DNA from: Nostoc sp. FACHB-152
GTDB taxonomy: Bacteria > Cyanobacteriota > Cyanobacteriia > Cyanobacteriales > Nostocaceae
DNA: 53,730 nt
Assembly (NCBI RefSeq): GCF_014697475.1
Contig: NZ_JACJRV010000049.1
Coordinates: 1 to 53,730, forward strand
Direction of reading: 5' to 3'
How positions within the stretch are numbered: the first letter of the stretch is position 1; every line of letters begins with the position of its first letter. The translations under genes and the position numbers were made by a program. Below are positions 1 to 53,730 of the stretch, in pieces. The notes beneath the pieces were generated by a model that ran no database searches, was not told the DNA's origin, and saw nothing but the letters and a program-made list of their open reading frames with translations.

Positions 1-101
1 TTAAATAGAGCTTATTGCGAATAAATGCTCTTTTTCTTTTACCACAAATTGCTACACTCTTTGTAAGATAAGCATTCTAGACCATTTTGTCCCCCCGCAA
101 G
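1..101. repeat. Left copy of a perfect 101-bp terminal inverted repeat
   Basis: Bases 1-101 are identical to the reverse complement of 53630-53730; identity stops abruptly at 101/102. The repeat holds the last codons of a small leftward ORF and a hairpin with a T-run. It may be the edge of a multicopy element at which an assembly stopped, or a genuine terminal repeat. Confidence 0.95.
7..40. terminator. Terminator-like hairpin in the terminal repeat
   Basis: Interrupted palindrome, with arms AGAGC and TTATT pairing with AATAA and GCTCT around GCG. It is followed on the + strand by T5-C-T4 and preceded by A/T-rich sequence, so it could act on transcripts in either direction. It lies 37 bases beyond the stop of the small leftward ORF at 77-193. 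Confidence 0.5.
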
Positions 102-193
102 GCTTTAAACTTACGCTCGTTGTAGTCAGCAATTTTGTAAATACCCATTGCGTTGTCATCAATTAAACTAACTTTTTTGGTTCTAGTAGCCAT
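77..193 (-). CDS. Small 38-residue protein, unrecognised
   Basis: A short ORF starting MATRTKKVSLIDDNAMG and ending LRGDKMV. It has a good ribosome-binding site (AGGAGA, about 8 bases before the ATG) and a terminator-like hairpin just downstream, so it looks like a real gene and not a chance frame. The product is basic and soluble with no recognised domain. The last seven codons and the stop lie in the 101-bp repeat and recur at the right end of the window without the upstream part. It could be a small accessory gene of a repeated element. The function is unknown. Confidence 0.45.
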   Translation of the reverse strand: MATRTKKVSLIDDNAMGIYKIADYNERKFKALRGDKMV

Positions 194-359
194 AATTTTT
201 ATCTCCTATGTGAGAGTTACTTTTTAAGGATTTGAGCGTTAGCTATAGTGCTTTCTCTTCTTTATTTGGACGTAAGTCCGTGTAAAAAATAACAATCTTA
301 AATTGCAAATGAATGCTAACGCCTCCGCTACTATCCTGTTTTCAAAAATTTTCAAATAG

Positions 360-385
360 CCCTGTTGTGTCACTATCGCGGTAGC
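360..385. mobile_element. Solo IS701-type end (remnant)
   Basis: This 26-bp stretch matches the left end of the intact IS701-family element at 13063-13088 with a single mismatch (CCCTGTTGTG against CCCTCTTGTG). No transposase or second end is nearby, so it is probably a relic of a lost or rearranged insertion. The rest of 194-597 shows no gene. Confidence 0.6.
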
Positions 386-417
386 GGCAGCTAGTGAGCT
401 ATACCTTCTCCTGTCAA

Positions 418-500
418 AGACGCTCCGCGTAGCTTGCTTCCCCGCAGGGGTACGGCACACTTCTCTACGAGAGGCTACGCCAACGTGAACGCCGTATAAC
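418..500. repeat. Cluster of short palindromic cyanobacterial repeats
   Basis: Contains CCCCGCAGGGG, TCTCTACGAGAG and related CGTAGC/GCTACG arms, a style of interspersed palindrome common in filamentous cyanobacterial intergenic DNA. No coding potential was seen. Confidence 0.45.
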
Positions 501-614
501 AACGCCCATGCACACCGACCGCCGAGAGCGATCGGTTATGATACAAAGGCGATCTGCGGCAGGTGATGGACACCGTTATGCACTTGAAGTCATATTTAGG
601 AGTTGCATACAAAA

Positions 615-1187
615 ATGAAAACTCAGTACTTTACAGCGACAAGTCTTGATGGCTTCATTGCGACTGAGAATGACTCACTAGATTGGCTGTTTGGGCTTGG
701 CGACCTGAATGACTCCAGCTATCCAGAGTTCATTTCAGATGTGGGTGCGTTGGCAATGGGATCAGCAACTTACGAGTGGATGGTACGCAACGCCCAAAAG
801 GTTGCCACTGAGACTGGCTTTGCGTGGCCATACACTCAGCCTGCCTGGATATTCTCTAGTCGCAAGCTGACAATAATCGAAGGTGCGAACATCCGATTCG
901 TCAATGGAGATGTACACCACGCCCACACTGAAATGCGAGCTGCTGCCGGCACCAAAAACATCTGGATAGTTGGAGGCGGAGATTTGGCTGGTCAGTTCTA
1001 CGATGCTGGTTTACTGGATGAGCTGATCATCCAGGTTGGCTCGGCCACCCTCGGCAAGGGTAAGCCGCTATTCCCTCGCAGAGTACTAAGCCCAGTTCTG
1101 CGCCTAGTGTCTGTTCATCAGATGGGTGCTGGCATGGCTGAGTTGCGCTATGAAGTACACAAAGGCGGTGTGAGTGGAGCCGCCTAA
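615..1187 (+). CDS. RibD C-terminal / dihydrofolate reductase-like protein
   Basis: A 190-residue protein of the RibD_C (bacterial bifunctional deaminase-reductase C-terminal) fold. It starts MKTQYFTATSLDGFIA, and the pattern IVGGGDLAGQFYDAGLLDEL near residues 120-140 is the nucleotide-binding turn of the family. Members are stand-alone reductases, usually NADPH-dependent, of mostly unknown substrate. The ATG at 615 is preferred because AGGAG (598-602) lies 12 bases upstream; an in-frame TTG at 603 has no spacing. It is followed after 103 bases by rph. It is not necessarily a drug-resistance DHFR: such proteins are common and diverse. Confidence 0.85.
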   Translation: MKTQYFTATSLDGFIATENDSLDWLFGLGDLNDSSYPEFISDVGALAMGSATYEWMVRNAQKVATETGFAWPYTQPAWIFSSRKLTIIEGANIRFVNGDVHHAHTEMRAAAGTKNIWIVGGGDLAGQFYDAGLLDELIIQVGSATLGKGKPLFPRRVLSPVLRLVSVHQMGAGMAELRYEVHKGGVSGAA

Positions 1188-1227
1188 CAATTGCAATGTA
1201 GCGGACTTTTGAAGCTCCTGATTGTAA

Positions 1228-3909
<2,682 letters not shown>

Positions 3910-3965
3910 TATACTCTGTAATGATGACTTAATCTATGAGTTGACTTCTAGCCATCCAGTACCTT

Positions 3966-4952
3966 TTACAGAGAGTTGTCCGAGACTAGACTACCTTGCT
4001 GTAAAGAAGGATCATCTTTGTTTTCTTCTTCTAGAAGTGCTTCAATTTGAGTAAAAAGCTTATTAATTTTTTTTAGCTTTTTCTCATCATTCCAAATTTT
4101 ACTTTTTCTAAGTGCTTTGTATATTTTGTCAACTTTTTCTTTTTGCTCTTGGTTATGAGATGATGGCTTACTTTCTGACTGTGAGGTCAGAATATTTCCT
4201 ACTAGAATCCTAATTTCAGATAGTGATAAACCTTCTGCGATCGCTTTATTTAAAACTTTCTGTCTTTCATCATCATTTTTTATCCGGTTGATTTCCTTAG
4301 CTTTTGTATATTCAATTTCACCTTTTTGCAGTGCGGTTTGGATATCTAAATGGAGTTTGAGTAAAGGAAGACGATTGGCTACAAATGACTGCCAAGTAAT
4401 TTTTCCTAATCTCAAGAATACATCTTGTATGATTCGTCCTTCATCACTAACCATAACGTTATGGTTAGAATTACCTTTGCTTTCGTTATTCATGTCATAG
4501 AGCAGTTTGACCACTGTCTCTTGGTCAACATCGAGTTCTTCGGCTAGTAATTCGAGAATTCCGATAGTTTCCTCGTAAGCATTGAGGTCTTCCCTTTGGA
4601 GGTTTTCAACTAAGCGGAGTTTACGAGCTTTTTTTTCGTCGCATTCAATAATGACTACAAGGATTTCCTCAAGTCCTGCAATTTCACAAGCTTTGAGACG
4701 GCGTTCACCAGCGATCAACTCATACTTATCTTCCTGAATCTTTCTAACAACAATGGGTTCTAGTAACCCTACTTCCTTAATGCTGTCAGCGAGCGATTTG
4801 AGTTTTACAGGGTCAAAATAGCGACGAGGCTGACTCGGCGGAAGGATGATTTGAGATAAAGGTAAAGTGGAATCAGATAAAGATTGTTCGTCTTCATCTC
4901 CAAATAAATTATCCAGTCCAGTAAGTTTTTCTAGTTCGCGTTTTTGGCTCAT
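3966..4952 (-). CDS. parB: ParB/Spo0J-family partition protein
   Basis: A 328-residue centromere-binding protein. The N-terminal ParB/sulfiredoxin-like nuclease fold (about 30-125) carries LPLSQIILPPSQPRRYFDP, ELIAGERRLKACEIAGL and LRLVENLQREDLNAYEE. These include the GERRxxA and ENxQR motifs that form the CTP pocket in the family. A helix-turn-helix region follows, then a charged C-terminus. It lies downstream of parA on the same strand, the usual order for a plasmid partition operon, separated by 209 bases that contain two palindromes. A GAGGA ribosome-binding site precedes the ATG. The HTH region (about 130-240) is divergent, so DNA specificity is probably plasmid-specific. Confidence 0.9.
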   Translation of the reverse strand: MSQKRELEKLTGLDNLFGDEDEQSLSDSTLPLSQIILPPSQPRRYFDPVKLKSLADSIKEVGLLEPIVVRKIQEDKYELIAGERRLKACEIAGLEEILVVIIECDEKKARKLRLVENLQREDLNAYEETIGILELLAEELDVDQETVVKLLYDMNNESKGNSNHNVMVSDEGRIIQDVFLRLGKITWQSFVANRLPLLKLHLDIQTALQKGEIEYTKAKEINRIKNDDERQKVLNKAIAEGLSLSEIRILVGNILTSQSESKPSSHNQEQKEKVDKIYKALRKSKIWNDEKKLKKINKLFTQIEALLEEENKDDPSLQQGSLVSDNSL

Positions 4953-4976
4953 ACAAAATCCTCGGTAAGCGGGAAA

Positions 4977-5027
4977 CTCAGAGGCTTTAGCCCTGAGAGG
5001 GAAGCGACGGGAGCGAATTTATTCGCT
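4977..5027. promoter_or_regulatory. Two palindromes in the parA-parB intergenic region
   Basis: A stem CTCAG-(a)-GGCT / AGCC-CTGAG (4977-4997) lies just before the parB ribosome-binding site, and AGCGAA-TTTA-TTCGCT (5012-5027) follows. They are candidates for a parS centromere, a ParB operator or a leader structure. The position fits, but no direct evidence distinguishes these roles. Confidence 0.4.
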
Positions 5028-5161
5028 GAAGTCTTTTTAACTTGAATAACTGTAACCATCTTTTTTGTGAATTGATTTACAGAACTTATAGTTTATTCCT
5101 TGAATCAATCCTCTCTAGACTTAGACTGGTCAGTACAGCTTGCTTGATTTCTCTTACAAGC

Positions 5162-5956
5162 TCAGTGGCTTTGTCCCTGAGTTACTGACAGTTGAGTAAT
5201 ATATTTTGTAATTTCTTCGAGTATGCTAACTGCGGGGTGGTTTTTCTTGTGGAGTGCAAGTGGTAGATGTGCTTGGGTTGCGTCAGGAAAAGCTGTTGAT
5301 TTAGGAATGGGGGCAGTAACGTGTATCCGTCCTTCAACCTGTTGTTTAATTTCTTCCAGTATTCCTGTGTCTTGAAGATTACGATTATCGTATTTGGTTG
5401 GAATTATACAGGCAATTTGTAATTTCTGGTGTCCTCCTTTTTTGAGTCGGGCAATTGTTTCTAGCAGTTGGTTGGTGCCAAGATAGCACTTATATTGCGT
5501 TTCAACAGGAATAATAACGTGTGAAGCAGCGACTAAGCTCATAATGCTTAGGATTCCTAAAGAAGGCGGGCAATCAATCAAAATATAATCATACTGGTCA
5601 AGTACATTTGATAGCACAAACTTGAGCCGTTGGCGGTTGTCGATGGTCAAGTCATGAAAAATTTTTTGCTCCGTACCTGCCAATTGGATATTTGTTGGTA
5701 CAATGTGCATCCCGTGAATAGGTTTTTCCCATATATACAGGGGAGTTTCTTCAGCGATCGCACCATAGATAGTTTGTTCAGTTTGCAGCTTGACTTCCCC
5801 TAATCCCATAAAAGCTGTTAGTGATGCTTGTGGGTCCATATCCACAAGCAGTACACGGTGTTTTTTAGCAAGGTGGTATCCAAGATTGTGTGTAATAGTT
5901 GTCTTAGCTGCACCGCCTGACTGATTGAAAGTGGCAATTATTTTGGTTGATGACAT
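5162..5956 (-). CDS. parA: ParA-family partition ATPase
   Basis: A 264-residue ParA/Soj-type ATPase. It carries a P-loop NQSGGAAKTT (residues 11-20), switch I region LLVDMDPQASLT, Walker B ILIDCPPSLG and the typical ParA C-terminal helices. It would move plasmid DNA with ParB. The usual deviant Walker signature lysine (KGG.GKT) is replaced by serine 13, while the P-loop lysine 18 is kept. It is transcribed toward parB. A strong terminator (6030-6081) separates it from the upstream single-strand-binding genes. The ribosome-binding site before the ATG at 5956 is weak. Confidence 0.92.
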   Translation of the reverse strand: MSSTKIIATFNQSGGAAKTTITHNLGYHLAKKHRVLLVDMDPQASLTAFMGLGEVKLQTEQTIYGAIAEETPLYIWEKPIHGMHIVPTNIQLAGTEQKIFHDLTIDNRQRLKFVLSNVLDQYDYILIDCPPSLGILSIMSLVAASHVIIPVETQYKCYLGTNQLLETIARLKKGGHQKLQIACIIPTKYDNRNLQDTGILEEIKQQVEGRIHVTAPIPKSTAFPDATQAHLPLALHKKNHPAVSILEEITKYITQLSVTQGQSH

Positions 5957-6029
5957 ATATTAATGAAGCGATTTTGTGAACCCATGTCAGCGATTCTACC
6001 AAACAGTGGATTTTTATTCTGGATTTTTG

Positions 6030-6081
6030 AAAAAAAATAACGCTAGTTCAAACCAGTAAACCTGTCTGGACTAGCATTATT
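6030..6081 (-). terminator. Rho-independent terminator after the ssb genes
   Basis: On the minus strand, AATAATGCTAGTCCAG pairs with CTGG and ACTAGCGTTATT (a bulged stem), followed directly by a run of eight T. It lies 13 bases after the stop codon at 6095 and before parA, so it insulates the partition operon. Confidence 0.8.
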
Positions 6082-6094
6082 CAGTTAGTTGGTT

Positions 6095-6514
6095 CTAAAA
6101 TGGGGGTTCTTCGTCTAGGTCTTCATTTGTCGAAGTAACGTTATCTTCGAGTAGTTCCTTAGCAAAATCGGGAGTTTCAGGCGAGTGAGAATTTTTGCTA
6201 ACTTGGGTGAGTTCGTTAATCGGTTGTGCTGAGATAAAGTTTCTAATTACGAATGTGGCAATCTTTTCTTTGTACTCACCCCTGTTATCTACTACTAAAT
6301 CAAGATATCCTTCTGCTGTACCATGTACGCCTTCCCCCTGTTCGTTGATAACGACAGCAGGTGCGCCTTTGGAACGGAATGGTATCTCGTCAGTAACGAC
6401 TCCTTCCTTGGAACGGTAGTAGAATTCAGCAATTCCAAAAGCAATCAAGGAACCTTCTTTGTCGTGGGTTGTGTTCACTGATTTAAAATTAATAGTTGCA
6501 GTATTATGAATCAT
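6095..6514 (-). CDS. Small protein with an SSB-type acidic C-terminal tip
   Basis: A 139-residue protein without a recognised domain. The first 95 residues are rich in predicted beta strands (IAEFYYRSKEG, GYLDLVVDNRGEY, ATFVIRNF), compatible with an OB-like fold. A low-complexity linker follows, and the chain ends NEDLDEEPPF. That ending closely resembles the acidic tip (DDDIPF type) by which bacterial SSB recruits replication and repair partners. It lies 73 bases downstream of an SSB gene on the same strand, and that SSB lacks such a tip. This suggests the two act together, but the link is inference. There is no clear Shine-Dalgarno sequence. Confidence 0.7.
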   Translation of the reverse strand: MIHNTATINFKSVNTTHDKEGSLIAFGIAEFYYRSKEGVVTDEIPFRSKGAPAVVINEQGEGVHGTAEGYLDLVVDNRGEYKEKIATFVIRNFISAQPINELTQVSKNSHSPETPDFAKELLEDNVTSTNEDLDEEPPF

Positions 6515-6587
6515 GGTCGTTTGGTTTGTAGATTGATTAGATGGTTAATCGCCTATGATTTATACTGCATAAGCGATTTGTAACTTT

Positions 6588-6971
6588 CTAGAAATTTGCG
6601 TTAGCTACAGCCTGTGTTTCGTTTGATACAGAAGTAGATGTAGATTCTTCCTTACGGGGTGAACCTAATAATTCGATTGCATTGATTGTAATTACGGGTT
6701 TTTGCCGCATAGTGCCAGAATTTTTATCAGCCCAACGATCAAATCCAAACTCACCAGTAATTGCAATCTGAGTTCCTTTACGAATGTAATTTCCAATCAC
6801 TTCTGCTTGATTTCCCCAAGCGACTAAATCAAACCAAAGAGCTTGTTCACTTCTGTAGGGTGGTCTTACTGCAATAGAGATTGAAGCCTTAACTGCACCG
6901 GACTCGAAAAATTTAAGATCAGGTTCTTGTCCGCATCTGCCAACTAGCATGACTTTGTTGATATAGTTCAT
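6588..6971 (-). CDS. ssb: Single-stranded DNA-binding protein lacking the acidic tip
   Basis: A 127-residue SSB with one OB fold (about 1-105). It shows MNYINKVMLVGRCGQEPDLKF, the aromatic-rich core WFDLVAWGNQAEV, and GTQIAITGEFGFDRW. It coats single-stranded DNA during replication and repair. The chain ends NETQAVANANF with no D/E-rich PF tip, as in the truncated SSBs reported from some cyanobacteria. The next gene downstream (6095-6514) does have the tip. It is the first gene of a leftward unit that ends in the terminator at 6030-6081. The region 6972-7206 separates it from a divergent gene and should hold both promoters. Confidence 0.93.
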   Translation of the reverse strand: MNYINKVMLVGRCGQEPDLKFFESGAVKASISIAVRPPYRSEQALWFDLVAWGNQAEVIGNYIRKGTQIAITGEFGFDRWADKNSGTMRQKPVITINAIELLGSPRKEESTSTSVSNETQAVANANF

Positions 6972-7206
6972 AACGCGAGAATTGATATATTTCTTTTATT
7001 GCTGCGTCAGCATTAGTTCTTTTAATATCTATCATTTTGACGAATTGTTTTCTTTAAAGCACACTTTTTGATTCATACTTGTGAGTTATTTTTTATCCCT
7101 GTTTCTCATTGCATTGCGGTTTTTACTAAGGAACGGCTAATTATCCTGTGCTATGGTGGTATCGCAAATGTCGTGGTATGTATCTAAAAATTATAAGTAA
7201 TGACTT

Positions 7207-8382
7207 ATGCTTGAATATCTTCTCCTAAAGCGAGTAAGTATTTGTAAGCTGATGCTCTTGGCTTTGATGTGGATACAGTTCGATGAAGACAGCCAAAATC
7301 AGCTAACTCCTGACTACTCTTCACCTTTGCAAGTAGAAAATCTTACTTGGTTAGGAGAAACATCTGTTGGAGAAGAGGTCGAGCATTTTTGTGATGTTTC
7401 TAATACCGCTAGGATAGGCGTTTGGGGAGAAATTCTAGAACTGAAGTTAGTAGATTTAATTGCTGATTTACCAACTTGTTTGCACGATGCTTCATGGTTT
7501 GCTCTACTGGCAATTACTATGATGTTGGTGGATAAGGAATTAGAGGGGATATGCGTACACCCACAAGATGAGTATTTTGCCCGGACTATTGCGCTTGAAA
7601 GTTTAGCTGATTTAGGTGATTCTTACTTAGCTAAAGGACATCCTTATTTAGATTTTCCTCTATCTTTAGAAGACGCTAAATCATTACTGCCAGTTAATAG
7701 AAAGCAAGAGCTAGAAATCGAGTTAGAGAAATTTCTTATTGATACTTATGAAGACGATTTTGATGATGAAGCACCAAATATTTGTGAGTTTTCATCCATC
7801 TACTTGCAAGATATTTTAAAAGAGTTTTTTGTTGAATCTGACTGGCAAGGTGATATCAATCAAGAAGCGGTTGTACAGCTTCAAGAAAAGTATGGTTCAC
7901 AGTATTCAGAAGGTGCGTTCTCTCCTGAAACTAAGGAACACGAACGTTGGGGCAAAACGCTTGTTTTTCTTAAACAGTTTATAGGTCTGGATTCCAGTTT
8001 TATCGAAAGCCAAAGCGATTTGTTCCTTGATGAATCTCAAGCAGCTGATTTACCTGATTACTTCCGTATCAAGACCCGTTTAGAACGTTGGCAAGACCGA
8101 ACAGTTGTCTTACCCCGGTTGGTTCATACTTTAGTTCATTTTTTACTGGTAGGACAAAATTATCATCCTAGTCATATACAAGATTTGATGCCTATTCCAG
8201 TTTCTTCACGGGCTATATCCAGCCTACAAGCTTGTTTAGGTGTAGCTGCTTACAGAAGTGGTTATTACATGGCTGCTTCAAATATTCCCGAATCAGAAAT
8301 TGGGCGGAACTGGTTGCTACAAAAAGCTTTTCCTAACCTGCTTGATTTTTATCAAACAGGTCGTTTGAATGGAAAACAATAA
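7207..8382 (+). CDS. Hypothetical 391-aa acidic protein
   Basis: Not recognised. The protein is acidic, with a notable Asp/Glu patch DTYEDDFDDEAP near residues 180-190, and largely helical in appearance. A central region resembles a repeat-like helical array and the C-terminal part is more hydrophobic (LPRLVHTLVHFLLVGQNY). The first 20 residues are hydrophobic (LLLKRVSICKLMLLALM) with no good ribosome-binding site before 7207, so translation may begin at the internal ATGs near 7252 or 7267. It is divergent from ssb and close to parAB, so a plasmid-maintenance role is possible but unproven. The 283 bases after it hold nothing I can identify. Confidence 0.7.
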   Translation: MLEYLLLKRVSICKLMLLALMWIQFDEDSQNQLTPDYSSPLQVENLTWLGETSVGEEVEHFCDVSNTARIGVWGEILELKLVDLIADLPTCLHDASWFALLAITMMLVDKELEGICVHPQDEYFARTIALESLADLGDSYLAKGHPYLDFPLSLEDAKSLLPVNRKQELEIELEKFLIDTYEDDFDDEAPNICEFSSIYLQDILKEFFVESDWQGDINQEAVVQLQEKYGSQYSEGAFSPETKEHERWGKTLVFLKQFIGLDSSFIESQSDLFLDESQAADLPDYFRIKTRLERWQDRTVVLPRLVHTLVHFLLVGQNYHPSHIQDLMPIPVSSRAISSLQACLGVAAYRSGYYMAASNIPESEIGRNWLLQKAFPNLLDFYQTGRLNGKQ

Positions 8383-8665
8383 TTAATATTCTGCTGTTAG
8401 TTAATAAAGACAAATTTATTTTTATGAAAAAATACTTATTTATACAATACCTTTGCCAAAATAAGAGTCTACAAAAATTAAAAAAGCCTTGCGAGAAACC
8501 TGGAAGGAATTTTTAGGACTGATTGTTTTTGCCCAGCTTCGGAGAAATGGCAGTTTGTACATCAACTCACCCTCGTAAATTGGCTAAGGTATCGTATGCA
8601 TTGGGGTTTATGTACTAAGCCACTAAGTTTAACGTTCATCTCAGCGATTGCTGAACAGTCAATAC

Positions 8666-9586
8666 TCAGGCAATTCGTAAACGCTCAATATCCTTTATAG
8701 GTGGCGCACCAAACATGCGGGAATATTCACGGCTGAACTGTGAAGGACTCTCATAACCAACCTGATACGCCGCACGGGTTGCATCTGCATTTTCAGCCAG
8801 CATCAAACGACGGGCTTCTAATAACCTCAACTGCTTTTGATATTGCAACGGACTCATTGAGGTCACTGCCTTGAAGTGCCGATGAAATGATGCGGAAGAC
8901 ATTCTCGCTTGCTTTGCCAAATCATCCATGCTCAGTGGCTTTGTAAACTCTGCTTTGATCTGTTTAATCACCTCGGCAATGCGCTGCATCTGGCTGCCGG
9001 AGGTCGCAATTTGCCAAACCGCTTCGCTCTGGTCGCCCATTAAAAGACGGTAATAGATTTCGCGAATCATCATCGGTGCCAGGAATGGAATATCTTCGGG
9101 CGTATCCAGAAGCCGTGTGAGTCGGGTAGCACAATCAATCAACGGAGCATTTGCATCGCTGACGAACAAGCCTCTGACTGAACTTTCTTTTTGATCTCGA
9201 TGGCGCTGAATTTGGTCAATAATGTCCCAAAGCCCAGTCGCGTCCAGACTTAGCTTAAAGCAGAGATACGGCTGATCCGGTGTTGCTTCGACAATATTTC
9301 CGCTGAGTGGCAGATCAACCGTGACAACAATATATTGAGCCGCACCATAGTGATAGGTTTCCTGTCCTAGTAAGGTTTCTTTTCTGCCTTGAAGAATAAT
9401 GCAAAGCGTCGGTTCATACACCGTGCAGAGTTCTGTCGGAGCCGCAGATTCTCGCATAAATTCCAACTGAGCGATCGCCGTTGAATGAACACCGTTTCCT
9501 CTGCCATCCGTGTGGCGAGTCACTAATCTTGCCAATTCTTGACAAGCATCAATCGTGGTCTCGCGCTTTAGAAATTCATCTGCCAT
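8666..9586 (-). CDS. AraC-family transcriptional regulator
   Basis: A 306-residue regulator with an N-terminal AraC_N-type cupin-like sensor (about 25-190, with YEPTLCIILQGRKETLLG) and a C-terminal pair of helix-turn-helices (about 205-300). The C-terminal part includes PLSMDDLAKQARMSSASFHR and the typical AraC tail VGYESPSQFSREYSRMFG. It resembles the YeaM/PF06719 group often found next to oxidoreductase or hydrolase genes. It is divergent from the alpha/beta hydrolase at 9802 with a 215-base shared control region, so it probably regulates that operon (inference). The inducer is unknown. Confidence 0.92.
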   Translation of the reverse strand: MADEFLKRETTIDACQELARLVTRHTDGRGNGVHSTAIAQLEFMRESAAPTELCTVYEPTLCIILQGRKETLLGQETYHYGAAQYIVVTVDLPLSGNIVEATPDQPYLCFKLSLDATGLWDIIDQIQRHRDQKESSVRGLFVSDANAPLIDCATRLTRLLDTPEDIPFLAPMMIREIYYRLLMGDQSEAVWQIATSGSQMQRIAEVIKQIKAEFTKPLSMDDLAKQARMSSASFHRHFKAVTSMSPLQYQKQLRLLEARRLMLAENADATRAAYQVGYESPSQFSREYSRMFGAPPIKDIERLRIA

Positions 9587-9801
9587 ACCAAGCCCTCGTC
9601 AACACTTAGCGACGTATCGTGAGACATCCCTCTCATCGTTTTCCTGCACCTATTATAGAGGACTCTTTTAAACACCATTTCGCTGTTTGAGAAAATCAGG
9701 CAATAAACTGCAAAGTTTATGTATTCAGAACCTTCTTTCCAAAGCATAAGATGAACTCATGCCAGAAGAGCAATGAAAAAATAAGGCAATAAAGGAGAGC
9801 G

Positions 9802-10809
9802 ATGCACAAAAGAACTGCCAGTTTTGACAGTAAAGGGTTAAAGTGTTCCGTCACCTTTTACACTCCAGATCAAGCCGCATCTGGTCAACGTTGTCCTGCC
9901 ATTGTCATGGCGAATGGCATTGGCTTGACCAAAGAGATGGGTCTACCACAGTTTGCTGAACGCTTCGCTCAAGCTGGATTCGTTGTCACACTGTTCGATT
10001 ACCGCTACATCGGTGGCAGTGAGGGAGAACCTCGTGGACAAATGCTCCCGACCGAGCAGCACGAGGATTACCGCAATGCTATCACCTGGACTCAACTCCA
10101 ACGTGAAGTTGATCCCCATCGCATCGGTGTTTGGGGCTTCTCTTATAGCGGTGGTCATGTGCTGCATCTAGCGGCATTTGATCGGCGCGTGAAAGCCGTC
10201 GTAGCCCAGATGCCGACAGTGAATCTTTTTCTCAACTCCCGTCGTCTGACTTCACCCCTTGACCTCGATGAACTCACAACGTTGCTTTCACAAGACCGCA
10301 TCAAACGGTATCAAACTGGGGAAGTGAGCTACTTTCCTCTGGTTGCCCCACCCGGACAACCGAGCTTTCTGCCGACACCTGATGCATATACCTGGGTTGA
10401 ATCTGCTAAAAGCGCCAGTGAAGGACGATGGGAGAATCGCATCACCTTTGAATCGATCGAGCATTCTCTCTATTACGAACCCGTTCCTCACTTGGAGGCG
10501 ATCTTTCCCACTCCGCTATGTCTGATTGCAGGCGAGAAGGATTTTCTCACACCTCCTGATTTAATTGCCTCTGTCTATGCAGGTGCAATGGAGCCGAAGT
10601 CTTTCACCATTTTGAAGGGTGGACACTTCGACGGTTTCCAGGGAGAAGGTTTTGAAATTGCCAGCACAACTGCCGTGAAATGGTTTGAGAAATATCTGAA
10701 ACAGGTTGAGGCTCCTGTCTTGGAAGTTACTGAACAATCGCTCGTCATTGATAGCGGCGTTAACTTCGCCATCACAAAAGATGGTGAATGGAGGAGTGTA
10801 TTGGTGTAA
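9802..10809 (+). CDS. Alpha/beta hydrolase
   Basis: A 335-residue serine-hydrolase fold. The nucleophile elbow is [14 protein letters not shown] (about 114-127), with the first serine as likely nucleophile, as in the GTSFSGG family. The acid residue is probably in GEKDFLTPP and the histidine in [10 protein letters not shown] near the C-terminus. AAGGAGAG lies just before the ATG. It is the first gene of a rightward set with an FAD-linked oxidase and a cupin, 215 bases from a divergent AraC regulator. The family includes esterases and peptidase-like enzymes; the substrate cannot be told. Confidence 0.85.
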
Positions 10810-10817
10810 ATCCATTA

Positions 10818-10847
10818 CTGTTCATGACACAGCGTATTGATGAACAG
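10818..10847. promoter_or_regulatory. Inverted repeat CTGTTCAT-N14-ATGAACAG
   Basis: Perfect 8-bp arms between the hydrolase stop and the oxidase start. Two arms in this spacing could bind a dimeric regulator or form a hairpin that sets relative expression of the two genes. There is no T-run, so it is not a simple terminator. Confidence 0.4.
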
Positions 10848-10887
10848 GAGTATTTCTATGTCTTTAAACAATGAAAGGAAGTAAATA

Positions 10888-12384
10888 ATGTCAGAACAAC
10901 ATCAAAGAACTGCTCAATACGAGCAAAATGGGCAAACTCATGTTCAAATAGCATCTTCACAAGAGAAGCTGCATGACTACGAAGAAGCGATCGCGATACT
11001 TGCCTCGAAGATCCGAGGTGAACTGATCCTGCCTAGTAACCCTGCGTATGAAGCTGAACGAAAAGTCTGGAATGGTCTCGCTGATGGCTATCCTGCTGCG
11101 ATCGTGCGCTGCATTGATGCGGAAGATGTCAAAATCGCTGTCAATTTTGCCCGTGAGCAGGCAATGACGCTCTCTGTGCGGAGTGGAGGACATAGTGCAG
11201 CCGGACATGGCACCAATAACGGTGGGCTGGTGATCGACCTCTCCTACATGAAGACGATAACAATTGATCCAGTACACCACACAGCGCGTTTGGAACCAGG
11301 TCTTACCTGGGGTGAGGTTGCCAAAAAGCTCCAAACCTTTGGATTGGCATTGACATCAGGCGACGTTGCTTCTGTGGGTGTGGGTGGCTTGCTGCTGGGC
11401 GGCGGCATCGGTTGGATGGTTCGTGCCTACGGTTTAACGATCGATCGCCTGCAAGCAGTGGAACTAGTTACGGCAGATGGACAATTGCTGCGTGCTAGTG
11501 CTGATGAACATCCCGAACTGTTTTGGGGCTTACGCGGTGGCGGTGGCAACTTTGGCATTGCAACGGCTTTCGAGGTAAATCTACATCCAGGCGGAACTGT
11601 TTTGGGTGGTGCTGTCTTTTATGAGGCAACCGAGGCAGAGCGCATTTTGCGAGAGTATACTCGTCTAGCAGCAGCAGCACCCGATGCACTTTCCACTGAA
11701 GTTTTGTTCATGCTGGCACCTCCTGCCCCCTTCATTCCCCCTGACAAACAGGGAACCCCAGTCGTCGGGATTATGGTCTGCTACATCGGTGACATCAGCG
11801 AGGGTGAGGGGGTTGTGGCTCCCCTGCGTCAGCTTGCCACCCCGATCGCCGACCTGATCGCCCCCATGCCCTATTCAGAGATTTTTGCGCTTACAGGAGT
11901 TGGTGAGATCCCTGGCTTTCAACATCATTCGCGATCGCAGTTTTTCGAGACGTTCTCAGACGAGATGATACACGCATTAGTTGAATCTGCTCAATCTGTC
12001 ATATCTCCTGAAACGTTAATTTCCCTGCGTGTCCTGGGTGGCGCAATGAGTCGGGTCGCACCTGATGCGACCGCCTTTGCTCATCGTGATAAACAGGGCA
12101 TGGTGTTGATCACTCATTTCGCACCATTATCTGCCGATGCTGCCAGTCTCGATGCCCTTACCCAGCGAGTCTTTCGGGCGCTCTTACCCTACGCTAACGG
12201 TGCTTATGTGGGTTTCCTGGCAGATGAAGGAGAGCAGCGGATTCGTGAGGTTTATCCGACTGCCACCTACGAGCGACTCGTGGCGATCAAGAACCAGTAT
12301 GACCCAACCAATCTGTTTCATCGCAACCAGAATATCAAACCCACCGCTACAAGAGCGATGCTTGTTACCTCAGTAAGTTCATAA
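10888..12384 (+). CDS. FAD-linked oxidase, berberine-bridge-enzyme-like
   Basis: A 498-residue flavoprotein of the vanillyl-alcohol-oxidase/PCMH superfamily. The FAD_binding_4 domain (about 50-220) shows LSVRSGGHSAAGHGTNNGG, whose first histidine is the usual site of 8-alpha-histidyl FAD attachment, and GLLLGGGIGWMVRAYGLTID. The C-terminal BBE motif region ends YDPTNLFHRNQNIKP. The cysteine used for a second covalent FAD bond in bicovalent members is not evident in the GGIGWM segment, so attachment may be monocovalent. Such enzymes oxidise sugars, alcohols or alkaloid-like compounds with O2. It lies 78 bases after the hydrolase and 22 before the cupin, so probably in one operon. Confidence 0.88.
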   Translation: MSEQHQRTAQYEQNGQTHVQIASSQEKLHDYEEAIAILASKIRGELILPSNPAYEAERKVWNGLADGYPAAIVRCIDAEDVKIAVNFAREQAMTLSVRSGGHSAAGHGTNNGGLVIDLSYMKTITIDPVHHTARLEPGLTWGEVAKKLQTFGLALTSGDVASVGVGGLLLGGGIGWMVRAYGLTIDRLQAVELVTADGQLLRASADEHPELFWGLRGGGGNFGIATAFEVNLHPGGTVLGGAVFYEATEAERILREYTRLAAAAPDALSTEVLFMLAPPAPFIPPDKQGTPVVGIMVCYIGDISEGEGVVAPLRQLATPIADLIAPMPYSEIFALTGVGEIPGFQHHSRSQFFETFSDEMIHALVESAQSVISPETLISLRVLGGAMSRVAPDATAFAHRDKQGMVLITHFAPLSADAASLDALTQRVFRALLPYANGAYVGFLADEGEQRIREVYPTATYERLVAIKNQYDPTNLFHRNQNIKPTATRAMLVTSVSS

Positions 12385-12406
12385 CACTACCTTTACCCCT
12401 GAAACA

Positions 12407-12913
12407 ATGAGTACTCAATTCAATCAAAGCAAAGTTGCAATTGTTGGACAGAGCGAGAACCTCGACTGGTTCGATACAATGCTCGACGAGCAGATGGCTA
12501 TCCGCATCCATAGCAAAGATGTCGATGGGGCTTTCACAATTATTGAAGTGGATGTTCCGCCGTTCTCAGGCCCACCACTCCACTATCACCAAGATAGGGA
12601 AGAGATCTTTGAAATCCTGGAAGGCAGATTTCGCTTCCACTGTGCTGGTAAAGAGTTTGAGGCTGGGCCAGGAACATCGGTTGTGGTACCCCGTAACACT
12701 GTGCATGGATGGGTGAATCTTGGACCCGGAAGGGCCCGGTTGCTCGGCACTTACGTCCCCGGTGGCATCGACGAATTCTTCCCCCAAATCGGTCAAACGC
12801 CGCCCGAAGGTTGGACAGAGCTTGCACGCCAGTACGACACTTGGATCGTTGGAGCGCCTCTGTCTGTTCAAGCTCCATCTTCTAACGCTGCTACTGAACC
12901 TGCACTGAATTAA
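12407..12913 (+). CDS. Cupin-domain protein
   Basis: A 168-residue single-domain cupin. Motif 1 is PPLHYHQDREEIFEILEGRF, with the two histidines and a glutamate as likely metal ligands; motif 2 is GTSVVVPRNTVHGWVNLG, with the last histidine. It may be a metal-dependent dioxygenase, an isomerase or a binding protein; the sequence does not decide. It is the last gene of the hydrolase-oxidase-cupin set. The start at 12407 is only 22 bases after the oxidase stop. A long inverted repeat follows. Confidence 0.85.
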   Translation: MSTQFNQSKVAIVGQSENLDWFDTMLDEQMAIRIHSKDVDGAFTIIEVDVPPFSGPPLHYHQDREEIFEILEGRFRFHCAGKEFEAGPGTSVVVPRNTVHGWVNLGPGRARLLGTYVPGGIDEFFPQIGQTPPEGWTELARQYDTWIVGAPLSVQAPSSNAATEPALN

Positions 12914-12926
12914 CGTGAGTTTGGGA

Positions 12927-12995
12927 TAGGGAGGGGTGGAACAGATACCCTTAGAAAGTACTTACTTCTCAACCCATCTAACCACCCCATCCCTA
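12927..12995. terminator. Long G-rich inverted repeat after the cupin gene
   Basis: TAGGGAGGGGTGG (12927-12939) is nearly complementary to CCACCCCATCCCTA (12982-12995), around a 42-base loop. It sits 13 bases after the stop codon and could end the hydrolase-oxidase-cupin transcript, although no T-run follows. Confidence 0.4.
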
Positions 12996-13062
12996 TGTCG
13001 CAACATAGATGATCGGTTGATATGGAAAAGCTTAGGGATAGCCTCTGAATGCTTGGGTTTAA

Positions 13063-14451
13063 CCCTCTTGTGTCACTATCGCGGTAGCATAATAATGTAC
13101 AAAACCTAGAACGAAGACACAGAGCATGGTAGAGCCTCGTTCACCCATTAAAACCGTCAAGTTTGTGGATGAATATTGCTTGTGGTATAAAAACCTGTTT
13201 TCAGATGTTAGGAATTTTGAAGCTTTCAAATATCTACATATAGGATGTATTTCTGATTTAAAACGAAAAAGTCTACCAGAAATAGCGAAAATTGTCGGGC
13301 TAGATAATTATCAAGGACTACATCATTTCTTAACTACATCATCTTGGGAAGTAGAACAGTTAAGAGCTTTGCGATTTAAACTAATCTTAGAGGTACTAAA
13401 AGGAAGACCAATCATTTTAATTATTGATGAAACAGGAGATAAGAAGAAAGGAAATACAACAGATTATGTGAAACGGCAGTACATCGGAAATTTGGGAAAG
13501 ATTGAGAATGGAGTTGTAGCAGTCACCGCGTATGGTGTATTCTGCGGGATGACTTTTCCCCTACTATTTGAAGTATATAAGCCACGGGAAAAATTAAAGC
13601 CAGGAGATAAATATCTTACCAAGCCTCAAATCGGGGCAATGCTAATCAAAAAACTACAGTTAATGGGTTTCAAATTCAACTTGGTGCTGGCAGATAGTTT
13701 ATATGGAGAGAGTGGAACGAATTTCATATCAGTGCTAGATGAACTTGATTTAAATTATTTAATGGCAATTCGCTCAAACCATTCTGTAGACTTACTTAAA
13801 GGGCAGTACACTCAATACTTAAAGTGGCAAAGGTTTAAAAGAGTGTTCTCTAACTTAAGCAGTGAGAATCGGTTTATTCGAGAAATAATTCACGGAAAAC
13901 GTGGAGAACATAGGTATTGGCAAATTACTACAGACACTAAAACCTTACCTGGAAACTCTACCTGGTATGTCATGAGCAAATATCCCGACATTACACCTAG
14001 AGAGGTTGGTAATTTTTATGGGTTAAGAACTTGGGTTGAATATGGCTTAAAACAAAGTAAAAATGAATTAGGTTGGGCAGATTATCGTTTTACTCGCTAT
14101 GAAGATATCGAGCGGTGGTGGGAGATTATTTGTAGTGCCTACTTGATGGTTAGCCTTCATTCAGAATCTCTACATCTTTCTCCCCCAGATCCTCAATCAA
14201 CATTTGCTTCTCACCCCTGGTGGGATAATGGTAAAGGTTGGAAGAATATTCTCAACAATCTGCGTTTAGTTATTCAACCTTTTGTCCTATTTAACCTCAT
14301 ATATTCCTGGTTGACAGTTTTTCCTATTCCTCAACTGTCTTTGGGTTTTTCTACGCTTCAAGCCATCGTTTATAGGCTCACTTCCCCAATTTTTTTCTTC
14401 CTGGCTCATCCTGAATTCTATTTTTCTTCTGCCTAAAGTGACACAAGAGGG
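13063..14451 (+). mobile_element. Intact IS701-family insertion sequence (1389 bp)
   Basis: Terminal inverted repeats CCCTCTTGTGTCACT (13063-13077) and AGTGACACAAGAGGG (14437-14451) are perfect. The element is flanked by the 4-bp direct repeat TTAA (13059-13062 and 14452-14455), which fits the YTNR-type target reported for this family. It encodes one full-length transposase. A related solo end lies at 360-385. Confidence 0.92.
13126..14436 (+). CDS. IS701-family transposase
   Basis: A 436-residue DDE transposase. The first catalytic region LIIDETGDKKKGNTTDYV is the family hallmark. A second aspartate lies in NLVLADSLYGESG, and a glutamate region follows in WVEYGLKQSKNELGWADYRF. It cuts and pastes its own element between the inverted repeats at 13063 and 14451. 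The ORF runs almost end to end with no frameshift, so the copy may be active. It shows no sign of truncation. Confidence 0.93.
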   Translation: MVEPRSPIKTVKFVDEYCLWYKNLFSDVRNFEAFKYLHIGCISDLKRKSLPEIAKIVGLDNYQGLHHFLTTSSWEVEQLRALRFKLILEVLKGRPIILIIDETGDKKKGNTTDYVKRQYIGNLGKIENGVVAVTAYGVFCGMTFPLLFEVYKPREKLKPGDKYLTKPQIGAMLIKKLQLMGFKFNLVLADSLYGESGTNFISVLDELDLNYLMAIRSNHSVDLLKGQYTQYLKWQRFKRVFSNLSSENRFIREIIHGKRGEHRYWQITTDTKTLPGNSTWYVMSKYPDITPREVGNFYGLRTWVEYGLKQSKNELGWADYRFTRYEDIERWWEIICSAYLMVSLHSESLHLSPPDPQSTFASHPWWDNGKGWKNILNNLRLVIQPFVLFNLIYSWLTVFPIPQLSLGFSTLQAIVYRLTSPIFFFLAHPEFYFSSA

Positions 14452-14533
14452 TTAACCAGGGCTGACTATTTAGAACACATTGTTCGGAATAATGCCAACC
14501 CTTGTATTTCACCCCTACTTAAGTTGACGCTTA

Positions 14534-14550
14534 ACTCATGGATCTTGAGT
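14534..14550. promoter_or_regulatory. Dyad ACTCA-N6-TTGAGT upstream of the transaldolase gene
   Basis: ACTCATGGATCTTGAGT with flanks TTA and GGGGAAATTTG. It matches the dyad cassette found at 24466, 36662, 42213 and 46295 at about 25 of 31 positions, and lies 72 bases before the transaldolase ATG. It overlaps the end of a decayed ORF, so this is the weakest of the five copies. Confidence 0.45.
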
Positions 14551-14622
14551 GGGGAAATTTGAAGAAAGTTGCCAAACTATTTTATTGAACGTTTGAATCT
14601 TTGAGCATAAAGTTTATAAACT

Positions 14623-15582
14623 ATGAACCTTTTGCAGTCACTCCGTCACTCTGGACAATCCATTTGGCTTGATGGGTTTGAGCGAAGCTGGGTGAGCAGT
14701 GGTCAGTTGCAACAAGCCATTGAAGAGGATGGGTTAAGGGGCGCACGATCAAACTTTAACGCGTTGAACCTTGCCATCCAGGGACATGCTTATGATCGCG
14801 ACTTCACTACGCTGGCACAGCAAGGGATGAGCCGGAGCGCTCAAGCAGATTATGAATATTTGCTTGTGCGAGATCTGCAATTAGCAGCTGATCGGTTGAA
14901 ACAAGTTCATGCTCATACACAAGGACGAGATGGTTATGTTCAAGTCGATCTGCCACCTGATACGCTATTTGAACCTGAAACTGCGATCGCTGCCGCTCAA
15001 AAAATCTGGCGGGCTGTAGGGTGGAGTAATTTATTGCTGAGAATCCCAGCGACTCGATTAATGCTGCCAGTGATTGAACAACTGCTTCGCCAAGGCATGA
15101 ACGTGAATGCTACGTTAGTGTTTTCTCTAAACGTATACAACCAGGTTTTTGACTGTTATCTCAGAGGATTAGAGAAGCAGATTCAGCTAGGAAAGTCCGT
15201 GAGTAACGGTATTTGCTTTGTCAGTTTTGCCATTGATCGGTTGGATGCGGCGATTAATCCACTCATGGCTCACTCAGAGATATCTTTTGGCATGATCCAA
15301 TCTAGGCTGCTCTATGAACATTATCAAATGCTCTGTCAAAGTGAAAGCTGGAGATCGCTTCCTAAAGGGGCAAAGCCACTGCGATTGGTGTGGGATTGCA
15401 CAGATATTCCACCTAAATTCGCATGGCATTATATTCAGGCTCTAAGGGTTCCTGAAACAGTGATGTTGCCGCCATCGCTTTTAGAGATGTATCGTAAGGT
15501 TTCTCTGCTGCCTCTAAAGCTGATTGACGATGAAAGCGATGAACAGATGATAACAAGCGCAACAGAAATTCTTATGGTTTTA
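14623..15582 (+). pseudogene. Transaldolase-like gene, 5' part, split by a Tn7-like element
   Basis: Residues 1-320 of a transaldolase-fold protein, in frame to GTT TTA at 15577-15582. The translated frame then runs ten codons into the inserted element and stops at 15612. Family signatures are present: NVNATLVFSLNVYNQV, the FVSFAIDRLDAAIN segment and an LRIPAT strand. In active transaldolases that strand holds the Schiff-base lysine (IKIPAT type); here it is Arg140 (AGA at 15040-15042), so normal transaldolase chemistry is doubtful even before the disruption. The missing C-terminus is found at 20457-20582. Joined, the gene would encode 359 residues. Confidence 0.85.
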
Positions 15583-15600
15583 CCCAAAAAATGGCCAAAT

Positions 15601-15821
15601 TATGAACCATAACTTGACCAAAAGTTAACGAAATTACAGAGCTTACAGGCAACAGGCAAATAAAATTTTGTATCAATTCATGGCCGCGTGTTGAAAAAAT
15701 GAATCATAATAAAGCCAGAAGTTTTTTAGCCGGAAAACTTTAAAATTCCACAAAACAATTAGCTCTTTCATCAACTTTCCGACCAAAAAGTGGTTCAAAA
15801 TGACTAAAATATGGTTCAAAA
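15601..15821. repeat. Left-end candidate TnsB-binding sites
   Basis: One site in + orientation, TATGAACCATAACTTGACCA (15601-15620), and two in the opposite orientation at 15781-15800 and 15802-15821. The pair share TGGTTCAAAA and lie 21 bases apart. The first matches the right-end repeat at about 16 of 20 positions. Binding by TnsB is inferred from position and repetition only. Confidence 0.5.
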
Positions 15822-15899
15822 AAGCTTTGATGAGTAGTGTTTGTGGATTGCTGTCAGGCTGAAAACTCTGATTATTGGCACTCTCAATGGTGCAAGTCA

Positions 15900-18617
15900 A
15901 TGAACTCACAAGAGTTTGAGTATTGGTGTAGACGGCAACAACTAAAGGCACAAACTATTGATTTGATTGCCAGTATTCGCGCTGCCCCACCCTCACGTCG
16001 TGTACAAGGACGTGCCAAGAATGTCAGTGGAGTTTACCCTAGCCGCAAAATGGGTCAAACCATCCAATTTGAGAGCCACACAGTAGAACTATGGGCAATT
16101 TACCAAATGGAACACGACCCAGACGTTTTAGAGTTCTACGACCAACCCCCACCCTTCAAAATCCAGTACAAAAATGCAGCCGGACGGAACATAGGTCACT
16201 ATCATACCCCTGACTTTTTCGTGTTGCGCTCCACAGGAGCAATGTGGGAAGAATGGAAAACAGTTCATGAATTAGAGCGACTAGCCCAAAAATACCCAGG
16301 ACGCTACCAAAAAACCGAAACAGGTGATTGGTATTGCCCACCAGGAGAGGCAGTAGCCGCTTCATGGGGACTAAAATATAGTGTCCGCACAGATGCTCAA
16401 TTGCATCCAGTCTTCACTCAAAACTTGATGTTTTTGGAAGATTACTTCGGATTTAACGCCAATATCCCCGCCATCGTTACCGAAAAAATACAGCAATGGG
16501 TAAAAACTAACCCAGGAACAACCATTGCAGCAATGCTGGCATCAGTGAGCGGAGTCAGAGCCAACGATGTATACACTATGATTGCTACCCAACAAGTTTA
16601 CGTGGACTTGTATGCGGTTGGTTTAGTGGAACATTGGCGGGTAAAATTGTGGCCAGACCAACAAACTGCTGATGCACATGGACTAATAGCAGTAGAACAG
16701 TCCTTACCCAAAAAGGAGTTCATCTCAAAAGCGTTGCTCTTACCTAACACAACATTCTTGTGGGACTCAAGACTGTGGACTTTAGTCAACTTGGGTGAAA
16801 CTACAACCACGCTATTACCATGTGCAGGGCAACCAATACAGTTGCCAACAGCATTTTTTTTCCAATTACTAGAAAGTGGTAGTATTAGCATCCAGTCACA
16901 AGAGAAACTCGATAGCACCAACGAAACTGTACGCTTATTGATGGATGCCGCTTCTTCTGCTGACTTACAACAAGCAAACTACAGATTCCATCTAGTACAA
17001 GCATATTTTCAGGGTCAGACAGATATCTACAAAAACATCAAACCGCGCACCCTGCGACGTTGGGTACAACAGTTCCGTGAAGCCGAAGCCAGTTTTGGTT
17101 GCGGTTATGTTGGGTTGCTGCCGCGTACCGCTAGTAGAGGAAATCGCCAACCCAAAGCACCAACGGATGCAAGCAAATTATTAGATCAATTTATTACCGA
17201 ACACTTCGAGACACCAAGACAAGCTCCCGCCGCTTCCGTTTATCGCGCCTATACAAGAGCCTGCTGTGCTGCCAACGTTACCCCACTGAGTCAACGCACA
17301 TTTTATACTCGTCTAAAAAAGCGTCCCATCCATGAGCAGACTTTAAAACGTCAGGGAGCAAAAGCCGCATACGCAACCGAACCGATTGTTTTAGAACTAG
17401 CTAAAACAACACCCAGGCATGGAGACAGACCCTTTGCTATCTGCCATCTTGACCACACCCAACTCGACATTGAATTACGCTCTCAAGTTTCTGGTCGTAA
17501 TTTAGGACGACCTTGGCTAACATTACTGATTGATGCCTACTCCCGACGAATCTTAGCAGTTTATCTCACCTTTGACCCACCTTCTTACAGGTCTTGCATG
17601 ATGGCACTACGGTTGTGTGTTCAGCGTGAGGGTCGTTTTCCTCAATCTGTAGTTGTAGATGGTGGTAAGGAATTTCATAGCGTTTACTTTGATACCTTAT
17701 TAGCACGTTACCACTGCATTAAAAAGACTCGTCCTGGTGCTAAACCCCGTTTTGGCTCAGTAGTTGAGCGATTATTCGGCACAACCAATACAGAATTTAT
17801 CTTTAACTTACTGGGCAACACCCAAGCCAGTAAACAACCGCGTCAATTGACCAAAGTTGTTGACCCCAAACAACTTGCCGTTTGGACATTGGCAGATTTA
17901 TATACCTACCTGTGTGAGTGGGCATATAACATTTATGACACGAGCGTACATGATTCCTTGGGTGAGACACCATTACAAGTTTATACCGACGCTATCGCTG
18001 CCACAGGGGAAAGGGAACACCGCCGCATTGCATACAACGAAGACTTCCTCATGGCAACACGCCCTAGTACACCCAAAGGCAACGCTAAAGTCCAGCCGGG
18101 ACAGGGAATAAAAGTCAATTATCTTTATTACTGGAACGATGCTTTCCGCAATCCGGTTGTCGAAAAAACCAAAGTCAGTGTGCGCTATGACCCTTTTGAT
18201 ATGGGTGTAGCTTATGCGTACTTAGAGGGAAGATGGGTCAAATGTATCTCCCAGTATTACAGCACCTTTGCCGGACGCACGGAGAAAGAAGTGCTATTAG
18301 CTGCCCAAGAAATTAGGCAACAAGATAAGCGTAATGCTGTGAGTACAAATATCTCTGCTAAACGCCTTGCCGACTTCATCGCGGCGGTGCAAGAGCATGA
18401 AACCTTGCTCTTGCAACGGTTACGAGATTTGGAAGCGGTTGGAGTGCTAGAGAATGTCACACCCAATACCCAAGGTGTACCCCAGTTCCCAAGAGTCAGC
18501 ACTCTTGAGCCGGAGATAGAAGCACATAATCAAGATGACGAACCATTGCCACCACTGCAAAACAACGTTGAACTGTTGGATCTCACACGACTGCCGATAC
18601 TAGGGGAATACCGTTAA
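15900..18617 (+). CDS. TnsA-TnsB fusion transposase
   Basis: A 905-residue fusion. The N-terminal TnsA endonuclease (about 1-190) shows Glu58 in IQFESHTVEL, Asp105 in YHTPDFFVL and Lys120 in EEWKTVHEL, matching the E-D-K catalytic set of Tn7 TnsA. The remainder is TnsB, a DDE integrase with helix-turn-helix regions, Asp518 (CHLDHTQLD), Asp587 (VVVDGGKEF) and Glu623 (GSVVERLFG). TnsA cuts the 5' ends and TnsB joins the 3' ends, giving cut-and-paste movement. An in-frame GTG lies at 15837, but the start MNSQEFEYWCRR at 15900 matches the family. Its stop overlaps the tnsC start by one base (TAATG), so the two are translationally coupled. TnsAB fusions are known in type I-B CRISPR-associated transposons. 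Confidence 0.92.
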   Translation: MNSQEFEYWCRRQQLKAQTIDLIASIRAAPPSRRVQGRAKNVSGVYPSRKMGQTIQFESHTVELWAIYQMEHDPDVLEFYDQPPPFKIQYKNAAGRNIGHYHTPDFFVLRSTGAMWEEWKTVHELERLAQKYPGRYQKTETGDWYCPPGEAVAASWGLKYSVRTDAQLHPVFTQNLMFLEDYFGFNANIPAIVTEKIQQWVKTNPGTTIAAMLASVSGVRANDVYTMIATQQVYVDLYAVGLVEHWRVKLWPDQQTADAHGLIAVEQSLPKKEFISKALLLPNTTFLWDSRLWTLVNLGETTTTLLPCAGQPIQLPTAFFFQLLESGSISIQSQEKLDSTNETVRLLMDAASSADLQQANYRFHLVQAYFQGQTDIYKNIKPRTLRRWVQQFREAEASFGCGYVGLLPRTASRGNRQPKAPTDASKLLDQFITEHFETPRQAPAASVYRAYTRACCAANVTPLSQRTFYTRLKKRPIHEQTLKRQGAKAAYATEPIVLELAKTTPRHGDRPFAICHLDHTQLDIELRSQVSGRNLGRPWLTLLIDAYSRRILAVYLTFDPPSYRSCMMALRLCVQREGRFPQSVVVDGGKEFHSVYFDTLLARYHCIKKTRPGAKPRFGSVVERLFGTTNTEFIFNLLGNTQASKQPRQLTKVVDPKQLAVWTLADLYTYLCEWAYNIYDTSVHDSLGETPLQVYTDAIAATGEREHRRIAYNEDFLMATRPSTPKGNAKVQPGQGIKVNYLYYWNDAFRNPVVEKTKVSVRYDPFDMGVAYAYLEGRWVKCISQYYSTFAGRTEKEVLLAAQEIRQQDKRNAVSTNISAKRLADFIAAVQEHETLLLQRLRDLEAVGVLENVTPNTQGVPQFPRVSTLEPEIEAHNQDDEPLPPLQNNVELLDLTRLPILGEYR

Positions 18618-20083
18618 TGGACAACTTTTTAACCGGCAATCAAAACGGCGAAATACAGTCTAGACTTACCCAGTTTAAGGAGTATGCAGTTTTACATCCC
18701 CAGTTAGCACGGGTAGATATGTTGTTAATGCGTGCGATTCGAGAACCTGCCGGATTTGCTCATGTGTTAGTGTATGGGCCAAGCGGTGTGGGCAAGACAA
18801 CGATGATACGGCAGATTGCTAAAAGGTTAAATGAAAATGTAGCCGAACAGTTACCGGGTGTATCTAATTCCTTAAGCTATCGTAACGGCTCTGGGCCCCC
18901 AATGCCGTTATTGCTCTTAGAAACACGACCACCGGATGGTGGGGTGTTTAATCGAGCAGATTATTACCGCACTGCACTGAAACTTTTGGGAGAACCATTC
19001 TATGAGCGGCGGATGCTGATAGATATTGACGCTGAACAAACTTGGGAGAAGAAAGGGCGTGGGCGGACTAAAACAGCCCAGTTTAATGATTCGCCTGAAC
19101 TGCGTCACGCATTAGAAGAAGCGATGACCAAACGTGGTGTACGGGCGGTGATTTTGGATGAAGCACAGCACTTAATGAAGATTGGGACTGGCGCAAGTGC
19201 TGGTAAGCTTTTAGACCAGTTGGACTGGATTAAGTCCATGACTAATGTTACGGGAGTGCTACACATTCTGATTGGGACTTATGAACTGCTCAATTTCCGC
19301 AATTTAAGTGGTCAAGCATCTCGGCGGGGACTGGATATTCATTTTCCGCGTTATTTATATCAAAATGAACTTGACCGCCAGGATTTTCAAGCCGCATTAC
19401 TGGCACTGTTGATGCAAGTACCTATGAATGTGGATGTAAAAGAGCTAATGCAGCATTGGCTTTATTTTTATGAACGTTCCATTGGTTGTGTTGGGGTACT
19501 CAAAGACTGGCTCATCCGGGCTGTGGCGGCGGCATTGCATGATGGTCACGATACCCTGAGTTTAGAACGACTGCATGAACATACCCTCACACTAGCCCAA
19601 TGTGAACGCATGGCTTTGGATACGACTGAGGGAGAACAAAAACTCTCGTACATGGAAAGTCGCCGTGAACATTTGTGGCATTTGCTACAGATGGGTATGG
19701 GTTCGACCTCTGTACCAAAAGCGGCGGTGGATTTATCCAAGGGCGCGGCGACTGCAACTGCATCGCCCTCTAAATCTGACAAACCAACGTCAAAAGCAAA
19801 ACGGACTCGTAAAAAGTCTGCACCCCAGAGCAATGATGAAACGGCTTCTACGACACCAAGCGAAACTTCTATAGAACCAGCACCTAAGAAAAAACAAACT
19901 CGTAAGAAGACAAAACCAGGTGATTCTGACCTTAGTGAGACACCACTGGAAACAAATATTACCCCATCTCCCACGGATGCACAGAAGACAGATGAAACAC
20001 CGGAGCAACCGCAAACGCCTAAAAAGTCTTCGGGGCGTGTTGGTCAACGCAAACCTAAACGTGATGCTGTAGGACAACAGTAG
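18617..20083 (+). CDS. TnsC/TniB-type AAA+ transposition regulator with basic tail
   Basis: A 488-residue AAA+ ATPase. Walker A is YGPSGVGKTTMIRQIAKRL (about 54-70), Walker B RAVILDEAQHLMKIG, and sensor/arginine-finger region GQASRRGLDIHFPRY. It would form filaments on target DNA and activate TnsAB. The AAA+ core and helical domain end near residue 370. The last 115 or so residues are low-complexity, rich in Ser/Thr/Pro/Glu, with basic clusters KAKRTRKKS, KKKQTRKKTK and GRVGQRKPKR. Such a tail could bind DNA non-specifically. It is the second gene of the element and overlaps tnsAB by one base. Confidence 0.9.
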   Translation: MDNFLTGNQNGEIQSRLTQFKEYAVLHPQLARVDMLLMRAIREPAGFAHVLVYGPSGVGKTTMIRQIAKRLNENVAEQLPGVSNSLSYRNGSGPPMPLLLLETRPPDGGVFNRADYYRTALKLLGEPFYERRMLIDIDAEQTWEKKGRGRTKTAQFNDSPELRHALEEAMTKRGVRAVILDEAQHLMKIGTGASAGKLLDQLDWIKSMTNVTGVLHILIGTYELLNFRNLSGQASRRGLDIHFPRYLYQNELDRQDFQAALLALLMQVPMNVDVKELMQHWLYFYERSIGCVGVLKDWLIRAVAAALHDGHDTLSLERLHEHTLTLAQCERMALDTTEGEQKLSYMESRREHLWHLLQMGMGSTSVPKAAVDLSKGAATATASPSKSDKPTSKAKRTRKKSAPQSNDETASTTPSETSIEPAPKKKQTRKKTKPGDSDLSETPLETNITPSPTDAQKTDETPEQPQTPKKSSGRVGQRKPKRDAVGQQ

Positions 20084-20130
20084 AACATCAAAAAACTAAG
20101 TATTAAACAGAGCTATACAATCCTCTTCTA

Positions 20131-20188
20131 CCGTGTAATACATGGAGTTTCTGTCTCTTTTTCACTACATCACCCGTGTAATACTTGG
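20131..20188. repeat. Pair of CCGTGTAATAC(A/T)TGG direct repeats
   Basis: Two 15-base units, 20131-20145 and 20174-20188, differ at one base and start 43 bases apart. Each is nearly palindromic (CCGTGTA-A-TACATGG). They lie between tnsC and the right end of the Tn7-like element. A protein-binding site pair is possible; two units are too few to call a CRISPR. Confidence 0.4.
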
Positions 20189-20399
20189 TAAAAGGTGATT
20201 CTTTATTACTTCAGTTAGAGATTTGGTGTTCAAGCGATCGCTTGAAGGTGGGGCGGAGCATCGCCGTACTCATGCAGATATGTTTTGCTGTTAGCAACTG
20301 CAATGGCAACGCTACCCAAAAACGGGGCAGGCGTTAAAATTTTTGAGCTAAATTACCTGCTGTAGCTAAGTTTTAGGTTTTTTAAACTCGAATTATAGG

Positions 20400-20445
20400 T
20401 TTGAACTATATCTTGTCCACTTGGGTTGTGAACTATATCATGTCC
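20400..20445. repeat. Right-end candidate TnsB-binding sites
   Basis: TTTGAACTATATCTTGTCC (20400-20418) and TGTGAACTATATCATGTCC (20427-20445), starting 27 bases apart and ending 12 bases before the right GTTTTA. The tandem arrangement just inside the junction is as expected for TnsB sites. The rest of 20189-20399 shows no gene. Confidence 0.6.
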
Positions 20446-20456
20446 TCTTTGTCCAA

Positions 20457-20582
20457 GTTTTAGGTAAAAGCACAATTCTCTCGGATGAGCAGATTGACCA
20501 ACTCGTGAACGAGGAAATGGCGCGATCGCTCAACGCCTATCAACAGTTGCTAGACACCATTGAACACAAGCGAAGACGCTGA
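20457..20582 (+). pseudogene. Transaldolase-like gene, 3' part
   Basis: GTT TTA at 20457 continues the frame interrupted at 15582. It encodes 41 residues beginning VLGKSTILSDEQIDQLVNEE and ending YQQLLDTIEHKRRR. This C-terminus has the typical transaldolase ending (LL.TIE.KR), which supports the reconstruction of a 359-residue protein. The fragment has no start codon of its own. It ends 18 bases before the convergent WD40 gene. Confidence 0.85.
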
Positions 20583-20600
20583 ATCTGGCTGCCTATCGCC

Positions 20601-23600
20601 TCAATGGTCAATTGCTCCTAACGCTTTAAGAGTCGTTCTTTGAGCTACTGTCAACCCAGTTGCTCCTTGAATATTCATGCCTTCATACAGACGATCAACC
20701 GTCAACGTTTCGATACAACGTCCTGTCTGCACATCCCAGAGCTTGATTGTGCGATCGTCACTCCCACTGAATAGGATTTGACCGTTAGAGCTAAAGACAA
20801 CTGACCGAACCCAACCGCTATGTTCATCCAAAATGTGAAGGCAATGCCCTGTTTGCAAATCCCACACTCGAATCGTTTGGTCATCACCGCCACTTGCCAA
20901 GAATCGACTGTCGGGACTGTTGGCGGAGCCTGCGCTTGGTGCATAGGCAACTGTCCAGACAGTTCCTGTATGCCCCTGCAAAACTTTCAGACAGGCTCCA
21001 GTTTCTACATCCCACAATCGAACGGTTTGGTCAAGACTGCCACTTGCCAGTCGGCGACCACTGGCATCAAATGCCAGTGCGAAAACTGCGTCTGTGTGTC
21101 CCTGTAAAACCTTCAAACATACTCCAGTTTGCACATCCCAGAACCGGATGGTGTGATCGAAACTGCCACTTACCAACGATTGACCACTCTTGTCAAACGT
21201 AATCGCGGGAACACCGCCCTCATGTCCGCGCAACACGTGCAAACAGTGATGCGTTTGCACATCCCACAGTCGCACGGTGCAATCATAACTACTGCTTGCC
21301 AGAATTTGTCCCCCTGGACTAAACAGAACTGTCCACACGGCTGCGTTGTGTGCTGACCAGCGATCAAGGTGTCCGGTTTGGATATTCCATAAAGCGATCG
21401 ACTCATCGTGTCGATTGATCGCGAGAGTTTGATTATCGGGACTGAAGCTGACGTTGCTTAATGATGAAATCTGACGCAACCGACTGGGAAAAGCTTTGTA
21501 GGGCTGAAACGATGACAGATCGCCACCTGGTTGTAAACGCCACAGCTGAATCATTTCATTCTGACCACTACTAGCGAGTATCTGGTCATCCGAACTGAGG
21601 CTCAGGGAATGAATCCCGCCAGTATATCCACGCAACGTTTTCAGGTTTCGTCCGCTCTGTAAATGCCACAGCCGCACCGTATGGTCTTTTCCAGCACTGA
21701 CCAACAGTTGACTGTCGGCACTGATGGCAAGTCCATAAACATCGTGGGTATGACCCTCAAGTACACAGATGAGTTGCCCGTCTTCAACACTCCAAAGGCG
21801 CAGCGTACTATCGAGACTGGCGCTAACCAGCCAACGACCGTCCGGACTAAACACAACTTTCCAGACCCAACCAGTATGTCCTTGCAGCAATGTGAAAGTA
21901 AGTTTTGATGAGCGATCGCCAGGGTGATGACCGCGCCACAGTCGAATTGATCCATCACGACAACCGCTAGCAAGCAGTTGTCCATCCGGGCTGTAGCGTA
22001 CACACTGAACTCCGGTGGTATGTCCCTCCAGAACACGCAAGCAGTTGCCATCGCGTACATCCCAGATCCGAATGGTTGCATCATTGCTGCTACTGACCAG
22101 GGTTTGCTGATCGGTCGCAAAGTGGACGGAATAAACACTCCGGGTATGTCCTGTCAAGACACGGAGACACTGCCCTTGCAAATTCCATAAACGCACCGTT
22201 GTGTCATCGCTGCAACTTGCTAATTGCTGGCTATCGGCACTAAAACTCACTGACCAAACACAACCTTCATGGTCTGTAAGCACCTGCAAGCATCGTCCAC
22301 TCTCGATATCCCACAAGCGCACGGAACTATCACTACTGCCACTGGCTAACGTTTTGCCATCGGAACTAAAGGCAACCGACCAAACCCAGCCTTTGTGTCC
22401 TGAAAAGGTGTCCAGAAGTTGGGCTGTGCTAATGTTCCAGAGATAGATGTTGCCATTAGAATCGCCAACGGCAATGGTCTGTCCATCTGGACTCAAATCG
22501 ATCGACCTCCCAAGATTGTGGGTTTCTGAAAAGATTGATTTCGCTAAGTCAGCATTCTGAAAATTGACTCCTGCTAAATCGACCTGTCGCAGGTCGGCTT
22601 GCTGTACTACTAAGCCAGAAAAATCCCAGCCGCGTAAGTCCACTTGAAGCTGCACCAGCAGGTTAATTAGGTTGCCTGCGGTGTATCCTGGTTTCTTTCC
22701 CTGTTGCCTTAATAGGTGTCTTGCTTGCGCCTCGATCGCTGCCACACTGCCAAAGCAAGACAGCAACTGTTCCATCACAGGTTGCACAATCAAGCGCGTC
22801 TGAATCTCTCGAATGTAATCTTTTGCTTGTACTCGCAGTAAGGAGTGCGTTTGCCAAACGTTAAGTTGCTGCGTCTCAAATTCGATACAGACCTGCTGTA
22901 CAAAGCGTTCTGTAACATATTCCATCACCACGGGTTGCAAGAGGAATAACCCATCGTTTTTTTCAATGAGCGTAGGCTTTGCCTTCTCGATGAGCGATCG
23001 CCTCAGTAGTGAGTTGATTAAATTAGGTACACTTTGTTGAGCCGCAGGATCAACCACATTCTCTCGAATATCTGAGATTGAGACTGGCTCCCGATGAATT
23101 GCAAACCAGAACAGTGTTTTCTGTTCGGCTTCGGATAGGCGAGCGAACTGACGGTCTAGCAAATCGCGGATGTCTTCAAAAACTGCCAATCCTTGACTCA
23201 GATAGGGCAACACCTCAGTAATGCTGCCGTTAAATAAATCCCCAATTGCGGCTGCCAACAGTTTCAATGCCAGAGGATTGCCGCCGTAGTGACGGATCAA
23301 AGTCTCCCATTCGGCTTCTGAACCTGTAAACGCTCCTTTTTGCCGAAAGATGGCGCGTCCGTCATCAGGGGTTAGTCCACTCAAGACCAGCGATCGCACT
23401 AGCGCCTGTGCGCCTTCCATCAGTACCATTTCCCGTGGCTTTTCTCGACTAGTGAGCAACAAACAACTTTGGTGGGAAGCTTCGCCAATGGCTCTGAGCA
23501 ATTGTCCGTAACCTTCGTAGCCTGATATCCATTGTCCCACAGGCTCACGCTGCAAAATGGTTTCAGTATTATCCAAAATTAATAAACACCGACGCGATCG

Positions 23601-24263
23601 CAGATATTGCATCAGTTTAGATATTTGTTGATCGAGCGTGGTAGGAAGAATGGGATCTTCCCCAAAAAGCGGCATGAGAAACTTCAGCAGGCTCGACAGG
23701 AGTTCATTCAGTGGTGGTGCATTAGCCAAGGAGCGCCAGACAATAATCTCAAATTCTGCTTGCATTTGCAGCGCCGCTTTGACAGCGATCGTACTTTTGC
23801 CAATGCCGCCAATGCCCAATAGTCCGACTATGCGGCAGCGCTCAGATACAATCCACTGCCAAAGTTGTGTCAGTTCTACGTCACGCCCATAAAACACCGA
23901 GGCATCGACGGCAGTATCCCAGTCCTGTTGGGGATTTGTCCATCGGCTCTCCGTCTCTTGGGATGAAGCAGGGGATGTCAGGTCTGCCTGCGTCAATTCC
24001 AGCCCAAATGCCCGAAAGAGATACTCTAATGACTGGCGATCAACCCCCAGTTCGCGCTTGAAAATGCGAGCGAGGGTGTTGAGGGACAGTCCGGTGCGAT
24101 CGCTGAGATCTTCCTGGCTGAAGCGTTTACCCCAGGTTTCGTCGGATTCCACCTGCTGTTTTGCCGTCTGAAACTTTTGCCACCCTTGAGGCGATAGGAT
24201 GGCTCCTCGCACTCGCCCAGAAGTGGAGCGACCTCGTTTAGTTTTTGATGAGTTGGAATCCAT
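20601..24263 (-). CDS. HTH / NB-ARC / pentapeptide / WD40-repeat STAND protein
   Basis: A 1220-residue multidomain protein. Order: a basic N-terminus and helix-turn-helix (about 47-92, [20 protein letters not shown]); an NB-ARC ATPase (about 120-420) with Walker [11 protein letters not shown] near 149-158 and Walker B RCLLILDN; a winged-helix region; a short pentapeptide-repeat stretch ([19 protein letters not shown]); then about 13-14 WD40 repeats ([12 protein letters not shown] type). STAND proteins act as signal-triggered switches, with the WD40 propeller as sensor and the N-terminus as effector. Here the effector looks DNA-binding, suggesting a regulator more than a killing protein. Similar genes are frequent in filamentous cyanobacteria. 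The trigger is unknown. Confidence 0.9.
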
Positions 24264-24452
24264 AGATCAGCCGATGGTGCAAAGGAATGAGCGAATCTTT
24301 TTTTAAGATATCGGGCGTTTCTTTAATCAATGACTCACGAGGAGTTTGAGCAACACAGATTGACAGGCAAATGATTCCATTTTGGTTAGAGTATACCAGG
24401 TTTAATTGCTTCTAGCTCATTTGCTGTGGCGTTACTCAACTAAAGAACAATT

Positions 24453-24560
24453 AAATCGCGTTTTAACTCACAGAACTTGAGTGGTGTAAATTGGACTCTC
24501 ACGGAAGAATGAAGTTAATCGAGGTGGGCAGGAAGCTTCACCAATCTAAAAGAGAACAAG
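24453..24560 (+). promoter_or_regulatory. Copied promoter/leader cassette with dyad at 24466-24482
   Basis: ACTCACAGAACTTGAGT followed by GGTGTAAATTGG, then a stretch closely matching the region before the SDR gene at 42134 (shared GAAGTTAATCGAGGTGGGCA), and AAAAGAGAACAAG before an ATG at 24561. The cassette also brings 14 codons (MSSNHVNTQNMKLE) related to the start of the VOC genes at 36585 and 46216. The other bases of 24264-24452 show no gene. Confidence 0.75.
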
Positions 24561-24623
24561 ATGAGCAGCAATCACGTTAACACTCAAAACATGAAACTCG
24601 AATACATCTTAAGGAGATTAACC

Positions 24624-25295
24624 ATGCAATTCCAAAAATTTACCATGAGCATAACCTTGGCGACCCTTGCCGTATCTGCACAGCAGCACGTAGCTACTGC
24701 TAACCCGCCATCAGCATCTCATGCTTCAACTAAGTATGAAGTCATCCTTCAACAGCTTGGATTAAAAACAACCCAGTCTCAAGCAATCTCGTCTCCAACA
24801 CAGTTCCAGTCACAAAAAAGCATTTCAACTGATCAAGCTGGGCAAACCTTCTTTAGACAGCCGCTACATCTGCTTCGGTCTGCTGCCTTCCCAGATGGAG
24901 GGTATGTACCTTCTACCTATGAATTCACGCTAACCATTCCTAAAGATGCTGGGCAACCTTTGAAAGCAGTAACAATCACGCAAGCAACTAACGTAGAAAC
25001 TGTCCAATTTGATGTCACTCACAGTAAAGCCTTTAACAGTCGACGTGCTGCTGGTACTGAAATCCAGTTAGCTAGTGTTGGCGGTAATCAGCCTTCTAAC
25101 GCCGGTGAAGCAACGATCGTGTTTGATCAACCTATTTTGCCTGGTAACACTGTGACGATAGCACTTGCAGCTCGAAGAAATCCAATCGGAAGTGGTGTTT
25201 ATCAGTTTGGTGTTACTGCTTATCCAGATGGGGAGAACAGCCTGGGGCAGTTCTTAGGCTATGGACGCATCAACTTCTACGGCAACTCAAACTAA
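24624..25295 (+). CDS. DUF2808 family exported protein
   Basis: A 223-residue protein starting MQFQKFTMSITLATLAVSA, a probable signal peptide with cleavage near VATA. The mature part carries the DUF2808 pattern (STYEFTLTIPKDAGQPLKAVTI and VFDQPILPGNTVTIAL), a beta-sandwich family almost confined to cyanobacteria and of unknown function. AAGGAGA six bases before the ATG at 24624 fixes this start. An upstream in-frame ATG at 24561 would add 21 residues, the first 14 copied from a VOC gene, and would bury the signal peptide. The upstream codons look like a captured leader. Expression is probably set by the dyad cassette at 24466. Confidence 0.82.
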   Translation: MQFQKFTMSITLATLAVSAQQHVATANPPSASHASTKYEVILQQLGLKTTQSQAISSPTQFQSQKSISTDQAGQTFFRQPLHLLRSAAFPDGGYVPSTYEFTLTIPKDAGQPLKAVTITQATNVETVQFDVTHSKAFNSRRAAGTEIQLASVGGNQPSNAGEATIVFDQPILPGNTVTIALAARRNPIGSGVYQFGVTAYPDGENSLGQFLGYGRINFYGNSN

Positions 25296-25372
25296 GTAGA
25301 TTTTCATTAGCTGATTCCATGAATGAATTAGACATCGAATGGATTAGAGGTATCAGTTAAATTCATCTCACC

Positions 25373-25388
25373 CTTTGGTACACCAAAG
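25373..25388. promoter_or_regulatory. Perfect 16-bp palindrome CTTTGGTACACCAAAG
   Basis: Lies 52 bases before the ATG of the cupin gene at 25441, in a 145-base gap. It is symmetric about GTAC and could be an operator for the cupin-flavoprotein pair. No second copy was seen nearby. Confidence 0.45.
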
Positions 25389-25440
25389 CTAAATTCAGTT
25401 GAATGCTGAAAATAACTTACGCATTAATCGGAGCAATCTC

Positions 25441-25878
25441 ATGACCCAATCTTTCTGGCTGTTTGGCTCTCGCCTGGATATCATTGCAGACCACACTGCA
25501 ACCGAAGGTAAATACGATCTGATCGAAGGTTATTTTCCACCAGGCTCACAAACTCCTCTTCATCGCCACACGCGCTACTCTGAACAACTTTATGTCTTAG
25601 AAGGAGAGTTCACAGTCTGGGCAGATGAAAACAAGGTTGTGTTGAAAGCTGGCGAAACCTTCCTGATTCCTCCTGGTACAGCCCACGCGATCGGCGTTTT
25701 GAGCGACAAGCCAGCTCGCGGGTTGATGGTTGCTTCTCCTAGTGCCTTTGCACGACTAATTGCAGAGGTAGGAACGCAGAACGAAAACGAAATACCAGAT
25801 ATGGAGTTAGCTCAACGTATTTCTGCTGAAATTGGCGACGAAATTTTGGGATCACCTGATGATCTACCAAGCAAATGA
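25441..25878 (+). CDS. Cupin-domain protein
   Basis: A 145-residue cupin. Motif 1 GSQTPLHRHTRYSEQLYVLEG supplies two histidines and a glutamate; motif 2 is AGETFLIPPGTAHAIGVL. The start at 25441 follows CGGAG; an in-frame TTG at 25399 lacks a ribosome-binding site. It lies 33 bases before the acyl-CoA-dehydrogenase-like gene, so probably cotranscribed. The C-terminal 30 residues are acidic and probably flexible. The exact activity cannot be told. Confidence 0.82.
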   Translation: MTQSFWLFGSRLDIIADHTATEGKYDLIEGYFPPGSQTPLHRHTRYSEQLYVLEGEFTVWADENKVVLKAGETFLIPPGTAHAIGVLSDKPARGLMVASPSAFARLIAEVGTQNENEIPDMELAQRISAEIGDEILGSPDDLPSK

Positions 25879-25911
25879 GGCAGCGAGAAAAATAAAAAAG
25901 GAGAACTAAAT

Positions 25912-27126
25912 ATGCAGCAATTACTAGAAACAACAAAACCGCTTAATTTCCTTGCTATCGGTTATCAACTTGCCCAGGAATTTACTAAAACTGCCGCAGA
26001 ACGAGATCAGCTTCGCTGCGCCGAAGGCGATCGCAATGGTGGCAACCGTCCTATCCATGAGATTGAGCAGTTGCGCCAAAGCGGTTTACTCAATCTGGTG
26101 ATTCCTACGATTTATGGGGGATTAGGAGAAACTTCCTGGGTCAAAATCTTCGGCTTGATCCGCGAGTTCGCCAAAGCTGATGGCTCTATCGGTCAACTGT
26201 TTGGCAATCACACCACGATTATCAGCTCACTCTCAATCAGCAATCCAACACAAGTAGAACAACTTTATTTAGATACAGTGCAGCACAACTGGTTTTGGGC
26301 AAATGCAGCCAATGCCCTTGATCCAAGATTGGTGGCAACTCCGACTAAACATGGCTGGCAGTTCGATGGCATCAAGCGATTTGCTACAGGAGCAAGCCTT
26401 TCAGACAGGATGATTGTCAGTGCCTTAAGTGCTGATTCTAAACAGCCCGTAATTGCAATTATTCCCAGCGATCGCCCTGGCATTCACTTTAATGGAGATT
26501 GGGACAACATGGGACAACGCCAAACTGACTCAGGTAGCGTCACGTTTGAGCAAGTTTTGGTGACACCAGATGAAATTCTAACTTCTATTTATCCAAGTGA
26601 CAGCCCGATCGCCACCCTAATCAATGTCTTCAAACAACTCAATCAAGTGAACATTTATCTAGGCATTGTTCAAGGTGCGTTTGCAACTGCACGGAACTAC
26701 ACCACAACCAGAACTCGCCCTTGGATTACATCAGGGGTAGAACAAGCGATTCAAGACCCTTACATTCTGCATCATTACGGTGAATTTTGGATGGACTTAG
26801 AAGCGGCAACCTTACTTACTGATCGAGCAGCCCAAGTATTGCAAGCCGCCATCGAAAAGGGCATTAATTTAACAGCCCAACAAAGAGGAGAAGCGGCAAT
26901 CGCTGTTTACACAGCAAAAGCATTTGTCACCAAAATTGGTTTAGCAATTACAACACAAATGTTTGATGTGATGGGTGCAAGCGCCACAGCACAGAGTTAT
27001 GACTTTGATCGCTACTGGCGAAATCTTCGTACAGCAACGCTCCACGATCCTGTGGACTACAAAATTCGGGAAGTCGGCAACTGGGCATTGACAGGCACAG
27101 TGCCAACTATCACACCTTACTCTTGA
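25912..27126 (+). CDS. Acyl-CoA-dehydrogenase-like flavin monooxygenase (SfnB/DszC type)
   Basis: A 404-residue protein of the acyl-CoA dehydrogenase fold. It has an N-terminal helical domain (IEQLRQSGLLNLVIPTIYGG), a middle beta domain (GWQFDGIKRFATGASLSDRM, and DSGSVTFEQVLVTPDEIL), and a C-terminal four-helix domain ending FDVMGASATAQSYDFDRYWR. The catalytic glutamate of true acyl-CoA dehydrogenases is not evident, and the pattern is nearer to DszC/SfnB monooxygenases that use reduced flavin on organosulfur compounds. AAAAGGAGAAC precedes the ATG. It would need a flavin reductase, which is not seen next to it. The substrate is unknown. Confidence 0.85.
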   Translation: MQQLLETTKPLNFLAIGYQLAQEFTKTAAERDQLRCAEGDRNGGNRPIHEIEQLRQSGLLNLVIPTIYGGLGETSWVKIFGLIREFAKADGSIGQLFGNHTTIISSLSISNPTQVEQLYLDTVQHNWFWANAANALDPRLVATPTKHGWQFDGIKRFATGASLSDRMIVSALSADSKQPVIAIIPSDRPGIHFNGDWDNMGQRQTDSGSVTFEQVLVTPDEILTSIYPSDSPIATLINVFKQLNQVNIYLGIVQGAFATARNYTTTRTRPWITSGVEQAIQDPYILHHYGEFWMDLEAATLLTDRAAQVLQAAIEKGINLTAQQRGEAAIAVYTAKAFVTKIGLAITTQMFDVMGASATAQSYDFDRYWRNLRTATLHDPVDYKIREVGNWALTGTVPTITPYS

Positions 27127-27363
27127 TAAAATGATCTTTGTTTCTCTGCACAGCGATCGCTCTTGGCAATGAACTTTATAGGCGATTGCTTCCATAAAAC
27201 TGCATCGAAGACAATTGCCTGACCCATCCTGGCACTGTTCAATAGCTTTAAAAGCCGTAATATCAAGTACGGCTAATTACTTACGATTTTGTTGTGAATT
27301 GGTGTGTTGTTTTCAGCTTTCGATTCAGATATTTCTTATATATTGAGACAGATTGGCATACTA

Positions 27364-28713
27364 TCATTCAAAGAGTAGTCTTGCGAGACTGGGCAATGCC
27401 TCACCGTAAGTTGGATGAATGTGAACCGATTGTTCAAGTAGCTGCCACGTTGCTTTAGCTTCCATCAGCGACAAAAAGACATGGACAAGTTCAGCCGTTT
27501 CGTACCCAACCAGCGTTGCTCCTAAAATCAGATTTGTGTCGGTGTCAATGACCATACGATAGAACCCCAGATCGTGTCCCCACTCAATGCTACGGGCGAT
27601 GTAAGCCATTGGCAGGGTGACTTCGCGGGCAGCAATACCTTGTTTCTGAGCCTGTTCTAGTGTCATCCCCACTCGACCCACTTGCGGCTCTGTGTAGACG
27701 GCATAGCCTAACACGCGATCGTTGCGTGTCCGGTGTTCGCCAGACAAAATTGCTTTCAAGCGCCGATAGTCTTCCCAAGAAACATGAGTAAAAGCAGGCT
27801 GCTTGGCAACATCTCCGATCGCATAAATTCCAGGGCAAGTCGTTTGAAACTGATCGTCGATTTTAATAAAACCCTGTGCATCTAATTCAATCCCTGTCAC
27901 CGCAGAATTTAATACCTGAGTATTCGGTTTGCGTCCAGTTGCAATCAGCAATGCTTCTCCATCAAGGACTTTACCATTATTCAGCGTTAGGGTAAACACA
28001 CCGTTACTGTAAGCAACCTGCTGAACCGTCACGTTAAAATGCAGCCCAATTCCATCTTGTGCAAAGGCATCAGCAAGCACAGCACTGACATCAGATTCTT
28101 CTTGAGCCAGCAGGCGATCGCCCCGGACAATTAATTCGATCTGGCTTCCTAAGCGCGCCATTCCTTGTCCTAACTCTAAGGCAATATAGCCACCACCGAC
28201 CACGAGCAATCGGGGCGGAATCTGCTGCAAATCAAAGAAATTTCGGTTGGTGAGATAAGGAGTTCCAGCTAAACCGGGAATGTTAGGAATATTAGAGGAT
28301 GTTCCTGTATTGATGACTACGATCGCAGCCTGCACAGTCACCCCTCCTCCGCTTACAGTTCGCTCTCCGGTGAAAGCAGCTTCAGCACAGACAACTCTCA
28401 CCCCTGCACTTTCTAATCGCCGCTTAGTACCCTGGTTAAACTGGCTGCGAATACCACGCACACGCTCCATCACCGTAGAAAAATTGACTTCAACCTGTGT
28501 ATGTATGCCTAGCTTTGCGGCTTGTCGAGCGCGACCTGCGGCATGGGCAGCCGCTAAAAAGGCTTTAGAAGGAGTACAGCCATAGTTTACACAACTGCCG
28601 CCTAAAGCATCGCGCTCAAATAAAACGACATTTCGACCTGATGATGCAAAGTCAGCCGCAAGCGGAACTCCGCCCTGACCACTTCCAATCACGATTACAT
28701 CTGCTGTTTCCAT
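27364..28713 (-). CDS. Pyridine nucleotide-disulfide oxidoreductase, mercuric-reductase-like
   Basis: A 449-residue class I flavoprotein disulfide reductase. It shows FAD-binding VIVIGSGQGGVPLAADFA, the redox pair GGSCVNYGCTPSKAF (CxxxxC), an NAD(P)H site LLVVGGGYIALELGQGMA, and FAD motif GIYAIGDVAKQPAFTH. The C-terminal dimer interface contains SVHIHPTYGEALPSL, with the conserved HxHPT. There is no N-terminal heavy-metal domain and no C-terminal cysteine pair, so mercury reduction is not supported; it may serve a thiol cofactor or quinone. It is single and leftward, with no recognisable partner within 140 bases. Confidence 0.9.
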   Translation of the reverse strand: METADVIVIGSGQGGVPLAADFASSGRNVVLFERDALGGSCVNYGCTPSKAFLAAAHAAGRARQAAKLGIHTQVEVNFSTVMERVRGIRSQFNQGTKRRLESAGVRVVCAEAAFTGERTVSGGGVTVQAAIVVINTGTSSNIPNIPGLAGTPYLTNRNFFDLQQIPPRLLVVGGGYIALELGQGMARLGSQIELIVRGDRLLAQEESDVSAVLADAFAQDGIGLHFNVTVQQVAYSNGVFTLTLNNGKVLDGEALLIATGRKPNTQVLNSAVTGIELDAQGFIKIDDQFQTTCPGIYAIGDVAKQPAFTHVSWEDYRRLKAILSGEHRTRNDRVLGYAVYTEPQVGRVGMTLEQAQKQGIAAREVTLPMAYIARSIEWGHDLGFYRMVIDTDTNLILGATLVGYETAELVHVFLSLMEAKATWQLLEQSVHIHPTYGEALPSLARLLFE

Positions 28714-28855
28714 TGTTACCTCTGTTGATAGCTGGTGATTACAGTTTGTTGAGTACGACGGACTTTAATTAAATCGGCTGCTTTTTCGCCAATCATAATT
28801 GAGTCAACCGATTCTCCTTGTCTGCTGTTTGTGGTGTGAATCGATTGGTTTTAAA

Positions 28856-30229
28856 CTAACGCAGTGACCTGAACGCCGCGCGGATCTCCTCAGAGAATAG
28901 CTCCGGCTCCTCCCACGCTGCGAAGTGTCCGCCCTTGTCAGCCTCATGGAAGTAAATCAGGTGGCGATAGGCACGCCGTGTCCAAGTCTGTGGCGCTGCA
29001 TATATCTCCCTGGGAAATACCGTGACGGCTACCGGGAGCGAGATATCGGCGGTCTTCTGCGCGACCGCGTTCAAGATACTGTTGTTGTTCTCCCAGTACA
29101 GCCGCGCTGACGAAACCGCGCTGTTCGTCAGCCAGTACAGCGTGATGTCGTCCAGCACCTCGTCTTTTGTCGGGGACTTTTGAGAATCGCCGCCTCTGTA
29201 CGTCCACTGCGCGAAGCCTGGATGCCCAAGCATCCACGCCGCGAGTCCGGTCGGCGAGTCCGTCAGACCATACCCGACCGTCTGCGGTCGCGTACCCATC
29301 ATCACGGCGTAGGCTCGTTCCTTCTTATTGAACCTGTCGAGTGAGTCGAACGCCGCGCGTTCTTTCTCGGAGAGTCCGTCCGGCGCAGGCCCGCCGACGG
29401 CAAGCACTGCGGCCACGTCGGGCGGTATCGTCGCCGGCAAGTTGATGTGGATGCCGAGTAATCCTGCTGGTGCTTGACGCGCCATCGCGCTAGAGATGGG
29501 AGACCCCCAATCGCCGCCCTGAGCGACGTAGCGGGTGTAGCCGAGGCGCTTCATCAGATCGGCCCAGGCTCGCGCGATGTGGTCGGGGTTCCAACCGATG
29601 CCCGTCGGCTTCCCAGAAAAGCCATAGCCGGGAATTGACGGGATAACCAGGTCGAACGCATCCTCTGCACGCCCCCCGTAGGCCGTTGGGTCGGTCAGGG
29701 GGCCGATGATCTTTAGCTGTTCAAATACCGAGCCGGGCCATCCGTGCGTGACGAGCAACGGCAAAGCGTTAGAATTTTTGGAGCGGACGTGGATAAAGTG
29801 AATTTCCAAGCCATCGATGTTCGTTACAAACTGCGGTAAGGCATTCAGCTTCGCCTCGGCTTTGCGCCAGTCGTACTTCGTTCCCCAGTAACGAACAAGT
29901 TCCTTCATTGTCGCCAGTTGTACGCCCTGCGACTGGTCGGCGACAGTCTCCTTGTCAGGCCAGCGAGTCGCCGCAATGCGCCTGCGGAGATCGACGATCG
30001 CCTCTTGCGGGACGTGGACGCGGAAAGGACGGATGGTGTTGTCTTCGGTCGCTTTTGCCTTGGCTGCCACCTGGGCTTGTGCGCCGATTTGGGCAAATTG
30101 CTGGGCAAGCACACGAGCGGGCGATGCTAGAAACACCGTTGCCGCCAACAGCGCAACGAGGAGTCGCAACAGGACGAAGGCTCTTGCAGTGCGGGCTTTG
30201 GTTTTGTAATGTACTTTTTTTATGATCAT
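28856..30229 (-). CDS. Secreted epoxide hydrolase (EHN-type)
   Basis: A 457-residue protein. It has a strongly hydrophobic signal segment (FVLLRLLVALLAATVFLASPA), then an epoxide-hydrolase N-terminal domain (IRPFRVHVPQEAIVDLRRRI) and an alpha/beta domain. Key residues: oxyanion motif THGWPGS, nucleophile aspartate in GGDWGSPIS, and histidine in GGHFAAWEEPELF. It opens epoxides to diols through an Asp-ester. The ATG at 30229 is chosen; an upstream TTG would add seven residues. It is the last gene of a leftward set with the TAT hydrolase at 30283. The sequence is visibly more G+C-rich than the flanking mobile elements, suggesting transfer. Confidence 0.88.
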   Translation of the reverse strand: MIIKKVHYKTKARTARAFVLLRLLVALLAATVFLASPARVLAQQFAQIGAQAQVAAKAKATEDNTIRPFRVHVPQEAIVDLRRRIAATRWPDKETVADQSQGVQLATMKELVRYWGTKYDWRKAEAKLNALPQFVTNIDGLEIHFIHVRSKNSNALPLLVTHGWPGSVFEQLKIIGPLTDPTAYGGRAEDAFDLVIPSIPGYGFSGKPTGIGWNPDHIARAWADLMKRLGYTRYVAQGGDWGSPISSAMARQAPAGLLGIHINLPATIPPDVAAVLAVGGPAPDGLSEKERAAFDSLDRFNKKERAYAVMMGTRPQTVGYGLTDSPTGLAAWMLGHPGFAQWTYRGGDSQKSPTKDEVLDDITLYWLTNSAVSSARLYWENNNSILNAVAQKTADISLPVAVTVFPREIYAAPQTWTRRAYRHLIYFHEADKGGHFAAWEEPELFSEEIRAAFRSLR

Positions 30230-30282
30230 GGTGTTTTCTCTTTGCTGCAAATTGCCCGTTTCACAATTTAGGCTAAACCCAA

Positions 30283-31335
30283 TCAGTAACCGTCAACTTC
30301 GATGACAGCCTTGGCAAACTCCCGTGGCGCTTCCTGAGGCAGGTTGTGACCGACACCGCCGTTGATGACCCGGTGTGCGTATTTGCCTAAGAATTTCCTT
30401 GCGTAGGTACTGGCATCTGGATGTGGCGCGCCGTTGGCATCACCTTCAAGAGTGATGGTGGGTACGGCGATCGCCGGGGCTGCGGCAAGCCGCTTCTCAA
30501 TCTCGTCATACTTCGACTCGCCTTTGGCTAGTCCCAGCCGCCAACGGTAGTTATGGATGACGATACCGACGTGATCTGGATTGTTAAAGGATGCGGCACT
30601 ACGTTCAAACGTCGCGTCATCGAAGTGCCATTGCGGCGAAGCAAGCTGCCAGATAAGCTTGTTAAAGTCATGCCGATATTTTTCGTAGCCAGCGCGGCCC
30701 CGCTCCGTCGCAAAATAAAATTGATACCACCATTCGAGTTCGGACTGCGGTGGTAGCGGTGTCTTGTTGGCTTCAAGGCTGCCGATCAAATAACCACTCA
30801 CGGAGACGAGTGCCTTGCAGCGTTCTGGCCACAGTGCCGCGATAATGTTGGCTGTTCGCGCCCCCCAATCATAACCAGCGAGGATCGCCTTCTCGATCTT
30901 GAGCGCATCCATCAGTGCAATAATATCGACAGCGATCGCCGATTGCTGCCCATTGCGGAACGTCTTGCTGGAAAGAAAGCGCGTCATGCCATAGCCGCGC
31001 AGATATGGAACGATCACCCGATACCCTGCCGACGCTAACAAAGGAGCGACATCGACATAGCTGTGAATGTCGTAGGGCCATCCATGCAGGAGAATTACTG
31101 GATGGCCATTCGCGGAACCCGCCTCAGCGTATCCAACATTCAGCACACCAGCATCGATCTGCTTGAGTGAGCCGAACGACTTGTTTGTCCCCGGCTTAGT
31201 CGTGGACAGAACTGCTGGTTTTATTTTGCTCGATTGTGCGATCGCAGAACCGAATATGCCTAGCTGTGTAGTCGCAATGGTCATGGCCGCAGTACCCAAA
31301 AACCGGCGGCGTTGATAGTTGATTTTTTCGGACAT
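30283..31335 (-). CDS. TAT-exported alpha/beta hydrolase, epoxide-hydrolase/dehalogenase type
   Basis: A 350-residue protein with a twin-arginine signal (QRRRFLGTAAMTIATTQLG) and probable cleavage after AIA. The alpha/beta core shows LLHGWPYDIHSY, nucleophile elbow LAGYDWGART with aspartate as nucleophile, and C-terminal histidine in NGGVGHNLPQEAP. Aspartate nucleophiles occur in epoxide hydrolases and haloalkane dehalogenases; the choice cannot be made here. It starts 7 bases after the reconstructed stop of the NmrA-like gene (31342), which points to one operon. The IS between them probably lowers its expression unless the IS supplies a promoter. Confidence 0.88.
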   Translation of the reverse strand: MSEKINYQRRRFLGTAAMTIATTQLGIFGSAIAQSSKIKPAVLSTTKPGTNKSFGSLKQIDAGVLNVGYAEAGSANGHPVILLHGWPYDIHSYVDVAPLLASAGYRVIVPYLRGYGMTRFLSSKTFRNGQQSAIAVDIIALMDALKIEKAILAGYDWGARTANIIAALWPERCKALVSVSGYLIGSLEANKTPLPPQSELEWWYQFYFATERGRAGYEKYRHDFNKLIWQLASPQWHFDDATFERSAASFNNPDHVGIVIHNYRWRLGLAKGESKYDEIEKRLAAAPAIAVPTITLEGDANGAPHPDASTYARKFLGKYAHRVINGGVGHNLPQEAPREFAKAVIEVDGY

Positions 31336-31341
31336 TTATCT

Positions 31342-31530
31342 TCAAACTGTGGCTTTACTGGGTGTGAATTCAGCAGCGTGCAATTTTACAAAGTCGTACA
31401 AGCTCATTGGTGTCTCGCCAGTCAGCTTGAACAGGTCATCTGTCATGCGGTCATACCGCCCCTGTGCGTGAAGTTCTGCCATCACCGCGAGGTGGTTGAG
31501 AAGGTGGGTTGACACCCCAAATTCACGAAG
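31342..31530 (-). pseudogene. NmrA-like gene, 3' part cut off by an IS
   Basis: Sixty-one codons after the insertion, beginning REFGVSTHLLNHLAVMAEL and ending LHAAEFTPSKATV, then TGA. The frame joins DKL at 32729 exactly when the element and one target copy are removed. The fragment ends 7 bases before the TAT hydrolase start. It has no start codon of its own near the junction. Confidence 0.85.
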
Positions 31531-32728
31531 CTAGAACTTACGCATTGTCAGAAAATTGAGATTATGCAGTCAAGCCCAACTTCTGTGATAGGTGTTCTAA
31601 AATAAAGTCACGAGCTACTTGAAGAGATAAATTTCTTTGGAGTTCATACCAATTTTCAATTAACTCTTCTGCCCGCATTAATTCTAATTGTGTAAAGGCT
31701 CGTATGGCACTAAAAAAATGAGTTTTAATTGCTTCAGTTGTTCTGACCATAAATTGACCGATACCACATACTTGTTTAATAGCTCTGTGGTAACACTCAA
31801 TTCCCCAATGTATTGAATGTAATTCCTTGAATTCTGCTCTAGAGATTGAGTGTAATGTATCTTTTTCGGAAACATACATAATGTAATATCTGTAAGTCTC
31901 GTTTTTGAAACTTCTGCGAAATACCTTTACTTGCCCGAAATTTTTTAGATACACTATTAAACCAGATTCGGGAATTTCTATATTTTGGACTTGAGTAAAA
32001 TTTTGTCCATCTACCGCACATGAGCGATTTTTAGCTATTCCCGTTAAAAACTCCAATCCTTTGTCTTTAAAGAACTTTAGATTTTTTTGGCTTGAATACC
32101 AAGTATCAGTAGTTATGGTTTTTGGACTTAAACCCCAAGTCAAAACCTCGGCAATCATTTCTCGTAAATATTCATTTTTAGTTTTCCCTTCTTGCTTGTT
32201 ATAAATGCGATAATTTATCGGTACAGACTTACCTGATAAGTCCGTATAATACAAGGTGATTAACTGAATTCCTTTGACGGCACGATGATGTCTTCCTGAA
32301 TAATAGTAACCAATTAATTCTGTGATTTTTGGCTCGCTATGAGGTTTATCAACTACCGTATCGTCTCCACTAAGTGTCCCGCCTATCAAGTTGATATTTA
32401 ATTTAACCTCATCAAATAAATCTTTAGGTTCATACCGCTCACGCAGCAAAAATCTATTCACACTATCATGAGACAAATCTTCCATTATTTCTGCCAACCT
32501 TGTGCAGCCTGGGTATTTTGATTCTGCCAACAAAAACAGAGTGTAAGTATCGAGGTTACACTTTGCGGTGGATGGCTTACTAATAGCTCTGATAGTCCCA
32601 ACCCTAAATCTACCCAACATTAAGTATTATCTGCCATTTTATTGCCGCTACTGATTCGCGATCGCATTTTCAATTTCGTCCGTTAGTTTCCACACATTTA
32701 GCCACTTTTGTCAATGCGTAAGTTCTAG
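31531..32728 (-). mobile_element. Insertion sequence (1.2 kb, CTAGAACTTACGC ends)
   Basis: Ends CTAGAACTTACGCATTG and its inverted copy, with some mismatches further inside (TCAGAA against ACAAAA). Direct flanking repeats are ambiguous between AAG and GAAGCT because the element's own ends resemble the target. One full-length transposase. The insertion splits the NmrA-like gene in frame, so excision would restore it. Confidence 0.88.
31562..32620 (-). CDS. DDE transposase (IS4/IS701-like group)
   Basis: A 352-residue transposase. First acidic region GGTLSGDDTVVDKPHSEPK, second TITTDTWYSSQKNLKF, glutamate region SIHWGIECYHRAIKQVCGI; this is the usual DD-E layout with a YREK-like segment. It is more A+T-rich than the host gene. 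The ORF is intact and almost fills the element, so the copy may be functional. I cannot assign the family with certainty. Confidence 0.85.
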   Translation of the reverse strand: MLGRFRVGTIRAISKPSTAKCNLDTYTLFLLAESKYPGCTRLAEIMEDLSHDSVNRFLLRERYEPKDLFDEVKLNINLIGGTLSGDDTVVDKPHSEPKITELIGYYYSGRHHRAVKGIQLITLYYTDLSGKSVPINYRIYNKQEGKTKNEYLREMIAEVLTWGLSPKTITTDTWYSSQKNLKFFKDKGLEFLTGIAKNRSCAVDGQNFTQVQNIEIPESGLIVYLKNFGQVKVFRRSFKNETYRYYIMYVSEKDTLHSISRAEFKELHSIHWGIECYHRAIKQVCGIGQFMVRTTEAIKTHFFSAIRAFTQLELMRAEELIENWYELQRNLSLQVARDFILEHLSQKLGLTA

Positions 32729-33478
32729 AAGCTTATCAGTCCACCCAGAGAGCGGCACGTTACGATAGCGGATAGTTCTGCCAAGTGCCTCGGAAAAGAC
32801 GCGCGCGTAGTGGTTCAGATCGGCTGACTCAAATCCGGTCAGATTGTAAACATGACCAATGTGCGAGGCAGGGTCGTCGAGGATCACGGAAACGGCGTGT
32901 GCCACATCAACGGACGAGATCGGCGAGGTCTTGCCGTTACCTAGCGGCAGCGCCAGTTCATCGCTGTCGCGGATGCCAGCAGCAGCCAGACGCAGGAAAA
33001 AGCCTTCGAGGAAGACCGTCGGCCTCACCGTGACTACAGGCAGCCCCGACCACGCCAATGCCTGTTCTGCCAGCCAGTGCAGCTTGTGCTGCGGACTTGG
33101 GGTAGTTTCAGTAATGCTCATTTGCGTCACCGTCATCTGCGACATATTCACGAAGACCTCGACCCCGTGGTGGCGCGCCACTGCGGCGACGTTGACCGTG
33201 GCTTCGAGATAAGTCGGCGAGACAGACATTCCAAAATAGATGCGTGTAACCCCTTTGATCGCCCTGTGCATCGAGGCAAGATCGGTCAGATCGCCCTGCA
33301 CAACCTCGGCCCCCAGCTGGCGCAGGCCAAGAGCGCGTTCATCCTCCCGCCGAACCAAAGCACGCACCTTATGCCCTTTAGCGAGCAACATTGCGGTAAG
33401 GTTGCGACCGATCGCACCGAGATCGCCAGCTGCTCCGGTCACGAGGATTGGGCTATCATGTATGGATTTCATCGTCAT
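32729..33478 (-). pseudogene. NmrA-like NAD(P)-binding gene, 5' part
   Basis: Residues 1-250 of an NmrA/SDR-a5-type protein. ILVTGAAGDLGAIGRNLTAML is the dinucleotide-binding motif, followed by GHKVRALVRREDERA and VRPTVFLEGFF. The frame continues into the IS for six codons and stops at 32711. With the 3' part the protein would have 311 residues, a normal family length. The ATG at 33478 is preferred because AAGGT lies 8 bases before it. Members are atypical oxidoreductases or redox-sensing repressors. It lies 49 bases after the redoxin gene, in a nitrilase-redoxin-NmrA-hydrolase operon. Confidence 0.87.
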
Positions 33479-33527
33479 ATCATTTACCTTCTTGTCGCTT
33501 GTTGCGAAAGCGTATTTGTTTGCGTTA

Positions 33528-34619
33528 TCAGCCGAACGTGAACGCAAAAGCCTCCACCCCTGAATCTAGAAACTCGATCTCGAACTGTTGAGCGCTGATA
33601 GGCTTCGGCTGTCGAACCAGTTGGTACAATCGCTGTTCGGTAGCCGTGCCTTCGCCTCGCACATCGACATCAAGTCCGCGAGCTGCAACTATCGGCTGTC
33701 CATCTAGAAGCACGCGAAACCGCACGGGTCTTCCTCGCTCGGCTGGCCCCATGACGAGATGAAGGTCGCGTGCATGGAAGCGGTACGCGATCCGCCCGCC
33801 GGACTTGTTCAGTACAATGGCTTGTCTTGTGATTGTCCAATCGCCCGAAAGCGCCCATTGATTAAGTTGCAATTGCGCGGGGACGCTATATAAGCGAGGC
33901 TTGTTTAACACCGCGCCGTTGGGAGACGCAAAATTCTCCGTTCTTTCGTAGCCGAGGTAGTTTTCAGGCGATTTTAGGTTGTTCCAATCAGCAGCAGCCT
34001 CAAAACCACGAGCATCGACTTCGACCATTTCCTGACCGACACGACCATTTCCGAACTCAGACAGTAGCCGTTGAATTACTCTTTCCGATTGCTCGTATTC
34101 GCCCTCGCCGAATTGGTGATGACGAATGCGTCCTTGCGTGTCTATAAAATAAAGGGCTGGCCAATAATGGTTCCCGAAAGCACGCCACACCGCATAATCG
34201 TTATCTACGGCGATCGGATAGTCAATTTTCATTTCTGTTGAGGCTCGGCGGACATTATCAATATTCTTCTCGAATTCAAACTCCGGTGTATGTATACCAA
34301 TTACTACTAGTCCCTGATCCTTATACTTCTCAGCCCACGCGCGGACATAAGGGAGTTGGCGCAGCCAATTGATGCAGGTATAAGTCCAGAAGTTGATCAG
34401 CACGACTTTTCCACGCAGTTCGTCAACCGTTAATGGCTGTGAATTGAGCCACGCGATCGCGCCGACAAGAGAAGGCAGTTCACCTTCAATCGGTAACTCA
34501 GCCGTTGCCGACGTAGCAGACTGTTTGGTGCAGGCGAGTATACCGATCTGGGTGGCAGCAATAGTTTTAAACATGGTTATTAAAAAGTAGCGGCGATTAC
34601 GATTGATTGTTTTGGACAC
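33528..34619 (-). CDS. Redoxin-domain lipoprotein with CxxW active site
   Basis: A 363-residue protein starting at GTG 34619, set by AAGGAGG upstream. The N-terminus RNRRYFLITMFKTIAATQIG ends ILAC-TKQ, a plausible lipobox, so export and lipid anchoring are likely. The thioredoxin fold (about 55-185) is TlpA/DipZ-like: VVLINFWTYTCINWLRQLP. Cys82 is present, but the second cysteine of the usual CINC is Trp85, so it cannot do ordinary dithiol exchange. The C-terminal half resembles the beta domain that follows thioredoxin in DipZ-type proteins (LVMGPAERGRPVRFRVLLDG). It is 43 bases after the nitrilase gene and probably cotranscribed. Confidence 0.87.
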   Translation of the reverse strand: MSKTINRNRRYFLITMFKTIAATQIGILACTKQSATSATAELPIEGELPSLVGAIAWLNSQPLTVDELRGKVVLINFWTYTCINWLRQLPYVRAWAEKYKDQGLVVIGIHTPEFEFEKNIDNVRRASTEMKIDYPIAVDNDYAVWRAFGNHYWPALYFIDTQGRIRHHQFGEGEYEQSERVIQRLLSEFGNGRVGQEMVEVDARGFEAAADWNNLKSPENYLGYERTENFASPNGAVLNKPRLYSVPAQLQLNQWALSGDWTITRQAIVLNKSGGRIAYRFHARDLHLVMGPAERGRPVRFRVLLDGQPIVAARGLDVDVRGEGTATEQRLYQLVRQPKPISAQQFEIEFLDSGVEAFAFTFG

Positions 34620-34662
34620 GCACTGACCTCCTTGTAGCTGCGTTCCGATAGGTACAATGGAA

Positions 34663-35652
34663 TTAGAGTACCTCGAAGGTCTTCTCCTCTGGGACAGCCG
34701 CACGTATCGACTCGACCTTGGGGTATGCGGTGCGCTCATGGACGTGCGACGTGGGTGTTCGATCAATCAGCAGGCTGAGAAGTTCGGGGCGGTTGTAGTG
34801 ACCGCGCGCGTCCATCAGCCGCTTACGGGCATCGATCTGGGCAAAGTCAAGATCAGCAATCACTTCGCCTTCGCCCGCTTTGAGAGGTTGGCCGATGATC
34901 TGTCCGTGCGGATTCACAATGGCGGTGAAGCAGCCGCCAGAAATCGGCTCGATCGCGCAACCCGTGTCTTGCATAATCTGAGCCTGCTGATCTGCATCCA
35001 GCCACGCGGTCGCGCAGACGACAAAGCAGGCGGATTCAAGGGCGTGCTGGCGGACGTTAATTTCCGCTTGCTCTGCGAACATCTGACCAGCGAACGATCC
35101 GGGATACATCGCCGAGTGGATTTGCTCACCATCGGCGATCAGAGCGTACCGTATCAAAGGATTGTTATGCTCCCAGCAGGCAAGTTGTCCGATGCGCCCA
35201 ACGGCACTATTGATGGCGCGCAGTCCTGAGCCGTCACCCTGGCCCCAGAGTATCCGCTCGTTATAAGTCGGTGTCAGCTTGCGACGGCGCTGGATCAGCG
35301 TCCCGTCTGCGTCAAAGAGAAGTTGCGTATTGTAGATAGACCCGCCGTCGCGCTCATTAACGCCGATCGAAACAACCATGTTTGCTTCCTTCGCGGCTTC
35401 GGCGATCGCCTGGGTTTCAGCAGACGGCACTGTAACCGACTCTTCAAGCAACCGCAGATGTTCCTTTGCCAACGCGAACGGGGCTAACACGTATGAGAAG
35501 TAGGGGTAATAGGGAATGATGGTTTCGGGGAAGGTTGCGAACTGAACGCCCTGTTGACCCAGCTCGCGGATTTTCTTCACGACCTTCTCGACGGTACCCT
35601 GCCGGCTGTACAGCACGGGGCTGATCTGCACGGCTGCTGCTTTAACTTTCAT
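34663..35652 (-). CDS. Nitrilase (Nit1C-type)
   Basis: A 329-residue carbon-nitrogen hydrolase. The catalytic triad is visible: Glu43 in FATFPETIIPYYP, Lys125 in QRRRKLTPTY and Cys159 in GQLACWEHNNPL. The sequence pattern (VKAAAVQISPVLYSR, IHSAMYPGSF) is that of nitrilases from the cyanobacterial and proteobacterial Nit1C group. It converts nitriles to acids and ammonia. The usual Nit1C partners (radical SAM, acetyltransferase, PurK-like genes) are not next to it, so it seems to have moved alone. It is the first gene of the leftward redoxin-NmrA-hydrolase set; 243 bases separate it from the upstream glyoxalase gene. Confidence 0.9.
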   Translation of the reverse strand: MKVKAAAVQISPVLYSRQGTVEKVVKKIRELGQQGVQFATFPETIIPYYPYFSYVLAPFALAKEHLRLLEESVTVPSAETQAIAEAAKEANMVVSIGVNERDGGSIYNTQLLFDADGTLIQRRRKLTPTYNERILWGQGDGSGLRAINSAVGRIGQLACWEHNNPLIRYALIADGEQIHSAMYPGSFAGQMFAEQAEINVRQHALESACFVVCATAWLDADQQAQIMQDTGCAIEPISGGCFTAIVNPHGQIIGQPLKAGEGEVIADLDFAQIDARKRLMDARGHYNRPELLSLLIDRTPTSHVHERTAYPKVESIRAAVPEEKTFEVL

Positions 35653-35799
35653 AATTTACTGTTCATCTCAGGTAATAAAACGATCTTCGGTAACAGCCGA
35701 ATCTGATATGGGGTTCAGCGCAGCGATCGGAACTTTTTAACATTTTGGATTTAACTGAGGTTAAGTATTATTTGCATCACAACTGAGTAATGGTGGGGC

Positions 35800-35837
35800 G
35801 AGCGATAGGTTCAAGTTCTGTGTTCGCCCTATCGCTC
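35800..35837. terminator. Inverted repeat GAGCGATAGG after the VOC gene
   Basis: GAGCGATAGG (35800-35809) pairs with CCTATCGCTC (35828-35837) around an 18-base loop. It lies 59 bases beyond the stop of the VOC gene at 35896. The surrounding bases (GGTGGGGCGAGC... and CGCTCA.TTCA) resemble the intergenic hairpin at 38049, so it may be a mobile intergenic repeat serving as terminator. Confidence 0.45.
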
Positions 35838-35895
35838 AATTCAGCAAGAAAAAGGTTGTCCAGAACCCAACCTGGCAACTGCTATTCTGACCGCA

Positions 35896-36585
35896 TCATG
35901 TGGAAAGAACAGGAAAAATTTTCTCCATGTAACGGTCAGCAATGGCGGCGGCTTCTTCTGGGTTACTGCCATTCTGACGCGCACTCAAATAAGGCGCGTA
36001 CCAATCCCACCAGTGATGCTCGGCGTGAGTCTTCTCGTAATGGTCGTGGTACTCTGCCGTCTCACGGAGAAGGTTTGCCAGGGTTGGAACGTCTAGGTCT
36101 CCTACTCGCTTCGACTCCCACAGACGACCAGGAAGCCGCGTTGTGATTTCCTGAAGCAACCAGAGGTTTCCGTCCGGGTCTTCAAACGAGGCAAATGAGA
36201 AGTAAGAACGGCCTTGCGGGTCGCGCCCACTGACGCGTGGGTTCTCTACGGCGTTGTTAAAGGGGCCGCCAGCGTAGTGGAATATCTCGCTCACGTTGAC
36301 ACCGCGAGCGATCAAGTCTTCGCGGGCAGCGTCGAGGTCGTCCACAGCGAGAACCAGGTTCTGCACTGAACCAGAATTATTTGGAGTTACTCCTTTGCCG
36401 AAGAGGATCGAGGCTTCCGAGTTAGGTGGTGTAATATGCACGTTGCGGTAGTCGCCTTCCGCTATGTCGATGTCTAGCCGCCAGCCAAGATTCTGGTAAA
36501 ATGCCTTAGTACGTTCCACGTCGGAAACGCTGAACACCACAACTTCGAGTTTCATGTTTGGACTGTTTACGTGATTGCTACTCAT
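35896..36585 (-). CDS. Glyoxalase/bleomycin-resistance-type (VOC) protein, extended
   Basis: A 229-residue VOC-fold protein. MKLEVVVFSVSDVERTKAFY is the first strand-helix unit, followed by EASILFGKGV, VDDLDAAREDLIARGVNVSE and FEDPDGNLWLLQEI, whose glutamate would be a metal ligand. About 75 extra C-terminal residues (AEYHDHYEKTHAEHHWWDWY) are rich in His/Trp/Tyr and follow the single VOC unit. The first ten residues (MSSNHVNSPN) also begin the DUF2808 leader and, as a variant, the VOC gene at 46216. AAAGGAGAACAAG precedes the ATG. The VOC family covers lyases, dioxygenases and drug-binding proteins; the substrate is unknown. Confidence 0.86.
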   Translation of the reverse strand: MSSNHVNSPNMKLEVVVFSVSDVERTKAFYQNLGWRLDIDIAEGDYRNVHITPPNSEASILFGKGVTPNNSGSVQNLVLAVDDLDAAREDLIARGVNVSEIFHYAGGPFNNAVENPRVSGRDPQGRSYFSFASFEDPDGNLWLLQEITTRLPGRLWESKRVGDLDVPTLANLLRETAEYHDHYEKTHAEHHWWDWYAPYLSARQNGSNPEEAAAIADRYMEKIFPVLST

Positions 36586-36595
36586 CTTGTTCTCC

Positions 36596-36700
36596 TTTAG
36601 ATTCGTGAGTTGTATCTACTTCGGTTACTTTTGATTATTCTGCGATCGCCCCATCCACACCACTCAAGTTCGTTGAGTTAAACCGCAACTTAGATGAATG
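36596..36700 (-). promoter_or_regulatory. Promoter/leader cassette with dyad at 36662-36678
   Basis: On the minus strand ACTCAACGAACTTGAGT, then GGTGTGGATGGGGCGATCGCAGA, then about 60 less-conserved bases and AAAGGAGAACAAG. The arrangement matches 46295 and 42213. It is placed to control the VOC gene starting at 36585. Confidence 0.75.
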
Positions 36701-36783
36701 TCTTCCTGGGCTTTTAGCATTCAATTTATTTCATTCCTAGAATCAGTTGGCGAGCAGGTAGTAATTCACTGATGCCATCCTCC

Positions 36784-36882
36784 GTGAAACAGTTTCATTT
36801 CAGGAGCCAAACCTGTTTCACTGAGCTTTATAATTGGCGGTTCACTGCGAGCGGTTGTTCAGAGATAGACTTTGCTCTGAAC
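36784..36882. repeat. Two hairpins between a VOC gene and nitronate monooxygenase
   Basis: GTGAAACAG / CTGTTTCAC (36784-36792, 36813-36821) and GTTCAGAG / CTCTGAAC (36857-36864, 36875-36882). The second lies 20 bases past the stop codon of the monooxygenase gene and may end its transcript. No T-run follows either. The rest of this 316-base gap is the cassette at 36596-36700. Confidence 0.45.
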
Positions 36883-36901
36883 TCTTAACTTATTATTTGA
36901 G

Positions 36902-37972
36902 TTATAAAGAAGCAGTTACGGCAAGAAATTCTTGTATGAGTTTTTCGATTAACTCACCTGCCGGGAGAGCTTCGGTTAATGCTGCTGCTTGTCCTGCCCA
37001 CATACTGACAAAATCTGGATTTGATTGTTGAGCAGAAGTCTGATATAGAATCCGCCCTATAGATATCTGAGCCGGGAAGGGCAGTACTTTATCCCGGTGA
37101 TTCTCCATTTCACGTATAAATCGATTTCGGATTGCTCTGGCGGGTTTGCCGGAAAATACTTCAGTAATAACCGTGTCTTCATCCTGAGAGTTGAGTACCG
37201 CCTGCCTATAGACTTCTGGAATATTGTTCTCAGGGCAGGCGAGAAAGGCAGTTCCCATCTGTACCCCGCTTGCCCCAAGTGCAAATGCAGCAACTATTCC
37301 ACGAGCATCCATGATTCCACCCGCCGCCACGACCGGAACTGATACCGCATCAGCTATTTGCGGCACTAACGCTGCTGTGCCAATCAATCCCTGTTCATAA
37401 GGTACTGCAAAAGTTCCGCGATGACCTCCGGCTTCAAAGCCCTGGGCGATGATGACATCAACTCCTGCAACGACTAGAACTTTTGCTTCCCGGACGGTCG
37501 TGGCGGTTGCTAATACAATTGAGCCTATAGCGTGTATCTCCCGAATTGCCTCGATTGGCGCAGGCCCAAAGTGGAAACTAAAAACAGGTACTTTCTCCTC
37601 AAGCAGGACAGTAAATTGCTCTTGGAATGGCCCTACTAATGGTATCGGTTCGGGTACAGGCCCAGCGTCAAGTTCGTTGTGCCATTTTGTTAATAGCTCA
37701 GACATCGGTGTTTGCTGCTCAGGCGTAAGTTGATACGCTTCAACTGCTGGGGCAAACAAATTAACTCCAAAGGGTTGATCTGTCAGTTCTCGAATTTGCC
37801 TGATAATGGAGCGAAGTTTGGCTGGTGCGGTGGCCGCTCCACCATAAGAGCCAAGACCTCCTGCATTAGAAACAGCCGCAACTAACTCAGGTGTGGAAGC
37901 ACCAACCATCGGAGCCTGAATTATTGGATGCGTGATTTTGAGCAAATCTGTCAGTTCTGTTTTAGGCCACAT
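36902..37972 (-). CDS. Nitronate monooxygenase / 2-nitropropane dioxygenase-like
   Basis: A 356-residue TIM-barrel FMN enzyme. Motifs: HPIIQAPMVGASTPELVAAV at the start, VDVIIAQGFEAGGHRGTF (family histidine and FMN loop), VPVVAAGGIMDARGIVAAFA and GVQMGTAFLACPENN. Class I nitronate monooxygenases oxidise alkyl nitronates such as propionate 3-nitronate. GGGAG precedes the ATG at 37972. It lies upstream of the VOC gene with its own gap of 316 bases, so probably a separate transcript. Confidence 0.9.
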   Translation of the reverse strand: MWPKTELTDLLKITHPIIQAPMVGASTPELVAAVSNAGGLGSYGGAATAPAKLRSIIRQIRELTDQPFGVNLFAPAVEAYQLTPEQQTPMSELLTKWHNELDAGPVPEPIPLVGPFQEQFTVLLEEKVPVFSFHFGPAPIEAIREIHAIGSIVLATATTVREAKVLVVAGVDVIIAQGFEAGGHRGTFAVPYEQGLIGTAALVPQIADAVSVPVVAAGGIMDARGIVAAFALGASGVQMGTAFLACPENNIPEVYRQAVLNSQDEDTVITEVFSGKPARAIRNRFIREMENHRDKVLPFPAQISIGRILYQTSAQQSNPDFVSMWAGQAAALTEALPAGELIEKLIQEFLAVTASL

Positions 37973-38048
37973 AAGTATCTCCCACGCTTGCTAATAGAAG
38001 CAAGATATATGACTTGAAGTGATTACTTTCCGCATGATTCACTTGTGA

Positions 38049-38107
38049 TGGTGGGGAGGAGCCTGTAGGACGGATGCTACAGATTTGAGTTCCGTAGGTC
38101 GCCCCAC
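38049..38107. repeat. GGTGGGG/CCCCACC intergenic hairpin
   Basis: Seven-base arms 38049-38055 and 38101-38107, just beyond the stop of the NIPSNAP gene (38111). The flanks resemble the region at 35790-35850, notably the shared CGCTCA and TTCA blocks, suggesting two copies of one short intergenic repeat. Confidence 0.45.
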
Positions 38108-38110
38108 CGC

Positions 38111-38440
38111 TCATTTCACCGAGGAAAAGGCGGTCGGTGTCAGCAACTCGTTGCGGATGTTCTGCACAAGTGGGCCGTCCTTCTCAGTTTCGGTCTTGGT
38201 TGCGATCCATTCAGGGTCTGCGAGGAATGCACTCCAGTTCTTCTCACGCTCAAATAAGCTGTCCCAAGCAAGCAGGTAGGTAAGCTGGTTACTCTCGCTC
38301 TCGCCGATTAGCGTTGTCCAGAATCCAGCTTGGCGGATGCCATGCTTGTCCCAAATCCGCAGCGTGTGGTTCTCGAAGCGCGCGAGCAGCGCGGGTAGTC
38401 GTCCGGGCATGGCGTGATAAATGCGTAATTCGTAGATCAT
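38111..38440 (-). CDS. NIPSNAP-family protein
   Basis: A 109-residue ferredoxin-like alpha/beta-barrel protein of the NIPSNAP family. MIYELRIYHAMPGRLPALLARF is the typical start, followed by LTYLLAWDSLFEREKNWSAF and DPEWIA. Such small proteins form dimers and are found near oxidoreductases; some bind small aromatic or heme-like ligands. AAAGGAACACAGGC precedes the ATG. It lies 81 bases after the SDR gene at 38522, so probably one transcript. Confidence 0.9.
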   Translation of the reverse strand: MIYELRIYHAMPGRLPALLARFENHTLRIWDKHGIRQAGFWTTLIGESESNQLTYLLAWDSLFEREKNWSAFLADPEWIATKTETEKDGPLVQNIRNELLTPTAFSSVK

Positions 38441-38521
38441 GCCTGTGTTCCTTTAAAAGTTAAGCGGTTGAGCAATTCTGGTTGAGAGCGTCAGAGTCAT
38501 TCTTCTTAGCGCGAGGTGGTG

Positions 38522-39232
38522 TCAGTGACCTGCACTCTGGCCACCATCGACGTGAAGGATTTCGCCCGTGACAAAGTTGGCTGATTCGAGATAGAGAGCC
38601 GCATCAACAACATCGGATATTTCGCCCATACGATCAATTGGGTGCATGGCAGCGAGCTGTGCATGGGTCTCGGCAGAGTGCATTGGTGTCTTGATGTTAC
38701 CTAGCGCGATCGCATTCACCCGGATACCGCGTTTGGCATACTCAATCGCTAGTGATTTGGTTGCGGCATTCAGTCCGCCCTTTGTCAGCGACGCGAGTAC
38801 GGAGGGTACGCCAGCAATCGGGTTGTCAACCAGGCTCGTCGATATCTGCACGATATGACCACTACCCTGCTTTTCCATCTGGGCGATCGCCAGTTGCGTG
38901 ATATGAAAGAAGCCAGTGATGTTAGTACCCAAATATACCTCATAGTCAGCCTCGGTGTATTCGGTAAATGGCTTGGCGATGAAGATACCCGCGTTGTTGA
39001 TGAGTGTGTCGATGCGCCCGAACCGGGACACGCCTTCAAAAATAGCACGCTCGGCAGTTTTGCGATCGGCAATGTCACCAGGTACAGTGAGAATTGCCTC
39101 ATCGTCTGACGGCTCGATCGAGCGCGAGGTGGCAATTACCCGATAGTTGCGATCGCGGTACGCCTTGACGAGGGCTGCGCCGATGCCCTGTGATGCGCCG
39201 GTAATAATAGCGACTTTCTGTTCAATGCCCAT
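38522..39232 (-). CDS. SDR-family protein lacking the catalytic tyrosine
   Basis: A 236-residue Rossmann-fold short-chain dehydrogenase. NAD(P)-binding TGASQGIG (11-18) and NNAG (79-82) are normal, and QISTS supplies the serine. In the YxxxK position the sequence is VPSVLASLTKGGLNAATK: Lys151 is kept but the tyrosine four residues before is Ala147. Ordinary SDR proton transfer is therefore not expected, and the protein may be a binding or regulatory member, or use another residue. AAGGAG precedes the ATG. It is in the leftward GMC-SDR-NIPSNAP group. Confidence 0.9.
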   Translation of the reverse strand: MGIEQKVAIITGASQGIGAALVKAYRDRNYRVIATSRSIEPSDDEAILTVPGDIADRKTAERAIFEGVSRFGRIDTLINNAGIFIAKPFTEYTEADYEVYLGTNITGFFHITQLAIAQMEKQGSGHIVQISTSLVDNPIAGVPSVLASLTKGGLNAATKSLAIEYAKRGIRVNAIALGNIKTPMHSAETHAQLAAMHPIDRMGEISDVVDAALYLESANFVTGEILHVDGGQSAGH

Positions 39233-39384
39233 AATAAAACTCCTTTATGCTTTTGAGGGGTTGGTGAAACGACGGACGAATCTATTGAACGGCACAGTGC
39301 AATTGCAATTGACAAAACTGTATTTGCGTGATAAAAGCTGTGAAAAATAAGATATTTGAACCAACTAATGAAAAGTGTGGTGGT

Positions 39385-41079
39385 CTATTGCCTGCCTGAG
39401 TCTGTTTTTACAGTAGTTTGCAGCTGATGTTCGAGATGTAGAATTTCCGCCGCCCGCTCCCCGATGATCACGCAGGGAGCCATCGTGTTACCAGCCGTTA
39501 CTCGCGGCATAATCGATCCATCAGCGATCCGGAGATTGTCGATTCCATACACTCTTAGGTTGCTATCCACCACCGACATCTCATCCCGACCCATCTTCGC
39601 GGTACAGGTTTCGTGCCAGAAACTTGTTGCAGCATCCCGAATAAAGCTTTCGAGTTCGGCTCCTTTCAAATTACCTGGCATCACTTCGCGCTTAACGAAC
39701 GGACGAAGCGGAGCAGAGTTCCCGACTTCGCGGCAGAGTTCTACGCAGGCGATCGCGGTTTTGAGATCATCTGGGTCAGACAGCGTGTTGGCATCAATCA
39801 GAATTGGGTCGGATGGATCGGCTCCCGTCAGGCGCAGGCGACCTCGGCTTTTAGGATGGGCGATCGCCCCAAATAACGTCCAGCCTGCATTAGGCAGCCC
39901 AAAGCGGATGGCATTCTCGGCGCTGGATTTTGACACCTCAGCCTGACAGACAAATAAGTCTGGACTGTCAAGCCCGGACTGGCTTGTCGAGAAAAAGATT
40001 GCCTCGGACATATTGTTTCTTGGTTCGAGAGCGTCTTCATATTCCCAGACACAATCGAATGCAACGTGGTCTTGAAAATTTTGCCCCACACCGGGAAGGT
40101 GCTGCACGACAGGAATTCCAAATCGCCGTAACTCTGCCTCATCGCCGATACCAGATTGCATCAGCACTTTCGGCGTATGGATCGCACCGAGCGACAGCAC
40201 GACTTCGACTGCTGCACCAATGCGATAGATCGCGTCCCGATAAGATATCTCCACACCAGTGACCCGCTTCCCCTGGAACGTCAGCCGTGTGACCAGTGCA
40301 TGACTAAGAACCGTCAGGTTTGGGCGATCCATATAAGGAAAGACATAGGAACGGAATATTGATTCACGCCTGCCATTGCGGACTCGCACATCGGTGATAG
40401 AAGCGCCCTTAGCTGCTTCCATCATCCGTCCGTTGGGATTTTCAAAAGTAGGAATACCCACCAGCCGCGCTCCTTCAACCGTTGCGGGTGCGATCGGGTT
40501 TGGCTCTGGCGCGGGCTGGACAAATACTGGCCCTCCCGTTCCGCGATACATTGGGTCTGGTACGCCATGCCAATCTTCCAGACGGCGATAAATCTTCAAG
40601 ACGGATTCATAACTCCAGGCCGGATCGTTGGCAACGGATGCGAAGAAATCCCAATCATGCTTGTGTCCGCGCGCCCAAACCATGACGTTGATGCTCGATC
40701 CACCACCTAGTACCTTGCCCATAGAGAACGGAATCGAACGACCGTTCACATATCGATTCGGCTGACCTGCGAAGCTCCAGTCGCGATCGGTTCCAAGATT
40801 TATCGGCCATTGATTTGCTTCCATGACACTTGGCACATCATCAGTGCCTCCAGCTTCCAGTAACAGAACGCTGACATCCGGATTCTCAGCGAGTCTGCGG
40901 GCAACCACCGAACCAGAAGATCCAGATCCGCAAACAATAAAATCGTACTGGTGCCTTAGCTGGGAAGTGAGGTTGTGCTGGTTGCTGCGGACAAGCTCGG
41001 CGAAGATATCGTGGCTATCATTGCCACGTTGATAGTTGTCACCATCCTCAAAGGACTTGTTCTCAAAGTTCGTCTTCAT
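39385..41079 (-). CDS. GMC-family oxidoreductase (choline-dehydrogenase-like)
   Basis: A 564-residue FAD flavoenzyme. A 45-residue N-terminal extension precedes YDFIVCGSGSSGSVVARRLA (FAD motif). Other signatures are GKVLGGGSSINVMVWARG, GAIHTPKVLMQSGIGD and the C-terminal active site SFWHETCTAKMG with catalytic histidine, then the GNTMAPCVIIGERAA segment. GMC enzymes oxidise alcohols, sugars or choline. GAGGTAGG precedes the ATG. It is the first gene of a leftward set with the SDR and NIPSNAP genes (152-base gap, so possibly a separate promoter). Confidence 0.92.
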   Translation of the reverse strand: MKTNFENKSFEDGDNYQRGNDSHDIFAELVRSNQHNLTSQLRHQYDFIVCGSGSSGSVVARRLAENPDVSVLLLEAGGTDDVPSVMEANQWPINLGTDRDWSFAGQPNRYVNGRSIPFSMGKVLGGGSSINVMVWARGHKHDWDFFASVANDPAWSYESVLKIYRRLEDWHGVPDPMYRGTGGPVFVQPAPEPNPIAPATVEGARLVGIPTFENPNGRMMEAAKGASITDVRVRNGRRESIFRSYVFPYMDRPNLTVLSHALVTRLTFQGKRVTGVEISYRDAIYRIGAAVEVVLSLGAIHTPKVLMQSGIGDEAELRRFGIPVVQHLPGVGQNFQDHVAFDCVWEYEDALEPRNNMSEAIFFSTSQSGLDSPDLFVCQAEVSKSSAENAIRFGLPNAGWTLFGAIAHPKSRGRLRLTGADPSDPILIDANTLSDPDDLKTAIACVELCREVGNSAPLRPFVKREVMPGNLKGAELESFIRDAATSFWHETCTAKMGRDEMSVVDSNLRVYGIDNLRIADGSIMPRVTAGNTMAPCVIIGERAAEILHLEHQLQTTVKTDSGRQ

Positions 41080-41084
41080 TGTGC

Positions 41085-41234
41085 CTACCTCACTTTCAAA
41101 ATCGAATTAGCGTAGGTTGCTTCGTCAGTGTTTCCTATAGGTGTAGCCCCGCCAATACCAGCGTTAACGAAGATGAATCAAGCGATCGCCAAGCTAATGC
41201 CAGTAATCAGTGCCTTCTTATCTTCTAGTTTCAT
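41085..41234 (-). pseudogene. Remnant of an SDR gene (50 codons)
   Basis: Has an intact ribosome-binding site (GGAG) and start. It reads MKLEDKKALITG-ISLAIA, then an in-frame TGA, then FIFVNAGIGGATPIGNTDEA and a stop at 41085-41087. The first segment is the N-terminus of a short-chain dehydrogenase, and VNAGIGG resembles the NNAG region about 75 residues further on, so most of the middle is deleted. It ends six bases before the GMC gene start. Confidence 0.75.
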
Positions 41235-41267
41235 CACAATCTCCAAAGGAGATTATGTGGTTGCTGT

Positions 41268-42134
41268 TCAGGCTATGCTCGAAGCCATGATGCGGTGGTC
41301 ATGGTCGGTGCTGGTAGCGACTGGCAGCCATGCTTCAATTTCCTGTGCCATTTTCGCGGCGTTGCTCTGGTACAGGTTGATCGTGTCCTTGCCAACGGGC
41401 AAATGTACTGGAGGGCGTTCTGTATTAGCGAGTTGAAGAATCACCTGAGCAAACTTTTTCGGATCACCCGGTTGCTGTCCGTGTAGCGCATCGGCTCCGC
41501 TCCGCATCGGCCCTACCGTTTCCTGATAATCGTCGATGATGGTCTTAGCGGCCACATAGGATTCAGCGCTGAGGAAGTCGGTACTAAAAAGGCCGGGAGC
41601 CACTACTGTAACGTGGATGCCGAGCGGTGCTAGTTCCACCGCTAACCCTTTCGAGAGACCCTCAACCGCAAATTTAGTAGATCCATATAATCCCCAGCCC
41701 GGAATTGCATCGTAGCCAAACAGCGACGAGATATTGATCACGCGCCCGGACTTTTGCTGGCGCAGGTACGGTAACACGGCACGAGTCACGTTGAGTAAAC
41801 CAAATACGTTGGTGTCATACTGTTTGCGAACTTCGGCATCCGTAGCTTCTTCGATTGCAGTAACCATGCCAAACCCGGCATTATTAACTAAGACATCAAT
41901 CCGACCGAAATGGGCAATGCCTTGTTTAACAGCTGCTTGTACTTGGTCTTCCTGGGTGACATCCATCTGCACAACGTACAGATTCGGGTGGTTTTGCAGG
42001 GATGTGGCGAGTTGTGTGGCCTCTTGGCGAACCGTTGCCACTACTTGATCACCCACTGCCAGGGCTGCTCTAGCAATTTCTAATCCAAAACCTCTGGAAG
42101 CTCCGGTAATAAACCATACTTTCTGCGTTTTCAT
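41268..42134 (-). CDS. SDR-family oxidoreductase (retinol-dehydrogenase-like)
   Basis: A 288-residue short-chain dehydrogenase. NAD(P) motif ITGASRGFG, NNAGFGM, catalytic Ser in INISSLFG and YGSTK all present, so it should be active, unlike the SDR at 38522. Many such proteins act on aldehydes, ketones or sterol-like compounds. AAAGGAGAACAAA precedes the ATG. Its control region is the dyad cassette at 42213-42229. Downstream are an SDR remnant and the GMC gene. Confidence 0.93.
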   Translation of the reverse strand: MKTQKVWFITGASRGFGLEIARAALAVGDQVVATVRQEATQLATSLQNHPNLYVVQMDVTQEDQVQAAVKQGIAHFGRIDVLVNNAGFGMVTAIEEATDAEVRKQYDTNVFGLLNVTRAVLPYLRQQKSGRVINISSLFGYDAIPGWGLYGSTKFAVEGLSKGLAVELAPLGIHVTVVAPGLFSTDFLSAESYVAAKTIIDDYQETVGPMRSGADALHGQQPGDPKKFAQVILQLANTERPPVHLPVGKDTINLYQSNAAKMAQEIEAWLPVATSTDHDHRIMASSIA

Positions 42135-42145
42135 TTTGTTCTCCT

Positions 42146-42245
42146 TTAGTATTGATAAGCTTGCTGCCCACCTCGATTAACTTCATTGTTCTGCGATCGC
42201 CCAATCCACACCACTCAAGTTAGTTGAGTTAAAACGCGACTTAAT
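42146..42245 (-). promoter_or_regulatory. Promoter/leader cassette with dyad at 42213-42229
   Basis: On the minus strand ACTCAACTAACTTGAGT, GGTGTGGATTGGGCGATCGCAGA, then GAAGTTAATCGAGGTGGGCA (the segment shared with 24520) and AAAGGAGAACAAA before the SDR ATG at 42134. This copy links the VOC-type and DUF2808-type versions. Confidence 0.78.
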
Positions 42246-42289
42246 CATTTGGATTGGAGGAAAGCAGCAAGGGAAGTTGTTAGCAAGAA

Positions 42290-42489
42290 AGGCAGAGGGC
42301 AGGAGGCAGAAGGCAAAAGGAAATTCTGGTTCCTGTCTTCTACTACGACCAAAGGGAGTAAGGGTTTAAGCCCCACACCAAAATTTTTAATTTGGTGTCT
42401 TGCAATCAGTGTAGGTCTGAAGCCTACACTGCATTGCAGTCCTTCTGCCCTCTGCCCTCTGCCCTCTGCCTTCTGCCTTCTGCCTTCTT
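42290..42489. repeat. MITE-like palindromic element with heptamer arms
   Basis: A purine-rich arm (42290-42320, GGCAGAGGGCAGGAGGCAGA...) faces a pyrimidine arm of about seven tandem CTGCCCT/CTGCCTT heptamers (42444-42488). Inside are hairpins ACACCAAAA...TTTGGTGT (42375-42398) and AGTGTAGG-N7-CCTACACT (42408-42430). It resembles tandem-repeat and foldback elements of Nostocales. No gene lies in 42246-42674; 42490-42674 holds nothing I can identify. Confidence 0.7.
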
Positions 42490-42674
42490 CACACCTGATA
42501 TGCTTGGCTGTGAGCTGCGTGATGAAGTAATTCTGGATTGTCCTACTCACGAACATAAAGTTGAGTGATATCGGCAACGGTGATGTTGTTATCATCCCAA
42601 CTCACTAGCTCTACAGTGTCTCCGGTTCAAACTTCGGTAGTGTCGATACATGAAAATCCTTGCAATTTTGGGTC

Positions 42675-43118
42675 TTACTCTTCGTTTATGACCAGGTTCT
42701 GTTCATTGGTATTGGCGATAAGCACTGCTAGCAGGCGTGCAGGTTCAGTATCACTGGCATTGGCGCTGACACGATGATGATCGCCAGGTAATTCAAAAAA
42801 GTTCTCACCCGCGTGATACACCTGCTCCGGATTATCATTGATTTTGCTACGAACCGCACCTTCCAGGACTGTTGCATAGATGAAAGCCGAGTCTGGATGG
42901 GTGTGAGGGATCGACGAGACACCTGGCGCATATTCGACCAGCTGAACTTTCATGCTCTTGCCGGGCACATTGGGAAGGGCACGATCAAAGACCAACGTTA
43001 CCTTTTCACCCAACACACTGGCTGAAGCTGGCAATACGGGGAGTGCTGTGAATACGGAAAAAGCTGCGAATATGGAGAGTGCTGCGAATGCAAATCCGCG
43101 AAGAAATCTAGTAAACAT
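42675..43118 (-). CDS. Exported cupin protein
   Basis: A 147-residue protein with a signal peptide (MFTRFLRGFAFAALSIFAAF, cleavage near PASA) and a single cupin domain. Motif 1 SIPHTHPDSAFIYATVLEG includes two histidines (His-x-His) but no clear glutamate at the usual place; motif 2 is AGENFFELPGDHHRVSANAS. AAGGAGAACCC precedes the ATG at 43118. It would act in the periplasm. Upstream in-frame codons to 43193 lack a ribosome-binding site. Confidence 0.85.
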   Translation of the reverse strand: MFTRFLRGFAFAALSIFAAFSVFTALPVLPASASVLGEKVTLVFDRALPNVPGKSMKVQLVEYAPGVSSIPHTHPDSAFIYATVLEGAVRSKINDNPEQVYHAGENFFELPGDHHRVSANASDTEPARLLAVLIANTNEQNLVINEE

Positions 43119-43325
43119 TTGGGTTCTCCTTGCGTGAATACAAAAGTGAACACGAATTGGTGAATAAAAATCATCCGTTCGATGTGTTCTCATGCTGAAT
43201 CAAGCCGATCGCAGATTAGACAGGGGTAGGTTGAGTTGAGTGTTGCAAAACTCAGCAGTTGCGGGATGTTGAACTTTGTGTTCTCAAACGCCAGTTACTA
43301 TAACGGGGGGAAGCCCGCCCACGCG

Positions 43326-43355
43326 ACTGGCTCCGCAACGCACTGGCTCCTCAAC
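43326..43355. repeat. Direct repeat ACTGGCTCC(G/T)CAAC
   Basis: Two 14-base units (43326-43339, 43342-43355) next to a GGGGGG-AA-GCCC run, of a style common in cyanobacterial intergenic DNA. The 248-base gap 43119-43366 holds no gene. Confidence 0.4.
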
Positions 43356-43366
43356 CGATGTCAGCA

Positions 43367-44137
43367 CTAAATTCTCATTACTGATCTTTGAGCGATCGAG
43401 CGGTTGAGCCAGTCCTCGAAACGGGTCGAGCCAATGAGCGAGTTGCCCTGTGGAACGAGCTGATCGTTCAACGCTGCACCAAAGTAACGGGCGTGACTGT
43501 CTACAACTACCTGACGTGAGTCGTGAGTTGCGCTCAGGAATTGGCGGATGATTTCCTCGAAACGGAACCGATCTGGGCCTGCTAAATCGATAATGCCGTT
43601 GACTGGCGCTCCCAGTGTGATATCGACTAACGCATCTGCAACGTCATCTGTGAGGATGGGCTGGATAAAGGCAGGGGGCAAGTGAACCGTTTGTCCATTG
43701 CTGGGGAATTGAGCGATGATCGTCTCGATGAACTCAAAAAACTGCGTAGCGCGAACGATTGTATAGGGTACTGCTGCGGACTGGATCAACTTTTCCTGAG
43801 CGACTTTCGCACGCATATAGCCGCTATCAGGAATGCGATCGGCACCAACAATTGATACTGCAATGTGATGACCTACACCCGCATCTACCTCCGCCGCCAG
43901 CAGGTTCTGGGTTGACTTCTCGAAGAACTCCAACACCGCCGCATCCTCAAAGGAGGGTGAACTCGTTACATCGACAACAACTTGAGCGCCCACTAACGCC
44001 TCAGCCAGTCCCTCACCTGTGACAGCATCGACACCTGAAGAACGGGACGCTGCCACCACCTCATGTCCATGTTCACGTAGCTTGCTGACAAGCTTCTTAC
44101 CAAGCCGCCCACTGGCACCAACAACAACAATTTTCAT
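43367..44137 (-). CDS. NAD(P)-binding NmrA-like protein
   Basis: A 256-residue atypical SDR. MKIVVVGASGRLGKKLVSKL is the dinucleotide motif, followed by the short substitution region ATGEG. Later segments are VVDVTSSPSFED, VPYTIVRATQFFEF and ILTDDVADALVDITLG. There is no YxxxK pair, as in other NmrA-like proteins, which often sense redox state or act as reductases. GAGG precedes the ATG. It lies 53 bases after the small gene at 44191, so probably one transcript. Confidence 0.9.
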   Translation of the reverse strand: MKIVVVGASGRLGKKLVSKLREHGHEVVAASRSSGVDAVTGEGLAEALVGAQVVVDVTSSPSFEDAAVLEFFEKSTQNLLAAEVDAGVGHHIAVSIVGADRIPDSGYMRAKVAQEKLIQSAAVPYTIVRATQFFEFIETIIAQFPSNGQTVHLPPAFIQPILTDDVADALVDITLGAPVNGIIDLAGPDRFRFEEIIRQFLSATHDSRQVVVDSHARYFGAALNDQLVPQGNSLIGSTRFEDWLNRSIAQRSVMRI

Positions 44138-44190
44138 GACAAAACCTCTGATAATTTAAAGAACAGGTTGTTGAGTTTTGAGCCAGTCGC

Positions 44191-44505
44191 TTATTTGATC
44201 TCAGCCGGGTCAAACTCGGTCACTCGTCCCGGACGGGCAGCCAGAAAGACATCGTAGGAAGTGCAATAGGCGATCGTGACATCATTGGCTTTGTTGTAAA
44301 GATGAACTACGGTATTCGCTCCTCCGGGTTGCAGGGCAATGGGTTCCAGGTCGCCAAAGAAGAGACGACGAATCGTATCACCACTGCCCAACTCATCCCT
44401 TAACTTCCGTAACAGAGCCAGTTTTCCTTCCAGGGTGGCAGGGGTGGGATCAGCAGGAGGCTTTGCTTGAGACATAGTTGCTTCAGCCGTATTTGCTTGA
44501 GACAT
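44191..44505 (-). CDS. Hypothetical 104-aa protein
   Basis: Not recognised. The first codons repeat: MSQANTAEATMSQAKPP comes from a tandem copy of the start region (TTGCTTGAGACATA seen twice on the + strand, about 30 bases apart). The core EGKLALLRKLRDELGSGDTI is helical; the rest, FGDLEPIALQPGGANTVVHL and ARPGRVTEFDPAEIK, looks like a small alpha/beta fold. The start is chosen at 44505 because GGAGAACAATT precedes it. It lies between an epimerase and an NmrA-like gene and may be a partner of either. Confidence 0.7.
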   Translation of the reverse strand: MSQANTAEATMSQAKPPADPTPATLEGKLALLRKLRDELGSGDTIRRLFFGDLEPIALQPGGANTVVHLYNKANDVTIAYCTSYDVFLAARPGRVTEFDPAEIK

Positions 44506-44629
44506 AATTGTTCTCCAATGTTGTTGAAATGTACTGTGTTGTTGAAATCTATTAGTCAAACTTTTTCATACCCAGACGCAGCCAAGTTGCGATGGAACTA
44601 TGCTGCTCAGGCAGGTGGCAGGTTTCCTT

Positions 44630-45565
44630 TTAACCAAGAGCAACGGTGGTATTAACGATCCATTCCAACGATCGCGGCTGAAAATTCAGTTCGCGTTTTG
44701 CTTTGGCATTCGATGCGCCTCGCATCTGAGTCTGGTAGTAAACAATGTCCGTACCGCCCTCCATTTTCAGAGCATCTTCAACGGATACTTGCGGTGGGGG
44801 TGGAGCATTCAGCGATCGAGCAAACGCAGGCAGCCAGTCGCGCACCGCTAAAGGCTGATCATCCACAATTAGATAAACACCAGGATTGCCCTGCTCTGCG
44901 GCTGCAACAGTGGCGATCGCTGCATCCTCAATGTGTAACCACGACCATACGCCCTCCCCATTGCCCACAATGGGAAACTGTTGCTGCCGCAACTGTTGTG
45001 CTACATCGCCATCTGGATTGAACCAGGTGCCGGACCCGTAGAAGAAGCCATAGCGTAAGGCAATTCCTTCGAGATTGGATTCCGATAAACGGTGTTCAAT
45101 CTCAGTCACGAGGCGAGCATCTGCGGCAACGGCGGGCGAGGCATCAAGCGATAACGGTGTTTCTTCATCTGCCAATCCAGCACCAGGAATTCCCCAGAAG
45201 GCGATCGACTGTCTCAGGTAACGGCGCACCCCTGCTGCCTGTGCTGCCGCCAGCACATTTGCTCCGCCTTCTAACCGAATGCGCGTATTCAGAGGTGCTG
45301 CTGCACTCATGGATTCGCGGCTGTAAGTCCTGGGTAGGGCGGTCAGTTGTTCGATCACCACTTCCGGTTGAGCGTGGGCGATCGCTACTTTGACTGAATC
45401 TGGGTCGAATACATCGGCGATCGCCGGTTCGATTCCCTGTGCCGTTAATGACTGTGCTGTTTCTTGGGAGCGAGTCATCGCTACAACGTTGTGTCCTTTG
45501 GCAAGCAATTGGTCGAGTAGCGGGCGACCGATCGCTCCTGTTCCCCCGGCAACAAAAATCTTCAT
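44630..45565 (-). CDS. NAD-dependent epimerase/dehydratase-family protein
   Basis: A 311-residue extended SDR. MKIFVAGGTGAIGRPLLDQL is the nucleotide motif, then RLEGGANVLAAAQAAGVRRYL, RYGFFYGSGTWFN and the C-terminal VYYQTQMRGASNAKAKRELN. The standard YxxxK pair is not visible, so activity is uncertain. The ATG at 45565 is preceded by GGAGGAG. It heads a leftward set with the 104-aa protein and the NmrA-like gene. Substrate unknown. Confidence 0.9.
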   Translation of the reverse strand: MKIFVAGGTGAIGRPLLDQLLAKGHNVVAMTRSQETAQSLTAQGIEPAIADVFDPDSVKVAIAHAQPEVVIEQLTALPRTYSRESMSAAAPLNTRIRLEGGANVLAAAQAAGVRRYLRQSIAFWGIPGAGLADEETPLSLDASPAVAADARLVTEIEHRLSESNLEGIALRYGFFYGSGTWFNPDGDVAQQLRQQQFPIVGNGEGVWSWLHIEDAAIATVAAAEQGNPGVYLIVDDQPLAVRDWLPAFARSLNAPPPPQVSVEDALKMEGGTDIVYYQTQMRGASNAKAKRELNFQPRSLEWIVNTTVALG

Positions 45566-45748
45566 TTGTGACTCCTCCAAAACTTGTTGGTTAGTACGGT
45601 ACTACATTGCGTTGATGGCGGAAGGGGAAGGGGGTAGAGGGAATGATAGTAGCTCCTCTAGTCCTCCACTTCTTTACTTCTCCACCCATTTGGTTGTCAT
45701 ACTCTCTGTTGTGAAATTCGCTTCTGTCCTTAAGCGATCGATATCCTG

Positions 45749-46216
45749 TTACCGTCCGGGAAGCCGCACCCTGACTTCTTGGAGTATCCAACCATTGCCA
45801 TCTGGGTCGCTGAACGAGGCATAGGAGGCATAGTCTCGACGTTTCGGATCGGGGCCCGGAACCCGTCCCTCAGTTCCGGCGTGGTGGAAGATCCCGCCGA
45901 TGTCGTGAAATATTTCACTCACCTCGACACCCCGATCCACAAGTTCGGCATGGGCTGCCTCAATGTCGTAAACAATTAGATATAAACCTTGAACTGAACC
46001 AGGCTCGGCTAACGACACTCCTTTACCAAAGATGATTGAGGCTTCCGATCCAGGAGGAGTGAATTGCACTACCCGGAAGTTTTCATCGGTGACAAAATCG
46101 GCATCGAGTCGCCATCCCAAATTTTTATAGAAGTCTTTGGAGCGATCGACATCGGCAACGGGTATCACCACAACTTCGAGTTTCATATTTTGACTGTTTA
46201 CTTGATTGGTAGTCAT
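45749..46216 (-). CDS. Glyoxalase/bleomycin-resistance-type (VOC) protein
   Basis: A 155-residue VOC protein. NMKLEVVVIPVADVDRSKDFY starts the fold and SDPDGNGWILQEV closes it. It is closely related to the longer VOC protein at 35896 (EASIIFGKGV, DRGVEVSEIFHDIGG) but lacks the His/Trp-rich C-terminal extension. Its start (MTTNQVNSQNMKLE) is again the cassette sequence. AAAGGAGAACAAG precedes the ATG. The two VOC genes look like duplicates that diverged, with the control region kept. Confidence 0.88.
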   Translation of the reverse strand: MTTNQVNSQNMKLEVVVIPVADVDRSKDFYKNLGWRLDADFVTDENFRVVQFTPPGSEASIIFGKGVSLAEPGSVQGLYLIVYDIEAAHAELVDRGVEVSEIFHDIGGIFHHAGTEGRVPGPDPKRRDYASYASFSDPDGNGWILQEVRVRLPGR

Positions 46217-46223
46217 CTTGTTC

Positions 46224-46330
46224 TCCTTTGGGTTGGTAGATTTGATATTCAGATTGGTTACTTTTTATTGTTCTGCGATCGCCCAATTTACACCACTCAA
46301 GTTCTTTGAGTTAAAACGTAATTTAATCGT
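46224..46330 (-). promoter_or_regulatory. Promoter/leader cassette with dyad at 46295-46311
   Basis: On the minus strand ACTCAAAGAACTTGAGT, then GGTGTAAATTGGGCGATCGCAGA, then AGTAACCAATC (shared with 36630) and AAAGGAGAACAAG before the ATG at 46216. Confidence 0.78.
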
Positions 46331-46457
46331 TCGACATTGGAAGTAAGTAGCAGGAAATCAGCCGGAAGAAGTTAGATTTAATATGCTTCAGTGAAAGATC
46401 GCATCATTCGCCGATTAAGCGGCACGCTCTCTATGAAAACCTTTGTTGCGATAAACA

Positions 46458-47024
46458 TCAAAAACGTTCGTTAATTGCTGCCATAATGGTTACTATTAAT
46501 TGCTCAATAGTCCAACGTTCGCGATAACGAATCTCATTCACAAACAAAGCTGGTGCAGCTTTTACCCCACTTCGATATCCACCTTGAATGTCTGCAATGA
46601 TGTGATCGATATAAACTCCTTTGGATAAGTCTTGCAAAAATCGAGGGATGTCAAGTCCCAAATGATTTGCATATTCCACAAGGTATCCGTTCTCTAACGC
46701 TTGTTGATAGATAAAGAGCATCTCATGCATCTGCCAAAACTGACCTTGCATTGCTGCTGCTTCTGCTGCTTCTGCTGCCCGTTGAGCATGAGGATGAATC
46801 TGTTTCTGGGGAAAATGACGAAAGATAAAACACACATCATTCTCCGCAAAAGAAGGACTTAACTGCTGTTGCGCGGCTTTAATCAACCTATAGGCGTTTG
46901 CACTTTGAAAACATTCATAATCTCCATACATGATGAGTACAACACTGGCACTTAGCACACCTTGAATGTGATCTTGAATTAAAGGCGGGACAAACAAGGA
47001 ATGATGCTCGCGATCGTCAACCAT
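46458..47024 (-). CDS. DsbA-type thioredoxin-fold protein with CxxS site
   Basis: A 188-residue Thioredoxin_4/DsbA-like protein. ASVVLIMYGDYECFQSANAY holds the active site: Cys38 is present, but the second position is Ser41 in place of the usual cysteine. FIFRHFPQKQIHPHAQRAAE and GVKAAPALFVNEIRY, with the cis-proline before ALFVN, are typical. There is no signal peptide, so it is probably cytoplasmic. A CxxS site can still form mixed disulfides or act as an isomerase or glutathione-linked enzyme. It lies after the NarL-type regulator with a 203-base gap, on the same strand. Confidence 0.9.
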   Translation of the reverse strand: MVDDREHHSLFVPPLIQDHIQGVLSASVVLIMYGDYECFQSANAYRLIKAAQQQLSPSFAENDVCFIFRHFPQKQIHPHAQRAAEAAEAAAMQGQFWQMHEMLFIYQQALENGYLVEYANHLGLDIPRFLQDLSKGVYIDHIIADIQGGYRSGVKAAPALFVNEIRYRERWTIEQLIVTIMAAINERF

Positions 47025-47227
47025 CTTTCAGACCTGTCAAGCAAACTTAAACCCTGCAACTAAGTTGGTTAGCGTTTGCATGAATTTAATATAGGTAATT
47101 GACTCCTACATGTCATCCACTGAAAGTCCATAATTTGGCACATTATAAGGATGGACGAAGTAATCCGTCAAAAGCAGTAGCTTGACTCCAACTAAAGTCG
47201 GAATCCAAGCCTCAACTAACATGAAAC

Positions 47228-47857
47228 CTATAAATTAACAAGCCCACGTTTAACAGCAACAATGACGGCTTGCGTGCGATCGCTAACTCCCAGTTTGCTC
47301 AAAATACGAGTCACATGGGATTTAACAGTGCTTTCACCAATATTTAAAGCAGTTCCAATGTCTTGATTACTCAATCCCTGCGCCATTAAACGGAGTACTT
47401 CTAGCTCTCGCTCACTGAGTACTGGGCTGTTCATCCGTTCTACCAATTTTCTTCCCACAGTCGGAGAAACATACTGTTGACCATTATGAACGATGCGGAT
47501 CGCATTCAAAAGTTCATTTGGTTTTGCATCTTTAAGCAGATAGCCCTGAGCGCCTGCTCGCAATCCTCGATAAATATCTTCATCGCCATCATAGGTTGTT
47601 AGCACAATAATTCGAGCTGACTTAAATTCAGCACAAATCGCAGTGATGGCTTCAACCCCTGCCATTTTCGGCATTCTTAAATCCATGAGGGTGACATCAG
47701 GCTGATGTTCACGATAACGGTCGATCGCCTGTTGTCCGTCCTCCGCTTGAGCAACCACTGTCATTTCTGGATCATAGTTAATGATGTTTGCCAATCCTTC
47801 TGTAACGAGGGAGTGATCGTCAACAATCAGAACCCGAATTTTGGTGGATTGACTCAT
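47228..47857 (-). CDS. NarL/FixJ-family response regulator
   Basis: A 209-residue two-component regulator. The receiver domain (1-120) has the acidic pocket IVDD, phospho-acceptor Asp59 in VTLMDLRMPKM, and Lys in YLLKDAK. The C-terminal LuxR-type HTH (about 145-205) includes LSERELEVLRLMAQGLSNQD and GESTVKSHVTRILSKLGV. It begins 8 bases after the stop of the giant sensor kinase, with a GGGAG ribosome-binding site in the end of that gene, so they form one transcript and almost certainly one signalling pair. Confidence 0.96.
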   Translation of the reverse strand: MSQSTKIRVLIVDDHSLVTEGLANIINYDPEMTVVAQAEDGQQAIDRYREHQPDVTLMDLRMPKMAGVEAITAICAEFKSARIIVLTTYDGDEDIYRGLRAGAQGYLLKDAKPNELLNAIRIVHNGQQYVSPTVGRKLVERMNSPVLSERELEVLRLMAQGLSNQDIGTALNIGESTVKSHVTRILSKLGVSDRTQAVIVAVKRGLVNL

Positions 47858-47865
47858 GGTTATTT

Positions 47866-50800
47866 TTACTCCCAGTTGACAATAACAACAATTTCTGTTC
47901 CTTGTCCAGGTTGGCTTTGAATCGCCAGGTGTGCGCCAATTCGTTCTGCTCGCTCGCTCATTCCCAGCAAACCAAAGCCATTAGGTGATGAAATACTACC
48001 AAGCCCAAAGCCCTGCCCATCATCTTTAACGCGCAAAAGACATTGAGCATCGTTGTACACTAGCTCAACCAGAATTGTACTAGCATTGGCGTATCTGATG
48101 GCGTTTGTTAAAGCTTCCTGCCCAATCCGTAGTAAATGATTTTCCACTTCAGTTGGCAGAGAGTAAACTATACCCTTGCTTTCGTAGATTAAGGTGGTCT
48201 TGGTAGTTGACCGCATTTGAGTCACAAGGCGATGCAGAGCGCTCTGTAAAGTATTCTCTTCTAACAACTGGGGACGGAGCGCTACCACTGAACGACGAGC
48301 TTCAGCAAGTCCAGTTCGAGCTAATTCATCAATCTTTTCTAGCCTTTCCAGATATATCTGAGCAGAACCCGAATCATCTACCAGCATTTGTGTTACAGAT
48401 CCTACATGGAGCAAAACGCCTGTAAAAGCCTGCGCCAATGTATCGTGAATTTCTCGTGCCATACGGTTGCGTTCTTCCAAAATTGAAGCTTCCTCAGCAC
48501 GTTTGCGATCGCTGATATCTGCAATTAGACCATAGTATCCTTTCACTTGACCATTGCCATCGAAATCAGGGATGAGGGAATTACTGATATATTTCTTGCC
48601 AAATACACAAGGAATTTCTGCCTCATAGGTTGTGATTTGCCCTGCCAATGCTTGATTGATGTATGGTTGTACAACTTGATAAGACGCTTCACCCAAGTTT
48701 TCGCAAACATGCTTGCCCAGAATTTCACCTGGGCTACGGTGAAACCATTCCTCGTAAGTGCGGTTGGCAAACCGATAACGCTGGTTGGCATCTACATAAG
48801 TGATACAAACAGGTAGAGCATCCGTAATCACTCGTAATTCCTGTTCTCGCTCGCGCAGTTCTGCTTCGCTTTGCTGTAAAGCTGCTGTCCGTGCTGCAAC
48901 CTGTTGTTCTAAGGTGCGATTATAATCAGCAAGTAGTTGTTCAGCTTTCTTGCGTTCGGTAATGTCTTGAAAGGCAACGATTCCATAAACTACATTGCCC
49001 TGTTCATCAAACACAGGAGTACCCCATACCTCAATGGGAATGGTTGTATTGTTCTGCCGGATATCTACATCATCAATTTTGGTACGTTCGCCGCTCAACG
49101 CCCGGATGGCTGGCAGTCTCTCTGTTGGATAGATTTGATTTGTTCCGGTCACATAGAACTGATAAACCTCAGCGATTTGATCGGGTGGTACGGAAGGATC
49201 AATCGCTTTGCCCATTAGCTGGATACCCCGTTGATTGGCGTAATAAGGGCGACCCAGCGCATCGATTATGCCAATTCCCACTGGAATCGCTTCTAGAAAT
49301 TGAGCCATCTGACTTTCGCTAGTGCGTAGCTTTGAGTAGAGTTTGGCATTTTCGATCGCAATTGCTGCTTGAGTAGATAGTAGATTTAGAAGTTGCGATC
49401 GCTCCGGTGTAAATGCTCCAGTTGCTAATTGATTTTCTAGGTACAACACAGCGACAAGCTTGCTTTGATTCAGTAGTGGCAAACACAAAACCGATTGAGT
49501 TTGATGGTGTTGAATATAGGGATCGTTAATAAAATTACCTTCGCTAATTGCATCATTTAAGATGATTGGCTCATGAGTCCGAATGACATATTGAACAATG
49601 GATTCAGATAAGCGATTTGTCATCGGAGTCGATTGCAGCACTTGCGTAGCACAAACGCTTTCCCCATCACAAAGTTCGCAAGCTGCCTCAATAGTCCACT
49701 CACCTGCATTTTCTAAAAGCAGACATCCAGTTTGTGCCCCAGCATTTTCAATTAGGATCTGCATTAAAGAATGAAGTAACTGTTCTAGCTCAATCTCACT
49801 TAAAATTGCTTGAGATGCTTTCATTACTGCTGCTAAATCGAAAGCAATATGTGAGGTGTTAGAAGTAGTTCCAGCAGTGGTGTGAACTTGTGTAGGAGGC
49901 ACATTCAGCGACTCAGGAAAAAACTGTGGATAGCGAGTTTCTAAATCTTTGGCTTTTGCGGTTGCTCCCCACCGCTCATAGCAGTAATGGGCTTCCTTCA
50001 TATAAAGTTGAGCAAATTTTTCTCGACCACGAGCCAAGTAATGTTTAGCAGCTAACTCATAGCCTAAGGCTTCTTCTTGAAGGTACTCGTTTTCTTTAGC
50101 ACCTTGAATTGCTTGTTCGTAAAACTCCTCTGCCTCAAAAAAGTGACCCAAAACTCGTGCTTTCTCTGCCTCAACTAGATGAAACTTATGCAAAAAATTC
50201 ATGGGGGCATGGTGTGCCCATTTCTGCATTTTTTCCTGGTTGGCGTTAACGCGATTCAACCAAGCTGCTTTTTCAGAGTTTGAAGCATCCGCCAACAAGC
50301 TCAGAAATATTAGAGAGTCATAGAAATAAAATTGAGGTACAGAGATTATTGCTGTGGCTGCGCCTAAATACTGTTCTGATAAAGTAGCCGTTTTTGCAGC
50401 TTGCTCATACTCCCCGAACAGATAGTATAAGATCAGCTTATTTAAGTAAAAGTAGTGAAGGCTAGTTCCATCGTTGACTGCGATCGCCTGTGATAGTGCT
50501 TGCTCTTCGTCATAGAGACAACCTACTAAGCGACTTGGATTTTCAGATTGACCTCGCAGGTTAAGGATCGTTTGCTGCAACATTGCGAGCCAAGTGGAAA
50601 CAGTCTCTCGTCTAATTTGATTGGTGGCTTTACGATAAATCGCTGTTTGTTGTTCCAGTTGGCTCAGTTCTTGTCCTGCAAAAAAGGGGCAGTAACATAA
50701 GCTAAATGCACAATAACCTGCAAATTCAAACTCTCCACTTTCTATCCCGCTTTGATAAGCATCTGCTAAAGCGGGGAACGTTTCTTTAAGGTGGGCTTTC

Positions 50801-53630
50801 CAGTGAATGATATGGAAATTCACCATCAGCAATGCTTTGCAGTTACCTCTCTTGTTATTTAATCTTTTCGCTAAATTTAAGGATAGTTTGCCAAATCGAT
50901 AGCCTAATTCAAGGTCTTGTACAACACCACATAGCATCATGCCATAAGCAGCATAACCGAGAAGCGACCAGATAGAGTTTCCATGAGCGATCGATAAATT
51001 TACCATTTTGCAGACAATCAGCACCATCAGAGGCGGTGACACATTAAAAGCCGCGCCTATTGTGCTTACTAAAATGTGGATTGCTGCCAGTGGCACAGGT
51101 TCAGTCATCTCTGGCAGATCGATCAAATTTTCGATTTTTTGCCCAGCCAATCGTGAAGCTGTTTCCTCCAATCCTGCTTGAACGTCTAAGTGACTTGGGG
51201 CTTCTACTAAACTAATTCCCAAGAGTTGCAGCACTTCCAAACCAGCTTTTAGCGCTTCTTTAGGGTTTCCTCGTGCCAGCCATGCTTGAATTCTGCTATC
51301 GTAAGCTTTCACTTTATCGAGTACCGTCTTCGCACGGTTGAGTACTTCTTCTACAAGCTGCTCCATTTCATCAAAGTGACCACTGAGGTATGCTGCCTCT
51401 GCTGCCCCGGAATGCAACGCCAATGTTAGGTCATACTCACCCTGCCAACTTTCCACATCAAGGAGTTTAAGCCCTGTATTAAAATACTTGAATGCTGCTT
51501 CATAAGCCATCGCTGCTAGAGCTTTCTGACCTGCTTGCAAATTCAGTTTGGCAATCTCATTCCGTTGGGATTGCTCAGTGATTAACTCGGTTCCATAATT
51601 CAGGTGGTCAACAATTTCAAACAACCGCTCTGCTATCTGCTCTGGTGAAGTCTTTTCGAGTAAATTGCGGCCGATTTGCAGATGTACCCCAAGTTTTTGC
51701 GACTCATCGATTAAGGTGTATGCAGCTTGCTGTACGCGATCGTGCAAAAACTTATATTCTTGAACTAATAGGTTTTCGTCTAATTCAGATATAGGTTGAA
51801 TTAATCCACCTTGAATGGCTACTAGTAAATCTAGAGAAATTGCTTGAGGAGATTTTTCGGAAACGATCGCTAACGTATTTAAATTAAATTCAGCGCCGAT
51901 ACAAGCTGCTAACTGAAGAATTTGCTGTGTGTTTTCTGGTAATTTATTTAACTGGTTCAGTAGCAACTCCACCACATTATCGGTAATATCCTGGGCTTGA
52001 ATATCAGCAATGTTCCATTCCCAGCATAAGTGTTCAGCATCAAATGTCAGCAGATTTTCGCTATGCAGCATTCTCAAAAATTCACCGACAAAGAAAGGAT
52101 TGCCCTCGGTTTTACGCAGTACTAAACCAGCTAAGGAACAAACGGTGTCTGCATTCTCATGTAGCGTCTCGGCAATCAATTGGCTCAGTGGCTCATGCGT
52201 TAATGGAGAGAGGATGATCTCCTGAAGCACTGCCCTTTGTTTTCGCAGTCTCTCTAGCGTTAACATCAACGGATGAGTTGGATTTACCTCATTATCTCGA
52301 TAGGCTCCAATTAAAAATAGGAATTGGGTTTGTTCATCAAGCAACATCAGCTCGATTAACTTCAGGGTTGCTGAGTCTATCCATTGCAAATCATCTAAAA
52401 AAATCACAAGCGGGTGTGATTCTGAACAAAACACCCGCACAAACTTCTGAAAAATTAGATTGAAGCGATTTTGAGCTTCAGTTGCTCCAACTTCTGATAC
52501 AGGCGGCTGCTTGCCGATAATTAATTCAACTTCCGGGATGATATCAATGATAATTTGTCCGTTGGTTCCCAAAGCCGTTAGCAAGCGCGATCGCCATTTT
52601 TGCACTTGCTCGTCTGGTTCACCGAGCAACTGTTGTATCAATTTTTGCAGAGCATCTGCGATCGCGCTATAGGGAATATTGCGCCCAAATTGATCGAATT
52701 TACCAGAGACGAAATAACCACGCTTTGCAGTGATGGGCTTGTAGAGTTCTTGTACTAACGCTGATTTGCCAACCCCAGCGTAGCCAGATACCAACATCAT
52801 CTCAACCTGGAATTGAGAATTTTCTTGATTCTTCACTCTCAATTCTTCATTCCCCGTTGCTGCTACTCTGTCAAACGCTGCTAGTAATGCTTCAATCTCT
52901 GCTTCGCGTCCATACAATTTTTGAGGAATTTGAAACCGATCCGAAATGTCTTGAAGACCCAGTTGAATGCTATCGATTTTATCGGTTTGTGCGAACTGGT
53001 GAAGACCGATTTCTAAATCTGCTTTGATGCCCCAGGCACTCTGATAACGATCCTCTGCGTTTTTCGCCATCAATTTCAAAATGATATCTGAAACGGCTTT
53101 AGGGATCGCTGCATTCAGTTGGTGAGGTGGAAGTGGCTGTTTAGCAATATGACAATGGACTAGCTCAAGGATGTCTGTTGTTGGAAATGGCAGGTGTCCG
53201 GTTAGCAGTTCGTAGAACGTCACACCAAGAGAGTAAAAATCGGTGCGGTAATCGAGCAAACGGTTCATCCGCCCTGTTTGCTCTGGAGATAAGTAGGCGA
53301 GTGTGCCTTCTAAAACATGAGGGTTCTTAAAAGTCGGATTCGTGCGGTTAAATTGGGTGGCAATTCCGAAGTCAATAATTTTGACAACGCCAGTATCCAG
53401 ATTGAGGACTATGTTTCCAGGGTTGATATCTTTATGAATGATATTGGCTGCATGGATTCTGCCTAGAATTTCGGTGAGGGCGATCGCCAGACTTAGAAAA
53501 GTGGATAAAGGCATGGGGCAGAAGATATCTGGGCGCTTGTGCATCCATTGCTCTAGGGACTCTCCTCCAAAATCTTCTAAGATAATCACCAGAGTGCGTT
53601 GATAGTCCTGCTGGCTGTATGCCTTGATAC
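47866..53630 (-). CDS. Giant Ser/Thr-kinase / AAA / GAF / PAS / histidine-kinase sensor, N-terminally truncated
   Basis: More than 1900 residues, with no proper start: the frame stays open up to the right terminal repeat, and the host sequence begins at ASIKAYSQQDYQRTLVIILE. Internal ATG at 53589. Order: kinase domain missing its Gly-rich loop and ATP-lysine lobe (kept: HKDINPGNIVL and KIIDFGIA); AAA-type ATPase (GYAGVGKSALVQEL); a long helical TPR-like stretch; GAF (about 1290-1450); two PAS domains; HisKA_3 (REIHDTLAQAF) and HATPase (DDGQGFGLG). It probably phosphorylates the NarL regulator at 47228. Without its N-lobe, Ser/Thr phosphorylation is unlikely unless the rest lies outside the window. 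Confidence 0.92.
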
Positions 53631-53730
53631 TTGCGGGGGGACAAAATGGTCTAGAATGCTTATCTTACAAAGAGTGTAGCAATTTGTGGTAAAAGAAAAA
53701 GAGCATTTATTCGCAATAAGCTCTATTTAA
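53630..53730. repeat. Right copy of the 101-bp terminal inverted repeat
   Basis: Exact reverse complement of 1-101, directly joined to the truncated kinase gene at 53630. It carries the same LRGDKMV-stop codons and hairpin as the left end, but without the upstream half of the small ORF. Confidence 0.95.

What the first reader, a model, noticed from the sequence alone, without database searches (positions are those of the whole stretch)
15583..20456. Compact Tn7-like element with only TnsAB and TnsC, inserted in a coding gene
Seen: fused TnsA-TnsB with E-D-K and D-D-E residues, an overlapping TnsC, repeated end sites, flanking GTTTTA, and no TniQ/TnsD, Cas or cargo gene. Known: Tn7-like and CRISPR-associated elements normally need a TniQ-family target selector, and Tn7 itself needs TnsD or TnsE unless TnsC is mutated. 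Inference: this element may move by a selector-free route, or borrow a TniQ from elsewhere in the genome.
Basis: partly seen in the sequence, partly recalled or inferred. Interest (0 to 1): 0.78.

Follow-up and report, generated by a model that had tools for sequence, protein, structure and literature searches.

The report
Tn7-like transposon family without TniQ
A small two-gene jumping element in cyanobacteria, built from the cutting-and-pasting core of Tn7 but without the gene that normally chooses the landing site, recurs in many species at unrelated places and appears to land with little or no site choice.

Summary
It is 15573-20474 (4902 bp), flanked by an exact 5-bp target duplication, ATTCT, inside a transaldolase gene whose frame is restored when the flanks are joined. 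GTTTTA is not the duplication. It encodes only a TnsA-TnsB fusion (905 aa) and an overlapping TnsC (488 aa).

It is not a deletion derivative. Its TnsAB falls in a clade with 100/100 support (23 rows) in which I found no TniQ, spread over cyanobacteria plus one Ktedonobacteria genome. Nearest relatives (PmcCAST core, Tn5469-like, 40-48% identical) usually carry TniQ. Of 30 copies with both ends mapped, 17 have exact 5-bp duplications, all different; 13 do not, and for 2 of those recombination between inverted copies is shown. At least five genomes with open copies have no TniQ match anywhere. Clade TnsCs lack an N-terminal FPxELL-like motif seen in 10 of 11 TnsCs of the TniQ-bearing group, and full-length cyanobacterial ones carry a long K/R-rich linker.

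Best reading: an autonomous, selector-free Tn7-like transposon whose TnsC itself chooses the target, as MuB and IstB do. Activity is inferred, not assayed. New variant of a known kind.

The parts
15568..15572 (.). [quoted passage not shown]
   Evidence: exact match to 20475-20479; joining the flanks restores the transaldolase frame
15573..15594 (.). left terminal inverted repeat, TATGGTTTTACC...
   Evidence: aligned with left ends of relatives, TGTGCTTTTACC
15573..15820 (.). left end with repeated sites like TTTGAACCATAA, presumed TnsB-binding sites
   Evidence: 5 sites; binding is inferred
15900..18617 (+). tnsAB: fused TnsA endonuclease and TnsB DDE transposase, 905 aa (the mechanical ORF starts at 15837)
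   Evidence: Pfam matches, invariant positions, 9bw1 chain M E=4.5e-262
18617..20083 (+). tnsC: AAA+ target-DNA ATPase, 488 aa, overlapping tnsAB by one base
   Evidence: Pfam AAA_22 and TniB, 8fcu chain Q E=8.6e-73
19691..20026 (+). codons for the K/R-rich linker of TnsC (about residues 359-470), long in full-length cyanobacterial members of the TniQ-less clade
   Evidence: alignment with TnsCs of the TniQ-bearing group
20027..20080 (+). conserved TnsC C-terminal tail with VGQRKPKRDAVG, shared with the TniQ-bearing group
20131..20190 (.). two palindrome-like sites CCGTGTAATACATGG and CCGTGTAATACTTGG; in relatives they lie beside a small antisense ORF that is missing here
20400..20441 (.). right end repeated sites, presumed TnsB-binding sites
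   Evidence: 2 sites
20453..20474 (.). right terminal inverted repeat (reverse complement TGTGCTTTTACC...)
20475..20479 (.). [quoted passage not shown]
14623..15572 (+). interrupted transaldolase gene, 5' part
   Evidence: Pfam TAL_FSA; junction continuous in genome G028
20480..20582 (+). interrupted transaldolase gene, 3' part up to its stop codon
   Evidence: joined frame; uninterrupted 75% identical match in G028

Best explanation
This is one copy of an autonomous Tn7-like cut-and-paste transposon family that has dispensed with TniQ/TnsD. Inferred steps: TnsAB binds the repeated end sites; the TnsA part cuts the 5' strands and the TnsB part cuts and joins the 3' strands; TnsC, loaded on DNA without a TniQ docking partner, marks the target and recruits TnsAB through the TnsB C-terminal hook and the retained TnsC tail; gap repair leaves the 5-bp duplication. 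Target choice then rests on TnsC's own binding to DNA, possibly helped by its basic linker, so insertions are close to random and may disrupt genes. Shown from sequence: gene content, ends, duplications, diverse sites, one clade, purifying selection. Not shown: activity, DNA binding, independence from host factors.
For: No TniQ match in 49 sources with 16 TniQ seeds including short V-K-like ones. One clade against the TniQ-bearing group, 100/100. In 5 of the 12 elements examined (window, L096, L125, L131, L158) no ORF of 60 aa or more lies between TnsC and the right end. 17 insertions with exact 5-bp duplications, all different. Identical copies at separate sites in Nostoc sp. ATCC 53789, in Trichormus, and across the closely related Tolypothrix/Fremyella strains. 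Five joined sites read through in one long frame, four of them in different kinds of gene and one in a DDE transposase. Genomes with both frames open and no TniQ match: G432, G440, G441, G347 (3 contigs) and G242. Loose FPxELL pattern in 10 of 11 TnsCs of the TniQ-bearing group (variant in the 11th) and 0 of 29 clade TnsCs. dN/dS where dS was finite: 0.13-0.20 for TnsAB and 0.05-0.21 for TnsC. In solved complexes TnsC meets TniQ through its N-terminal face and TnsB through its C-terminal face and tail (PMC13345079, passages).
Against: No transposition assay of the clade was found or made. 21 of 29 and 15 of 20 tested genomes, and 6 of 6 tested earlier, do hold some TniQ match, so help in trans cannot be excluded where present. 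13 of 30 copies with both ends mapped have no 5-bp duplication of their own; recombination between inverted copies is shown for two of these, the other 11 are unexplained. The duplications carry slightly more base information than random flanks (p about 0.009), so a weak preference may exist. The Ktedonobacteria copy lacks the K/R-rich linker and has a different extension. The structure model of TnsC is poor (mean pLDDT 49.6) and adds nothing firm.
Confidence: 0.72

Rival explanations
1. The element uses a TniQ supplied in trans by other Tn7-like elements in the same cell.
For: The window's genome has 7 TniQ matches and two other TnsAB loci with TniQ next door; most genomes tested with the clade element hold some TniQ match (21 of 29; 15 of 20; 6 of 6).
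Against: 8 of 29 and 5 of 20 genomes, overlapping sets, have none, including five with both reading frames open (G432, G440, G441, G347, G242). Clade TnsCs lack the N-terminal motif of the TniQ-bearing group. Insertion sites are not the tRNA-type sites listed for type I-B2 and I-D elements: ARAGORN found one tRNA in 16 loci, about 2 kb from its element, and none in the window.
Confidence: 0.13
2. This copy is a deletion derivative of a TniQ-bearing transposon, immobile or on its way out.
For: The left terminus reads TATG rather than TGTG, and the small ORF usually beside the palindromes is gone. Many clade copies elsewhere are broken.
Against: The same two-gene content recurs in one clade with selected frames and multiple identical copies. 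L049 also begins TATG and has an exact duplication, though its own TnsC is frameshifted.
Confidence: 0.05
3. A host protein or DNA state (replication fork, plasmid DNA, a chromatin protein) acts as the target selector in place of TniQ.
For: 9 of the 17 duplicated-site copies come from plasmid records; a weak excess of base information in the duplications.
Against: Those nine come from a search of a plasmid collection, so the share is biased. The window copy lies in a transaldolase gene, and no column of the sites stands out (p 0.31).
Confidence: 0.1

Closest known systems
PmcCAST / Tn7744 transposition core (type I-B2)
   Same: Best solved relatives of both proteins: TnsC 8fcu (same sequence as 8ff4, which PMC13345079 names PmcCAST) and TnsAB 9bw1; fused TnsAB; same conserved TnsC tail.
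   Different: PmcCAST uses TniQ with a tRNA att site and a type I-B CRISPR effector (PMC11406308 table passage; PMC12585508 text). The window element has none of these and inserts at unrelated sites.
Tn5469 (Fremyella diplosiphon)
   Same: Compact, no cargo, described as appearing to have only untargeted transposition (PMC11406308 passages).
   Different: The review says Tn5469 has one TniQ. An element in Tolypothrix PCC 7712 with TnsAB of 909 aa, TnsC and TniQ, 4904 bp by my reading of its ends, fits the length and protein size that I recall for Tn5469 (paper not readable). Its TnsAB is 72% identical to L064, which lies on the TniQ side of the tree, outside the window's clade.
Type I-D CAST, and CASTs without TniQ on other transposons
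   Same: CyCAST (I-D) shows RNA-guided transposition without TniQ, apparently by direct contact with TnsC (PMC11656645 passage; PMC10293859 passages). CASTs on Mu-like transposons (I-A) and on telomeric transposons (I-E5) are reported without TniQ-TnsD (PMC12669027 passage).
   Different: Those use a CRISPR effector to aim, and I-A and I-E5 sit on other transposon kinds. The window element has no effector.
IS21 (IstA-IstB) and phage Mu (MuA-MuB)
   Same: Transposase plus AAA+ partner; PMC10293859 (passage) states that IS21 has not been reported with a target selector.
   Different: No TnsA cutting domain (recalled). The window proteins are Tn7-type by sequence.
Tn7 with gain-of-activity TnsC (TnsABC without TnsD or TnsE)
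   Different: Laboratory mutants, whereas here the selector-free state is natural and conserved over a clade.

Membership tests
Tn7-like transposons | TnsB-type DDE transposase with a TnsC-type AAA+ partner | tested here: met
Tn7-like transposons | TnsA-type endonuclease (cut-and-paste) | tested here: met
   PF08722 above cut-off and invariant E, D, K positions; cutting not assayed
Tn7-like transposons | 5-bp target-site duplication and terminal TGT...ACA | tested here: met
   ATTCT in the window; 17 of 30 mapped copies have an exact duplication. The window's own left terminus is TATG.
Tn7-like transposons | TniQ/TnsD present (called ubiquitous in the Tn7 branch, PMC10293859 section 8, read) | tested here: not met
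   0 of 49 sources
CRISPR-associated transposons | Cas effector or guide RNA inside the element | tested here: not met
   no ORF of 60 aa or more between TnsC and the right end; no Rfam match in 15400-20700 at E up to 1; CRISPR arrays were not searched for separately
Tn5469 group | one TniQ; TnsAB close to L064/L156 | tested here: not met
   identity of L156 with Tn5469 rests on recalled size
IS21 / Mu type | transposase plus ATPase without selector, works at many sites | tested here: inconclusive
   gene content and sites fit; mechanism not assayed, and the proteins are closest to Tn7-type ones

The most novel reading that the evidence does not exclude
A natural branch of Tn7-like transposons gave up target selectors altogether: its TnsC lost the TniQ docking motif at the N terminus, in most members gained a basic linker, and now chooses targets itself, turning a tightly aimed transposon into an insertion-sequence-like one that spread through cyanobacteria and reached Chloroflexota.
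Probability: 0.55. Interest if true: 0.75.

Novelty: new variant of a known kind. Interest (0 to 1): 0.62.

Why it matters
A broad survey of TnsC loci calls tniQ/tnsD ubiquitous in the Tn7 branch (PMC10293859). A conserved clade without it suggests that the Tn7 core can persist without a selector, and gives a natural comparison, related to the structurally solved PmcCAST proteins, for asking which parts of TnsC impose dependence on TniQ. If active, it would be a two-protein, low-bias Tn7-type insertion system.

Tried and rejected
Rejected: GTTTTA as target duplication (inside both ends); deletion derivative; equating the element with Tn5469, first suspected from the review passage and the similar length, dropped when a TniQ-bearing element of about that length turned up in Tolypothrix; a known RNA family in the element (no Rfam match); the palindromes CCRTGTAWTACAYGG as a signal special to this clade: they occur in 10 of 60 genomes, also in ones where one search found no TnsAB match such as G020, and lie beside a small antisense ORF.

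On the 4904 bp of L156: one search gave 4892 bp with an apparent repeat GTCAC; I moved each end out by 6 bases by eye because GTCAC reads as part of the terminal repeat, which gives 4904 bp with no flanking duplication. I knew the recalled length when I did so.

Led nowhere: the AlphaFold model of TnsC was poor (mean pLDDT 49.6) and I did not search with it. A search of the own genome with the right end found one other match, 61 bp at C40, not pursued. The TniQ screen used too few seeds (five, one of them a fragment) and was redone with 16. AT-rich duplications were considered: 52 of 85 bases are A or T, as in the flanks. The right end of L159 was not found.

Prior mention: the 2023 survey of cyanobacterial Tn7-like elements (PMC9881144) and the 1995 Tn5469 paper (PMC177578) are not held and may mention this clade. 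Searches of the held library. Phrase searches for TniQ-less wording gave 3 papers and 0; I read passages of those 3, none on this clade.
Full report
Observation. Translation and Pfam confirm a TnsA-TnsB fusion and a TnsC overlapping by one base. The element runs from 15573 to 20474 (4902 bp) with ATTCT on both sides. The flanks are the two parts of a transaldolase gene; joined, they give one open frame. Of 60 genomes searched with the joined site, the own genome matches in two pieces, G028 matches across the junction (75% identity, positions 2-253 of 253), G052 has a 28-base match, and the rest none. End repeats are above chance.

Is it alone? In the own genome TnsAB has 7 further matches; those on C112, C170 and C169 are 42-49% identical, the rest 28-33%. 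C112 and C169 have TniQ next door; the contig of C170 ends just after TnsAB. PF06527 has 7 matches in the genome. Among stretches fetched from relatives, the close group (L049-L055 and the decayed L067, 62-85% identical) shows no TniQ beside it. Of those near 40-48%, all have TniQ or a piece of it except L017 and L065, which are cut by a contig end. A scan of genome contigs with the TnsC alignment returned 36 loci, in cyanobacteria apart from one Ktedonobacteria bacterium, brp13. In the family, 45 of 217 genomes had a DNA match to a Tolypothrix copy, many of them partial. In an even sample of 386 genomes of the phylum, 6, the own one included, had a TnsC match at E up to 1e-90.

TniQ in cis. 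With 16 TniQ seeds, including the short V-K-like kind, no frame of 70 aa or more in 49 sources (window 7001-29000, L049, L050, L083-L118, ten plasmid loci) matched at E up to 0.01. Several of these loci are cut by contig ends. In 5 of the 12 elements examined there is no ORF of 60 aa or more between TnsC and the right end; others carry small accessory ORFs, and the ten I scanned have no TniQ match in Pfam. The Trichormus elements are 6495 bp with three hypothetical genes after TnsC.

TniQ in trans. Of 29 genomes reached through the loci, 8 have no PF06527 match at E up to 0.001. Of 20 genomes chosen partly for few contigs, 5 have none. Of 6 tested earlier, all 6 have at least a weak match. Both frames are open in G432, G440 and G441 (loci L092, L100, L101), and in G347, a 3-contig assembly, and G242. 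G440 and G441 are metagenome assemblies. The other TniQ-free genomes hold copies that are broken, partial or cut by contig ends.

Phylogeny. In a tree of 34 TnsABs the 23 rows without TniQ are one side of a branch with support 100/100, and none of 500 label shuffles needed as few changes. The row labelled TniQ for L065 is cut by a contig end and no TniQ was seen there; the one for L059 has a fragment. The root is by midpoint, so the direction (loss of TniQ) is inferred from the general presence of TniQ in Tn7-like elements.

Sites. Both ends could be mapped in 30 copies at different places. 17 have an exact 5-bp duplication: window, L049, L086, L087, L088, L096, L108, L090, L125, L127, L158, L161, L129, L130, L131, L132, L133; in L049 the chosen pair ranked second and was taken for its likeness to other ends. 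L128 repeats the site of L125 in a related strain and is not counted. 13 have none: L083, L084, L092, L094, L100, L101, L103, L105, L114, L115, L116 (L105 with weak end scores), L160 (same as L157) and L162. Eight of the 17 were used to build the end profile applied. For L160 and L162, two inverted copies on one plasmid (L162 was taken from genome G462), the loss is explained: one reads GTGTT...CTTAT, the other CTTAT...GTGTT, and in the related strain NIES-3275 the first site reads GTGTT...GTGTT, with 200 of 200 bases identical on each flank compared. So recombination between inverted copies swapped the flanks. I did not test this for the other 11. The 17 duplications all differ. Their summed information is above random flanks (p 0.0085) while no single column of the 45-base site stands out (p 0.31). 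Five of the eight sites outside the plasmid collection lie in one frame of more than 270 codons once joined: transaldolase, a NucS-domain protein, an OLD-like protein, one with no Pfam match, and a DDE transposase (junction only 22 codons into that last frame); three do not. Of nine plasmid-collection sites, three have joined frames over 200 codons, not identified, and six do not.

TnsC. The AAA+ part aligns with PmcTnsC (8fcu, E 8.6e-73) and TnsAB with 9bw1 (E 4.5e-262). TnsCs of the TniQ-bearing group share an N-terminal FPxELL-like motif: 10 of 11 match the loose pattern I used, the eleventh (L057) reads FPLKLL; 0 of 29 clade TnsCs match, though three begin MENFPES. The pattern was chosen after seeing the alignment. 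The region from about residue 340 is 133-226 aa in full-length cyanobacterial clade rows against 50-74 aa in the other group, rich in K and R, and ends in the shared VGQRKPKRD-like tail; the Ktedonobacteria row differs and L117 is truncated. In three comparisons the region after residue 358 evolves faster (dN/dS 0.32-0.42) than the core (0.04-0.11). The TnsB C terminus differs between the groups, mostly LPxxxEYR in the clade; L103 lacks it. In solved complexes TnsC meets TniQ through its N-terminal face and finger loop, and its C-terminal tail contacts TnsB, with an analogous contact in PmcCAST (PMC13345079, passages). That the FPxELL motif is the docking site is my inference.

Known work. PMC10293859 (section 8 read, other passages) calls tniQ/tnsD ubiquitous in the Tn7 branch. 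PMC8649781 (passages) finds tnsD/tniQ in 73-97% of transposons per clade, so cases without it are implied, but not described as a lineage in the passages I saw. The review PMC11406308 (passages) describes Tn5469 as having one TniQ and apparently only untargeted transposition. TniQ-independent RNA-guided transposition of CAST I-D, and CASTs without TniQ on other transposon kinds, are in print (passages). An element with TniQ in Tolypothrix PCC 7712 fits what I recall of Tn5469, so the window clade looks like a separate, TniQ-free group. Two likely sources of prior mention could not be read.

Verdict. A real, conserved, TniQ-free Tn7-like transposon clade, most likely autonomous with little target choice. 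The anatomy is well supported; activity and the target mechanism are inferred.

Noticed in passing
window 20131-20190; L084, L085, L092, L093, L099, L108, L112, L114, L117: Palindrome-like sites CCRTGTAWTACAYGG lie after TnsC. A small antisense ORF (143 aa in L108, no Pfam match, looks to me like a small DNA-binding regulator) lies beside them in L108 and 9 other loci, in some of them shortened; in L083 it lies outside the mapped element. The window keeps two sites but not the ORF.
   Followed up: partly
L160, L162 (Tolypothrix plasmid): Two inverted identical copies recombined and inverted the plasmid segment between them, swapping the target duplications.
   Followed up: yes
L114 5586-9050: A 1154-aa frame joins TnsAB to the C-terminal part of TnsC in a second copy on a Nostoc carneum plasmid, probably an internal deletion.
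   Followed up: no
L113 (AP024096.1, Ktedonobacteria bacterium brp13): A clade copy with both frames open in Chloroflexota; its TnsC has a different C-terminal extension with a CPTC motif instead of the K/R-rich linker.
   Followed up: partly
window 13126-14436: A DDE_5-type transposase gene lies just upstream of the interrupted transaldolase.
   Followed up: no
L060, L061, L062 (G019): Three elements with identical match scores, each TnsAB, TnsC and one TniQ, at separate places in one genome, resembling Tn5469 in layout.
   Followed up: no
L129, L130, L159: Trichormus and Nostoc NIES-3756 plasmid copies each have three hypothetical genes in the same arrangement downstream of TnsC; in the two Trichormus copies these lie inside the mapped element.
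   Followed up: no
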